NCBI GenBank assembly: GCA_029260475.1
Contig: JAJDDE010000061.1
Span: forward strand, 1 to 57,251
Origin: Phycisphaerales bacterium
GTDB taxonomy: Bacteria > Planctomycetota > Phycisphaerae > Phycisphaerales > UBA1924
Direction of reading: 5' to 3'
Length of the DNA stretch: 57,251 nucleotides
Each line of letters opens with the position of its first letter. The first letter of the stretch is position 1. The notes under the pieces were generated by a model. The model did not search any database, was not told where the DNA came from, and saw only the letters and a program-made list of their open reading frames with translations. Below, piece by piece: positions 1 to 57,251 of the stretch. The translations under genes and the position numbers were made by a program.

Positions 1-593
<593 letters not shown>

Positions 594-650
594 GCCCGCC
601 GGTCACCCCGCCCGTTACCATGGCGGGGCCAATGCACGGAGGCCGCCAGA

Positions 651-1832
651 ATGCTCGACGAGATCCCGCTGTCCAAACCCTGTATCGACGACCACGACAT
701 AGATATGGTCGTCGGCGTGCTCAAATCCGGGCGGCTCTCCCTCGGGCCCATGCAGGAGCGCTTCGAGCGGGCTGTGGGCAACGTCACGGGGCGTCGCCAC
801 GCCGTGGCGTGCTCCTCGGGCACCGCGGGCCTGCACCTCGTGCTCACCGCAATGGGCATCGGCCCGGGCGATGAGGTCGTCACACCGACCTTCAGCTTCG
901 TTGCAAGCGCCAACTCGATCTGCATGGCCGGCGCGAAGCCCGTCTTCGTGGACATCGAGACCAAGAGCCTGAACGCCGACCCCGAGAAGATCGAGGCGGC
1001 GATCACCAACAAGACCAAAGCGATCCTCGCGGTCGAGTGCTTCGGCAACCCGACGCACATGGACACCTACCGGCGCATCGCCGAGAAGCACGAGATCAAG
1101 CTCATCGAGGACGCCTGCGAGGGCCTGGGCGGCAAGCTGCGGGGCGTGCCAATCGGCTCCTTCGGGCACGCCGCGGTCTTCGGCTTCTACCCCAACAAGC
1201 AGATCACCACGGGCGAGGGCGGCATGATCGTCACCGACGACGACCACCTCGCCGAGCGCTGCATGAGCCTGCGCAATCAGGGTCGCGCCAGCAAGGCCGA
1301 CGCCAAGACCTCAGCGGGCGGCGGCGCACTCGGCTCAGGCTGGATGGCCTTCGAACGCCTGGGCTTCAATTACCGCATGAACGAGCTCTCCGCGGCCCTG
1401 GGCGTCTCGCAGATCTCCAAGCTGCACCGCCTGATCGAGCAGCGTCAGGAACTCGCCGACCTCTACACCGAGCGGCTGATGGGGCACACGGACCTGATCA
1501 TCCCCAACGCCCCCGAGGGCGTGGACATGAGCTGGTTCGTCTTCGTCGTCCGCCTGGGCGCCACGTACACACGCACCGAGCGCGACCGCATCATCGAGGG
1601 CATGCACCGTCACGACGTCGGCGCCGCGCCCTACTTCCCGTGCATCCACCTGCAGAAGCACTACCGCGAGCACTTCGGCTACCGCGAGGGCGACTTCCCC
1701 GTCGCCGAATCCGTCAGCCAGCGCACCATCGCCATCCCCTTCTACCCGGGCATGACCGGGCGCGACCTCGACTTCGTGGCGAGCTCGCTGGGGCTGATGA
1801 TCAGCCGCGAGAACCTGTCGAAGCGGGATTAG
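651..1832 (+). CDS. DegT/DnrJ/EryC1/StrS-family PLP-dependent aminotransferase
   Basis: A 393-residue protein, the normal length for sugar aminotransferases of this family. The segment FGFYPNKQITTGEGG carries the Schiff-base lysine at about residue 183. CSSGTAGLHL near residue 55 is the PLP-phosphate loop, and IEDACEGLGG near 152 contains the ring-stacking Asp. Such enzymes usually transaminate nucleotide-linked keto-sugars for surface polysaccharides; the exact substrate cannot be read from sequence. ATG 651 is preceded by a GGAGG box about 10 bases upstream. The stop codon abuts, without a gap, the stop codon of the converging gene on the other strand. Confidence 0.9.
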   Translation: MLDEIPLSKPCIDDHDIDMVVGVLKSGRLSLGPMQERFERAVGNVTGRRHAVACSSGTAGLHLVLTAMGIGPGDEVVTPTFSFVASANSICMAGAKPVFVDIETKSLNADPEKIEAAITNKTKAILAVECFGNPTHMDTYRRIAEKHEIKLIEDACEGLGGKLRGVPIGSFGHAAVFGFYPNKQITTGEGGMIVTDDDHLAERCMSLRNQGRASKADAKTSAGGGALGSGWMAFERLGFNYRMNELSAALGVSQISKLHRLIEQRQELADLYTERLMGHTDLIIPNAPEGVDMSWFVFVVRLGATYTRTERDRIIEGMHRHDVGAAPYFPCIHLQKHYREHFGYREGDFPVAESVSQRTIAIPFYPGMTGRDLDFVASSLGLMISRENLSKRD

Positions 1833-2657
1833 TCACGCCTTCGATCCGCACGCCGCCCCATCCAGATACCACTTCAGCACCCCGCCCACCGGCTCGATGC
1901 CCGTGATCGGCGCGTCCTGGACGTCCGGTTTGTCGTCCGAAGCGATGCGCGCGATGGTCGCGCTCTTCTTCTCGCCCGTCACCAGCACCGCGATGTAACG
2001 CGACGCGTTGAGCAGCGGGTAGGTCATCGTCATGCGAGGCGGGGGCACCACCTCGGCGCCGTCGTTCATCACGATCAGGCGCTCGCGCTCGCGCAGCGCC
2101 GGTGATCGGGGGAAAAGACTCGCGGTGTGCGCATCGTCGCCCATGCCCAGCAGCACCCAGTCCAGCCGGTCCTGCCCCCTCTCGCGCCACGCGAGGCGCT
2201 CGCGCAGCTCGCGCTCGTAGGCGACGTCCCCCTCCGGGTTGTCGCCGGGCATCGGGTGCAGATTCTGCGTGGGGATGTCCGCGTGGTCGGCGAAGTAGTG
2301 CGAGATCTGGCCCCAGTTGCTGCGCTCGTCGTCGAAGGGCACGCGCCGCTCGTCCACGATCCACAGGTGCGTGAACTTCCAGGGCATGTCCCGGAACGCC
2401 GGGTCCGTCATCAGCATCCGGTAGAAGGGCAGGGGGGTGGAGCCCCCCGAGAGGGCGATGTGGAAATCACCGAAGGAGCGCACGCAGTTCTTGGCGTGCA
2501 GGAGCAGCTCGGCGACCATCATGTGGTACAGGTCGTCGAGGTTCTGACGCACGACCACCTCGCCCGACAGGGCGGGGGGCGTGATCGGCTCCTCGAGCGA
2601 GAAGATGTCGTGTTGGGCGGGTGTCTTCGCTGGTTTCTGGGCAGGCTGATCGTCCAT
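1833..2657 (-). CDS. pgl: 6-phosphogluconolactonase
   Basis: A 274-residue protein of the glucosamine-6-phosphate isomerase/6-phosphogluconolactonase fold. Diagnostic segments are LSGGSTPLPFYRML (phosphate loop), WIVDERRVP and LLGMGDDAHTASLFP, the last typical of Pgl/DevB lactonases. It would hydrolyse 6-phosphoglucono-lactone in the oxidative pentose phosphate pathway. The N-terminal 30 residues are a variable, polar extension. It converges on the aminotransferase gene with no intergenic base and diverges from acs, leaving about 108 bases for two promoters. Confidence 0.9.
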   Translation of the reverse strand: MDDQPAQKPAKTPAQHDIFSLEEPITPPALSGEVVVRQNLDDLYHMMVAELLLHAKNCVRSFGDFHIALSGGSTPLPFYRMLMTDPAFRDMPWKFTHLWIVDERRVPFDDERSNWGQISHYFADHADIPTQNLHPMPGDNPEGDVAYERELRERLAWRERGQDRLDWVLLGMGDDAHTASLFPRSPALRERERLIVMNDGAEVVPPPRMTMTYPLLNASRYIAVLVTGEKKSATIARIASDDKPDVQDAPITGIEPVGGVLKWYLDGAACGSKA

Positions 2658-2765
2658 ATTCCAAGACTACGCAGCGGCAGGGGCCCCCACAACCCGTGCG
2701 GCGCGCGATGGGCATCTCCCGGTATCGTGGGTGTCCCCAGGTCCCAACCGCAGGAGCGCAAGAGC

Positions 2766-4778
<2,013 letters not shown>

Positions 4779-4819
4779 GGCACGCGAGTCCCCGGACTTT
4801 CGAGCCGATAGGATCAACC

Positions 4820-5125
4820 ATGCCCACCTACGTCTACGAAGTGATCCGCGATGACAACGACGAGCGCCCCGCCGAGCGATTCGAGGTCGTCCAGTCCATG
4901 AAGGACGACGCCCTCACCGAGCACCCCGAGACGGGCGAGCCGGTCCGCCGTGTGATCCTCGCGCCCAACGTGCCCGTCCCCGAATCCCAACAGTCCGGTT
5001 CCCACGCGGTCCACAGCGACAGCCGCCTGAACGAACTGGGCTTCACCAAGTACGTGAAGTCCGGCGACGGCACCTACGAGAAACGTGCCGGGCAGGGGCC
5101 GGGTCGGCTGAACCCCAACGAGTGA
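4820..5125 (+). CDS. FmdB-like small protein lacking the zinc-ribbon cysteines
   Basis: A 101-residue protein starting MPTYVYEV. The stretch RFEVVQSMKDDALTEH followed by GEPVRRVI aligns by eye with the FmdB/CxxC-SSSS putative regulator ribbon (usual form MPTYEYxCxxCG, FEVxQSxxDxPLxxCPxCG, VRRLI). All four metal-binding cysteines are missing: the first pair is replaced by an acidic DDNDE segment and the second by EHPETG. Whether it keeps the fold without zinc is unknown. It lies 41 bases after acs, and its stop overlaps the ATG of the next gene by one base, so the two are probably co-transcribed. Confidence 0.7.
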   Translation: MPTYVYEVIRDDNDERPAERFEVVQSMKDDALTEHPETGEPVRRVILAPNVPVPESQQSGSHAVHSDSRLNELGFTKYVKSGDGTYEKRAGQGPGRLNPNE

Positions 5126-5970
5126 TGCGCACCATCGAGGCGAAGCCGCTCCTCGATGTCCGCCTCCAACTCGGCGAGGGCCCGGTATGGGCCCACGGCG
5201 CGCTCGGCTTCGTCGATATCGAGAACAACACCGCTTACCTGCACCGCTTCGACGGCGAGGACCACGCGCAGACGCGTTTCCGCTCGCTCGTCGGTGCGCT
5301 GCTCCCCGCCCAGAACCACTCGTGGATCGCGGCGGTCCAGGGGCGGGGCCTCATCCGTCTCGACGCCGCGCTCGACGAGACCGGCCTCCTCGCCCACCCC
5401 GATACCAACCCCGCCAACCGCTACAACGACGGCGCGATCGATCCGCAGGGGCGGCTCTGGATCGGAACGATGGATCTCGCGTGCCACCAGCCCGCAGGGT
5501 CGCTCTTCCGCATCGGGCACAACGGGCACGTCTCGCGCGTCCTCGAGAACCTCACCATCTCCAACGGCGTCGCCTGGTCCCCCGATGCGCGCACGATGTA
5601 CCACATCGACACGCCCACGCGGCGCATCGACGCGTACGACTTCGAGGCCACATCGGGCGATATGCACGACCGGCGCACCCTGACGACGCTCGACGACGGG
5701 TTCCCCGACGGCATGTGCGTGGACGCCCAAGGCGGCGTGTGGGTTGCGCGGTGGGGGGGGAGTCGCGTGACACGCTTCGACCCCGCAACGGGCCGAGCGA
5801 TGCTGGACGTCACCGTCCCCTGCGCGAACGCCACCGCCTGCTGCTTCGCGGGCGACGACCTCGACCTGCTGGTGATCACGACCGCCGGGAACGACACGCC
5901 CCGCGCAGGCGCTGTGTTCGGCGCTCGCACGGGGCACATCGGGATGGAGTCTCCGGTTTTTCTCAGCTAA
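5125..5970 (+). CDS. SMP-30/gluconolactonase/LRE family protein
   Basis: A 281-residue six-bladed beta-propeller of the SMP-30 family. Visible signatures are GEGPVWAHGALGFVDI, with the metal-ligand Glu; NRYNDGAIDPQGRLWIGTMD; ISNGVAWSPDARTMYHIDT; and DGFPDGMCVDAQGGVWVARW. These carry the Asn and Asp residues that bind the divalent metal. Members hydrolyse sugar lactones, so this may open gluconolactone-type compounds; the substrate is not defined by sequence. ATG 5125 overlaps the previous stop (TGATG). A GTG one codon earlier is possible but unnecessary. Confidence 0.85.
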   Translation: MRTIEAKPLLDVRLQLGEGPVWAHGALGFVDIENNTAYLHRFDGEDHAQTRFRSLVGALLPAQNHSWIAAVQGRGLIRLDAALDETGLLAHPDTNPANRYNDGAIDPQGRLWIGTMDLACHQPAGSLFRIGHNGHVSRVLENLTISNGVAWSPDARTMYHIDTPTRRIDAYDFEATSGDMHDRRTLTTLDDGFPDGMCVDAQGGVWVARWGGSRVTRFDPATGRAMLDVTVPCANATACCFAGDDLDLLVITTAGNDTPRAGAVFGARTGHIGMESPVFLS

Positions 5971-5973
5971 CGG

Positions 5974-7323
5974 TTACGGCTGCGCATCTGGCTCGCTCTC
6001 GCCCAGCGGCATCTCCGGCGGCATGATGCCATCGGGGCTCACAGGGTCGAACTCCTCGAATTTCTCGTCGTCCGCGTGGCTGAAGCCCTGCTCCCGCGCC
6101 TGATCGATGATCGCCGAAGAGAGCGCCATGCCCAGCGTCACCACGCCCATTTCCTCGCGCTGCTGGGCCACTTCCTGCTCGCGTTTCTCGAACAGCTCAC
6201 GGATTTCTTCCTGGATCTTCTGCCGCTCCTCGAGCTTCAACTCGAGCTGCTCGACGAGTTCGTCGAACTCAAGGTCGCGCCACTCTTCGGGCAGGGCTTC
6301 TGGCTCGATGTCCTCCTCCTTGAGCGTGCCCTTGTCGTGCGCATCGACGATGTCCCAGTGCGCGTTGCCGTAGAACCCAGAGGCCTTCGACGCCGCGCGC
6401 TGCACCATCTGCTCATCGCTCTGCGCCTCGTTGGCCATGTCCATCGAGAGCTGGCGTGCCAAGCCGACCCGGCCCTGAGCGTTGAAGTTGTAGAACGTGC
6501 TGTTCAGGCGGGTGTTGCCCTGCAGGATCGCGTCGTCGTACTGCGTGCGGAAGCGCACGCTCTCGTCCTGATCGATCGAGAAGTAGAACCCCTCGCCGAT
6601 CGAGGCGCCGTCGGACCAGTACGTGGAGACGCCCTCCGCGTCGTTGCCGCAGAAGACCGTGTGGACACGGATGCCCTTGCTCGACGCGCTGCCGATCGTT
6701 TCGCTGTACGCGACGGTGCCCTGGCTGAAGGGCTCGTTGCCCGCGACGACGATCATGCGCAGCACGGGCGGGGCTCCGTCCGCGTTGCTCGGCTCGCTCC
6801 AGGCGAGCTCGTTCGTCGCGTCGCCGATCACCCAGCCGCAATACTCGCTGCCGCCGTCGGTGGTGAGCGCGAAGAGCTGCTCGCTGAGCACGTCGAGGTC
6901 CGTCGTGAAGGGCGTGCGCATCTGCACGAAGCCGTCGGCGGATTCGAGGCGGTCGTTGCCGTACTGGTAGAGCGCGACCTGGAACTGCACGTCCCCGCTC
7001 CCGTGCTGCAGACCTTGCAGGCGGTTGATGACGGTCCACAGCTCGGCGCGGGCCTGATCGATGAGGCCGTCCATCGAGTTGCTCGTGTCCAGCAGCAGCG
7101 CGAGCTGCACCACCGGGCCGTCGTGAGGCGCGGGCGTCACGGCGTCCAACGCCGGTGGCAGCCCGTTCTCAGCGTTACTAATCGGTCCAGTCTGCGCGAT
7201 GCGAGCGGGCAGCGGCGGCGCGTTCTGCGCCGTTTGGTGCTGCGCAACGGCGCAGGGCGACAGGGCAAAGCCGGCGAAGAGCGCGATACTCGAGGCGGTC
7301 AGGGTCTGGTGTGTGCGGTGCAT
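5974..7323 (-). CDS. Secreted VWA-domain protein
   Basis: A 449-residue protein with an N-terminal signal sequence (hydrophobic core residues 11-27, cleavage likely after AVA). A von Willebrand factor A domain follows: LALLLDTSNSMDGL near residue 75 contains the metal-ion (MIDAS) motif DxSxS. Later parts read CGWVIGDATNELAW and HTVFCGNDAEGV. Residues 350-400 are strongly charged and likely coiled coil (ELEERQKIQEEIRELFEKRE), and the tail is acidic. It probably acts in the periplasm or at the surface through metal-dependent protein binding. It converges on the SMP-30 gene with a three-base gap. Confidence 0.75.
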   Translation of the reverse strand: MHRTHQTLTASSIALFAGFALSPCAVAQHQTAQNAPPLPARIAQTGPISNAENGLPPALDAVTPAPHDGPVVQLALLLDTSNSMDGLIDQARAELWTVINRLQGLQHGSGDVQFQVALYQYGNDRLESADGFVQMRTPFTTDLDVLSEQLFALTTDGGSEYCGWVIGDATNELAWSEPSNADGAPPVLRMIVVAGNEPFSQGTVAYSETIGSASSKGIRVHTVFCGNDAEGVSTYWSDGASIGEGFYFSIDQDESVRFRTQYDDAILQGNTRLNSTFYNFNAQGRVGLARQLSMDMANEAQSDEQMVQRAASKASGFYGNAHWDIVDAHDKGTLKEEDIEPEALPEEWRDLEFDELVEQLELKLEERQKIQEEIRELFEKREQEVAQQREEMGVVTLGMALSSAIIDQAREQGFSHADDEKFEEFDPVSPDGIMPPEMPLGESEPDAQP

Positions 7324-7510
7324 GGGCGGCTCCTTACGAGCCCCAATGGGGCTCGGCGTTGGAGAATGGTGAATCCCGGATCGTCACTGTTTGTACAGGT
7401 GTGGAGCGCTGAGGGGTTCAGTGGGGTTCACACCCATTTCATGGCGCAGCACATCTCTCCATCCCGCGCATGGGTGACACACGCCAACAGAGGCGTACTA
7501 TCGGGGCCCC

Positions 7511-9187
7511 ATGAGTGATCAACCCTCGCAACCCAGCGGGTCAGCCCCCCTGCAGGCGCCCGTACAAGCCCCCGGGCCCGTTTCATCGCCCGTTGGCGAG
7601 TTATTGTCGGTCGCGCTGCCCGCGGTCATCACCATGACCTCGTACACGGTCATGCAGTTCGTGGACAACCTCATCGTGAAGGAACTCGACCCGGGCGCGA
7701 TCTCCGCGGTCGGGAACGGCGGCATCGCCGCCTTCATCCCCGGCGCAGCGCTCATGGGCCTGCTCTCGGTCGTCAACACCTTCGTCGCGCAGAACTTCGG
7801 TGCGGGCACCGTCCGCAACGGCGCCGCCTACGTCTGGAACGGTCTCTACCTCTCGATCGCGGCCTGGCTCCTCGTCTTCCTCCCCGTCGGGCTCAACCTC
7901 GAAGCCCTCTTCGAGTTCACCTACCGCCTCTTCGGGCAGGACGCACCGACCGGCAACCTCATGCAGATGCAGGTCACCTACGGCTCCATCTGCATGATCG
8001 GTATGATCTTCCCCCTCTGCGCGCGCACCGTCGGGCACTTCTTCTACGGCGTCCACAGGCCCACCGTTGTCATGGTCTCCGCCCTCGCCGGCAACGTCGT
8101 GAACCTCATCCTCTGCTCCATCTGGGTGCTGGGCGGGCTCGGGCTGCCGGGAAGCGAGTCGTTCACCGAGTCGGGGCAGCGTCTGTGGTGGGACATGGGC
8201 GTTACGAGCATGGGCGTCAAGGGCGCAGCGATCTCGACGGTCATCGGCGGTGCCGTGGAACTGGCGATCCCGCTCGCTCTCTTCCTCTCGTTCAGGTACC
8301 GGCGCGACTACGCCACCCTCGCCGGCTGGCGACCCAGCCTCTCGCACGTCAAGGGCCTCTTCAGGCTCGGTTGGCCCGCGGGCCTCATGCAGGGCAACGA
8401 GCTGCTGGGCTGGTACATCTTCATGGCGATCCTCGTCGGCGCCTTCAACGTCGTCGGTCAGGCGCCCGTCCACACGGATGCGGGCTGGATCGTGCTGCGC
8501 TACATGCACCTCTCGTTCATGCCCGCGGTCGGGATGTCCATTGCGCTCAGCTCGATCGTTGGCAAGTACGTCGGCGCGGGCGATGAGGCCACCGCGATCA
8601 AGCGCATCTGGCTGGGCCTGGGGCTCACCGCCGTCTATATGTCCGTCTGTGCCGCCTGCTTCGTGCTCTTCCGAGAGGACCTGATCCGCATCTTCGTGGA
8701 CAAAGACGCGGACCCCCAGACGATCGCCCGAATCGTGGAGATCGGCACGAGCATGCTGCTCGTCGCCGCCGCCTTCCAGCTCTTCGACGCGGTCGCCATC
8801 TCCCTGGCCGGCGCTCTCCGCGGCGCGGGGGACACGGTCTGGCCCGGCGTCGTCACGATCATCCTCACCTGGGGCTGCATCGTCGGGGGCGGCTACCTGA
8901 TGATCACCATCGCCCCGGGCTGGGAGTCGCTGGGCCCCTGGCTGGCGGCGGCCGCCTACATCATCCTCTTGGCGATCTCCTTCTTCTGGCGGTTCCTCGG
9001 GGGCGGCTGGAAGGGTCACGCCGTCGCTGGCAAGAAGGCCAGGGCCGCCACCATCGAGCTGGAGCTGGGCCTGATCCCCGACGCCCCCGACTTCGGCATG
9101 CCCGACCCGCCAGATCTCACCCACGCCACCGATCAGGAGCCCGGGGCGGATGGAGCACCCATCAAGGCCCCCTCGGAAGACACCTGA
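7511..9187 (+). CDS. MATE-family efflux transporter
   Basis: A 558-residue polytopic membrane protein with about 12 hydrophobic segments in two MatE repeats. ALPAVITMTSYTVMQFVDNL opens the first repeat, and AGALRGAGDTVWP in the second half is a family signature. MATE proteins export cationic or xenobiotic compounds with Na+ or H+ antiport. The protein has a Pro/Ala/Gln-rich N-terminus (about 25 residues) and a longer acidic cytoplasmic tail of about 50 residues than typical 450-residue members. The 187 bases upstream contain no obvious structure. Confidence 0.88.
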   Translation: MSDQPSQPSGSAPLQAPVQAPGPVSSPVGELLSVALPAVITMTSYTVMQFVDNLIVKELDPGAISAVGNGGIAAFIPGAALMGLLSVVNTFVAQNFGAGTVRNGAAYVWNGLYLSIAAWLLVFLPVGLNLEALFEFTYRLFGQDAPTGNLMQMQVTYGSICMIGMIFPLCARTVGHFFYGVHRPTVVMVSALAGNVVNLILCSIWVLGGLGLPGSESFTESGQRLWWDMGVTSMGVKGAAISTVIGGAVELAIPLALFLSFRYRRDYATLAGWRPSLSHVKGLFRLGWPAGLMQGNELLGWYIFMAILVGAFNVVGQAPVHTDAGWIVLRYMHLSFMPAVGMSIALSSIVGKYVGAGDEATAIKRIWLGLGLTAVYMSVCAACFVLFREDLIRIFVDKDADPQTIARIVEIGTSMLLVAAAFQLFDAVAISLAGALRGAGDTVWPGVVTIILTWGCIVGGGYLMITIAPGWESLGPWLAAAAYIILLAISFFWRFLGGGWKGHAVAGKKARAATIELELGLIPDAPDFGMPDPPDLTHATDQEPGADGAPIKAPSEDT

Positions 9188-9273
9188 AACCGCGCCTATC
9201 ATCCATATCGCATCCTCACGCGGGCCATCGGAGCGCCCGCGCCCCACATCAGCAGATTCGGAGACCCTTCTCG

Positions 9274-10215
9274 ATGCCCAACAGCAACGCGATGGACCTC
9301 GTCATCGGTGCCGGTTCCTCTACCGGCGGCGACAAGCAGGCCGGCGCCACCCTCCTTTCCGACGCCAAGCGTCTCCGCGAGGCGGGCGATCGCGAGGGCG
9401 CCGTCGATGCGCTCCGCAAGGCCGTCAACGCCGACCCGGGCAACGAGGAGGCCGCCTTCGCCCTCGCCTACAACCTCGACCTCCTGGGCGAGGAGGACGA
9501 GGCCTTCGTCCTGTACGAGCGTGCCGCCGACGCCACACCCGCCTCCATCAACGCGCTGCTCAACCTCGCGGTGATGTTCGAGGACCGAGGCGAGTACCAC
9601 CGCGCCGAGAAGAGCCTCCGCCAGATCCTCGATACCGACCCGAACCACCCCCGCGCCCGCCTCTACATGCAGGATGTCCTCGCCTCCAAGGAGATGTACA
9701 TCGACGAGGAGCACGACCGCGACATCGCCAAGCGCAACGCGCTGCTCGACACGCCGGTCACCGACTTCGAGCTCTCCGTCCGCGCCCGCAACTGCCTGAA
9801 GAAGATGAACATCCGCACCCTGGGCGACCTCCTCCGGATCACCGAGGCGGAGCTCATGGGCTACAAGAACTTCGGCGAGGCCTCCCTCAAAGAGATCAAG
9901 GACATGCTCCAGCAGAAGGGCCTGCGCCTCGGCCAGGGCCTCGACGACGCCCACCGCCGTGTGCGCAAGCGCGTGTACGACGCCGCCAAGGGCACGCCCA
10001 ACGAGAAGTCCCTGGGCCGCCCCGTCGCGGAACTCGGCCTCTCCGTCCGCGCCCGCAAGGCCCTCCAGATGCTGGGCATCCAGACGATGGGCGACCTCGC
10101 CAGCCGCACCGAGGCAGAGCTCATGGGTGTCAAGAACTTCGGCGCCACCTCGCTCGACGAGGTGAAGGAGAAGCTCACGCTCCACGGCCTGGGCCTCCGC
10201 AAACTCGAGTTCTGA
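9274..10215 (+). CDS. TPR-like protein with two RNA polymerase alpha C-terminal domains
   Basis: A 313-residue protein. Residues 25-140 form TPR-like helical repeats (AKRLREAGDREGAVDALRKA; AFALAYNLDLLGEEDEAFVL; AEKSLRQILDTDPNH). Two copies of the alphaCTD helix-hairpin-helix fold follow: residues 160-217 (LSVRARNCLKKMNIRTLGDL, GYKNFGEASLKEI) and 249-305 (LSVRARKALQMLGIQTMGDL, GVKNFGATSLDEV). In RNA polymerase the alphaCTD binds UP-element DNA and activators. Here it is detached from the alpha N-terminal domain, so this is not rpoA; a role in transcription is inferred. A strong terminator follows. Confidence 0.85.
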   Translation: MPNSNAMDLVIGAGSSTGGDKQAGATLLSDAKRLREAGDREGAVDALRKAVNADPGNEEAAFALAYNLDLLGEEDEAFVLYERAADATPASINALLNLAVMFEDRGEYHRAEKSLRQILDTDPNHPRARLYMQDVLASKEMYIDEEHDRDIAKRNALLDTPVTDFELSVRARNCLKKMNIRTLGDLLRITEAELMGYKNFGEASLKEIKDMLQQKGLRLGQGLDDAHRRVRKRVYDAAKGTPNEKSLGRPVAELGLSVRARKALQMLGIQTMGDLASRTEAELMGVKNFGATSLDEVKEKLTLHGLGLRKLEF

Positions 10216-10243
10216 GCGACCGCTGATCCCGAATACACACAAC

Positions 10244-10273
10244 AAAGCCCCGGCCATCGAGCCGGGGCTTTTT
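10244..10273 (+). terminator. Rho-independent terminator after the alphaCTD gene
   Basis: An 11-bp perfect stem (AAAGCCCCGGC / GCCGGGGCTTT) with a six-base loop, ending in a run of five T. It lies 29 bases after the stop codon. Because the stem ends in A/T tracts on both sides, it can also serve the converging dps gene. Confidence 0.9.
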
Positions 10274-10298
10274 CGATCACACGCGAGTTGCCCCGCGA

Positions 10299-10757
10299 TC
10301 AGGCGCTGAAACGGCGCAGCATCCAGCGGTGCTGGTCCACGCTGTCGCGGATGTCGTCCAGCGCGTTCTCCGTCGAACGCAGCCCCGCCTTCTCCGCGGC
10401 CTTCGAGGCCTTGTCGATGCACCCGATCACCTTGTCGATGTCGTCGGCGAGCTCCTTGGCCATGCCCAGCGCATCGGGCGAGTCGGGCTGCTCGCTGATG
10501 TCCGCGTGCTCGATATTCTGCGCGAGCGTCTTGAGCGGCTCGTGATCGATCGCGATCACACGCTCCGCCACCATGTCGATGTGCAACGCCCACGCGTCGT
10601 ACATCAGCTCGAACCGCTGGTGCAGCGTGAAGAACTGCTTGCCCTTCACGAGCCAGTGGAAGTGTCGGATCTTGTAGTAGCTCACCTGCAGGTCAGCGAG
10701 CAGGTGGTTCAGGGCGTCGGCGGTCGCTTTGGTGTCGGTCTTGGATGGAACGCTCAT
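10299..10757 (-). CDS. dps: Dps/ferritin-like DNA-protection protein
   Basis: A 152-residue four-helix protein. YYKIRHFHWLVKGKQFFTLH followed by DAWALHIDMVAERV carries the His, Asp and Glu ligands of the intersubunit Dps ferroxidase site. Dps dodecamers oxidise and store iron with peroxide and protect DNA. ATG 10757 is chosen because the family match begins just after it and a GAAAGG box precedes it; the frame upstream is open but unrelated. The gene is convergent with the alphaCTD gene across the terminator. Confidence 0.88.
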   Translation of the reverse strand: MSVPSKTDTKATADALNHLLADLQVSYYKIRHFHWLVKGKQFFTLHQRFELMYDAWALHIDMVAERVIAIDHEPLKTLAQNIEHADISEQPDSPDALGMAKELADDIDKVIGCIDKASKAAEKAGLRSTENALDDIRDSVDQHRWMLRRFSA

Positions 10758-10936
10758 AGGAGGCCTTTCGTTGAGGGGAAAAAGCCCGACCGGCGTCGTG
10801 TAGCCGCACGCCGAGACGGATTCGCTCAGAAGTACTTGTATACACGCCAAATCGTGAGACAATGCCCTTTGCTCACGGGTCAGTATTGCTCCCGATGCCC
10901 CTCGAAATACGCACCCCAGGCAAGGGGAGATGTGGG

Positions 10937-12505
10937 ATGTCAACGATCTTCAACACGCCGGGCTGGGTGCTGATCGTCGTTGGTATCACCTTCGCGATCC
11001 TCGGCGTCATCCTGATCGTGAAGGCCCGACGTCGAAGAGTCGGTTCTGTTTCGTGCTGTCGCAATTGTGAATACGAACTCGCGAGTGAGGCCGAACAGAT
11101 ATGCCCCGAATGCGGTGCCACGGTCTCGGCACGTAATCTTCGCGTGGGTAAACGCTCCCCATCTGCGATCTACCTGATTGCCGGCATCTGCCTCGTACTC
11201 GCAAGCCTGGTACCGGCGATGCCACTGGCGCTGAGGCTCTCGGGTGGTAACTACTATCGTCACTTGCCAATAGGTGTTGTGATAGCGAGCGCCGAAGGTG
11301 GTTCCGTTGCAGCCGTGGTTGATCTTGAGGAACGTGTACGCGCTGGCGGTGGGAAGCCACACGCGGACCGCCTGCTCGACCTCTGTGTGGATCGCGTGCA
11401 GTATTTATGGCCGGATGATGTGTCCAGCCCGCCCGCATCTGTCGCGCCCTGGGGCAGACTGTTCCACGCTTTGTATGATCGCGGCACGCTCTCCGATGCC
11501 GAAATCGATCGCTTCTTTGACGTAGCACTTCGTGCGGAACTTGATCTGCGTATTCGCTATCGGGTTGGTGAATCAATCACGCCGACTATCCGGGTGTACT
11601 GGGCGGTGCCCAGTGCCAGTATTCCGTATTCGCCATCGGGCACCGGTGCCACCGCTACCGTATCCAATCTATATGCTACGTTGGACTTAGTATCGTTATG
11701 GTTTGACAATGAAGCAGTGCTGTTCTTCGATTATGACTATTCAATCGAGGGGCCGGGGGGGGTGTCGGCAAGGAGTGGCTATTGGAGAGGCATGGGTGGC
11801 GCAACAATAGATGAGCGCCACACCGAAGCAAGCGGGGGATACGGCGACCTGCGTATCGGAGTCAAGATAGCTCTCGGTGTTGCCACGTCTTCCACGGCAC
11901 CGCCGGGACTCTCGGCCGCCGATGTGTATGGTGCAAATAGATTTGTGTCGAAGACGATCGAGATCGTCGATCGGAACGCAGACTTGCCGAGCAGAATGCT
12001 GGATGACCGCGTCGCGGCAAGTAATATGTTTCGGGAGTTGGTGGTGCGCCGTACTCCAGTCGGGCTGAGTTTCACCTTCCCGGCTCCTTCAGCTGGTCGC
12101 GTTGGCCATATCATAGAAATTGCAGGCAATGATGCGGTGTTTTTCTCACAGGCCGAAGCTGTGGGTAGTGACAACGAAACTGATCCGGAGTGCTCGATCT
12201 TCCTTCATCATCCGGTCGGGCCTAATTCCAGTCTCGGCGAGGTCGATGCCTGGATCCGTCCGAATTCGGCATCGCACCAGTCGCTGCAAGAACCGGATAT
12301 CCTCAATTATGGCTGTCTTATTGAGGGCATAGATCTCTCTGTCACACCGGTAAGCCAATGGTCAATCAGACTGACTCCACAGAGGATCGTGCTGCTTGAC
12401 AGCGGTGGAAACGATCTCGAGACCCTCTACGCTGCCGATGAAGTTCCCACGGGTCATTCCGCCGAAGAACAGACTGGCGACGCCGCCAGAGAGGAGCGAG
12501 ACTGA
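10937..12505 (+). CDS. Membrane protein with zinc ribbon, function unknown
   Basis: A 522-residue protein: a transmembrane helix (residues 9-29), a basic stretch, a CxxC-x11-CxxC ribbon (Cys41, 44, 56, 59; ending CPECG), a second transmembrane helix (75-95) and a long extracytoplasmic region without a recognised domain. This ribbon-plus-helix layout recurs at 53416-54366. ATG 10937 has a GGGGAGA box; an earlier in-frame ATG at 10862 is less likely. Base composition is clearly lower in GC than neighbouring genes, with many AT-ending codons and stretches near 50% GC, suggesting recent acquisition or relaxed selection. Confidence 0.7.
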   Translation: MSTIFNTPGWVLIVVGITFAILGVILIVKARRRRVGSVSCCRNCEYELASEAEQICPECGATVSARNLRVGKRSPSAIYLIAGICLVLASLVPAMPLALRLSGGNYYRHLPIGVVIASAEGGSVAAVVDLEERVRAGGGKPHADRLLDLCVDRVQYLWPDDVSSPPASVAPWGRLFHALYDRGTLSDAEIDRFFDVALRAELDLRIRYRVGESITPTIRVYWAVPSASIPYSPSGTGATATVSNLYATLDLVSLWFDNEAVLFFDYDYSIEGPGGVSARSGYWRGMGGATIDERHTEASGGYGDLRIGVKIALGVATSSTAPPGLSAADVYGANRFVSKTIEIVDRNADLPSRMLDDRVAASNMFRELVVRRTPVGLSFTFPAPSAGRVGHIIEIAGNDAVFFSQAEAVGSDNETDPECSIFLHHPVGPNSSLGEVDAWIRPNSASHQSLQEPDILNYGCLIEGIDLSVTPVSQWSIRLTPQRIVLLDSGGNDLETLYAADEVPTGHSAEEQTGDAAREERD

Positions 12506-12511
12506 GCCCCC

Positions 12512-13870
12512 ATGACCATCGCCGCTCGTCACATGTTCCTCGCAGGCGTCGCCATCGCGATCGTCGTGCTCATCACCAGCGCCTGTTCGACGCTGATGGG
12601 GTCCAAGCCGCCCGCCGCCCCCGCGCCCGCGAGCCAGGGCAAGCCGCTGGCGCTCCGCGACATCTACCGGCCCAGCCGGCTCGAGGGCGAGCCCGAGATG
12701 CGCGTGCTCCTCGAGGACGACACCAAGAGCATCGTCGTCACAGGCCCGCAACGCGTCGCGTGGCGTGGACCGGGCGTCCAGCCCGCCGACGGTCGTCTCG
12801 AAACACCGATCACGATCACGCACAAGGCGGGCGTCTGGAGACTCGCGGGTCCCAACGACGATCGCACCATCCCCTCGAACGTGCGCACCAATCGTGGTGG
12901 CATCTCCGACACCCTCTCGCTCCGCTCTGCGGACGCCGAGCTGCTCGAACTCGACAAGGCGGCGCTGCCGGGCGACCTCTACCTCGTCCCGAACGACGAC
13001 GACACGTTCGACGTCGTCGAGTACGTGAATATCGAGGCGTACCTGCCGGGCGTGATCGCCAAGGAGCTCTACCCGGGGTGGTCGCTCCAGGCCTTCCGCG
13101 CGCAAGCGGTCGCCGCACGCTCCTACGCGCTGCACGAACGCGCCCGCAGGCGGGCGTTGGGGTCGCACTACGACGTCGTCAGCACCACGCAGGATCAGGC
13201 GTACGGCGGCGCCACCACGCACCCCATCGCGCACGAAGCGGTGAAGGACACCGCGGGCGTCGTGCTCACCTGGGGCGGGGAGATCCTGCGGACGTACTAC
13301 TCCAGCACCGTGGGCGGGCGGGCCGCGTCCGCCGCCGACACGTGGCCCGTCGGGGAGGGCTTCGAGTACAACGCCGCCCCGCCCATCCAGGCGACCGGTC
13401 GGGGTGAGGAAGACCGCATCAGCCCGCGCAACCGATGGACGGTCGAGCGCACGACCAGCGACATCGGCGCCCGCCTCCGCGCCTTCGCCAAGGACCGGCG
13501 TTCGTCGATGAGGAACTTCGCGGACCTGCGCACGATCGAGGCGATCCAGCGCAACGACTACAAGCGCCCCGTCCGCTACCGCGTCACGGACTCGAAGGGC
13601 AAGTCGCACGAGATGCGCGCCGAGGACCTGCGCGTAGCGCTCAATTTCAGGGCACCCGGCGTGAAGAACGTGGACGCCAAGACCCGCGTGTACTCATCGG
13701 ACTTCATGGTTCGCGTCACGGGCGACCGCGTCGTCATCGACGGGCGCGGCTTCGGGCACGGCGTAGGCATGAGCCAGTTCGGCGCCGAATCCCTCTCGCG
13801 GGACGGTTGGGACGCCGAGCGCATCCTGCTTTATTACTACAACGGCGCGACGATCGAACGAGCCTATTGA
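12512..13870 (+). CDS. SpoIID/LytB-domain lipoprotein
   Basis: A 452-residue predicted lipoprotein (lipobox ITSAC, Cys25). The SpoIID domain spans roughly residues 170-450: YLPGVIAKELYPGW, FRAQAVAARSYALHER, VVSTTQDQAYGG, TYYSSTVGGRAASA, and the terminal GFGHGVGMSQFGAESL. SpoIID is a lytic transglycosylase for denuded glycan strands in sporulating bacteria; non-sporulating relatives are thought to act on peptidoglycan. It follows the preceding gene by six bases, and its end overlaps the converging gene by seven. Confidence 0.85.
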   Translation: MTIAARHMFLAGVAIAIVVLITSACSTLMGSKPPAAPAPASQGKPLALRDIYRPSRLEGEPEMRVLLEDDTKSIVVTGPQRVAWRGPGVQPADGRLETPITITHKAGVWRLAGPNDDRTIPSNVRTNRGGISDTLSLRSADAELLELDKAALPGDLYLVPNDDDTFDVVEYVNIEAYLPGVIAKELYPGWSLQAFRAQAVAARSYALHERARRRALGSHYDVVSTTQDQAYGGATTHPIAHEAVKDTAGVVLTWGGEILRTYYSSTVGGRAASAADTWPVGEGFEYNAAPPIQATGRGEEDRISPRNRWTVERTTSDIGARLRAFAKDRRSSMRNFADLRTIEAIQRNDYKRPVRYRVTDSKGKSHEMRAEDLRVALNFRAPGVKNVDAKTRVYSSDFMVRVTGDRVVIDGRGFGHGVGMSQFGAESLSRDGWDAERILLYYYNGATIERAY

Positions 13871-14847
13871 TCCCGGCCCGTGCGCTCGAAGAGCGTGAAC
13901 CGGTCCGGCGCTCGGGCGACCAGCAGCACGATCAGTCGTGAGCCGGCGTCGCTCTCGCTGAGCACGAGCGTGCCCGTCGCCTCGCGGAAGAGCACCTCGC
14001 CCGACGTCCGCAGCGGCTCGATGCGGGGCCCCACCGGACGCACCGGGGCACCATTCATCGCGGGGTCTTCCAGCGTGCCCGCCGGCGCAGGCGTGGCGTC
14101 GTCACCGATCGACCATTCTTCATCAGGAGCCGCCGCGACAAGCACCCACGCCTCGTCCGTGCGGAGCGTCAGGTGCGCAAGCAGACCCGGGATCGGCGTG
14201 CCGCGAAGCGTCTCCTGAGACGCGCCGCTGAGCAACTCGGTTCGCCCCGATCTCATATCGGCGCCGATGACTCCGACAACATCGGCGCGCACGCCCACAT
14301 CACCGTCTTGGTCGGGGACAGACCACGAACGCACAGCCAGCCGTGCCTCCCCTGGGCCGACACGCCGGGCGCCGAGGGGTGTGCCAACGGCGCGCTCGTC
14401 GTCCAGCATCGCGCCCTCAACGACCTCTTCGAACCGAACGCCGGGCAGCACGATCCGTCGGCGCACCGCGCCGACGGGCGAGGCCACCTCGAAGAGAGGC
14501 CCGACGTCCGCCGCCCCGATACGCACCAGACGCAGCCCCTGCCTGCGCAGCGATTCCTGCACCAGGGCCATGCCCCCGTCGGCCCGGCGCTCGAGCACGC
14601 CGAGTGACCGACCGAGTTCACCGTCCGTGTCCCGGGCGGCCCAACTCAGCACCTCGAGCGCCACCGTGCCCTCGGGGAGCGCTAGCGGCAGCTCCGCGCT
14701 GGGCGGCGCGAACGCTTCGCGCTCGACGCCGGTGGTGGTCGTCGTGGTGATGGTGGTGACGCGCGTCGGTGATTGTGCGGCGTCGTTGGAAGCGCAGCCG
14801 GCGAGGCCCCACACCAACGCGAAGACGACCACCCGCGCGGTGCGCAC
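13864..14847 (-). CDS. Putative lipoprotein, function unknown
   Basis: A 327-residue protein with a lipoprotein signal (GLAGC, Cys18). An unusual Thr run (TTITTTTTTG, residues 31-40) follows, encoded by an imperfect ACC/ACG repeat. No catalytic motif is recognised. The middle contains two similar segments, LALPEGTVALEVLSW and EARLAVRSWSVPDQDGDVG, perhaps a repeated beta domain. It begins two bases after the LOG gene and is likely co-transcribed with it. It overlaps the SpoIID-like gene tail-to-tail by seven bases. Confidence 0.6.
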   Translation of the reverse strand: MRTARVVVFALVWGLAGCASNDAAQSPTRVTTITTTTTTGVEREAFAPPSAELPLALPEGTVALEVLSWAARDTDGELGRSLGVLERRADGGMALVQESLRRQGLRLVRIGAADVGPLFEVASPVGAVRRRIVLPGVRFEEVVEGAMLDDERAVGTPLGARRVGPGEARLAVRSWSVPDQDGDVGVRADVVGVIGADMRSGRTELLSGASQETLRGTPIPGLLAHLTLRTDEAWVLVAAAPDEEWSIGDDATPAPAGTLEDPAMNGAPVRPVGPRIEPLRTSGEVLFREATGTLVLSESDAGSRLIVLLVARAPDRFTLFERTGRDQ

Positions 14848-14849
14848 GA

Positions 14850-15935
14850 TCAGTAGATCTCGCTCGGGTGCAGCCCGTCGGTGTCCTGCGCCTCGAACTC
14901 GTTGATCCGATCGATCATCCGGCGCACCATCCCGAAGTCGTGCTTCGTGTGGGTGAAGGCGAGTCGCGGGAGGTCCATGAACTCGTTCTCGACCTCGTAA
15001 GGCCCCCGCTGCACGATCTCACCCTTCTTCACGAGTTTGGCGAACTCCTCGTTGAGGCGGGCGACATCGCCTTCCTGTAGGCGGTGCTTGAGGCGGATGA
15101 TCAGGTCGTCCTTGTGGTAGCGCGAGGAGTGGTAGTTCTTGTAGAAGTTGTCGATGTACGCCGCGGCCTCTTCCATATTGCGTGAGATGAAGAAGAGGTT
15201 GAGGTCCTCGGGCGAGATGAGCCCGGAGTCGAGCAGCGAGCGCCGGACGTAGTTCTCCCAGTGCTTCCAGTAGTCCCCGCCCTCGTGCTCGCAGAGGACG
15301 ATGGGGACCATCGGGCTCTTGCCGGTCTGGATGAGCGTGAGCGTCTCGAAGATCTCGTCCTGCGTGCCGTACCCACCCGGGAAGACGCAGAAGGCGTCGC
15401 ACTGGCTGACGAAGATCACCTTGCGCGTGAAGAAGTAGCGGAAGTTGATGAGCTTGTTGTCGCCCGCGATCACGTCGTTGGCGGTCGTCTCAAAGGGCAG
15501 GCGGATCGCCAGGCCGAAGCTGTTGGCGGCGCCGGGCCCCTCGTGCCCAGCCTTCATGATGCCGTCGCCGGCGCCCGTGATGCAGTGCCAGCCCCGCTCG
15601 GACATCTTGCGGCTGAATTCCACGCAGGCGATGTAGTCGGGGTGGTCCTCCTTCGTGCGCGCCGAGCCGTAGATCGAGATCTTCTGGCGGTCCTGGTGGT
15701 TCGCGAAGACCTTGTACGCGTACCGCATCTCTTTGAATGACGCGTTGAGAAGCTTGAGTTCGCCCGCGTCGCGCTTGTCGGTGACCAGCTTGAAGACGTT
15801 GAGGGCCAGGTCGGAGATGAGGTCACCCTCGAAGGTTCCCGGCTCTCCTCCACACTCGAGGAGGAGTTCGGTCAGACGCTCGCGGAACTTGGGATCATCC
15901 GACTTGCGGACCGGCTTGGGTTCGGTGGTGGTCAT
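14850..15935 (-). CDS. LOG-family (TIGR00730-like) protein, putative nucleotide phosphoribohydrolase
   Basis: A 361-residue Rossmann-like protein with ISIYGSART, GAGDGIMKAGHEG (residues 121-133) and PGGYGTQDEIFETLT (186-200), the PGGxGTxxE motif of the LOG/lysine-decarboxylase-like family. Members such as LOG release free cytokinin bases or act as nucleotide 5'-monophosphate nucleosidases; older annotations as lysine decarboxylase are not supported for this fold. It is longer than typical 190-residue LOG proteins, with extra N-terminal (about 80 residues) and C-terminal (about 100 residues) regions. It lies downstream of the AsmA-like gene. Confidence 0.82.
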   Translation of the reverse strand: MTTTEPKPVRKSDDPKFRERLTELLLECGGEPGTFEGDLISDLALNVFKLVTDKRDAGELKLLNASFKEMRYAYKVFANHQDRQKISIYGSARTKEDHPDYIACVEFSRKMSERGWHCITGAGDGIMKAGHEGPGAANSFGLAIRLPFETTANDVIAGDNKLINFRYFFTRKVIFVSQCDAFCVFPGGYGTQDEIFETLTLIQTGKSPMVPIVLCEHEGGDYWKHWENYVRRSLLDSGLISPEDLNLFFISRNMEEAAAYIDNFYKNYHSSRYHKDDLIIRLKHRLQEGDVARLNEEFAKLVKKGEIVQRGPYEVENEFMDLPRLAFTHTKHDFGMVRRMIDRINEFEAQDTDGLHPSEIY

Positions 15936-15994
15936 TCGTGTGCCTTTCGTGGCGTTGCTAGAGCGCGTCTAGACGAGGTTGAAGAAGTGAACTG

Positions 15995-18900
15995 CTACGG
16001 ACGCCCCGCGGGGGGTTCCGGTTCACGCTGCGGCGGACGAGCGGAGGCCGGTTCGGGACCTGTAATCGCGTCCAGCAGAGCACGCGTGCTCCGGAGCTGC
16101 TCCGTGCGAAAGACGGGCTTGTTCAGCGTTCCGGTCACGCGCGTCGAAGCGATTTCCTCGCGGAGACCCTCGAGCAGCGGGCTGAGGATAGGCACGTAAC
16201 GGGCCCCGTACGTCGAAAAGGCGAGGTCCACGCCCAGGGTGCCGAGGTCCACATCGCCCGTCCCCGCGATCCGCAGCGAGTCGCTAAACAGCGTCAGACG
16301 GTCCACAATCGCGGTTCCGCCCCCGATAAAGAGATCCGCGTAGGCGAGGTCCACGCGCTCGTTCGCGGGCGCCTGCAGGTTCGAGAGTTCCAGCAGCGGG
16401 ATGATGCCCGGGAGGTCCAGCACACGCCCGCCCTGCACCCGCATCGTCGCACGCCCACGACGCTCGTGGACCCGATCCAGTCGCCCGTAGAGCAAGAACC
16501 CCGCGTCCAGCAGCCCGCGATCCGTCTCGGTGCCCTGCCCCGCGACGTCGAGGTCGCCGAGCACGCCCGCGAACCGGACACTCGCGAGTTCCGCGGACAT
16601 CTCGTAGGTCACGGGCAGGCGCGACGTCCGCACCACCCCACGACCAAAGAGCAACCCGCCGTGAACGTCGCCGCGCAGCGTCGGGATGAGCAGGTCTTTC
16701 CCGGGCCCGTGGCGCACCGCGCGGAGCGTCGCATCGGTCACGCCGATGCGCGCGATCGTGACCTCGTCCATCGCCAGCGTCAGGTCGAAGGTCTCTTCGG
16801 AGGCGGTCACGCGCCCCGTCCCCCGCGCCCCGCCGATCGGCGCACCGATCCGAGCCGAGAGCCCGTCGTAGCGCAGGTCACCGGTCAGCCGGATCGGCGC
16901 ATCGGGCGAGAGCGTGAGCGTCGCGTTGTCCAACGCGAACGCGCCGGCGAGCGTCAGCTCCATGCCGCGGAGCGCCTGTGAAACACGCGGCGGTACCAGC
17001 GAGTACAGAGAATCGTTCAGCGCCCGCGTCTCGAGCGAGAGCCCGAACGACCCGGCGCCCTCCGCGTCGCGACCGCCTTGCAGATGCAGCGTCCAGGTCT
17101 CGGCGTCCAGGGTGAGGTCCGGGATCAGCACCGCGCCCCCGGTGCCCTGCACCGACCCGGTCGCGGCGGTCTCGGTGTTCACACCAGCGCGCAGCAGATC
17201 GACCGCGCTCGGAGTGATAGACCAGTCGCCGTCCGTCTTTCCGCCCGTCATGCGGAGGGTGGCTTCGAGATCGAATATCGCGTCATGGATGCCCAAGGTG
17301 TCCAGGGCGGTCTGGGCACCGCTGAACCTCTTGCGCAGCAGTGTCCGCGCCGTGGCGGAGTCCAGGTGCATCGCGCTCGTGCGCATCTCCAGCACGCCCT
17401 CGCCCTCCCCGATCGGCAGGACGCCGCTGAGAAGCGTGCTGAACCGCTCGCCGTCCGCGATGCCGAGCGCCGCCGAGAACTCGTCGAATCGCGCGAACCC
17501 GGGCGTGACGGTCAGCTCGCCCTGCGGCTGGTGCGCCTCCCATCGCTCGTCGTCGAACCGTATCGACAAATCGGATTTCGGTGCGAGATGCAGCGTGTAG
17601 TTCAGTTGGTTCGACGAGATCGCTTCGAAGAGCAGCGAGGCGTCCACGCGTCCCTCGGGTGCGAGCTTCTCGCGCAGGCGCACGAGCGCGCTGCCGGCGT
17701 CGTCATCGAACCTGGAGGCGAGGTCCTCGAAGGGCGCCGAGAGCTCGATGTCCTCCGCGTCGAAGTCGCCACGAATGCTGGACTCGACGCCGTACAGCGG
17801 GCGTGCGAAGACGACTCGCACCCCGCCCGCGAAGGGCGAGCCACCGATGCGCCCGCTGAGTCCCATCGCCTCGAAGTCGTCGCGCGTGATGCGCAGGTCG
17901 CCGGTGACGCCCTCGAGCCGGAGCGTCTCCCCGCTCGCGGAGGCGACGTTGTCGAGCGTGGCGAGCACCTCGAAGTTGAGCCGTTCGTCCTGAGTGCGCA
18001 TCACGCGGGCCCTGCCGTTGACAACGCCCGTCATGCCCAGGTCGATCAGCGCATCGCGGGGCGATCCCGACCCCGCGAGACCGTTATCGGGCAGCGCGAG
18101 CGCGAGCGTGCGATCGATCGGCATCGAGCGTGCTTCGATCAGCAGGTCCGGCGACGCATCACCGCCCTTAGGGAACGCGACCTCGCCGGTGATCGTCCCG
18201 GTCATGCCGGTGAGCCCCTCGAGTGTGCCCCCACGGATCGTCGCGAGGCGGGGCGTGATCTCGAGGTCGATGTCGCGCCCGATCACCGGGTACCCGAATC
18301 CCTCGGGCACCAGCCCCGCATCGGCGATGTGGACGTCGATCGTCGTCGAGTACCGCGAGTCATCGCCCAGCGGGCGGAAGACACGGATGTCGAGGTCCGC
18401 CGTGCCCGCGAGATCGAAGAGCATCGCGGCGGAGACCGGGTCGGCGCTGGATCGGATGAGCCCCTGCTCGCGCAGCTTTTCGTACGCGCGCCGATCGAAG
18501 AGCACGTCCACGATCGGACGCCTGGACGCCGGCATCGCCTCGCGGAACTCGTCATCGAGCGCGACGTCACGCACCGCGATGTCCACGAGCACCTCCGCAC
18601 CGTCGCCCGGAGGCCTGATGTGCCCCGTGGCGCTCAGCGTGCCGCCCGTCGCGCCCGTGCCCTCGAACTTCACGATGCGGACCTCTTCGTTGTCGAACTC
18701 GAAGCGGGCGCTGATGTCGTGGATCGGGTAGGGGAACTCGTCGTACGCGGCGCGTCCGCCCGCGATGACCATCGAGCCCTTGTAGCGCGGCACCGCGGGG
18801 ACATCCTCAGCGATCGGCTCTCCGCGCGACACGGAGAGCTCCAGAACGACCTCCCCCTCGGGCATCCCGAACCGCTCGTAGATCCGGTCCACCATCTCCG

Positions 18901-20011
18901 GTACCCACGGGAGCCACGTGGGCTGGCTGGCGAGCGTGTAGCCCTCAACGCTCAGAAGCAGGCGGGCGGGCGTGTCCGGCGTGAGGCGATCGGCGTGCAG
19001 CGTGAGCTCGACGGGCAACCCTTCAAAGACGCCCTCGATGTCCGCATCGAATCCGGCCCCCGAGAACCCGAGGGTGCCCGAGACGTCGTCGAGCTCTACG
19101 AGTTGCTTCCCCACAGCTTCGCGCAGGTCCACGGGCACGCGCATCGTGACCACGTCCACGTCCACACCGAACTCCGGCCCGGTCGCCGGCGCGTGACTGA
19201 ATCGCGCCCTGGGTACCCGGCCGCGCAGCTGGAGCTGTTCCCACAGCGGTTGGTACGCGCTGGGCAGCGTGCGCCTCGACCACTCGGAGAGGTCGAGCCC
19301 GACGAGTTCTGCGAAGACCGTGCCCGCTTCGAGGTTGAGAGTCCCAGTGACTTTCGTCGGGTCCGGGGCGGGCCCGCCCGTGCTGTTGAGTTCGGTGAAG
19401 GCGTAGCGGTACACATCGGGGCTGCCAGGCACCTGCCCGCCGCTGCCATCGACCCGCAGCGTGCTGCCACGCAGAGGCGAGTACAGCGTGCTGGTGTGCT
19501 CCCCCGTCTCGATCGTGCCGTCCACGATTGTGAAGCTGGGGATCTGGAGCTCCCCACCGGTGCCCGAGCTCCCCTTGAGCGCGGCAAGGTTGAGCGTGCC
19601 CGTCTCCGAGTTGACGGAGATGCGCACCAGCGGCCTGATGATCTTGAGGTCCTTCACGCGCGGGCTCCCGCCCAGCGTGCTCGACCAATCGACTTCCGCG
19701 ACGAGCTGCGACGCAGAGAGCACACGCCCCGCCGCCTCCTGCACACCCGGCGCATCGATCGTGAGGTCTTCGATGACCACGCGACCGCCCCACGTCATGC
19801 GCACGCTCGACGCGCTCGCATCGCCGCCCACCGCGTCGGAGATCCCCGAGAGCACCACGCCCGAGAGCGCGTCGGTCCGCGTGAGGACCACCATCCCGCC
19901 CCCCGGCACCAGCAGCACCACGAGCGTCACCCACAGGCGCTTGCGCTTCCAGAGGGGCTTCCTGACCCGCTTCGTCTTCGTGCTCTTGGATGATGCTTTG
20001 GTCTTGGGCAC
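15995..20011 (-). CDS. Large AsmA/TamB-like membrane-anchored protein
   Basis: A 1338-residue protein with a very basic N-terminus (many Lys and Arg in residues 3-25), one transmembrane helix (about 27-44) and a long periplasmic beta-rich body. Openings such as VVIEDLTIDAP, LKIIRPLVRISVN and repeated GTLNLEAG-like strands resemble AsmA-like repeats, and the C-terminus (SNLQAPANERVDLAYADLFI, LGVDLAFS) resembles the AsmA/YhdP end. Such proteins bridge the inner and outer membranes and carry phospholipids; this role is inferred from architecture. The gene ends in a Pro-rich tail and lies 59 bases before the LOG gene. It diverges from tRNA-Arg. Confidence 0.65.
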   Translation of the reverse strand: MPKTKASSKSTKTKRVRKPLWKRKRLWVTLVVLLVPGGGMVVLTRTDALSGVVLSGISDAVGGDASASSVRMTWGGRVVIEDLTIDAPGVQEAAGRVLSASQLVAEVDWSSTLGGSPRVKDLKIIRPLVRISVNSETGTLNLAALKGSSGTGGELQIPSFTIVDGTIETGEHTSTLYSPLRGSTLRVDGSGGQVPGSPDVYRYAFTELNSTGGPAPDPTKVTGTLNLEAGTVFAELVGLDLSEWSRRTLPSAYQPLWEQLQLRGRVPRARFSHAPATGPEFGVDVDVVTMRVPVDLREAVGKQLVELDDVSGTLGFSGAGFDADIEGVFEGLPVELTLHADRLTPDTPARLLLSVEGYTLASQPTWLPWVPEMVDRIYERFGMPEGEVVLELSVSRGEPIAEDVPAVPRYKGSMVIAGGRAAYDEFPYPIHDISARFEFDNEEVRIVKFEGTGATGGTLSATGHIRPPGDGAEVLVDIAVRDVALDDEFREAMPASRRPIVDVLFDRRAYEKLREQGLIRSSADPVSAAMLFDLAGTADLDIRVFRPLGDDSRYSTTIDVHIADAGLVPEGFGYPVIGRDIDLEITPRLATIRGGTLEGLTGMTGTITGEVAFPKGGDASPDLLIEARSMPIDRTLALALPDNGLAGSGSPRDALIDLGMTGVVNGRARVMRTQDERLNFEVLATLDNVASASGETLRLEGVTGDLRITRDDFEAMGLSGRIGGSPFAGGVRVVFARPLYGVESSIRGDFDAEDIELSAPFEDLASRFDDDAGSALVRLREKLAPEGRVDASLLFEAISSNQLNYTLHLAPKSDLSIRFDDERWEAHQPQGELTVTPGFARFDEFSAALGIADGERFSTLLSGVLPIGEGEGVLEMRTSAMHLDSATARTLLRKRFSGAQTALDTLGIHDAIFDLEATLRMTGGKTDGDWSITPSAVDLLRAGVNTETAATGSVQGTGGAVLIPDLTLDAETWTLHLQGGRDAEGAGSFGLSLETRALNDSLYSLVPPRVSQALRGMELTLAGAFALDNATLTLSPDAPIRLTGDLRYDGLSARIGAPIGGARGTGRVTASEETFDLTLAMDEVTIARIGVTDATLRAVRHGPGKDLLIPTLRGDVHGGLLFGRGVVRTSRLPVTYEMSAELASVRFAGVLGDLDVAGQGTETDRGLLDAGFLLYGRLDRVHERRGRATMRVQGGRVLDLPGIIPLLELSNLQAPANERVDLAYADLFIGGGTAIVDRLTLFSDSLRIAGTGDVDLGTLGVDLAFSTYGARYVPILSPLLEGLREEIASTRVTGTLNKPVFRTEQLRSTRALLDAITGPEPASARPPQREPEPPAGRP

Positions 20012-20054
20012 GTGTGTCGGTGTTCCGTCGCGAATCGGAGTGGCGTGTCGGTCC

Positions 20055-20060
20055 TATACT
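20055..20060 (+). promoter_or_regulatory. Probable -10 element for tRNA-Arg
   Basis: TATACT lies 32 bases before the tRNA 5' end and matches five of six sigma70 -10 positions. I see no good -35 hexamer at 16-18 bases, so the call rests on the -10 only. Confidence 0.35.
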
Positions 20061-20066
20061 CGGCAC

Positions 20067-20087
20067 GTTCGGGCACGGTGCCCGAAC
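20067..20087 (+). other. Perfect hairpin in the tRNA-Arg leader
   Basis: GTTCGGGCA and TGCCCGAAC form a 9-bp perfect stem with a three-base loop, ending five bases before the mature tRNA. It has no T-run on either strand, so it is not a classical terminator. If transcription starts a few bases after the -10 at 20055-20060, this would be nearly the whole 5' leader. Confidence 0.6.
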
Positions 20088-20091
20088 ACAA

Positions 20092-20473
20092 GCGCTCGTA
20101 GCTCAGCAGGATAGAGCAGCGGTTTCCTGAGGCGGTGGTTGCCTCCAACCACGAATTGGGGCCCGGCGTGGGAACGCGTCGAGGCGAACCGGGTGAACTC
20201 GGGGAAACCCGCCAGGCGCGACGGCGTCAACGGGCAATCCCGAGCCGAGCCGTCGGCGGGGCCGATGTCCATTTACGGGCGTCTGTGCCGGCGGAAGGTG
20301 TAGAGACCAGCGGGTGAGCTCCCCAGCGATACCCCCGCGACAGCGCCCGGCGTCCCATCCTCATCCCCTTTTCGGGGAAGAGAAGGACGAAGAGATGGTC
20401 CGGTCCATCGGGATGGCAAACCGATGGGAAGAGCCGAAATCGCAGGTCGGAGGTTCGAGTCCTCCCGGGCGCG
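20092..20473 (+). tRNA. tRNA-Arg(CCU), interrupted by a group I intron
   Basis: Two exons, 20092-20128 and 20437-20473, make a 74-nt cloverleaf. The acceptor GCGCTCG pairs with CGGGCGC (one G-U pair). The D stem is GCTC/GAGC and the anticodon stem GCGGT/ATCGC. The anticodon loop TT-CCT-AA has the CCU anticodon at 20126-20128. The T arm is GGAGG-TTCGAGT-CCTCC and the discriminator base is G. CCA is not encoded. The interruption lies exactly after anticodon base 36, the insertion site I recall for the Agrobacterium tRNA-Arg(CCU) intron. This tRNA reads the AGG codon and must be spliced to function. Confidence 0.93.
20129..20436 (+). ncRNA. Group I self-splicing intron in the tRNA-Arg anticodon loop
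   Basis: A 308-nt insert with a complete group I core. The P7 region AAGGTGTAGAGACCA is nearly identical to that of the Azoarcus tRNA-Ile intron. Pairings by eye: P1 exon TCCT plus intron GA with TTGGGG (20156-20161), giving U-G at the splice site; P2 GGCGTG/CGCGTC capped by a GGAA tetraloop; P3 CCGGGT (20189-20194)/GCCCGG (20345-20350); P4 CTCGGG (20198-20203)/CCCGAG (20239-20244); P5 CCCG/CGGG; P7 AGACCA (20304-20309)/TGGTCC (20396-20401); P8 CGTCC/GGACG; P9 CCATCGG/CCGATGG. The last base is G (omega-G, 20436). No homing-endonuclease ORF fits inside. Confidence 0.93.
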
Positions 20474-20749
20474 CTTGATGTCTTGAATTCGGGGCCCAAA
20501 CCCGGTGCAACGCCCGACTTCGGGCGGTGTAGACTCAATCTGGAGGCCGAGGATTCCCCGCAAATCGGTCCGCGTGATGGTTCGGTGGATGTTTGTACAT
20601 CTTCCGCATCAGAACGCTGATCGTGGCACCGTTGGTGGTGGCGGGTGGGGGGTTTCAGGCCGATACCAAGTCCGCTGTGCCCGCGTCATGCAACGCGGGC
20701 GGGTGTTCTCGAACCTTCTGCATGACTCGACCCGAGGAGTGGTGACACG
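20474..20749. other. Spacer between tRNA-Arg and the DUF1573 gene
   Basis: About 276 bases without a supported gene. It contains one perfect 7-bp hairpin (CGCCCGA / TCGGGCG, 20511-20526) without a T-run, 38 bases after the tRNA, which may help end or process the tRNA transcript. A GAGGAG box at 20734-20739 serves the next gene. Confidence 0.5.
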
Positions 20750-22144
20750 ATGATCGACCTGAAGACGAAGCGCAACCGACTCGTTGCATGGACCGCCGCA
20801 GGATGCGCCCTGCTGGCGCTGGTGGGCTGTGACCAAGCCGCCAGCACCCCCCAAGCCCAGACCACGCCGGCCGCGAACACCGTGACCGGGAATACGGCTG
20901 ACACCGACGCCAAGACCACCCCGGTCGAAACTCCCGCCCCGCAGCAGGCGGCCCCCAAGCCCCCGCAGGACAACCGCACGCAGGCCGACCTCCGCGTGGA
21001 GCGTGAGCGTGAGTTGCTCGAGAACCAGGGCGTAGTCTTCTCGGATGATCCCGACGCCCAGCCCCGACTGATGATCCGTGGCGACACCACACAGCACGCC
21101 GGCGTCATCTACTCCAATAAGCAGCCAGTTCAGTTCGTGTTCAACCTCTACAACGGCGGCACCAGCGACCTGATCATCACCCGCATCTCCTCCAGTTGCG
21201 GCTGCACGGTCCCGAAAAAGGATGGCCTCGTTGACGTCGCCTTCCCTCCCGGCGCCGACCTCCCGCCTCTTGAGATCGCCTACACCCCCAAGAGCACCGG
21301 TGACTCGAGCAAGGCCGTGACCCTGTTCACCAACGATCCCGTGAGCCCCATCGTGCGTCTGAAGATCGGCGCGAACATGGCGGCACTCGCCGCGGCCAGC
21401 CCGGCCGACATCCGCCCCGGAGAACTCCGCGCCGGGAGGACCCACATCGTGAAGTTTGACGTGCTCGCCTTCGACGCGAACGCGAAGATCACGAGTATCA
21501 CCGCGCCCAAGATGGAAGGCATGCTCGACTTCAACGTGCTCGAGCCCGTCGAGATCTCCGACGAGAAGTCGGCCTACAAGGTCCGCATCCCCGTCGAGAT
21601 CGTCTTCCCCAAGGAACTCGGCGACCGCAAAATCTCCAACACGATCAACATCATCGTCCTCGCAACGCCCCCGGGCGAGAGCGAAGCCGTGGAGTCGCCC
21701 CTTGCAGCGCGACTCGTCGCGAACCTCGCGGGTGACCTCCGGTTCACCCGCCCCTTCGCCCGAGTCTCGTACTCCGAGCCCGGAGAGACGTACTCCTTCT
21801 CCTCGAACCTGACCTCGGTCTCGGGGAGCGACTTCGAGATCACCCGCGTCGTCGCACACGACCGGCGCTCGCAGGCGGAGATCGAACTCACGGTCTCCTA
21901 CGAACGGGTCGAAGAGGCCCGCGTCCCGACGTGGCGCATGAGCTTCGATGGCCAGGCCCCACAGACCGGTTCTGTGACCGGTGAGGTCACCGTGTACACG
22001 AGCCTCGTCGATGAGCCCCCCGCGAAGATGACCTTCTCCGGCATGCTCACACCCAAGCGCACCGGCCAGCCGGCCAAGCCGGCCAACGGTGCCGCTCCGT
22101 CTCCGGGCATGAACGATCGCGTACGCCGCAGCTCGCCCAGTTAA
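20750..22144 (+). CDS. DUF1573-domain lipoprotein
   Basis: A 464-residue predicted lipoprotein (LVGC, Cys27) followed by a low-complexity Ala/Thr/Pro linker. The DUF1573 domain is marked by QFVFNLYNGGTSDLIITRI, SSSCGCTVPKKD and LEIAYTPKSTGDSSKAVTLF, an immunoglobulin-like beta fold with the conserved CGCT motif. Proteins with this domain are common in Planctomycetes and Bacteroidetes and are exported; their role is not established. ATG 20750 has a GAGGAG box about 10 bases upstream, and a terminator follows. Confidence 0.82.
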   Translation: MIDLKTKRNRLVAWTAAGCALLALVGCDQAASTPQAQTTPAANTVTGNTADTDAKTTPVETPAPQQAAPKPPQDNRTQADLRVERERELLENQGVVFSDDPDAQPRLMIRGDTTQHAGVIYSNKQPVQFVFNLYNGGTSDLIITRISSSCGCTVPKKDGLVDVAFPPGADLPPLEIAYTPKSTGDSSKAVTLFTNDPVSPIVRLKIGANMAALAAASPADIRPGELRAGRTHIVKFDVLAFDANAKITSITAPKMEGMLDFNVLEPVEISDEKSAYKVRIPVEIVFPKELGDRKISNTINIIVLATPPGESEAVESPLAARLVANLAGDLRFTRPFARVSYSEPGETYSFSSNLTSVSGSDFEITRVVAHDRRSQAEIELTVSYERVEEARVPTWRMSFDGQAPQTGSVTGEVTVYTSLVDEPPAKMTFSGMLTPKRTGQPAKPANGAAPSPGMNDRVRRSSPS

Positions 22145-22166
22145 CCGACGACCACAACGGCAACAC

Positions 22167-22201
22167 CACGCGGGCGCCACTCGGCGTCCGCGTGTCGTTT
22201 T
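22167..22201 (+). terminator. Rho-independent terminator after the DUF1573 gene
   Basis: A 12-bp stem, with one G-U pair, between CACGCGGGCGCC and GGCGTCCGCGTG, with a four-base loop and TCGTTTT at the 3' side. It starts 23 bases after the stop codon. Confidence 0.85.
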
Positions 22202-22321
22202 GAGGCAACACACGATGAGGCATCCGAGCATCACAGAACCCGAGCGGGTGTTATCGGTCGCGATAGCAGGCCAGCAGTGGGGTCACAGGCCGGTGGCACA
22301 CGGATTGTCTGTTGACCCCCC

Positions 22322-22822
22322 ATGGAGATGAGAAAAAAGCACAGGCGTTCACGCTTCGGGCGGGTGGTCTTCCGCCTCATGGCCATCATTCCCCTCGGGC
22401 TCGGGCTGCCGGGCTGCGCCTCCAGCGGCCCGCCCGCCCACCGCCCGAGCACGCTGGCGCCATCGGCGGCCCTCGTCTACGCCTCCGACGCGATGCTCGC
22501 ATGGGAAGGCAGCCAAGCCCCGCCAGACAGCGCCCGGTTTGAGTTCGCCCGCAACGACGCGATCCTCGGCGGCGGGCAGCCCGTCGCCCTCCGGGCCACC
22601 AACCAGTGGCCCGAGACGCTCCTGCCCATCGAGCGACCCGTCGTCTTCCGCCTCTTCCAGCAGGACCTCGGCTCCTATTCCCGCTCGTACGACCGTCGAT
22701 TCGACGGAGACTCCCGCTCCGGTCAAGGCTACGACCGTGGGGCGTACAACCGAGACTCCGATCGAAGCGGGCGAGGCTCGGACCGCGGGGCCTATAACGG
22801 TCGATATCAGGGTCGTCGGTGA
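22322..22822 (+). CDS. Small putative lipoprotein with a Tyr/Arg/Gly-rich tail
   Basis: A 166-residue protein with a basic N-terminus, hydrophobic helix and lipobox LPGC (Cys32). No domain is recognised in the middle (residues 35-115). The C-terminal 50 residues are low-complexity, built from imperfect repeats (YDRGAYNRDSDRSGR, SDRGAYNGRYQGRR), probably disordered and possibly cell-wall or nucleic-acid interacting because of charge. ATG 22322 is used; an ATG two codons later is equally possible. Confidence 0.55.
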   Translation: MEMRKKHRRSRFGRVVFRLMAIIPLGLGLPGCASSGPPAHRPSTLAPSAALVYASDAMLAWEGSQAPPDSARFEFARNDAILGGGQPVALRATNQWPETLLPIERPVVFRLFQQDLGSYSRSYDRRFDGDSRSGQGYDRGAYNRDSDRSGRGSDRGAYNGRYQGRR

Positions 22823-22894
22823 AGATGGGCTAGGGTTGACGATCGGTTCCGGCTGACGTGTCCCACAAGGAGCCCTCGTGTCCCAAGTCCAATG

Positions 22895-22923
22895 TTGACG
22901 GGCGTTTGTGTGCGGTGCATACT
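22895..22923 (+). promoter_or_regulatory. Candidate sigma70-type promoter for HU
   Basis: TTGACG (22895-22900) and CATACT (22918-22923) are separated by 17 bases, and the -10 is 44 bases before the HU start codon. The -35 matches five of six consensus bases and the -10 four of six. Confidence 0.45.
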
Positions 22924-22967
22924 GTGGTGCTCTCTACGCCGCAACACCTGACTGGGCCCGCACAGCC

Positions 22968-23273
22968 ATGAACACCATCACCAAGAAGGAACTGATCGAT
23001 CGCATCGCCGATCTGACCGATCAGAAACGCGCTGACGTCAAAAAGACGGTTCAGAGCTTCCTCGACGAGGTCATCATCGAACTCGGTAAAGGCAACCGCC
23101 TCGAGTTCCGCGACTTCGGCGTCTTCGAGATCCGCGAACGCAAGGCGCGTCAGGCCCAGAACCCCAAGACGCTCGAGCCGGTCAGCGTGCCCGCGAAGAA
23201 GGTCGTGAAGTTCAAGGTCGGACGCCTGATGCAGGAATCCGTGAGCGAGCCCGAAGAGGGCGCCGAGCTGTAA
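22968..23273 (+). CDS. hup: HU-family DNA-binding protein
   Basis: A 101-residue histone-like protein of normal HU/IHF length. It has KKELIDRIADLTDQKRADVK at the N-terminus and LEFRDFGVFEIRERKARQAQ followed by NPKT in the DNA-binding beta-arm, which includes the expected basic residues and the Pro of the kinking tip. It bends and compacts DNA as a dimer. The tail is acidic (SEPEEGAEL). ATG 22968 is chosen over an upstream in-frame start because the family match begins at its second residue and the predicted promoter lies between the two. Confidence 0.93.
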   Translation: MNTITKKELIDRIADLTDQKRADVKKTVQSFLDEVIIELGKGNRLEFRDFGVFEIRERKARQAQNPKTLEPVSVPAKKVVKFKVGRLMQESVSEPEEGAEL

Positions 23274-23293
23274 GGCCCGTCCTCCCGTCCCGA

Positions 23294-23929
23294 TTACAAC
23301 CGAATGCCGAGCTCGGACAGGTGACCGATCACCTGCTGTGCGCTGTCGCCCGCGTGGTCGATCCGGTGCGCCCGCCAGCCCGCCCGTTGAGCGCCCACGA
23401 CGTTGGGCTCCAGATCATCGAAGAAGACCAGTTCCTCGGGCGCCGCGCCGAGTTGCTCCTCCGCGAGCCGGTAGATCCGCTCATCGGGCTTCACCGCGCC
23501 GAGTTCGTGCGACACGAGCGGTCTGGAGATCGCCGCGCACGCCGGGGAGGCACCGAGCAAGCCGTCCCAGTGCGATTTGTTCGTGTTGCTCAGGCACGCG
23601 GTCATCACGCCGGCACCATTGAGCCCCTCGATCACGCGCTGGATTCCCGGGTAGTCCTCCATGACCCACGCGCGATGCACGCGCTCGACCTCCTCGGGCG
23701 AGTACAGGCCTTCGATCGCCTCGGAGACGCCACCGAAGTACGCGTCGCACGCGATCGCCCCGGACTGGTACCCGTCGGACAGGCTCGAGCGCCGCTCACG
23801 CAGCTCGTATTCCGCGAGCCGCTCCGGGGACCGCACATCGACACCGGCTTGTGCGCACGCCTGGGCCCACGTCCGGCAGACCCGCACCACAACCCCCCCG
23901 AGATCGAAGACCACCACCCGCACGCTCAT
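23294..23929 (-). CDS. HAD-superfamily (subclass IA) hydrolase
   Basis: A 211-residue HAD phosphatase-like protein. Motif 1 is FDLGGVVV with nucleophile Asp9; the usual acid/base Asp two residues later is Gly, as seen in the DLGGVL subgroup. Motif 2 is CLSNTNKSHW, motif 3 the Lys in VKPDERIY, and motif 4 FFDDLEPNVVGA. It probably hydrolyses a small phosphorylated metabolite; loss of the second Asp leaves phosphatase versus other hydrolase activity open. The start overlaps the truD stop (ATGA), indicating translational coupling. Confidence 0.82.
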   Translation of the reverse strand: MSVRVVVFDLGGVVVRVCRTWAQACAQAGVDVRSPERLAEYELRERRSSLSDGYQSGAIACDAYFGGVSEAIEGLYSPEEVERVHRAWVMEDYPGIQRVIEGLNGAGVMTACLSNTNKSHWDGLLGASPACAAISRPLVSHELGAVKPDERIYRLAEEQLGAAPEELVFFDDLEPNVVGAQRAGWRAHRIDHAGDSAQQVIGHLSELGIRL

Positions 23930-25275
23930 CTCGTGCCCTTTGGGGTCAACGACGCGACACGCGCGGCTGCGATCTCGGGCTGCGGGTGCGCCTTGGTGAT
24001 CTCACGAACCACGACCGTCGCGAAGGACCCGGGCGGCAGCTCGAACGCGACTCTGATGTACCCGCCGTGCTCGTCCACGCCGCCCTCGACATCGGGGTCC
24101 GTCAGCGGCACGCGGATCGCCCGACGCGTGCCCGCCGCCCCGCCCTGGTCGCCGTCGAACTCCGCCAGGTCATCGAGCGTCACGCCCGTGCGTTCGAGCA
24201 GTGCCTTCTCGTGCTTCCCCGCGTGGTGCTCGGCGTTCAGCATCTTCGGGCCGAACATGGGGCCGGCGACCGAGAGCTCGAACGTCGCCAACCGGCGCGC
24301 CGTCTCGGGGTCCTCCGCCAGCTCGCGGTCCACCACGAAGGGCCGCCCCGAGGGCACACGGCACGCGACGTCCCCGTCCGCCAGGGTGTCGAACCCGCCC
24401 GCGGAGAGCCGGTCAGCGACGAACCGGTTGAAGAGCCACGACTGGAACGCGCTGATCCAGAACCGGCGCTGCACCTTGGGCACGCTGAACACCGCGCTCT
24501 CCGCGTCGGCCCCCTCCGCCAGCGCCCGCAGCGCCGCCCGCTCGTTGCGCATCCCGTCGTGCGCGCGCTCGAGCGCGGCTTCGTACGCGCCCGCCGCGTA
24601 GTGCCCACGCATCTGGTCGTCGCGGAAGTGATCGCCCAGCGCGTCGGGGCCCAGGAACGTGTCCAGCAGTGTCTGGTACTCACGCCGGAGCAGCATCATG
24701 CCCAGCTCGTGGTTGTTGAGGCGTGCGCCGAAGCGCTGCTCGCCGTAGAAGTTCGGCACGCCCCGCTCCGAGAGCAGGTCGAGCGTCTTCTTCACGCGGA
24801 TCACACCCAGCGGGTCCGCGTCGCGCAGTCGGATGGAGAACCGGTTCGCTCGCAGGTGCCCGACGCGGAGCTTGTTCGTGTGCAGGTCCGTCCAGAGGAT
24901 GCTGATCTGCGGGTGGTCGAGCATCGGGAAGTCCTCGTCCGTCTTCCCTGGAGTGTGGACGGAGACGACCTGGCGCGTGATCGCGTGCTTGTCCTTCATG
25001 CCCGCGTAGCCGACCGCGTGCTCGCGCACGCTGAAGTGCCTCGCGATGATGCGCACCATCTCGCTCGTCGAGAGGCCTCGTTTCTCCACGAAGAGGTAGA
25101 TGTGCTCGCCCTCGCCCGCCGGCTGGTACAGCGGCTGCTCATCGACGAGGAAGTCCTCGTCGCGCGTCTTCAGCACGCCCGGCACCCCCTGGATCTCGCG
25201 CGTCACGTACTGCCCGGGCATCAGCCCGACCGGGTCGGCGAAGCTCGGTCCGTCCTTCGTGTCGGCGGCGCTCAC
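23926..25275 (-). CDS. truD: tRNA pseudouridine(13) synthase TruD
   Basis: A 449-residue TruD-type synthase. GYAGMKDKHAITRQ carries the catalytic Asp95, and the flanking LFVEKRGLSTSEMVRIIA, LRANRFSIRLRD and NFYGEQRFG are TruD signatures. The inserted TRUD domain (about residues 165-330) is present. It isomerises uridine 13 in tRNA-Glu. The start is GTG 25275, overlapping the previous stop (GTGA); the longer upstream frame runs into the neighbour and is rejected. About 100 residues longer than E. coli TruD, nearer archaeal/eukaryal sizes. Confidence 0.92.
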   Translation of the reverse strand: MSAADTKDGPSFADPVGLMPGQYVTREIQGVPGVLKTRDEDFLVDEQPLYQPAGEGEHIYLFVEKRGLSTSEMVRIIARHFSVREHAVGYAGMKDKHAITRQVVSVHTPGKTDEDFPMLDHPQISILWTDLHTNKLRVGHLRANRFSIRLRDADPLGVIRVKKTLDLLSERGVPNFYGEQRFGARLNNHELGMMLLRREYQTLLDTFLGPDALGDHFRDDQMRGHYAAGAYEAALERAHDGMRNERAALRALAEGADAESAVFSVPKVQRRFWISAFQSWLFNRFVADRLSAGGFDTLADGDVACRVPSGRPFVVDRELAEDPETARRLATFELSVAGPMFGPKMLNAEHHAGKHEKALLERTGVTLDDLAEFDGDQGGAAGTRRAIRVPLTDPDVEGGVDEHGGYIRVAFELPPGSFATVVVREITKAHPQPEIAAARVASLTPKGTR

Positions 25276-25676
25276 AGGTCGCTCTGCGCCTGCTCGAGCA
25301 CGTGCTCGGCGACGAAGATCGGCACCTCCGCCTCGACGCACAGCGCGATGGCATCGGAGGGGCGGGAGTCGATCACGAGCTCCTCGCCCGAGGCGGTCGT
25401 GATGTGCAGTTCCGCGAAGAAGGTGTGGTCGCGGAGATCGCTGATCTCGACGCGCTCCAGCACGCCCCCGAAGGACTCGATCACGTTCGCCAGCAGCTCG
25501 TGCGTGAGCGGACGCTTGATCTCCATGCCCTGAAAACGGCGTTTGATCGCCTCGGCCTCAGCGAGTCCGATGAGGATCGGGAAGGTGCGATCGCCGTCGA
25601 GCTCGGTCAGCTCAATGATCTGCAGATCGTGCATCTCGCAGATCAGGATGCGGCTCAGCTCCATCCGAATCGTCAT
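25272..25676 (-). CDS. Bifunctional nuclease (DUF151) family protein
   Basis: A 134-residue DUF151 protein: MELSRILICEMHDLQIIEL, FPILIGLAEAEAIKRR, RPLTHELLANVIESFG, IDSRPSDAIALCVEAEVPIF. The last segment is the most conserved part of the family, members of which have been reported to have DNase/RNase activity. ATG 25676 is chosen because the family match begins there and a GAGGG box precedes it. It overlaps truD by four bases (GTGA) and is the third-last gene of the long minus-strand run. Confidence 0.88.
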   Translation of the reverse strand: MTIRMELSRILICEMHDLQIIELTELDGDRTFPILIGLAEAEAIKRRFQGMEIKRPLTHELLANVIESFGGVLERVEISDLRDHTFFAELHITTASGEELVIDSRPSDAIALCVEAEVPIFVAEHVLEQAQSDL

Positions 25677-25787
25677 GGACCCTCGCGATCGCTCGTTCCA
25701 CACCTCGATCGGCCGCGGGCCATCCGCGGCACACCGGATGGTGGGCGCACGCACGCCCCGAGTCAACCGCCCGGAGTCAGACGGCGG

Positions 25788-28562
25788 TCAATCCGACATG
25801 ATCCCCGACGGGCGAGACGCGTAATAGCCACGCATCAGCCCGAGGATCCGGAGCGGGCCCGTCGCCTTGACGCCCTCGCGGCGTCGGGCGGCCCCGATGT
25901 CGTAGAGGCGGCTCCACTGGCGGAAGAGCGTCGCGTACGCCCAGCGCAGCGAGCGTTCCGGGTCATACAGGTTGGTGGATTCGCTGAGCACGCCGTTCAG
26001 CTCGATGACGCTGAATCGCCCGGCCCTGAGGTCCTCCTCCGATGCCGCCCGCACATCGAAGCGCCCGAAGTCGATCCGGTCGCCGGTCTCCTGGTTCCGG
26101 TACCCCTGGGCGAGGTCGTCGATGGTGCGCTCGAACGCGGGTGTGATCAGGTCCGCGCCGTCGCCGAACATCGTGCCCTGCGCGTGGTTGCCCGCCTTCG
26201 TGAGCTCCAGCGACTCGCCCTTCTCCAACACGTCGTCCAGACGCTCCTCGAACCGGCGGAGGAAGACCTTCGCCTGCATGCGGTAGCGCGGGTGCTCCCA
26301 GATGAGGTGCTCGATCGTGTGCTCGCCGTCGCCGGTGAGCACGGGGAAGGTCTTGCGCGTCACGCTGAAGACCTCGCCGGTCCACGCATCGACGGGTCCA
26401 TCTGGCTGTGGCACGCGCGACCAGAAAACGCCCACCTCTATCGGGCCCGGGTGGTACCGCTGCACCTGCACCTCGCGGGTCATGCGATTGAGATACTCGT
26501 GGACATCCTCGGGCGTGCGCGCCACGCGGATGCCGAAACCACGCTGGGCCGCCTCGGGCTTGAGGACCACCGGGAAGCCGCCCAGCGCAGGGTCCGAATC
26601 GATCAGCGCAATGGTCTGCCCGGCCCGCTCGGTCGGGTCGTCACCGAGGGGCGCGCGACGAGCCGGGAGCACCAGCCCGGCGCGATCCATCGCGAGCGCG
26701 GACGCCTCCAACGCGCACACGATGTCCGTCTTGGGCTCGTTCACAACTCCGCCCGCCGGCAGGATGCCCGGGTCGGCGCAGGTGAAGGTCATCGGGCCCC
26801 GGCGAGTCAGCGAGAGCCACGCGAGCACCGGCACCAGCGGCAGGTAGAAGACCACGGGGGGCCAGAATTCGTGCGAGACGAGGCGTTTGAGGTCCGCCTG
26901 CATCTTGTGCCGCCCGGAATACGTCGCTTCGTACGACGCGATGCGGATGAGGACGAAGAGCACACTGAACGCGAGCACCACCGCGACGGGGCCGTGGAAG
27001 TAGGTGCTGAAGAACCCGAGCACCGGCTTGCCCACGAAGATCGCCATCATCAGCAGCACCGGCACCCAGATCGCGATCGCGACGGTCATCCAGAACATGA
27101 ACACGAGGATGCGCTCCGAGAGGATGCCCGCCGAGACGTACATCGGCAGGCGTGTGCCAGGGAGCATGCGCGAGAGAAAGACCGCCTTGGCGAGGTGGCG
27201 GTCGAACATCTTCTCCCAGCGCGCGAGCGATCGTTCGGGGATCGACCTGCGGAAGAAACGCCACTTCAGCACGCGTCGCCCCGCGAACCTGCCGATCAGC
27301 ACGAGCCCCCAGTCCCCCACGAGGATGCCCAGGAAGCAGCCGACTATCGCGACACCGATGTCGAGCTGCTGCGTCGAAACCAGCAGGCCCGCTCCGATGA
27401 CGGTGAGGTCCTCGGTGACGAGCGTGAGCCCCGCGATCACCAGGACGATCAGCAGCCAATGCGCTTCGGGCAGCGCGAAGCCGCCGATGGTCCGGTCCCC
27501 GTCACCCGTCGTGGGCGCAAAGTCCGCGACCCGCGCAATCGGCGGGGTGCCCGGCGTGTCGTGCCGATCAACAAAGCGCGTCATCTCGTGGGCGAGCATC
27601 GCGCGCGAGGACGCCGCCGAAGCCCCACCGCTGAAAACGAAGAAGTGGCTCGCGTCGAGCATCAGCAGCGAAGCGCCGGGCGTGATGCGGGCGTGCGCTT
27701 CCGCGGTCGCCGCGGGCACGAGCGGGTCCTCCCGCCCGTGTACGACCAGCAACGGGGTGGTGTACGACTCCAGCACGCCCCTGATCGGGCGCTGGTCCGT
27801 GTCCCAGAAGTCACGGATGAACGCGTGACGCAGCGAGCGTGGCCCCAGCACGCCGAAGTGGGGCAGCGCCTCGGGTAGCACCACCAGCGTCGCGTAGCCC
27901 AGCGCGTACTTCGCGTGCTCGAAGTAGAAGTCGCCCGAGCCCTCGCCCTCCTGCACGCCGATGCCCGCGAGCAGCGTCACACTCGCGATGCGCTGCTCGT
28001 CCATCTCGCCCATCCAGATCGCCGCCCCCGACCCCTGCGACCACCCGAGCACGTGCGCGCGCTCCACGCCGATCTCAGAGAGCATCGCGAGCGCCGCGCG
28101 GGCGTTCGCGCGGAGGCTGTAGCGGGGCACGAATTTGGAGGAGACACCGAACCCGGGTCGGTCCATCGCGAGGACCGTGCGGCCCGACGCGATCGCGAGC
28201 TCGGGCCCGAGCGTGTTGAAGTCGCGCGAGCCCCTCGAGGGTGAGCCGTGGAGAAGCAGGATCGGCGCGAGGGCGGGGGTGTCGTCCCCGCGCCACGGTC
28301 GCGTGCTCCCGATGTACGTCGCGTCCGCGAAGCCCTCCACGCGCTCGTGGATCGGCACCCAGCCCCGGACACCCAGCGACATGGTGTCGCCGCCCGGCGC
28401 CGGGCCATCGTCCGTCATCGCGGGGACGGTGACGAGCGTCACCATCGGATCGGGCGCCGATGACGGCTTGAAGAGGTCGGTCCACAGGTGCGAGCAGACG
28501 AGCAGTGCGAGGTAGATGACCAGCGCGGTGCGCACGCGCCGGCGTTTGAGCACGCCCCGCAT
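25788..28562 (-). CDS. Three-part fusion: alpha/beta hydrolase, DedA/VTT membrane domain, ATP-grasp-like domain
   Basis: A 924-residue protein. After an N-terminal helix (about residues 12-26) comes an exported alpha/beta hydrolase domain (about 90-335): nucleophile Ser175 in GWSQGSG, Asp279 in REDPLVP, His306 in ASHFFVF. Residues 365-550 form a DedA/SNARE-associated domain with GDWGLVLIGRFAGRR and SRMLPGTRLPMYVSAG. After further hydrophobic segments, residues 640-915 resemble ATP-grasp: FPVVLKPEAAQRGFGIRVAR, with Lys668, and VIELNGVLSESTNLYDP. A lipid-related role is inferred from DedA. ATG 28562 is chosen since an earlier ATG would overlap the NRDE gene by 55 bases. Confidence 0.72.
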   Translation of the reverse strand: MRGVLKRRRVRTALVIYLALLVCSHLWTDLFKPSSAPDPMVTLVTVPAMTDDGPAPGGDTMSLGVRGWVPIHERVEGFADATYIGSTRPWRGDDTPALAPILLLHGSPSRGSRDFNTLGPELAIASGRTVLAMDRPGFGVSSKFVPRYSLRANARAALAMLSEIGVERAHVLGWSQGSGAAIWMGEMDEQRIASVTLLAGIGVQEGEGSGDFYFEHAKYALGYATLVVLPEALPHFGVLGPRSLRHAFIRDFWDTDQRPIRGVLESYTTPLLVVHGREDPLVPAATAEAHARITPGASLLMLDASHFFVFSGGASAASSRAMLAHEMTRFVDRHDTPGTPPIARVADFAPTTGDGDRTIGGFALPEAHWLLIVLVIAGLTLVTEDLTVIGAGLLVSTQQLDIGVAIVGCFLGILVGDWGLVLIGRFAGRRVLKWRFFRRSIPERSLARWEKMFDRHLAKAVFLSRMLPGTRLPMYVSAGILSERILVFMFWMTVAIAIWVPVLLMMAIFVGKPVLGFFSTYFHGPVAVVLAFSVLFVLIRIASYEATYSGRHKMQADLKRLVSHEFWPPVVFYLPLVPVLAWLSLTRRGPMTFTCADPGILPAGGVVNEPKTDIVCALEASALAMDRAGLVLPARRAPLGDDPTERAGQTIALIDSDPALGGFPVVLKPEAAQRGFGIRVARTPEDVHEYLNRMTREVQVQRYHPGPIEVGVFWSRVPQPDGPVDAWTGEVFSVTRKTFPVLTGDGEHTIEHLIWEHPRYRMQAKVFLRRFEERLDDVLEKGESLELTKAGNHAQGTMFGDGADLITPAFERTIDDLAQGYRNQETGDRIDFGRFDVRAASEEDLRAGRFSVIELNGVLSESTNLYDPERSLRWAYATLFRQWSRLYDIGAARRREGVKATGPLRILGLMRGYYASRPSGIMSD

Positions 28563-28582
28563 CAGACCCCCGGTGCGCTGTA

Positions 28583-29311
28583 TCACGGGGCGGCGGGCGT
28601 GTCGGCACGCCTTGTGAGGTGCGTCTGTTCGTGCCACCCGTCGTCATCGCGGTGCGCGATCGAGACGCGATCGGTGTGGATTTCGGTCACGGTGGTCGAG
28701 GTCGTGCGTGCTTCTTCGCGGGCCATCAGCACGGAGGCGAACCCCATGTCGGGCCACGCGTGGGCGTGGAACGCGTCCTGCGTCTCGGGCGTCGCGCCGC
28801 ATTGTTCGATCATGTCCGCCCACAGCGGCAGGCGGCCCTGCACAAGGTGATCACCCAAACCGCTCGAAGCGAAACAGACGGGCGCGAGCGCCCGTTCCTC
28901 GATCGACAGCTCGGAGCGGTCCCAGCGCGCACAGAGCACGCGCTCCTCGTCGGCGCAGACGAGGCGGAAGCAGTTCATGCGCTCCAGATCGAGCCCGCGC
29001 ACCGCGTGGGCGGCGTCGTGTGCGCTGCCGTGATGCAGGACGCTCGTGATCACCGTGCCGCGCGAAAGGGGCTCGCGCGGCAGCGTGGGGTGCGGATCGA
29101 GGTTGAGGTTGAGCAGGCTCATCGCGACGCCGCGCTCGCTGACACCGATCCATGTGCCCCCGCCCGTCGGGTCCACGGGCCACAGCGCGCCGGCGCCGTG
29201 CAGGGCGTGCCGGCGTGGCGTGGAGGAGGGCGGTCTGGTGCGCAGCTCGTCGCGGTTGCTGACGAGGCGCAGGCCGCCCGGGTCCAGGGGGATGACGGTG
29301 ACGGTACACAT
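28583..29311 (-). CDS. NRDE/TANGO2-family protein
   Basis: A 242-residue protein beginning MCTVTVIP, with the family motif SNRDE at residues 18-22 and TGGGTWIGVSERGVAMSLLN, which define the NRDE (TANGO2-like) family. The Cys at position 2 suggests an N-terminal nucleophile hydrolase-like fold. The family has been linked to haem or lipid handling in eukaryotes; bacterial function is not settled. It lies seven bases after the DinB gene and 20 bases before the fusion gene. Confidence 0.82.
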   Translation of the reverse strand: MCTVTVIPLDPGGLRLVSNRDELRTRPPSSTPRRHALHGAGALWPVDPTGGGTWIGVSERGVAMSLLNLNLDPHPTLPREPLSRGTVITSVLHHGSAHDAAHAVRGLDLERMNCFRLVCADEERVLCARWDRSELSIEERALAPVCFASSGLGDHLVQGRLPLWADMIEQCGATPETQDAFHAHAWPDMGFASVLMAREEARTTSTTVTEIHTDRVSIAHRDDDGWHEQTHLTRRADTPAAP

Positions 29312-29318
29312 CGGGGGA

Positions 29319-29852
29319 TCAGTCGCCCTTGCACTCGTGATCGATGGTGCTGGGCGCCTTGCCGAACCCCGGTGGCGTCTCGAGCCCGAGTTCTTTGGCG
29401 ATCGCCTTGATCATCGCGTTGTGGTGGACCGCGTGGTGCGTCGCGAAAGCGATCTCTCGCGCGAGCGTGGTGGTGAGATCGGTGCAGGCCCCGTCGCCCG
29501 TGAGCATCACGCGGATCGTGAGTTCCTTGCCCACGTGCAGCGGGTCGATGTTCCCGATGCCCGCGCGGACGCGCTCGATCTCCGCGACCGCGCCGCGCAC
29601 GCACTTTTCCACGTCGGTGTCGCGTTGGCGGTGGTCGTAGTCCACGACGTCGCCCCCGAGGCCGCCCAGCGGCGCTCGGAAGTGGTCAACCGCGTGGCGT
29701 ACGTGGCTGGCGATGCTCGCGGTGAACATCGCGGGGGACTTGGTGGTGTACTGCTCGTCGTCGAGCCCCGCGACGAGCTCGCGCATCTGCTCCAGCAGGG
29801 CGCAGGCGGCGGGGATCGTGTCGGATGCGGGGCGGAGGGTCTGGCTCGTCAT
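29319..29852 (-). CDS. DinB-like four-helix protein
   Basis: A 177-residue protein. HVRHAVDHFRAPLGGL near residue 50 and EIAFATHHAVHHNAMIKAI near 135 give the His triad spacing of DinB/YfiT metal-binding bundles, often thiol-dependent transferases or hydrolases. The substrate is unknown. ATG 29852 is preceded by GGAAGGA at good spacing and preferred to the ATG 11 codons upstream. It sits between GH3 and NRDE in the minus-strand operon. Confidence 0.75.
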   Translation of the reverse strand: MTSQTLRPASDTIPAACALLEQMRELVAGLDDEQYTTKSPAMFTASIASHVRHAVDHFRAPLGGLGGDVVDYDHRQRDTDVEKCVRGAVAEIERVRAGIGNIDPLHVGKELTIRVMLTGDGACTDLTTTLAREIAFATHHAVHHNAMIKAIAKELGLETPPGFGKAPSTIDHECKGD

Positions 29853-29924
29853 GGGGTCCTTCCTGGTGACGAATCGTCGGGTCACCAGAGGGTAGCAGGC
29901 CCCATTTCGCGGGGCCTTGTGGTC

Positions 29925-31547
29925 TCAGCCGATCGCGCGGACTCCCTCGACGTAGTCGCGATGGTTCGCGAGCCTGGGGCACTTATTTTGGCCGCCCAGC
30001 TTGCCGCGCGAATCCATCCAGCGGTGGAACGCGCCGGGCGGCACGGGCGTGAGGGTGGGGGGGGCCATGCCCATCGAATCGGTGCGCTTGGTTTTGTAGT
30101 CCACGTTGATCGAGCGGAGGTGCTCATCGAAGACCGCGCCGAATCGCTCCAGCGTCGCGTCATCACCCCGCCACTCGAGCACGAGCTCCAAGCCCGAGCG
30201 CCGGCCCTCGCCCGGGTAGACGGGTGCCGCGGTGAACTCGCCTAATCGCGCAGAGGTCGCGCCCTGCGCAGCGACGACGGCGCGTTCGATTTCCTCGACG
30301 ATCAGGTTCTCGCCGAACGCGTTCATGAAGTGGCGGTGACGCCCGACGATCCGAAGGCGGGGGGGGCCCTCGGGCGGGATCGTTTCGAAGACCACCACGT
30401 CCCCGATGATGTAGCGCCAGAGGCCGGCGCACGTCGTCATGCACACCACGTACCGCTGCCCCTTCTCGACCTCGTGGCACATGAAAGCAGACGGCTCGTC
30501 GTTGTCTATCTCCTCGACGGGGATGAACTCGAAGAAGAGGCCGACGTCCGTGAGCAGGCGCAGGCCCGGGTCGCCCTTGGTGTCCTGCAGCGCGATGAAG
30601 CCCTCGCTCGCGGGGTACACCTCGAGGCGGTGGGGGAAGTCGTTCTGCGGCTCGAGCGTGCTGTCGCCCGACCAGACCTCGCGGACGCGCGGGTCGAAGG
30701 GGGGGTACTTCACGCCGCCATGGATGAAGAACTCCATGTTGGGCCACACGTCGCGGAGGCAGGTGATCGACGGGTCGCGCTGCTTCGCCATCTCGAGCAC
30801 GCGCTCGAAGAGCACCAGACCCCAGGACGCCATGCCGCTGACGCCCCGGATGTCCTGTTCGAGGGCGATCTTCGCCATCGCCTCGATCTTGCTGGGCCAG
30901 TGGCTCATCAACGCGACATCCGGGCCGGGCGAATAGACCTGCGACAGGGGCCAGGTGATCAGCGGAGTCACCAGGCCGGAGAGATCGCCCGTGCGGACGC
31001 CGTGCTCGTTCTCCTCTACTCGGGTTGAACCGCCCAGGAAGAGCACCTGCCCCGCGAAGAGTTTTGTGAGCGAGAGGCCGAAGCGCGAGGCGTGCGCGAA
31101 GATGTCCAGGGCCGCGACGTAGTTGGAGCGCATCATCTGATCGCTGACGGGAATGAACTTCTCCCCGCCCGTGGTGCCCGATGTCTGCGCCCAGTTTTTG
31201 ACGACGCCCGGCCAGGTGACGTCCGGCTCGCCGCCTTCGCGCATGCGAACCATGCGCGAACGCCACGCCTCGTAGTCCGCGGGCCGGATCTGATCACGGA
31301 ACGCCCGGAGGCGGTCGGCGGGGGACATCGCGAGCATCCTGGGGAAGCCGTGCTGTCGTCCGAGCTCTGTGCGCTGCGCCAGGCGCACGAGGTTTTCGAG
31401 CTGCGCGTTCTGGATGCTCGCTGCGTTCTTCGCCCAGTGGTCGAGGTCCGAGAGCAGCCCGATGCGGCGCGCGAGTTTCAGGCGGAGCCCGGCCCCGATG
31501 AGCCCGGTCCAGCGCGACGTTGACGTGGCGAAGGGGGGTTCAGGCAA
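29925..31547 (-). CDS. GH3-family acyl-adenylating enzyme
   Basis: About 540 residues. The GH3 superfamily core is clear: QTSGTTGGEKFIP (ATP loop, residues 121-133), GMASWGLVLFERVLEM, LRDVWPNMEFFIHGGVKYPP, YPASEGFIALQD, YRYVVCMTTCAGLWRYIIGD-like segments, and FGENLIVEEIERAV. GH3 enzymes adenylate carboxylic acids and often conjugate them to amino acids; bacterial substrates are mostly unknown. There is no ATG near the N-terminus; TTG 31547, inside the last codons of the upstream hydrolase gene, is the likeliest start and implies an 8-base overlap and coupling. Confidence 0.82.
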   Translation of the reverse strand: MPEPPFATSTSRWTGLIGAGLRLKLARRIGLLSDLDHWAKNAASIQNAQLENLVRLAQRTELGRQHGFPRMLAMSPADRLRAFRDQIRPADYEAWRSRMVRMREGGEPDVTWPGVVKNWAQTSGTTGGEKFIPVSDQMMRSNYVAALDIFAHASRFGLSLTKLFAGQVLFLGGSTRVEENEHGVRTGDLSGLVTPLITWPLSQVYSPGPDVALMSHWPSKIEAMAKIALEQDIRGVSGMASWGLVLFERVLEMAKQRDPSITCLRDVWPNMEFFIHGGVKYPPFDPRVREVWSGDSTLEPQNDFPHRLEVYPASEGFIALQDTKGDPGLRLLTDVGLFFEFIPVEEIDNDEPSAFMCHEVEKGQRYVVCMTTCAGLWRYIIGDVVVFETIPPEGPPRLRIVGRHRHFMNAFGENLIVEEIERAVVAAQGATSARLGEFTAAPVYPGEGRRSGLELVLEWRGDDATLERFGAVFDEHLRSINVDYKTKRTDSMGMAPPTLTPVPPGAFHRWMDSRGKLGGQNKCPRLANHRDYVEGVRAIG

Positions 31548-32430
31548 CGGAGTGCTGCGCTGAGCGGGCGTCGAGTTCGTCGATGAAATCTGTGAGGATC
31601 TCGCGGACACGGTCCGGGTACTCGATGTGCGGGGCGTGCCCGCACTCATCGAGCCACGTGAGGCGCGCATCGGGGAGTTCGCGCTCGAACTGGCGTGCGA
31701 CGTCCGGCGGCGTCACGATGTCCTGCATGCCCCAGATGAGCTGCGTGGGCGTCTCGATCTCGTGCAGGATCGGGCCCAGGTGATCGACCTTCGCAGAACG
31801 CCCGAGCTTCACGAACGCCCGGGCCGCGGGGCGGCGGGAGAGTTCTTCGTAGGCCATTTCGACCATGCCCGGAAGGATGCTCTTCTCGCTGTAGAACAGC
31901 TCGCGGACCTTGGTGCGGATCCAGTCGGGGGTGGGGGTGTGCCGGACACCCTTCTCGAAGCCGCGCTCGAGCAGGCCCGAAGACCCGATCAGCACCATCG
32001 ACGAAACGAGGTCGGGCCTGGCGTGGGCGATGCGCAGGGCGATGTGCCCGCCCAGCGAGTTGCCCATGATCATCACGGGCCCTTCGAGGAGCGATTCGAG
32101 GCACGAGATCACGAGGGACACAACGCCCGGGACCGTGGCGCCCTTGCCGCGCATCTCGAGGATCGGCGGTTGGATGAGCAGCGATTCGACACGGTTCGCG
32201 AGCGGCGCGAGCGTGGGGAACCAGTGTTTGTTCAGACCGAGCAAGCCGTTGAGGACGACCAGCGGCGGGCCCTCACCCATGCGATCGATACGGATGTCGA
32301 TCCCCGATACGCGATCGTGCGCCGTCCCCGAAACGATGTCGGGAAGGTCCGGGGTGGGTGCGGGTTGGTCCGTAGGGAATTCGTGCATGGGGCAATGGTG
32401 CCACGGCGTCGAGGCAAGGCGACTTTGCAT
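31540..32430 (-). CDS. Alpha/beta-hydrolase fold protein
   Basis: A 296-residue single-domain hydrolase: LVVLNGLLGLNKHWFP (oxyanion region), nucleophile Ser in MGNSLGGHIALRIA, acid in IWGMQDIVTPPDV, and His in DECGHAPHIEYPDRV. It could be an esterase, thioesterase or C-C hydrolase. Its end overlaps the GH3 start, so the two may process the same acyl compound (inference). ATG 32430 gives a 14-base gap from recO; ATG 32388 is an alternative, and neither has a clear ribosome binding site. Confidence 0.82.
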   Translation of the reverse strand: MQSRLASTPWHHCPMHEFPTDQPAPTPDLPDIVSGTAHDRVSGIDIRIDRMGEGPPLVVLNGLLGLNKHWFPTLAPLANRVESLLIQPPILEMRGKGATVPGVVSLVISCLESLLEGPVMIMGNSLGGHIALRIAHARPDLVSSMVLIGSSGLLERGFEKGVRHTPTPDWIRTKVRELFYSEKSILPGMVEMAYEELSRRPAARAFVKLGRSAKVDHLGPILHEIETPTQLIWGMQDIVTPPDVARQFERELPDARLTWLDECGHAPHIEYPDRVREILTDFIDELDARSAQHSVA

Positions 32431-32444
32431 CGTAACTAGGGCGG

Positions 32445-33212
32445 TTAGCGACCGCCAGCGCGTGTCCGAACGTTTCCCGGCAGCTCTTCGCCTTCGAAAA
32501 ACGCGGCCCGCGTGGGCAGATCACGCCCCAGCGTATGGACCAGAAACGCCGCGAGCAGGGCCGAGGCACGCCGGAGCGGCTGCTGTTCGAGGGCTGACAC
32601 GCTTGTGTCGTCGTTGCGGAGCGAATCGAGCAGCGCGATCGTCTCCCGGCGGACGCGCCAGACGCGGAGCGGCCCGTCGGGGCCCGGGTCAGCGACGAAG
32701 ACGCCCTGTTCGGGGTCGAATCCGAGGGCCGGGCCCTCTCCCATGGGAGTCCGGTCGAGGTTCGGCGCCGAGCCGGTCTCGTGGAGCACGCGCCACTGGG
32801 CTTGGAGCACCACGCGCTCGACGGCCTCGGGCGCGTCGAGTTCGCGCAGCAGCGCGACGGCCCGATCGAAGAGCACCGGATGCGGATCGTCCTCCGCGAC
32901 GGTGCGGTAGAAAAGGTCCGCGAGGTAGAGGCCCGCGAGGTGGGCTCGGTAGGAACGGCGTGGTCCCCAGAAGACCTCTTGCAGGTCCCACTCGGTGATC
33001 GTCGCGAGGTCGGTCTTCTGCTTACTGATGAAGAGCAGCTCGCCTCGGGTGAGCACCTCGAAGCCGCCCGAGAACCCGGCCTTGTCGCGCCGGGCCCCCT
33101 TGGCGAGCCCGCGGACCAGCCCGGCGTCGCGCGTGAAGAGCGCGACCGTTTGTGAGGTCTCGGAGAAGTCCCACTGACGCAGGACGATGGCCTGTGCGGC
33201 GCGCACGCTCAT
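32445..33212 (-). CDS. recO: DNA repair protein RecO
   Basis: A 255-residue protein. The N-terminal OB fold reads AIVLRQWDFSETSQTVALFT, GLAKGARRDKAGFSGGFEVL, the pattern typical of RecO. The helical region follows (GLYLADLFYRTVAEDDPHPVLF). RecO anneals single-stranded DNA and loads RecA with RecR. The zinc-binding cysteines found in some RecO proteins are absent. It follows the HDOD gene by 22 bases on the same strand. Confidence 0.85.
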   Translation of the reverse strand: MSVRAAQAIVLRQWDFSETSQTVALFTRDAGLVRGLAKGARRDKAGFSGGFEVLTRGELLFISKQKTDLATITEWDLQEVFWGPRRSYRAHLAGLYLADLFYRTVAEDDPHPVLFDRAVALLRELDAPEAVERVVLQAQWRVLHETGSAPNLDRTPMGEGPALGFDPEQGVFVADPGPDGPLRVWRVRRETIALLDSLRNDDTSVSALEQQPLRRASALLAAFLVHTLGRDLPTRAAFFEGEELPGNVRTRAGGR

Positions 33213-33234
33213 GGGGTGAGCGTACGCGCCCGTA

Positions 33235-34422
33235 TCACGCCGCGAGCTTGGTGATGACTTCGCGGACGCTCTTGAATTCTTCAGGCGTCGCCGAATCGAT
33301 GAGCAGGGTGGTCCTGAGGGTGTCGTCGGGCGTCTCGGGTCCGACGTGCTCGGAGACGAGCTTCTCGCCCGCCTCGGAGACCTCGATGGTGACGTGCCCG
33401 TTGACGGACTTCGAGATCGCGAGGCTCATGCCGCCCGCCTGGACGGTGGTCGCCTCCCCGGCTTCCTGCACGGTGTCCTCGTCCTCGATCTGCTCGTTGG
33501 CGTCCTGGAGGATCTGATCGATGGATGTCGAGGGGTCCACGAGGTCACCGAAGAGGGTGCGGAAGGCCTCGAAGTCCTTGCCGGACTTGGCAAGCAGTTC
33601 CTGCAGCTCGGCGGGCTTCAGCACAAAGAGACGCTCGGCGTCACGCGATGAGGTGGTGACATTCTCTACCTTGCCGTTGGGCGTGAGCGGCAGGTTGCCC
33701 ACGAAGTAGGCGATCGCGTTGAGCAGCGAGAGGTCGTCTTTGACGTTGCAACCGGAAGGGCGCGTGTGGTGGTTGCCCATGGGCTTGGTGAGCCGCTCGG
33801 GGAGCTTCCAGATGCGCGAGAGCGCCATCATGACGTCCACGTGGGTGCACTGGTAGGTGCCGCGCTCATGGGCGTGCAGCTTGGTCGGGTGCGAGGCGAT
33901 CGCGGGATCGCCCGGGTAGTCTTCCCCGACGAGGGCGGGCATGGTGGGCACGCCGGCGTCGGACATGAATCCCACGACGAAGGCCTCGCCCGACACGCTC
34001 TTTTTGATCTTCTCCGCGACGTTCATCGCGAGGCAGCCTCGGTACAAGGACTGTGTCCACATGCTGCGGAATCCCGTCGCGGCGTCATCGCCCGCGGCGG
34101 CCTTGGAGAGGTGGAAGCCCAGCGCGAGCGCCTTCAGGCGCTCGAGACCCAGCAGCACCATCGCCCGCTCGATGCTCGTGACGCTTTTGCGCTGCGCGAA
34201 GGCCGCGGAATTCGCCATCCGGAGCAGGCGCCCGGTGAGGGCCTGATCACCCGAGATGACCTCCGCGAACTGCTTGATCGTGGAGTCTGGGTTCCCGACG
34301 AGGCCGATGATCTTGATCGCTACCTGTGGCAACGAGGGCACGGTGGTGTCGCCTAAACGCTGGGCGAGCGAAGTGATGAGTTCGTCCACTTCGCGGGCGG
34401 TAAGCTCTGTTCTGGGCTTCAT
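33235..34422 (-). CDS. HDOD-domain protein
   Basis: A 395-residue protein. The HDOD domain occupies about residues 20-230: VPSLPQVAIKIIGLVGNPDS, ISGDQALTGRLLRMANSAAF, SIERAMVLLGLERLKALAL. HDOD domains are HD-like folds without phosphodiesterase residues and usually act as signalling or scaffold modules. The C-terminal 120 residues contain an acidic linker and a small alpha/beta region ending LIDSATPEEFKSVREVITKL. It heads the minus-strand run and diverges from parA across 172 bases. Confidence 0.82.
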   Translation of the reverse strand: MKPRTELTAREVDELITSLAQRLGDTTVPSLPQVAIKIIGLVGNPDSTIKQFAEVISGDQALTGRLLRMANSAAFAQRKSVTSIERAMVLLGLERLKALALGFHLSKAAAGDDAATGFRSMWTQSLYRGCLAMNVAEKIKKSVSGEAFVVGFMSDAGVPTMPALVGEDYPGDPAIASHPTKLHAHERGTYQCTHVDVMMALSRIWKLPERLTKPMGNHHTRPSGCNVKDDLSLLNAIAYFVGNLPLTPNGKVENVTTSSRDAERLFVLKPAELQELLAKSGKDFEAFRTLFGDLVDPSTSIDQILQDANEQIEDEDTVQEAGEATTVQAGGMSLAISKSVNGHVTIEVSEAGEKLVSEHVGPETPDDTLRTTLLIDSATPEEFKSVREVITKLAA

Positions 34423-34594
34423 CCGTGGTCTCCTCGGGATCAGATATAGGGGTGCATGAGTTCAATCGGTTCACCCACACCTCGGGAGGAGCCCGACCCA
34501 TCCGCACTGTCGTTTTTGACGGTGTAAAGACGGGAGGGGTGGCGCACCCTTCGGCGTGGGGTACACTCGATCGGCATCGCACGGAGGCGACATC

Positions 34595-35551
34595 ATGCAA
34601 AACCACCCTGTTTCTGAGACACGTGAACGAGGGGGCGAGACTCGGGGGTCAGCCCACCCGCTTACGCGGACCGTCGCCTTCATGAACCAGAAGGGCGGCG
34701 TTGGCAAAACCACCACGGTTGTGAACCTCGCCCACGCGGTCTGCGAGCAGGGGCGACGCGTTCTTGTCGTCGATCTCGACCCGCAGGCGCACGCCACGCT
34801 CCACCTCGGGGTGGACCCGGAGAGCGTGGAGTGGTCCGTTTACGACTTATTGCTGGATCCCCCCGTCGCGGGCTCGGACCGCGTGCTGAAGGTGCGCGAG
34901 GAGGGCACGGGGGTGGTCGGACTGGTCCCCGCGGTGACGGACCAGGCCGCCGCCGAGCACGAACTCGCCGATGAGGCGGACCGGATGGGGCGCCTCGCGA
35001 GGTTCATCGACGGGGTGAAACACGAGTACGAATTCATCTTCTTCGATTGCCCGCCCTCGCTGGGCCTGCTCACCCTCAACGGTCTGGCCTGCGCGAAGGA
35101 AGTCATCGTGCCGATGCAGGCGCACTTCCTGGCGCTGCAGGGCGTCGGCAAGCTGCTCGAGACCGTGCAGTTGGTAGGGCAGGGCGTGAACGACCAGCTC
35201 CGCGTTTCTGGCGTGGTGCTGTGCATGCACGACGAGCAGACGCGCCACGCCCGCGAGGTGGTGGACGATCTGAAAACCTTCTTCAAAGAGTCGCGCGGTC
35301 TGGACGTGCCCTGGAGCGGTGCCCGTGTCTACGACCCGCCGGTCCGCCGGAACATCAAACTCGCCGAGGCACCCAGTTTCGGCGAGACCATTTTCGAGTA
35401 CGCCAAGTGGTGCCCCGGTGCGCAGGACTACCGCGCCGTCGCGAAGTCCTTCGTAGACGAGTGGGACGCGCTGCTCGCGCGCCGCTCGCAGACCGTTGAA
35501 TCCAAGCCCGATGCGGCGGCGGCGCCCGCGACTTCGGAGCCCGTTGCGTGA
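34595..35551 (+). CDS. ParA-family (Soj/MinD-like) ATPase
   Basis: A 318-residue ATPase with deviant Walker A FMNQKGGVGKTTT (about residue 29), VVDLDPQAHATLHLG and FFDCPPSLGLLTLNGL, all typical of chromosomal ParA/Soj. It would position cargo on the nucleoid. No parB gene or obvious parS-like 16-bp palindrome was noticed next to it. ATG 34595 has a GGAGG box; the open frame before it is dismissed. The following VanZ-like gene starts inside the stop codon (GTGA), and murJ likewise, forming a tight three-gene operon. Confidence 0.88.
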   Translation: MQNHPVSETRERGGETRGSAHPLTRTVAFMNQKGGVGKTTTVVNLAHAVCEQGRRVLVVDLDPQAHATLHLGVDPESVEWSVYDLLLDPPVAGSDRVLKVREEGTGVVGLVPAVTDQAAAEHELADEADRMGRLARFIDGVKHEYEFIFFDCPPSLGLLTLNGLACAKEVIVPMQAHFLALQGVGKLLETVQLVGQGVNDQLRVSGVVLCMHDEQTRHAREVVDDLKTFFKESRGLDVPWSGARVYDPPVRRNIKLAEAPSFGETIFEYAKWCPGAQDYRAVAKSFVDEWDALLARRSQTVESKPDAAAAPATSEPVA

Positions 35552-35940
35552 GCCGCAGGCTCCGGCGTGTGCTGCTGGGTGTCTATCTCGCGATCGTCCT
35601 GCTGCTCACGCTGTGGCCCGGGCTGAGGCTGCCCGAAACGCCCGTGCCGCGCCCGGACCTGATCGGGCATGCCGGCATGTTCGGGCTGCTGACGTTCCTG
35701 CTGGTATTGGCACGGGTAGGCGGGGCTCCGACGCTGGGGGCCCGCAACATCCTGGTGGGGGGGCTCATCGCGCTCGTGTTCGCGACGGCGACGGAGGCGG
35801 CGCAGGGCATCCCGGGCGTCAACCGATACAGCGGCTGGGACGACGGCGCCGCGAACGCGCTGGGCGTGCTGGCGGCGGTCAGCGTCTGTTTCCTCGGCGG
35901 GGCCTTTGACGATCAGAAGCGCGAAGGGAACAGCAGGTGA
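35548..35940 (+). CDS. VanZ-like family membrane protein
   Basis: A 130-residue protein with about four hydrophobic helices. LTLWPGLRLPE, DLIGHAGMFGLLTFLLVL and the conserved ATEAAQGIPGVNRYSGWDDG match the VanZ-like family. VanZ gives low-level teicoplanin resistance by an unknown mechanism; a cell-envelope role here is suggested by coupling to murJ. GTG start overlapping the parA stop by four bases, and its own stop overlaps the murJ start by four bases. Confidence 0.8.
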   Translation: MSRRLRRVLLGVYLAIVLLLTLWPGLRLPETPVPRPDLIGHAGMFGLLTFLLVLARVGGAPTLGARNILVGGLIALVFATATEAAQGIPGVNRYSGWDDGAANALGVLAAVSVCFLGGAFDDQKREGNSR

Positions 35941-37544
35941 GCACGCGCAGCCAGCACTTCATCGGACACGCGCGGACGGTCGCGGGGCTGACGGCGGTCA
36001 GCCGTGTGAGCGGGCTGGTGCGCGATGCGGTGGTGTCCAAGGCCTTCGGCGCGTCACCGATCTGGTCCGCGTTCGTGACCGCGTTTGTGCTGCCCAATCT
36101 GTTCCGGCGTCTCTTCGGCGAGGGCGCGCTGGCGGCGGCCTTCGTCCCGACGTACGCGAAACTCTGCGAGAGCGACCCGGGCGCAGCCCGGCGCTTGGCG
36201 TCGCTCATCGCGGGGGGGCTGCTCGTCGCGCTCGGGGGCGTGGTGGTGCTGCTCGAGGGCGTCGGCGCGGTGCTGCTGCTGACGGACACGGTGCCCGAGG
36301 CCGGTCGGCTGACGCTGACGCTCGCGATGCTCATGCTGCCCTTCATGGCGTTGGTCTGCACGAGCGCCATGCTCGGGGGCGTGCTGCAGACGCACGGGCG
36401 CTTCGGCCCGCCCGCGGGCGCACCGATCCTGCTGAATATCTGCATGGTCGGCGCCGCCGCCGGTGCCCATTGGGGGCTGGAGTGGTCGATCGAAGACACC
36501 GCGATCGCCCTGGCGATCAGCGTGCTCGTCGCGGGCGTGCTGCAGGTTGCGTGGCACCTACGCGCGATGCGCGATGTCCACGAATGGACGCGCGACGTGC
36601 GCCCCGCGATAGACGACGCGCGCGGCGTGCTGCGGCGCATGCTCCCGGTGATCGTCGGCATGGGCGCGCTGCAGATCGGAACGCTCATCGACGGGCTCAT
36701 CGCGGGCTACCCGGTGATCGTGGGACCGGAACTGCCGGGGGGTGCGCCGTACCCGCTCGACGGCGCGAGCGCCGGTGTGCTCTTCTTCGCGTCGCGCCTC
36801 TACCAGTTCCCGCTGGGAGTCTTCGGCATCGCGATCGCCACCGCGGTCTTCCCGGCGCTCTCGAGGGCCGCCAGCGATCCGAGCGCCTTCGGGCACACGC
36901 TGCGGCGGGGTCTGCGCACGAGCCTCTTCGTCGGTCTCCCCGCGACGCTGGGCCTTCTTATCGTCGCCCCGGACCTTACGGCGGTCATCTATGAGGGCGG
37001 AGCGTTTAGTTCGGAGGACAGCGCCCGCGTGGTCGGCGCGCTCCGCTGGTACGCATTGGCAGTGTGGTCCGCATCGCTGACGCACGTGCTCACGCGGGGC
37101 TTCTACGCGAAGGAGGACACGGTCACGCCGATGCGGATCGGTGTCGTTTGCGTCGCCCTCAATATCGCGCTCTCTGTCGGCCTCATGTGGACGCCCCTGG
37201 GCGAGCGGGCCCTCGCGCTGGGTACGGGCGTCGGCGCGTGCGTGCAGGCGGGGCTGCTGATGCTGCTCGCGACCAAACGCCTCGGCGTGGACCTCTTCGA
37301 TCGGGCCTTCTTCAAGGGTCTCGGGCGAATCGGACTCTGCGGCGCGTTGATGTTCGGGGTGGTGCTCGGGGCGGGGACGCTGCTTGGGGAGCCGCTGGCG
37401 GGCTGGTGGACGCACGCGGCCCGCCTGCTCGGGCTCGTGGCGATCGGTGGGGTGGCGTACGTGATCATCGCGCGGATATTGCGCTCGCCCGAACTCAGAT
37501 GGCTCGTGGAGCGCGATTCCTCGGGCCCAGATCGGCCCTCCTGA
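35937..37544 (+). CDS. murJ: Lipid II flippase MurJ (MviN family)
   Basis: A 535-residue polytopic protein with 12-14 helices. TVAGLTAVSRVSGLVRDAVV, FVLPNLFRRLFGEGALAAAF and PTYAKL are MurJ signatures, as is the later SRLYQFPLGVFGIAIATAVF followed by PALSR. MurJ flips lipid II across the inner membrane for peptidoglycan synthesis, so its presence supports a peptidoglycan wall in this organism. GTG start (GTGA overlap with the VanZ-like gene). Confidence 0.92.
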   Translation: MSTRSQHFIGHARTVAGLTAVSRVSGLVRDAVVSKAFGASPIWSAFVTAFVLPNLFRRLFGEGALAAAFVPTYAKLCESDPGAARRLASLIAGGLLVALGGVVVLLEGVGAVLLLTDTVPEAGRLTLTLAMLMLPFMALVCTSAMLGGVLQTHGRFGPPAGAPILLNICMVGAAAGAHWGLEWSIEDTAIALAISVLVAGVLQVAWHLRAMRDVHEWTRDVRPAIDDARGVLRRMLPVIVGMGALQIGTLIDGLIAGYPVIVGPELPGGAPYPLDGASAGVLFFASRLYQFPLGVFGIAIATAVFPALSRAASDPSAFGHTLRRGLRTSLFVGLPATLGLLIVAPDLTAVIYEGGAFSSEDSARVVGALRWYALAVWSASLTHVLTRGFYAKEDTVTPMRIGVVCVALNIALSVGLMWTPLGERALALGTGVGACVQAGLLMLLATKRLGVDLFDRAFFKGLGRIGLCGALMFGVVLGAGTLLGEPLAGWWTHAARLLGLVAIGGVAYVIIARILRSPELRWLVERDSSGPDRPS

Positions 37545-37660
37545 CGATCCCGGCTGGATGGTGCCCTCCCCGACACCCGATAGACTCGCACGTACGAGCC
37601 CGTGTGCGGGCTTCTGTGGTTCCGCTTCGCGCATATACTGCGCATGCTGAGGATATCGAG

Positions 37661-40351
37661 ATGCTGAAGGCCGGTCAGGCGAGGATCCGTTCGTTCCGCG
37701 TGGTGCCCCAGGTGCCGCCCGCGTTGGAACCGCTCTTGGAGATTGCACACAACCTCTGGTGGTCGTGGCACCCCGAGGCGGTGGAGCTCTACGTGCGTCT
37801 GGATCGCGAGCTGTGGGAGAGCACGGGTCACAACCCGGTGAAGATGCTCGGCTCGCTGGACCAGCGGGTGCTCGAACGCGTCGCGGAGGACCAGAGCTAT
37901 CTCCACGCGCTGGGCCTCGTACACGCACGCTTCAAGCATCACAACGATCGCCTGAGTTGGTTCCAGCGCCAGTACCCCAGCACCATGACCCCGGACCACG
38001 GCGAGGATCCGATCCGCGTCGGCTACTTCAGCGCGGAGTTCGGGCTCACCGAGTGCTTCCAGATCTATTCGGGCGGGCTGGGATGCTTGGCGGGGGATCA
38101 CCTGAAGGCCGCGAGTGAGCTTGGCGTGCCGATGTGCGCCGTGGGCCTGCTCTATCGCAACGGGTACTTCCACCAGTACCTCTCGGCGGACGGCTGGCAG
38201 CAGGAGACGTACCCCGATCTCGAATTTGCGAACCAGCCCATCCGGCGGGTGCGCAACGAGGAGGGCGAGCCGATCACCGTCAGCGTCGAGCTGCCCGGGC
38301 GTGAGGTCACGCTCGCGGTGTGGCGCTGCGACGTGGGGCGCGTGCCGCTTTATCTGCTCGACGCCAACCTCCCCGAGAACAGCAAGCAGGACCGCGACAT
38401 CACCAAGTCGCTCTACGGCGGCGATATCGAGACGCGGATCCAGCAGGAGATCGTGCTCGGCATCGGCGGCGTCCGGGCGTTCGAGGCGGTGGGCGAGAAG
38501 GTCAACGTGTTCCACATCAACGAGGGCCACGCCGCGTTCCTGGCGCTCGAGCGCATCAAGAAACTGCGCGAACGCCACGACGTGTCATTCGAGGGCGCGC
38601 TGCGCGCAGGGGCGCCGGGCAACATCTTCACGACGCACACCCCGGTGCCCGCGGGCATCGACCGCTTCAGCCCGGAGATGGTCACGAAGTACATCGGGCC
38701 CATGGCGCATGCGCTGGGCTGCGACCTCAACCGCCTGCTCTCGCTCGGGCGCTCGAACCCCTTCGACGAGAATGAGTTCTTCTCGATGGCGGTGCTCGCG
38801 CTGCGTTCGAGCCAGTTCGCGGGCGGCGTGAGCAAGCTGCACGGCGAGGTGAGCCGCGACATGTGGAAAGACATGTGGCCCGGCACGCCCGCGGAGGAGG
38901 TGCCCATCGGGCACGTCACCAACGGCGTCCACCCGCGCTCCTGGATCAGCCACGAGTTGGTCGCGCTGTACGACCGCTACCTCGGACCCGACTGGCAGCT
39001 GGACCCCGCGGACTTCGGTCTGTGGGAAGCGGCGCACGACATCCCCGACGAGGAGCTGTGGCGTGTGCGCAACCGCTCGCGTGAGAAGATGATCGCGTGG
39101 ACGCGCGGGCGCGTGAGACGGCAGCTCGAAGCGCGCGGTGCGGTGCCCGACGAGATTGAGAAGGCCCTCGCGCCGCTCGACCCCGACGTCTTCACGATCG
39201 GCTTTGCGCGACGATTCGCGACCTACAAGCGCGGCACGCTACTGATGAGCGACGTCGAGCGCCTCGAGAAGATGCTCACCGACGCCGACCGCCCGGTGCA
39301 GATCCTCATCGCGGGCAAGGCGCACCCCGCCGATCGCCCGGGCAAGGAGCTCATCCGCGAACTCGTCAAGCTCAGCGAATCGAAGGACAGCCTCCGGCGC
39401 ATCGTCTTCCTCGAGGACTACGACATGAACGTCGGGCGATGGATGGTGCAGGGGTGCGACCTCTGGCTGAACACGCCGCTGCGCGGCATGGAAGCCTCGG
39501 GCACCTCGGGGATGAAGTGCGCCATGAACGGCGTGATCAACTGCTCCATCCTCGACGGCTGGTGGGACGAGGCGTACGAGCCCGAGGTCGGTTTCGCGAT
39601 CGGGCGGGGCGAGGCGTACGACGACCGCGACGTCGCCGACGCTATCGAGAGCCGGGCGCTGTACGACGTGCTCGAGCGACAGATCCTGCCCGAGTTTTAC
39701 GACCGCGACGCCTCCGGCACGCCCCGCAAGTGGGTGAAGCGGATGAAGGCGTGCATCGCGAACCTGACGCCGCGTTTCTCGACGATCCGCATGGTCGCCG
39801 ACTACGTGGAGCAGTACTACCTGATCTCTTACGGCCTCTCCAACTCGATGCTCGCGGACAACCTGTCCGCCTCCGAGGACCTCGCGCAGCTCATCCAGCG
39901 GTACCACGAGCAGTGGTCCCGCGTGGGCGTGCGCCGGGTGTGGTCCGATGATGGAGCGATCGTTTCGGTCCGCGCCGCGGTGACGCTCAAGGCCGAGGTA
40001 TCGCTCGGCACACTGCAGCCCAGTGAAGTGCGCGTCCAGGCGGTCCACGGCGTGATGAACGACATGGGCGACCTCATGGAGATCGAGCCGATCGACATGC
40101 GCCTCGCGGGCGCCGACGAGGACACCCGCCTGGGCGAGGGCGTCTACGCCTTCGAGGGCGTGATCACGCCCGCCGGTTCGGGTCAGTGCGGGGTCTCGGT
40201 GCGGATCGTGCCGCGGGACGACAGGCTCGTCGGCACGCGTCTGCCTGGCCTGATCTCGTGGGACCAGGGCGAGAGCGGCGTGCTGAGCGATCGTGACGAG
40301 TCGCAGAAGACCAAGAAAAAGGCCAGACCCGAACCCGCATCCACGGGCTGA
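37661..40351 (+). CDS. glgP: Alpha-glucan (glycogen) phosphorylase, TIGR02094-type
   Basis: An 896-residue enzyme of the short alpha-glucan phosphorylase group. The DUF3417-type N-terminus reads NLWWSWHPEAVELYVRLDRE; next come GYFSAEFGLTECFQIYSGGL and FHINEGHAAFLALERI. The PLP lysine is Lys619 in EASGTSGMKCAMNG. It releases glucose-1-phosphate from alpha-1,4-glucans. The C-terminal 130 residues form a beta-rich extension seen in this subgroup. ATG 37661, with a GAGGA box, is chosen; the frame is open through murJ but that is shadow. It is convergent with the next gene, with 19 bases between stops. Confidence 0.92.
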   Translation: MLKAGQARIRSFRVVPQVPPALEPLLEIAHNLWWSWHPEAVELYVRLDRELWESTGHNPVKMLGSLDQRVLERVAEDQSYLHALGLVHARFKHHNDRLSWFQRQYPSTMTPDHGEDPIRVGYFSAEFGLTECFQIYSGGLGCLAGDHLKAASELGVPMCAVGLLYRNGYFHQYLSADGWQQETYPDLEFANQPIRRVRNEEGEPITVSVELPGREVTLAVWRCDVGRVPLYLLDANLPENSKQDRDITKSLYGGDIETRIQQEIVLGIGGVRAFEAVGEKVNVFHINEGHAAFLALERIKKLRERHDVSFEGALRAGAPGNIFTTHTPVPAGIDRFSPEMVTKYIGPMAHALGCDLNRLLSLGRSNPFDENEFFSMAVLALRSSQFAGGVSKLHGEVSRDMWKDMWPGTPAEEVPIGHVTNGVHPRSWISHELVALYDRYLGPDWQLDPADFGLWEAAHDIPDEELWRVRNRSREKMIAWTRGRVRRQLEARGAVPDEIEKALAPLDPDVFTIGFARRFATYKRGTLLMSDVERLEKMLTDADRPVQILIAGKAHPADRPGKELIRELVKLSESKDSLRRIVFLEDYDMNVGRWMVQGCDLWLNTPLRGMEASGTSGMKCAMNGVINCSILDGWWDEAYEPEVGFAIGRGEAYDDRDVADAIESRALYDVLERQILPEFYDRDASGTPRKWVKRMKACIANLTPRFSTIRMVADYVEQYYLISYGLSNSMLADNLSASEDLAQLIQRYHEQWSRVGVRRVWSDDGAIVSVRAAVTLKAEVSLGTLQPSEVRVQAVHGVMNDMGDLMEIEPIDMRLAGADEDTRLGEGVYAFEGVITPAGSGQCGVSVRIVPRDDRLVGTRLPGLISWDQGESGVLSDRDESQKTKKKARPEPASTG

Positions 40352-40370
40352 ATCGGCGCCGCAGGTCGGC

Positions 40371-40655
40371 TTACAGGTTCGGCAACCCCCAGAGTGTCGG
40401 TTCGCCGGTGCGCTTGGTGTACCACGTCTCGGTGGTCCGCCGGAGCTCGGAGACGAACCCGACGCCCACGACCTCGGAGCCGACGAGCGTCGCGATGAGC
40501 TCGCGTTCGTCCACCATGAGTTCGACGAGCTTCACGCCCTGCCTCTCCGCGAGTGCGCGGGCGGCGCTCTCGACGGTCGCGCGCACGCGCTCGTCGCTGA
40601 GCGCATCGGTCTGCGACCGCAGTGTGACCGTGATGACTTCTTGCCCGCCGCTCAT
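40371..40655 (-). CDS. Small conserved-looking protein, function unknown
   Basis: A 94-residue protein with a plausible alpha/beta fold: ITVTLRSQTDALSDERVRAT, a helix ending ARALAERQGVKLVELMVDER, then GSEVVGVGFVSELRRTTETW. No family is recognised. Its ATG overlaps the stop of the GmhB-like gene (ATGA), so it is translationally coupled to it; this overlap decides the start. Confidence 0.6.
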   Translation of the reverse strand: MSGGQEVITVTLRSQTDALSDERVRATVESAARALAERQGVKLVELMVDERELIATLVGSEVVGVGFVSELRRTTETWYTKRTGEPTLWGLPNL

Positions 40656-41218
40656 CGCGTGGCTCCGGTGCGTTGAAGGACCAGACGAGCGGCGTCCAGG
40701 ATGTTCGGAACGATCGCGTCCGCGCAGGTCTCTGGGTCTTCTCGTGCGATCAGCACGCTGGAACACCCCGCCCCCCTTCCCGCGATGCAGTCGCGCGGGG
40801 CGTCCCCGATCACCCATGAGGAGGCCAGGTCGAGCCCGCGCCGCTCCGCCATATCGAGGATCATGCCCGGCTGCGGCTTCCGCCAGGCGTGCTCGCGCGT
40901 GAATTCGGGCACGGTGCCCTTGGGATGGAAGGGGCAGTAGCGGAATTCGTCGATCAGGCCGCCCAGCAGTTCGTTGAGGCGGGCGTGGACACGCTCGACG
41001 TCGTGCGTGGTGTATTTCCCCCGGGCGACGCCGCCCTGATTGGTGATGACGCCGAGAAAGAGCCCGGCACCGCTGAGCAGGACACAGGCCTCCTGAGCGC
41101 CTGGTAGCAGCTCGACGAGCCCGGGATCGCCCAGATCGCCGTCGGGCGCGAGTCCGGTGGTGCGGATGAGGGTGTCATCGCGGTCGAGGAATACGGCTGG
41201 GCGGGGTATCGGGGGCAT
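40652..41218 (-). CDS. gmhB: D-glycero-D-manno-heptose bisphosphate phosphatase-like HAD protein
   Basis: A 188-residue HAD subclass IIIA protein: AVFLDRDDTLI (motif 1), VITNQGGVARGKYT (motif 2), YCPFHPKG, AWRKPQPGMILDMAERRG and VIGDAPRDCIAG (motif 4). These are the order and spacing of GmhB, which removes the 7-phosphate from heptose bisphosphate for LPS core synthesis. The structural zinc loop is altered: the first pair is CPFH, but the usual CxC before RKPxPGM is HAW, so zinc binding is doubtful. HisB-type histidinol phosphatase is an alternative. Confidence 0.8.
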   Translation of the reverse strand: MPPIPRPAVFLDRDDTLIRTTGLAPDGDLGDPGLVELLPGAQEACVLLSGAGLFLGVITNQGGVARGKYTTHDVERVHARLNELLGGLIDEFRYCPFHPKGTVPEFTREHAWRKPQPGMILDMAERRGLDLASSWVIGDAPRDCIAGRGAGCSSVLIAREDPETCADAIVPNILDAARLVLQRTGATR

Positions 41219-41312
41219 AATGGGGACAGGCTACCCGTGGGCGAGGTGAGGGGCGTCGCTTGCCCGGGGTTGAGAACCCCGTTCGGAGCGCGCGAATCTG
41301 GTCGGGTGGCGC

Positions 41313-41341
41313 TTGTTCAGCGCGAGAATAGGGACTATCTT
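41313..41341 (+). promoter_or_regulatory. Candidate promoter for tRNA-Thr and tuf
   Basis: TTGTTC and TATCTT separated by 17 bases, 68 bases before tRNA-Thr, in the spacer that divides this cluster from the divergent gmhB gene. It matches four of six consensus bases at each hexamer. Confidence 0.4.
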
Positions 41342-41409
41342 TGCCGACTCGCCAGACCGGGCGTAGCGCGGTCGGTGTCCTCTGGATCACACCGGAGGGC
41401 GTGGCGGAG

Positions 41410-41481
41410 GCCACCGTAGCTCAGTGGTAGAGCACACCCTTGGTAAGGGTGAGGTCAAGGGTTCAAGTCCCTTCGGTGGCT
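41410..41481 (+). tRNA. tRNA-Thr(GGU)
   Basis: Acceptor GCCACCG/CGGTGGC, D stem GCTC/GAGC, anticodon stem CACCC/GGGTG with loop TTGGTAA (anticodon GGT at 41442-41444), T arm AAGGG-TTCAAGT-CCCTT, discriminator T. CCA is not encoded. tRNA-Thr upstream of tuf is a common bacterial arrangement. Confidence 0.95.
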
Positions 41482-41728
41482 TATGACGATCGATCGCCGT
41501 CCCTCGGGCGGTCGCGTGGGCCGATTTGCGGCCTACCGTTGTCTTCTGCGTTACTCGGCCCGTGGTGGGTCGGACGTGGTACGGGTCGTGTTCCCATGCG
41601 AGCGGGAGCAAGGCTTGAGGGTCCCCAGTGCCGACGGAGGTCGTTGGCGGGGCGTTGGATCCAGCTCGCAGTGACGGGCCGCCATGCGGTCTCGTCCGTG
41701 AACACACACACGGTGGAGGCTACACCGA
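41482..41728 (+). other. Spacer between tRNA-Thr and tuf
   Basis: 247 bases with no supported gene or T-tailed hairpin. A GGTGGAGG ribosome binding site lies at 41712-41719. It probably forms the 5' untranslated region of tuf within a transcript started before tRNA-Thr. Confidence 0.5.
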
Positions 41729-42931
<1,203 letters not shown>

Positions 42932-42936
42932 TCGAC

Positions 42937-42992
42937 CGGCCTCTGTGAGGCCGCGAATCGCACTATCCGTGGGGCACGTGAAAGCGTGCCCC
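42937..42992 (+). other. Two hairpins between tuf and rpmG
   Basis: A 7-bp stem (CGGCCTC/GAGGCCG, three-base loop, 42937-42953) and an 8-bp stem (GGGGCACG/CGTGCCCC, six-base loop, 42971-42992). Neither is followed by a T-run, so they look like partial terminators, processing sites or mRNA-stabilising elements that lower expression of downstream genes relative to tuf. Confidence 0.55.
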
Positions 42993-43083
42993 GCGTCTTC
43001 CCACAACGATCCCATCCCGGCGGTTGCCCGGGCCTCGCGCGGTGGGCGTGAGCGCCCCCCGCCCAACAGACTCGGTGAGCATC

Positions 43084-43266
43084 ATGGCCAAGAAAAAGGG
43101 CGACGCCCGCGAATACGTCTGGTTGCAGTGCTCCGAGACGGGTGACCTGAACTACCGCACGCAGGTCAACGTCAAGGGCGGTCTGCCCGAGAAGCTCAAG
43201 GATGGGCTCAACAAGTACTGCCCGCGTCTGCGCAAGCACACGCTGCACAAGATCAAACGCAAGTGA
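43084..43266 (+). CDS. rpmG: 50S ribosomal protein L33
   Basis: A 60-residue L33 protein: [44 protein letters not shown]. Only one Cys of each CxxC pair is left (CSET and CPRL), so this is a zinc-free form. Position between tuf and tRNA-Trp/secE is typical. ATG 43084 is decided by homology; the earlier open frame is unrelated. Confidence 0.92.
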
Positions 43267-43309
43267 CCGCGCTCGTCGTGCCTCTCGAGGTACGGCGGGA
43301 TCGCGAGGG

Positions 43310-43382
43310 ACGCCAATAGCTCAATTGGTAGAGCAGCTGATTCCAAATCAGCAGGTTGGGAGTTCGAGTCTCTCTTGGCGTG
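43310..43382 (+). tRNA. tRNA-Trp(CCA)
   Basis: Acceptor ACGCCAA/TTGGCGT, D stem GCTC/GAGC, anticodon stem GCTGA/TCAGC with loop TTCCAAA (anticodon CCA), T arm GGGAG-TTCGAGT-CTCTC with one G-T pair, discriminator G. The 3' CCA is not encoded. Located just before secE, as in many bacteria. Confidence 0.95.
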
Positions 43383-43479
43383 TTCCGAGGGCCAAATCGC
43401 CGTGTTGTCGGCGGAGGCCCAAGACCCCGATGCCCGACCCGTTCCGCGGCTGGGCCCGATTGAGCAGGAGCTCCCGACG

Positions 43480-43908
43480 ATGGCAGGTTTGACTCCCTAC
43501 AAGGCTGGCCAGGGGTACTGGACACGCATCTTCAGCGCCATCGGCTTCCTCGCCGTGACCGCCTACACCGCTCAGTGGGTGTATCGCGAGTCCGCCGCGT
43601 GGTTCGGCAACAACGTCGGCGAGGGCCAGCTCGGTCTGTACCAGGGCGGCTCGGCGGCGATTATCCTGCTCCTCGGCGCGATCATCATCTACTGGCTCAT
43701 CTACGTGAAGCACCGGACTTCCGAGTTCCTCATCGCCACCGAGGGCGAGATGCGCAAGGTCAACTGGTCCACACGCAAGGAAGTCATCGGCTCCACCTGG
43801 GTCGTCATCGCGATCAGCGCGATCATCGCGGCGATCCTGCTGGTCACCGACATCTTCTTCTCGCGCATCTTCACCTGGGTCGGTGTCCTCGAAGGCACCG
43901 CCTCGTGA
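43480..43908 (+). CDS. secE: Preprotein translocase subunit SecE
   Basis: A 142-residue protein with three predicted transmembrane helices (IFSAIGFLAVTAYTAQWVY, AIILLLGAIIIYWLIYV, WVVIAISAIIAAILLVTDIF). The conserved SecE amphipathic segment EGEMRKVNWSTRKEVIGSTW precedes the last helix. It clamps SecY in the translocon. The three-helix form resembles the E. coli protein in length. ATG 43480 has CAGGAG nine bases upstream; in-frame sequence before it overlaps tRNA-Trp and is rejected. Confidence 0.92.
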   Translation: MAGLTPYKAGQGYWTRIFSAIGFLAVTAYTAQWVYRESAAWFGNNVGEGQLGLYQGGSAAIILLLGAIIIYWLIYVKHRTSEFLIATEGEMRKVNWSTRKEVIGSTWVVIAISAIIAAILLVTDIFFSRIFTWVGVLEGTAS

Positions 43909-44015
43909 GCCGCGCGGGGTAGGGCTTCCGGCCCGCCCCCGATTCCCGCGCCCTTTCCCGGCGTGATCACACCCCCCGTCCCCACGTTCCACGCACCGAA
44001 AGCGCGGCCTCGACC

Positions 44016-44804
44016 ATGATCGAAGAGAAGCCCACCAGCCCCGAGCTCGAAGAGACCAACGCCGTCGAAGCGCCCGAAGAAGCCTCGACGGACAACGCCC
44101 CCGAAGCGCCCGCGCCGGCTCTCGAGGTGCCCGACGCAGCGACACCCGCGCCCGCCGAGGCCGAGGTCAAGCCCGCCGCCGACGCGATGGACGGTCGCAT
44201 CAACGAGGTCGCCGACAAGCTGATCGATGGCGAGCCCGTCGTCTACGACGGCATGGGCTGGTTCGTGCTCCGCGTCGCCTCCAACAAGGAGAGCTCGGTC
44301 CGCGACACGCTGCTCCGCAAGGTGGAGATCGAGGACCTCAAGCACCTCGTGAACCGCATCCTCGTGCCCACCGAGAAGACCAAGACCATCAAGGGCGGCA
44401 AGCAGCGCATCACCGAGACCAAGCTGTACCCGGGCTACGTCTTCGTCGAGATGCGCCTCGAAGAGGACGGGCGCATCCCGCAGGACGTCTTCTTCCTCAT
44501 CAAAGAGACCACCGGCGTGGGCGACTTCGTCGGCACCACCGGTCGTCCGACCGCGCTCGCGAACCACGAGATCGAGAAGATGCTCTTGGACTCCCGCCGC
44601 CCCGAGGACGTCGGCGAGATCCGCATGGTCTTCGAGAAGGGCGAGGCGGTCACCATCAAGGAAGGCCCCTTCGAGAACTACGAGGGCACGGTGGACGAGC
44701 TCATCCCCGAGAAGGGCCTCGTCCGCGTCCTGGTCACGATCTTCGGTCGTCAGGCCCCGATCGAGCTCGAAGAGTGGCAGATCGCCAAGGCCGGCGAGGA
44801 GTAA
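44016..44804 (+). CDS. nusG: Transcription termination/antitermination protein NusG
   Basis: A 262-residue NusG. The NGN domain starts near residue 85 (WFVLRVASNKESSVRDTLLR; ETKLYPGYVFVEMRL) and the KOW domain near 205 (FEKGEAVTIKEGPFENYEGT; FGRQAPIELEEWQI). It binds RNA polymerase to modulate pausing and Rho termination and links to ribosomal S10. The first 80 residues are an acidic Ala/Pro/Glu-rich extension absent from E. coli NusG (181 residues), probably disordered. Confidence 0.95.
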   Translation: MIEEKPTSPELEETNAVEAPEEASTDNAPEAPAPALEVPDAATPAPAEAEVKPAADAMDGRINEVADKLIDGEPVVYDGMGWFVLRVASNKESSVRDTLLRKVEIEDLKHLVNRILVPTEKTKTIKGGKQRITETKLYPGYVFVEMRLEEDGRIPQDVFFLIKETTGVGDFVGTTGRPTALANHEIEKMLLDSRRPEDVGEIRMVFEKGEAVTIKEGPFENYEGTVDELIPEKGLVRVLVTIFGRQAPIELEEWQIAKAGEE

Positions 44805-44834
44805 AACTCGCAAGGCATCCTGTATGCACCTCCC

Positions 44835-44868
44835 ACGAAGGCCCGATCCCGGGCCTTCGTTTCGTTTT
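44835..44868 (+). terminator. Rho-independent terminator after nusG
   Basis: An 11-bp perfect stem (ACGAAGGCCCG / CGGGCCTTCGT) with a four-base loop followed by TTCGTTTT, 31 bases after the nusG stop. It closes the tuf-nusG cluster before any rplK gene. Confidence 0.9.
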
Positions 44869-44958
44869 GCGGGAACCCGCTCCCTTCGGGTGCGTCAGAG
44901 GGTGCGGTCACCTGAGGGGTGAGCCAAGGGCGGTGGGTTCGCCCGCGGAGGCGACAGG

Positions 44959-45333
44959 ATGAACAACGCGGCTCGCGCGATCACTGGTCTCGTAGGCGTG
45001 TGCTGCCTGATAGCGGCAGGAACATTGCTGCTCAGGCCGAACTCTACGAAGTCCCCGGCCATCAATCACGAGGGGCGTCCGGTGTTCGACAGCGCCGTCG
45101 TTCGACTCGCGCCGCCGGTCCGTACGCCGCCGAGGACATCGGTCAGGCCCTCGACGCCGGATGCCGCGGCGTCGCATGACGTCAGACAAAGACCACCGCG
45201 CGGTCGTACGGTGACCACCACGACCACGACCACCACGACAACAACATCAACCAGAACCGCGAACCGGGTGCCCGACGATGACGCGCCGTTGATCCTGATG
45301 GACACGATCTACGCGCGGTTCTCGGTTCGGTGA
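44959..45333 (+). CDS. Small membrane-anchored protein with a poly-threonine tract
   Basis: A 124-residue protein with one N-terminal hydrophobic helix (residues 6-25), then a Pro/Arg-rich stretch and a run of 12 threonines near residue 85, followed by a short C-terminal segment (LILMDTIYARFSVR). The Thr run is coded by an imperfect ACC/ACG/ACA repeat. No family is recognised. ATG 44959 has a GGAGG box about nine bases upstream, which supports real translation. Confidence 0.5.
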   Translation: MNNAARAITGLVGVCCLIAAGTLLLRPNSTKSPAINHEGRPVFDSAVVRLAPPVRTPPRTSVRPSTPDAAASHDVRQRPPRGRTVTTTTTTTTTTTSTRTANRVPDDDAPLILMDTIYARFSVR

Positions 45334-45340
45334 GCGGCGG

Positions 45341-46762
<1,422 letters not shown>

Positions 46763-47891
46763 GGGGACCAGAGTACTCGGGCGGTGCCTGTGCCGCCTCG
46801 CGGATGAACTCGTGCAGGTCGAGCGTGATATCATCGCCCGCCTCGATGTGCAGGATGGTGCGCAGGGTCAGTGTCCCATTTTGCTCGCTGAGGCCGGTAT
46901 CCACGCGGATCCGATACCGCCCCGGTTCGAGTTCGGCTGGGCTCTCCGTCATGTTCCCGGGTCCGGCTGTTCCGGTCCGATCGACATCAACCAAGTCGGC
47001 TGAGCTGATGTACGTCACCGCAGAATCGAGCGAGCTGATGTCGATCGGTTCGATCGACGCCTTCGCGAGTAGTTCAGCGTCGAAGTCGTCGCCGCGGTAC
47101 CAGAAGTAGATCTTTGCGGGGTTGATGAGTTCACGACACGTCCCCGCCTTACGGACGCGCCCGTTTTCGATAGTGAACCCCGTCGTACAGCGGTGCCCGG
47201 TAGTCTCATTGGTGTACGAGTACTCGAAGTGGTTGTTGAAGCCGCCACCCTCGAACCGCGCAGGTACCCGAGGTTCGCCGAAGCGCCGTTTCACCAAGTG
47301 GCTCTGTTCGCCAACGATCGCGTATCCCACAGGAAGGCCCTGCGCAAAGTCGACGAAGTGTCCAGATCCGCGGTACTCAAGGTCGAGATAGTGTGCTTCG
47401 CCATTCGCTACGACGACATACGCGAGAGGCGTGTGCAGTTGGTCGATGTTCAACGCGTGGAGCAGGTCTCGGGACTGTGAAGCAGTCGGGTACAGGCGCG
47501 TGCGCCGGGTGTCTTTAATCGATTCCAGCGGTGCTGTCGCGTCGTTCCGATCCCGTAGCACGATCTCGACGATTCGTGCGGGTGTGTCTGTATCGAGCAG
47601 GTTGAGAGTGTGCTCGATCGTTGATGCGACGCGGCTCCAGCCCTCGGAGTCGGGTGTCCGGAAAATGACCATCGTTGGGGCGTCTCGCGCGAGAACTTTG
47701 ATCGTTGTCCTGAGCCCGTCGTGGGTTGGCATCGTGAGACCGAGGGCCGCAGTGCGTAGCGTTTGTCGTGGCTCGTGCGTGATGCCCCAGTGCGTGCTGG
47801 ATAAACAGCCGCACATCAGCAGCGCGACGAGGATCCACGGCGAGGCTCGAAGAGTGGTCATGCTCATTCAGATTCTCCTACCCGGAAGGCG

Positions 47892-47983
47892 TTCACGCTC
47901 GCCCGGGACACCTCACGCCAGACTGCCAACCCATTCGGAGAGGCAGTTGGCGTAGTCGATGGTCAGCATGGGGACCAGATTAC
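47892..47983. repeat. 92-base spacer repeat, copy 1 (between lipoproteins A and B)
   Basis: 92 bases identical to 49163-49254 except at one position. It covers the last bases of gene B including its TAA stop, a truncated pgi 5' end, and a GC-rich segment next to gene A that also occurs upstream of gene B. Confidence 0.9.
47913..47969 (-). pseudogene. Truncated pgi 5' end, copy 1
   Basis: An 18-codon frame, MLTIDYANCLSEWVGSLA then TGA. Residues 1-12 match the start of Pgi (MLTIAYANCLSE) with one change; the rest is not Pgi. It is a remnant of the pgi gene copied during duplication of the lipoprotein unit. Whether the mini-frame is translated is unknown; no ribosome binding site is apparent. 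Confidence 0.75.
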
Positions 47984-49131
47984 TCTGGTCCGGACTCCAA
48001 CGCCCGCCGAATGTGTTCGTGCAGGTCCACGCGGGCTTTATCGTGCGCCCCGATCTCGATCACGATCGACGTATCCACCTCCGCGACGCGCCTGGGCCCT
48101 TGCACAGTGACCAAGAGGAGGGAGAGTCGGTAGGTGCCCGGGCGGGTGTTGAAGCAGACAGTGTTCGGGTACTCAAGGTACTCGTGTGTGTTGAACCGGT
48201 GGTATCGCAGGGCGTGATCCGTTTCGTGGAGATACGCGCTCTCGACAGTGACCAAAGTCGTGGAAGTCGAGCCTTCGAGTTCCGAGGCGATCGCCGGGGC
48301 GATCTTGGCGATGGCTCGTCGTTGGAAGGTGCTGTCCACGCCGGAGATGCACACTGTTCCGGGGTCGGTGTAGATGCGGGTGTGTCGTCGAGGTGTCTCG
48401 TCGTGCCCCGTGTACTCCGAGAGTGGGAGCACTTCGCGCCGAGTTCTCGCGAAGCTCGCGACGACATCATGGTTTGTCGCGGGGTTGTGGTAGCGGGCAA
48501 CGAGGGCACCGTCGTGCTCTATTTCGATGTGCGCGACGCCTGCGTACAGGCGTTGAAATTCGTCGACGGTCCATCGCCTATCGAAGAGATCAACGGGGAA
48601 GCCCATCGCGAGGTCCGCGAGGGGGCCGATCTCCGAGTCGTCGAGCTCATACATCGTGATGCGTTCCGCAGGCGCGTCGGGCATCGCGAAGTAAGCGGCG
48701 AAACCCGAATAGAACTCGGAAACCGGTGACGCGATCGGGTCGTCGGGGCTCACTTCGACGCGGATCCAGTTCTCGGGGACGATCGGCGGCGCTTCCGATG
48801 CGTCCTGTTCGTGCGAAGACGCCCGTATCGCGATCTCCACGACGATGAAGTCGGTGTGCGCACCTAGTTCGCGGGCGAGACGGCGCACGCTGTTTGCAGA
48901 CCTCGAGAACTCCCACGCGTCCCTGCGGTTGGAGTGAAAGACGATCAACGCGGCACGCCCCGCGACGAGGTCGGCGATGCTCGGGGCGTTCTTGGCGCCG
49001 TTCAGGACAGGACTGCGAAACGCCCTCGAATCAGTGTCGAGCCTCATCGGCGGCAACCCGGGGTAGAGACACCCCGCCATCAGCAGCGCGAAGAGGGTCC
49101 AGGGGGTCAGTTGTCTTGTGCGTGTGTGCAT
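47980..49131 (-). CDS. Array lipoprotein B, function unknown
   Basis: A 383-residue predicted lipoprotein (WTLFALLMAGC, Cys21). It shares with A and C the order of elements: a hydrophobic strand (AALIVFHSNRRDAWEF), VVEIAI, LADLAMGFPVDLFD, YHNPATNHDVVASFARTR, and a C-terminal PGTYRLSLLLV...ARVDLHEHI. Overall identity to the others looks low outside the signal peptide. ATG 49131 starts the signal peptide, whose DNA and 40 upstream bases are almost the same as in gene C. GC content is lower than in flanking housekeeping genes. It ends with TAA inside the spacer repeat. Confidence 0.65.
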   Translation of the reverse strand: MHTRTRQLTPWTLFALLMAGCLYPGLPPMRLDTDSRAFRSPVLNGAKNAPSIADLVAGRAALIVFHSNRRDAWEFSRSANSVRRLARELGAHTDFIVVEIAIRASSHEQDASEAPPIVPENWIRVEVSPDDPIASPVSEFYSGFAAYFAMPDAPAERITMYELDDSEIGPLADLAMGFPVDLFDRRWTVDEFQRLYAGVAHIEIEHDGALVARYHNPATNHDVVASFARTRREVLPLSEYTGHDETPRRHTRIYTDPGTVCISGVDSTFQRRAIAKIAPAIASELEGSTSTTLVTVESAYLHETDHALRYHRFNTHEYLEYPNTVCFNTRPGTYRLSLLLVTVQGPRRVAEVDTSIVIEIGAHDKARVDLHEHIRRALESGPE

Positions 49132-49171
49132 GATTTGTGTAGTCGGATCGGGGAGGTCCGGGTTCACGCTC
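49078..49171. repeat. 94-base leader repeat, copy 1 (start of gene B)
   Basis: Spans the signal-peptide coding region and upstream flank of lipoprotein B. It differs from 50333-50426 (gene C) at only three of 94 positions, while the mature coding regions that follow are strongly diverged. Confidence 0.88.
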
Positions 49172-49254
49172 GCCCCGGACACCTCACGCCAGACTGCCAA
49201 CCCATTCGGAGAGGCAGTTGGCGTAGTCGATGGTCAGCATGGGGACCAGATTAC
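49163..49254. repeat. 92-base spacer repeat, copy 2 (between lipoproteins B and C)
   Basis: Matches 47892-47983 at 91 of 92 positions. Here gene C already stops upstream (TGA at 49283-49285), so the TAA in the repeat is not its stop codon. Confidence 0.9.
49184..49240 (-). pseudogene. Truncated pgi 5' end, copy 2
   Basis: Same 18-codon remnant as at 47913-47969, beginning MLTIDYANCLSE and ending GSLA with TGA. Nucleotide sequence identical to copy 1 over this span. Confidence 0.75.
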
Positions 49255-49282
49255 CCGGACTGCGGGCTAGGCGCGCGGGTGA

Positions 49283-50386
49283 TCAGTCATGCGGAATGTC
49301 TATCGACCCGTCAATCAAACTGCGGATATCGAGGTGGGTGGAGACTCCCGCGGGTAGCTCTACGTGGCGCTTGAGCTCGACATACACATGCCCGTACTCG
49401 CTCTTTGGGTCCCGGACTCTGAGTTGGATCCGATAGACACCCGGATCGACCGTCCATGATGGTGTCGTCTTGGCGCTGAAGTAGCCGGGGGCATCGATGC
49501 GGCGCAAGTTGAACCACTCGACGGTCACCGTATCAACGCCATCGAACGAAGGGAGCCAACGCTCCGATTCATCGGACGCACTGACGAGATCATCGACCGC
49601 ATATCGTTCGCCGTTGGCGCCCGAGTACATCACGATCGCCGGATTGTTGTGGATGCGTCGTGTGTGCGCGCTGGTGACGAGATTGCCGCGAACGCTGAAT
49701 GTCGTGGTGCAATCGTGCGACATCGAGTCGTTCGTGTACGTGTATGTGTAATGCGTTTCACCGTGTTCAGCGTCTGTCTCACGATCTCGGGTCGGATCGC
49801 CAAAGGTGTCGATGACGTGTGTGAAGAGCTGGCCATCCAAGGCGTCGGATACCGGGAGCTCGAGTAGCAGGTCGCTCAGGCGCCCGAGCCCTTCCCGCCA
49901 TAGATAAAGCGCGAGGGCCCCAGCCTTCTCCGTGATGAGATACGTTGGCGCGTCACGAAAAATAGCACGGGGCACGTTGCGCCGGATCGACTTGCTCATG
50001 CGATCATCGGCAATCACGCGTCGCCAGCGCGGATCTGGCGTGTTCGTCGAGAGGCTATCAGGCCGGCCATCACCCGAGAGGATCACCTCGACGACCCGGA
50101 GCCGATCGTCCTCCGGAAAAGAAGTCAGCATCTGTGCAATCATCCGTTCGTTGCGATCCCCCTCATACGCATCATGCGTGCGCAGCACAAGGAGCACCGG
50201 GCCCCGCGAGAGATGGTCGCCGATAGTCGTGTTAAATGTCCCAATGCCTGCGGGGAGCGACTGGAAAGTTCGTGCCTGAACGTCGATCGTGTTCGGATAC
50301 GGGGGGAGGAGTGGCCCGCTCAGGCAGCCGCACATCAGCAGCGCGAAGAGGGTCCAGGGGGTCAGTTTTCTTGTGCGTGTGTGCAT
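49283..50386 (-). CDS. Array lipoprotein C, function unknown
   Basis: A 367-residue predicted lipoprotein (WTLFALLMCGC, Cys21). Shared elements with A: LLVLRTHDAYEGD, RVVEVILSGD, LLLELPVSD, DTFGDPT, YTYTNDSMSHDCTTTFSVRG (A has YTNETTGHRCTTGF), and PGVYRIQLRVRD near the end. The CTT motif and the beta-rich C-terminus suggest an exported binding protein; no enzyme motif is seen. ATG 50386 is chosen because it begins the signal peptide; the open frame upstream runs into the divergent ppa gene. It is the array member nearest the divergent ppa promoter. Confidence 0.65.
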   Translation of the reverse strand: MHTRTRKLTPWTLFALLMCGCLSGPLLPPYPNTIDVQARTFQSLPAGIGTFNTTIGDHLSRGPVLLVLRTHDAYEGDRNERMIAQMLTSFPEDDRLRVVEVILSGDGRPDSLSTNTPDPRWRRVIADDRMSKSIRRNVPRAIFRDAPTYLITEKAGALALYLWREGLGRLSDLLLELPVSDALDGQLFTHVIDTFGDPTRDRETDAEHGETHYTYTYTNDSMSHDCTTTFSVRGNLVTSAHTRRIHNNPAIVMYSGANGERYAVDDLVSASDESERWLPSFDGVDTVTVEWFNLRRIDAPGYFSAKTTPSWTVDPGVYRIQLRVRDPKSEYGHVYVELKRHVELPAGVSTHLDIRSLIDGSIDIPHD

Positions 50387-50426
50387 GATTTGTGTAGTCG
50401 GATCACGGAGGTCCGGGTTCACGCTC
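50333..50426. repeat. 94-base leader repeat, copy 2 (start of gene C)
   Basis: Signal-peptide region and upstream flank of lipoprotein C, 91 of 94 bases the same as 49078-49171. The similarity stops 34 bases before the ppa start codon. Confidence 0.88.
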
Positions 50427-50459
50427 CCCCGGGACACGTAACTGTAGACTACCACCCCG

Positions 50460-51023
50460 ATGATCCACCCCTGGCACGACATCACCCCCGCCGTCGATGA
50501 CCTCCCGCTCCCGGGGCACTTCCGCGCGGTCATCGAGATCCCCAAGGGGTCCTCCAACAAGTACGAGCTGGACAAGCCCTCAGGATTCCTCCGCCTCGAT
50601 CGCGTGCTCTCCAGCGCCGTCTACTACCCCGCGAATTACGGCTTTATCCCGCAGACCTACGCGGAGGACGACGACCCGCTGGACGTGCTCGTCTTCTCCA
50701 CCGAGAAAGTCCCGCCGCTGACGATCTGCGATGCGCGGGCGGTGGGGCTGATGACGATGATCGACGAGGGGCAGCCGGACCACAAGATCGTTGCGGTGCT
50801 GACCAACGACCCGCAGTACCAGGACATGATGACCGCGAGCCAGTTCCCGCGTCACATCTTCAAGGTGCTCAAACGCTTCTTCGAAGACTACAAGACGCTC
50901 GAGGACAAGCAGGTCGAGGTGGACGACATCCTGCCGCCCGAGGCGGCGCACGGTGTGATCGAACAGTCGCTGGCCGCCTATTCCGAAGAGCGCCGGCACG
51001 GGCGTCTCAAGGGCATGCACTAA
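50460..51023 (+). CDS. ppa: Inorganic pyrophosphatase (family I)
   Basis: A 187-residue soluble pyrophosphatase: VIEIPKGSSNKYELDKPSG, YYPANYGFIPQTYAEDDDPL followed by DVLVFS (metal-binding Asp cluster DDDPLDVLV). It hydrolyses pyrophosphate to drive biosynthesis. Only 73 bases separate it from the divergent lipoprotein C gene, so promoters must overlap. The hpt gene follows 16 bases downstream. Confidence 0.93.
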   Translation: MIHPWHDITPAVDDLPLPGHFRAVIEIPKGSSNKYELDKPSGFLRLDRVLSSAVYYPANYGFIPQTYAEDDDPLDVLVFSTEKVPPLTICDARAVGLMTMIDEGQPDHKIVAVLTNDPQYQDMMTASQFPRHIFKVLKRFFEDYKTLEDKQVEVDDILPPEAAHGVIEQSLAAYSEERRHGRLKGMH

Positions 51024-51039
51024 CACGGGGACTTTGCGC

Positions 51040-51612
51040 ATGAAGTACGAGATCGACCGTGTCCTGCTGAGCCGTGAACAGATCGCCAAGCGTGTGCGCG
51101 AGCTCGGGCGCGCCGTCTCTGCGGACATCGAGAAGAAGCTCCACGCGGAGGGCGACGACACCGAGGCGCACGCGGACCGCGTCGTGATGCTCCCTGTGAT
51201 GACCGGCGCGTTCGTTTTTACCGCCGACCTGGTGCGCGAGATGCCGCTGAAGCTCTCGATCCGCCTGGTCGCGGTGGAGAGCTACCCGGGCACCGCGACC
51301 GAGAGCAAGGGCGCCAAGATCCGCGGGGCGATGCCGAAGGACCTGCACGGGCGCCACGTGGTGGTCGTGGACGACATCCACGATTCCGGGCGCACGCTGC
51401 AGTTGATCAAGACGGTGTGCGAGGAGCAGGGGGCCGCGAGCGTGATGAGCTGTGTGCTGCTCGACAAGCAGGTGGAGAAGGCGGTGGACGCGCCGGCGGA
51501 TTACGCGGGCTTCGAGATCCCCGACGAGTTCGTCGTCGGGTACGGGCTGGACTACGACGGGTATTTTCGAAACCTGCCCGAGATCGTCACACTCAAGGAA
51601 GTCGGCCGATAG
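51040..51612 (+). CDS. hpt: Hypoxanthine phosphoribosyltransferase
   Basis: A 190-residue phosphoribosyltransferase. The PRPP loop is VVVVDDIHDSGRTL (about residues 107-120); PVMTGAFVFTADLVRE and the C-terminal FVVGYGLDYDGYFRNLPEI are typical of bacterial HPRT. It salvages hypoxanthine (and often guanine) to nucleotides, releasing pyrophosphate, which fits its location after ppa. ATG 51040 is preferred over TTG 51034. Confidence 0.9.
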   Translation: MKYEIDRVLLSREQIAKRVRELGRAVSADIEKKLHAEGDDTEAHADRVVMLPVMTGAFVFTADLVREMPLKLSIRLVAVESYPGTATESKGAKIRGAMPKDLHGRHVVVVDDIHDSGRTLQLIKTVCEEQGAASVMSCVLLDKQVEKAVDAPADYAGFEIPDEFVVGYGLDYDGYFRNLPEIVTLKEVGR

Positions 51613-51663
51613 GCTCCGCCCTTTCGCGGCCACACCTTCTCTAAATCACACCGAGGAACACGA

Positions 51664-52083
51664 ATGCCCCCGATCAGCACGCACGACATCTCGCTCCAAC
51701 AGGCCCACGCGATTGTCGCGGCTGCCACGAAGAAGGCCACGGAGATCGGCACGAAGATGAACATCGCCGTCGTCGATGCGGGTGCCAATCTCAAGGCGTT
51801 CGCTCGCATGGACGGCGCCTGGCTCGGCTCGATCGACATCTCGATCAAGAAGGCCCGGACCGCGCGGTTCTTCGACATGAACACCGGCGATATCGGCGGA
51901 CTGAGCCAGCCAGGCGGGCCGCTCTACAACATCGAGCACTCCAACAACGGGCTGATCACCTTCCCCGGCGGCGTCCCGATCAAGGCCCCCGACGGCACCG
52001 TCATCGGCGCGATCGGCGTCTCGGGCAGCAGCGTGGAGAACGACCACGTCGTCGCGTCAGCGGGCGCGGAGGCCGCCGGCTGA
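51664..52083 (+). CDS. GlcG/HbpS-family (DUF336) haem-binding-like protein
   Basis: A 139-residue protein: [53 protein letters not shown] and [19 protein letters not shown] match the GlcG/HbpS family, members of which bind haem or cobalamin or act with diol dehydratases. No signal peptide, so probably cytoplasmic. A GAGGAA box precedes ATG 51664. It converges on the CDGSH gene with one base between stops. Confidence 0.85.
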
Positions 52084-52084
52084 G

Positions 52085-52294
52085 TCACGCGTCCTCGCGT
52101 TCCTCAACGACCGTCTCCCGCTCCTTGTCGTAGACGTAGAGCGTGCCGGCTTTCTCGCCGGTGCGCGCGGCTTTGTGCGCGCCGTCGCAGAAGGGCAGGT
52201 TCTTGCTGAGCCCGCAGGCGCAGACGAACACCGCTTTGTCCTGCGGCTCGATTTTGATGGGGTCGCAGGCGTCTTGCCGGATGAGGCGGGCCAT
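52085..52294 (-). CDS. CDGSH iron-sulfur domain protein
   Basis: A 69-residue protein with a single CDGSH motif, CACGLSKNLPFCDGAH, giving the three Cys and one His that ligate a 2Fe-2S cluster. Such small proteins are electron-transfer or redox-sensing units. ATG 52294 has AGGAG upstream; the longer open frame is not supported. It follows moxR by a 119-base spacer containing a long inverted repeat. Confidence 0.88.
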   Translation of the reverse strand: MARLIRQDACDPIKIEPQDKAVFVCACGLSKNLPFCDGAHKAARTGEKAGTLYVYDKERETVVEEREDA

Positions 52295-52337
52295 GGTGTG
52301 GCTCCTGTTATGAGCGGGCGGGGATCTGAACACCCTG

Positions 52338-52408
52338 ACGAACACCGGGCGCGAGCCCGGTGACATGTCCGCGGGTGGGGTGCCACCGGCCTTGCGCCCG
52401 GTGTTCGT
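52338..52408. repeat. 15-bp perfect inverted repeat between moxR and the CDGSH gene
   Basis: ACGAACACCGGGCGC (52338-52352) and GCGCCCGGTGTTCGT (52394-52408) are perfect complements around a 41-base loop. No T-run follows on either strand. It could be an mRNA-stabilising hairpin, a REP-like element or a remnant of a small inverted-repeat element. Confidence 0.8.
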
Positions 52409-52413
52409 GCGTG

Positions 52414-53379
52414 TTACACGGGTGAGGCGACCGAGCGCATGACGTCCTCGAGGATATCGCGCCCCGCATCGGCGTCGAGGCCGGCGCCCACGCCCGCGTG
52501 GTGGTGCGCGGGGAGCACGCGGTGAGCGCCCACGTCAAGGAAGTGGCGGGTGATGTCCTCGGGGATCACGTAGTCGCGGTCATCGAGCAGCGCGTTGGCG
52601 CGGGCGGCCTGAGCCAACGCGAGGGCAGCGCGGGTGGAGAGGCCCAGCCGCAGGTCCTGGTGCTCGCGCGAGGCGCGGGCGAGTTCCACGATGTACTCCA
52701 CCAGCACGCGATCGAGGCGCACGTCGTCGGTCGCCCGTTGGAGGCGCAGCACGTCGTCGGCGTGCATCGCGGGCTCGAGGTTTGGCAGCGCGTGGTCGCC
52801 CGGGCGCAACTCGAGCACGCGGGCCTCGTCCTCCGCGTCCGGGTACCCGAGCGTGATCCGCATCAGGAAGCGGTCGAGCTGGTTCTCCGGGAGCGGGTAG
52901 GTGCCCTCGAACTCGTAGGGGTTCTGCGTGGCAACGACGATGAAGGGCGGGTCGATCGTGATCTGGCGGCCCTCCACCGTCACCTTGCCCTCGCTCATCG
53001 ACTCGAGCAGCGCCGACTGCGTGCGCGGCGACGTGCGGTTGACCTCGTCGGCGAGCACCACGTTCGCGAAGATCGGGCCCCGCTTGTACTCGAAGCGCCC
53101 GGATTCGCGGTCGTAGACGGAGACGCCCAGCACGTCCGCGGGCAGCATGTCCGGCGTGAGCTGGATGCGGCTGAAGGTGCAGTCCAGGCTCCGCGCGAGC
53201 GCAGTCGCCAGCACCGTCTTGCCGACCCCCGGCACGTCCTCGATGAGCGCGTGCCCGCGTGCGAGGAGACAGACGATCAGCTGGTCCACCGTCTGAGGGT
53301 GGCCCAGGAAGACGGTGCGGATCCGGTCGCGGAGAGCACCGATCGATTCGAGGGACGTGGAGGTCGTGGTCATGGGCAT
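52414..53379 (-). CDS. MoxR-family AAA+ ATPase
   Basis: About 321 residues. Walker A LIEDVPGVGKTVLATALA, Walker B NVVLADEVNRTSPRTQSALL, sensor region FIVVATQNPYEFEGTYPLPE and LDRFLMRITLGYPD are classic MoxR features. MoxR ATPases act as chaperones for metal or cofactor insertion and often work with VWA and DUF58 proteins. No DUF58 gene is next to it; a VWA protein exists about 45 kb away. Starts at 53379 or 53373 are both possible; an earlier ATG at 53421 overlaps the divergent gene. Confidence 0.9.
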   Translation of the reverse strand: MPMTTTSTSLESIGALRDRIRTVFLGHPQTVDQLIVCLLARGHALIEDVPGVGKTVLATALARSLDCTFSRIQLTPDMLPADVLGVSVYDRESGRFEYKRGPIFANVVLADEVNRTSPRTQSALLESMSEGKVTVEGRQITIDPPFIVVATQNPYEFEGTYPLPENQLDRFLMRITLGYPDAEDEARVLELRPGDHALPNLEPAMHADDVLRLQRATDDVRLDRVLVEYIVELARASREHQDLRLGLSTRAALALAQAARANALLDDRDYVIPEDITRHFLDVGAHRVLPAHHHAGVGAGLDADAGRDILEDVMRSVASPV

Positions 53380-53415
53380 CGACTGTAGGTTCGCGGTTAG
53401 ACTCGCGGGCGTTGC

Positions 53416-54366
53416 ATGCATGACGCCGAAGGGTGGACATCCTCTTCCGGGGATGGAGGGGCTTCCGGCGGTGCCGGGCCCGACGCCCTCCTTACGGGCA
53501 GCCTGCCCTGCGTCACCTGCCGTTACGAGCTCAAGGGCCTCTCCGTTCGTGACGTCTGCCCAGAGTGCGGCACCGCGGTGCGGGCCGCCATCCTGAGCGC
53601 CGTGGACCCGCTGGCGGACGAGCTCGCGCCGATGCGATGGCCCTCATTCACCGGCGTGCTCATCATCGCGTGGGCGCTCTCCGCGGCGATCGGCGTCTGG
53701 CTCATCCTCACGATGCGGATCACCGACGGCCTTCGGTCGATGAACATCAGCGTGCCCGAGTTCTGGTGGGGCTGGCACGTCTCGTTCGCACTGCTGGTGA
53801 TCTCGGGCGTCGGGAGCCTGGGGTTTTTGATGCCGACGGCGCGGACACGCTGGTGGAGCGTGTTGAGCGCCCTCTGCTCTACGCTGGCGTACGTCCCGTT
53901 CTTTTACGCGCTGGTGAGGATCCGCGCGATCGACATGAACGCCGGCCCCGCCGCCGCCTTCTTCACGCTCTCGCCCGACACCGACCGCATCCTGTGGCGG
54001 ATGCTGGTGGGGGGGTGTTTGGTAGTGATCTTCCTGGGTATCCGTCCGAACGCGCGAGAGTTGGTCCGCAGGTCCATCGCGATGCGCACCGGGCGCGTAG
54101 ACCGGCAGACACTGCTCGCGATGGCCTCGACGTGCGTGGTCATGATGCTGGGCGACATCCTGCGATTGGCCGGGGCGAGTGGTGGGAGCGGGGTGGCGGT
54201 GCTCATCGGCTCGCTGATCATCTTGATCGCCACCGTCTTCCTCGGCTTCGGGATGGCATTGGCGGTGGTGGATGGCCTGCGGATCAGGCGGTCGCTCCGG
54301 ATGGGTCCGCGGCGGATGCGGGACCTGGTCGGGGGTGATCCGGGCGGTCTCGACGGCCCGGACTGA
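53416..54366 (+). CDS. Zinc-ribbon multi-pass membrane protein, function unknown
   Basis: A 316-residue protein. After a Gly/Ser-rich start comes a CxxC-x12-CxxC ribbon (Cys32, 35, 48, 51; CRYELKGLSVRDVCPECG), then six or seven hydrophobic helices (for example GVLIIAWALSAAIGVWLIL, MLVGGCLVVIFLGI, VAVLIGSLIILIATVFLGFG). The ribbon sequence is a hallmark of membrane proteins in Phycisphaerae as I know them; no function is assigned. It diverges from moxR, with overlapping 5' regions. Confidence 0.7.
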   Translation: MHDAEGWTSSSGDGGASGGAGPDALLTGSLPCVTCRYELKGLSVRDVCPECGTAVRAAILSAVDPLADELAPMRWPSFTGVLIIAWALSAAIGVWLILTMRITDGLRSMNISVPEFWWGWHVSFALLVISGVGSLGFLMPTARTRWWSVLSALCSTLAYVPFFYALVRIRAIDMNAGPAAAFFTLSPDTDRILWRMLVGGCLVVIFLGIRPNARELVRRSIAMRTGRVDRQTLLAMASTCVVMMLGDILRLAGASGGSGVAVLIGSLIILIATVFLGFGMALAVVDGLRIRRSLRMGPRRMRDLVGGDPGGLDGPD

Positions 54367-54561
54367 CGCCCGGGCGGCTCGCGGAGGCCCGACTGTCAGA
54401 GTGGCAGGGGGCGTGGGGCGATGCCCCGAGAATCGAGCGTGTGTGTTGGCATCGGCTTTGCCTCATGGTTCTGTCCGGGCGTGGTTGCGCCCCTCACGAG
54501 TCATCCCGCCTCGCCCACACCGGCGCGGGGCCGAGCACCGAATACGCGGAGACGAACCCCC

Positions 54562-56325
<1,764 letters not shown>

Positions 56326-56328
56326 GCC

Positions 56329-56952
56329 GTGGCTGACCTCACGACGAATCAGGAGAACGCGCAGCCGGAGGCTCACGATCCATCGATGCGCACCCTCGAC
56401 CTCGGTCGTGAGGGCCACCTCGTCACGTGGCAGGAGTGGTTCGCGCGCACCGCGCATCTCATGGCGAAGTCCGTCAGCGAGGAGCAGCGTCAGCACCTGC
56501 ACTTCCGCGTCACGCTGGAGACGGGCGCTGTCTACGCGATCCGTAACGTGATGACGCACGTCGCACGCGGCGCCTGCTACCCCGACCGCTCGCGATGGAG
56601 CCAATCGCAGATGGCCGACGCGAATTCGCTGCCCGCCGCGGCGGGATCCACGGAGACGGTCGGCACGAAGGCCGTCTGCAACATCATCACCGGCTACATG
56701 CTCCAGGGCTTCGGCCCGGACCAGAATCCTACGACACTCAGCGTCACGCCCTGCCAGATCGCCTCGGTCGAGTGCGTGCTCAGCGAACCCCATACCAACG
56801 ACGCGGAGCCCTTCGGCTTCGCGGCGTTCCAGCACATGAACAACACGCCCGAACTCACGGAGGTGGACGAAACCATCCCCGTCCCGAGCGTCCTGCCCCC
56901 GACCTTCACCGGCCCGGGCCTCTCCGTCGAGAGCGCCCCGGTTCAGTCATAA
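56329..56952 (+). CDS. Unknown protein encoded between groEL and groES
   Basis: A 207-residue protein starting with GTG three bases after the groEL stop. Segments such as DLGREGHLVTWQEWFARTAH, LHFRVTLETGAVYAIRNVMT and TVGTKAVCNIITGYMLQGFG look like a compact soluble alpha/beta domain (about residues 20-150) with a Pro-rich C-terminal tail. No family is recognised. The tight spacing means it is co-transcribed with both chaperonin genes, which hints at a role linked to protein folding or stress (inference only). Confidence 0.7.
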   Translation: MADLTTNQENAQPEAHDPSMRTLDLGREGHLVTWQEWFARTAHLMAKSVSEEQRQHLHFRVTLETGAVYAIRNVMTHVARGACYPDRSRWSQSQMADANSLPAAAGSTETVGTKAVCNIITGYMLQGFGPDQNPTTLSVTPCQIASVECVLSEPHTNDAEPFGFAAFQHMNNTPELTEVDETIPVPSVLPPTFTGPGLSVESAPVQS

Positions 56953-56986
56953 CACAACCACGTTTTCACTCATGGAGATACATGCA

Positions 56987-57251
56987 ATGGCCGTCAAGCC
57001 CCTCGAAGACCGCGTCCTCATCAAGCCCGCCGAAGCCGACACCATGACGGAGGCGGGCCTCTACCTCCCCGAGAGCTCCAAGGAGCGCCCGGTGCAGGGC
57101 ACCGTCGTCGCCGTCGGTCCCGGCAAGCGCCTCGATAACGGCAAGCGCGCCGAGATGGCCGTCAAGAAGGGCGACACCGTCGTCTACGGCAAGTACGCCG
57201 GCACCGAAGTCGAGGTCAAGGGCAACGAGCACCTCATCCTCCGCGAGTCCG
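56987..57251 (+). CDS. groS: Co-chaperonin GroES, cut by the window end
   Basis: The first 88 residues of GroES: MAVKPLEDRVLIKPAEADTM, GLYLPESSKERPVQGTVVAV, GDTVVYGKYAGTEVEVKGNE. The mobile loop (residues 17-32) and dome region are present; only the last few residues are missing. It caps the GroEL ring. ATG 56987 is chosen over an out-of-frame ATG five bases earlier. It lies downstream of groEL and an unknown gene, the reverse of the usual groES-groEL order. Confidence 0.93.
   Translation, partial: MAVKPLEDRVLIKPAEADTMTEAGLYLPESSKERPVQGTVVAVGPGKRLDNGKRAEMAVKKGDTVVYGKYAGTEVEVKGNEHLILRES

Follow-up and report, generated by a model that had tools for sequence, protein, structure and literature searches.

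A group I intron in the tRNA-Arg(CCU) gene of Phycisphaerales and an integrase element that carries such a split gene in a relative

The split tRNA-Arg(CCU) gene

The window analysed here is a stretch of 57,251 nt from a Phycisphaerales bacterium (contig JAJDDE010000061.1), and it contains, on the forward strand, a tRNA-Arg(CCU) gene in two pieces. The 5' exon (20092-20128) supplies the 5' strand of the acceptor stem, the D arm, the 5' strand of the anticodon stem, U33 and the anticodon CCU (positions 34-36), and the 3' exon (20437-20473) runs from A37 to the 3' strand of the acceptor stem. Between them lies a 308-nt group I intron (20129-20436), delimited by ARAGORN, blastn, alignment, an ORF listing and a covariance model. 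No homing-endonuclease gene was found in the window intron, whose longest internal sense ORF is 60 aa. When introns were allowed, ARAGORN placed a tRNA-Arg(cct) at 20092-20474, interrupted between ...ttcct and aaatc... by exactly 308 intron bases, and a complete cloverleaf with a CCU anticodon forms once this insert is removed; run without the intron option, the same program reported no tRNA at 20092-20473. The intron boundaries, the insertion after base 36 and the length of 308 bases given in a preliminary description of the locus were thus exact to the base.

Locus comparison and Pfam searches identified the neighbours of the split gene as an AsmA/YhdP-like protein upstream (15995-20011, reverse strand; a weak Pfam match, below the cut-off) and a DUF1573 protein downstream (20750-22144, forward strand). 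An archaeal-type bulge-helix-bulge (BHB) tRNA intron was set aside because of the group I core. Further intron-containing tRNAs called by ARAGORN, at 41229-41482 of the window and in the relative G009, were without an intron-model match and were rejected as spurious. At 41409-43382 of the window, tRNA-Thr(GGT), an EF-Tu-like ORF and tRNA-Trp follow one another in a conserved housekeeping arrangement, around which no signs of mobile elements were seen.

When the spliced tRNA-Arg(CCU) sequence was searched against its own genome (3.43 Mb, 97% complete), it matched its two halves and otherwise only other tRNAs (Met-CAT, Arg-TCT, Arg-CCG, Thr, Lys and Asn). A second intact tRNA-Arg(CCU) gene elsewhere, which the preliminary description had named as grounds for regarding this copy as dispensable, was not found in this 97% complete assembly, and the split gene appears to be the only tRNA-Arg(CCU) gene of the genome. 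A tRNA-Arg(UCU) gene is present, and AGG could otherwise be read by that tRNA alone, through wobble.

Fold, splicing and detection of the intron

In the predicted fold of the insert, all of it on the forward strand, P1 pairs the exon sequence UCCU (20125-20128) with the internal guide GGGG (20158-20161), as supported by the sequence and the family alignment. P1 has a U36.G pair at the 5' splice site and a loop of 29 nt, which exceeds that of most relatives, and its guide is GGGG or GGGA throughout the aligned members of the family. P2 (20162-20184), recognised by loop comparison, is capped by the GNRA tetraloop GGAA (20171-20174); L2 is GNRA in 21 of 22 relatives. Covariation analysis yielded P3 (20189-20195 with 20344-20350), P4 (20198-20204 with 20238-20244) and P5 (20208-20210 with 20232-20234) together with J4/5 and J5/4, and P8 (20352-20355 with 20385-20388). 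P6 (20250-20257 with 20287-20294) shows two-sided changes in six of its eight pairs, and P7, the guanosine-binding helix (20305-20309 with 20396-20400), which is pseudoknotted with P3, is paired in 99.1% of cells. An extra hairpin between P7 and P3 consists of P7.1 (20310-20314 with 20334-20338) and P7.1a (20318-20320 with 20325-20327), separated by a conserved UGA / RAUA internal loop; in an alignment of 99 introns drawn from several phyla, which was fitted to the model and so favours it, P7.1 is 99.8% paired with two-sided changes in all five pairs. Loop comparison also placed P9 (20405-20411 with 20421-20427), where the window has an L9 of 9 nt and the relatives a GNRA loop or a similar one of five bases, so that one of the usual tertiary contacts may have been lost or replaced. 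P7.2, a second variable hairpin present in most relatives, is absent from the window. The intron ends in ...GAGCCG with a terminal omega-G at 20436, a position fixed by the split tRNA, and the final base is G in 22 of 22 aligned cases, a count for which the extraction pattern required a G and the tRNA set the 3' exon boundary. The core motif and the omega-G were likewise correctly recognised in the preliminary description.

Across 22 sequences, 92.2% of cells over the 53 core pairs are paired and two-sided changes occur in 21 pairs, where shuffling gave a mean of 12.9; none of 500 shuffles scored as high on either measure, and sliding the partners by 1-3 columns lowered pairing from 92% to 33-48%. 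With P7 left out, core pairing over 99 introns is 94.4%. Within the family P3, P4 and P7 hardly vary, so what backs them at that level is identity and not covariation.

The insert has the P3-P8 / P4-P6 core with the P7-P3 pseudoknot, the P1 helix with its U.G pair and the omega-G of a group I intron. As in subgroup IC3, P5 is small and without P5abc, being a short hairpin in every aligned member. An IC3 intron is not known to have an extra helix between P7 and P3, whereas here P7.1 is present and covaries; the predicted fold is IC3-like with an added P7.1, and we do not file it as IC3. With the Azoarcus intron, as that intron is described, it has in common an IC3-like P4-P6/J6-7/P7 core and a short P1 helped by the anticodon stem. 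Like the bacterial IC3 introns of Azoarcus tRNA-Ile, Agrobacterium tRNA-Arg(CCU) and cyanobacterial tRNA-Leu (reviewed in PMC3984707), the window intron is small, lacks a homing-endonuclease gene and is inserted in the anticodon loop. It differs from them in its planctomycete host, in falling below RF00028 detection and in belonging to a family with P7.1 between P7 and P3 and, mostly, P7.2 as well.

The 308-nt intron would very probably remove itself in the cell. In the primary transcript, the exon UCCU would pair with the guide GGGG to form P1, placing U36.G at the 5' splice site, and a guanosine bound in P7 would attack after U36. The freed U36 would then attack after the omega-G, so that U36 is ligated to A37 and the anticodon loop is whole again, while the exons would be kept together by their own anticodon stem.

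An Rfam cmscan of 19900-20700 returned nothing even at E <= 1. The preliminary description had treated a missing RF00028 hit as evidence against the intron, and the window indeed gives none; as a refutation this is misleading, given that cousins of the intron score 61-80 bits. The RF00028 gathering score of 50 bits is a detection threshold and not a structural criterion. One family member (L007) stays under it at 31.9 bits, while tRNA-Asn introns of Phycisphaerae (79.6 bits), Rhodopila (77.6), a Methylomirabilota bin (66.6) and two Patescibacteria (61.5 and 62.8) pass. Judged by these scores, the tRNA-Arg introns are a subclade that has drifted under the cut-off; in the window, the altered L9 and the absent P7.2 may account for the miss. 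We built two covariance models, R1 from the intron family and R2 from 21 relatives without the window. R2 matches 20188-20401 at 158.6 bits (E 2.9e-42), a result that is not circular since the window was left out of the model. Independent blastn searches, this model and the core covariation all point, as had been proposed, to a group I intron that splits the anticodon loop of the tRNA-Arg(CCU) gene.

Tools for tRNA genes have their own limits. In intron mode, ARAGORN often misnames the anticodons of the relatives (e.g. as Gly, Gln, Pro or Ser) by a shift of the splice point, and insertion sites were read from the sequence. tRNAscan-SE is stated to be unable to detect tRNA genes split by group I introns (PMC8450103). 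The clade escapes both Rfam and ordinary tRNA finders, and its genomes consequently seem to be without tRNA-Arg(CCU).

The Rfam miss, the altered L9, the missing P7.2 and the presence of tRNA-Arg(UCU) could also be taken to mean that a decayed intron lies in a tRNA pseudogene and that AGG is read by tRNA-Arg(UCU) alone. We consider this highly improbable, since all core helices and both exons are intact, a full cloverleaf results from removal of the insert, the gene is single-copy, and the guide and splice sites are conserved across the family.

Relatives and inheritance of the intron

With the intron as query, blastn over 163 genomes from its family matched 30 at E <= 0.001 (best E 1.4e-45). 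Full introns with readable exons number 22, the window counted; they are 288-349 nt long and end in G, and all 22 are inserted in tRNA-Arg(CCU) directly after ...GGTTTCCT and before AAAYCG. R1 found the intron at the same position in 23 of the 163 family genomes, with E below 1e-17, and in one further genome (G238) from another family of the order. The intron-bearing relatives are classified as Phycisphaeraceae, Phycisphaerales or Phycisphaerae. A class-wide search with R1 added G469 and G561 from a third family, where the host gene is tRNA-Asn(GUU). By a pattern for an intact anticodon arm, none of the 23 intron-bearing genomes has an intact CCT gene, which many intron-free relatives do have. 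Close to an empty site is an intact tRNA in one of these, G005, identical to the spliced exons of the window at 73 of 74 bases and situated at a different locus.

Scanning 84,980 genomes once for the core combined with the P7.1 motif gave 105 stretches, of which 80 were examined, all of them matching R1 at 80 bits or more. Most are from Patescibacteria; the others include Phycisphaerales, Rhodopila, one Methylomirabilota and a distant Planctomycetota bin (L173), in which the intron is again in tRNA-Arg(CCU). The host genes of the scanned introns are mostly tRNA-Phe(GAA), with others in tRNA-Asn(GUU). The closest relatives recovered bear P7.1 and belong to Planctomycetota, Patescibacteria and Rhodopila, in a scan that used the P7.1 motif and is biased accordingly. 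The plasmid and phage collections searched gave nothing useful, and an Acetobacter match was rejected as an intron relative because its tRNA is intact. A weaker second intron-model match (42 bits; L183:2193-2418) on the same contig as a strong one is possibly a divergent or decayed copy.

Introns in tRNA genes of Patescibacteria (CPR) have been mentioned in passing (PMC8172020). They have the same core and the same P7.1 with the UGA/RAUA loop as the window intron, and score 80-121 bits with the family model. Unlike the window intron, they have a compact P7.1 and, in those tested, are RF00028 positive; they lie mostly in tRNA-Phe(GAA), apparently after U33 (by ARAGORN placement and a reading with U before the intron and G last), or in tRNA-Asn(GUU), and some contain an HNH-like ORF. 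Such ORFs, of about 100 aa and with a CxxC...HH...CxxCH pattern, were found only in tRNA-Asn introns, those of Phycisphaerae and of several Patescibacteria; the tRNA-Asn(GUU) introns concerned are L214 (G469), L215 (G561), L113, L153, L160 and L179. Three of the ORFs score 20.2, 17.2 and 16.6 with Pfam HNH, against a cut-off of 21.4, and identity between Phycisphaerae and Patescibacteria is 54-61%. That these ORFs are common to the phyla suggests that the intron lineage has moved across phyla. The introns of the family, that of the window included, belong to a P7.1-bearing lineage which Patescibacteria share.

In an intron tree of short sequences, with rows chosen by motif, the 24 tRNA-Arg introns from Phycisphaerales cluster together (SH-aLRT 90). 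Mapped onto an RpoB tree of 29 genomes, the presence of the intron needs at least six changes (gains or losses) on well-supported branches. In one genome (G155:C201:991-5159, near L245), rpoB is matched as four fragments spread over more than one open frame, through a frameshift, an insertion or an assembly error. An AsmA/YhdP-like gene adjoins the split tRNA in nine lineages, the window counted, and in five of these nine the DUF1573 gene does so too; the orthologous locus indicates vertical descent. G009, G156 and G068 share identical unusual exons and introns that are 85-93% identical, in unrelated flanks, although the RpoB tree sets G009 far from the other two, and in the genus-mates of G009 (G007 and G008) the tRNA-Arg(CCU) gene is intact and differs from it. 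G156 and G068 showed no split native gene within the 20 kb surrounding their intron gene. On these comparisons inheritance is mixed: nine lineages keep the split gene at an orthologous position, and at least once the complete split gene was later transferred within the family. The preliminary description had offered an old horizontal transfer as one explanation, which is too simple: the introns form a single group, nine lineages share the locus, and transfer enters as the later movement of a whole split gene.

The intron may simply be a neutral relic, persisting because precise loss is rare and bringing no benefit to host or mobile elements. This account concerns retention and not the identity of the intron, and we think it slightly more likely than not: the window intron has no endonuclease gene, its locus is vertically inherited in nine lineages, and its presence is patchy on the RpoB tree. 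The replacement of an intact native gene by a split one through an element in G009, described below, exceeds passive persistence and argues against it.

Integrases at tRNA-Arg(CCU)

In G009, the native tRNA-Arg(CCU) gene is cut in the anticodon arm and its halves lie 15 kb apart. The 5' half continues a flank common to G007, and the 3' half continues the other shared flank at 94-96% identity. Comparison of flanks and junctions defined a 15-kb integrative element (L276, G009:C2:408000-422000, and L278:13462-13502), both junctions of which contain the 12-bp core GTTTCCTAAACG, a sequence of the anticodon loop. The element encodes a tyrosine integrase (Arm-DNA-bind_3 and Phage_integrase), followed 18 bp on by an intron-split tRNA-Arg(CCU), and its further cargo comprises a GHKL ATPase, a DNA methylase, a Prim-Pol protein and an HTH_17 protein. 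It appears to destroy the tRNA gene of its host and to supply an intron-bearing replacement.

Two intron-free genomes also have integrases at this gene, recognised by similarity and by eye. In G039, displaced 3' halves and tyrosine integrases border an intact tRNA-Arg(CCU), and in G065 (L319, G065:C1) an extra, sequence-divergent tRNA-Arg(CCU) adjoins an integrase ORF. tRNA-Arg(CCU) therefore looks like a recurrent integrase target in the family. The two displaced 3' halves of G039 (L316 and L317, G039:C50), one with TTTCCAAAA, lie beside the intact tRNA-Arg(CCT) and record repeated integrations at one tRNA. A second, sequence-divergent tRNA-Arg(CCU) in G004 (L321, G004:C67:138-214) encodes CCA; this copy and the extra one of G065 look like mobile-element cargo.

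Our reading of the window is a catalytic group I intron without a homing-endonuclease gene, between positions 36 and 37 of what appears to be the sole tRNA-Arg(CCU) gene, which would be spliced in the cell; it would be old in the family, passed on with its locus in several lineages, lost from or lacking in most, and moved at least once with the whole tRNA gene on an integrase element. We hold this to be very probable, given the anatomy, conservation and covariation of the intron, its exact exon boundaries, its single copy in the assembly and the G009 element.

Compatible with that self-splicing reading, and again about retention, is the more doubtful idea that the intron shields the tRNA gene. 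Integrases would use the anticodon loop as attB, and an intron after U36 would split the core; elements with a split replacement could wreck the native gene while their own copy stays unexposed, and hosts with a split gene would be closed to them. The intron site divides the 12-bp att core 7/5, and the best core match has 4 mismatches in the split gene, compared with 1-2 once spliced; a gene interrupted in this way would be expected to withstand such integrases. The G009 element, with GTTTCCTAAACG at both ends and a split tRNA beside its integrase, and the linked integrases and displaced 3' halves of intron-free G039 and G065 favour such a shield, as does the archaeal precedent (the hypothesis of Randau and Soll, and PMC3293823). 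Against it, a single clear element with a split tRNA was found, most of the family is without the intron, and neither similarity to the G009 integrase nor inspection by eye revealed an integrase beside the gene of the window or those of G156, G068, G070 and G074. Extended to a site immunity, in which group I introns of the anticodon loop cut the att cores of tyrosine integrases, elements exploit this through an intron-split replacement tRNA that is proof against their own integrase, and the window holds a chromosomal, vertically kept shielded gene, the proposal is in our view rather unlikely.

Tycheposons, too, have a tyrosine integrase that acts at a tRNA gene, and compensation for the loss comes from the element itself. 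The same holds for the tRNA-gene integrative elements catalogued by Islander (PMC4383910); unlike either, the G009 element compensates with a complete intron-split tRNA gene and does not restore the target's own sequence. The idea that tRNA introns block integration was proposed for archaea (PMC3293823), where Caldiarchaeum likewise has an intron-bearing tRNA beside a tRNA fragment left by a site-specific element. G009 differs in its bacterial group I intron, of a self-splicing class, its att core in the anticodon loop and the complete foreign tRNA on the element.

Group I introns in tRNA genes are already known. A 2014 review of those in bacteria (PMC3984707) leaves planctomycetes unmentioned, and in the open-licence literature we found no paper on group I introns in planctomycete tRNA genes; the new host lineage considered in the preliminary description stands, with a Phycisphaerales-type host. 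In the open-access literature searched there appears to be no earlier report of the planctomycete host lineage, of the variant invisible to Rfam or of the connection with an integrase. The finding adds a phylum, apparently unreported as a host, to those with group I introns in tRNA genes. Of wider reach is the connection, in the relative G009, between split tRNA genes and an anticodon-loop integrase, which offers a concrete bacterial case in which the long-standing proposal that tRNA introns guard against integrating elements can be put to the test.
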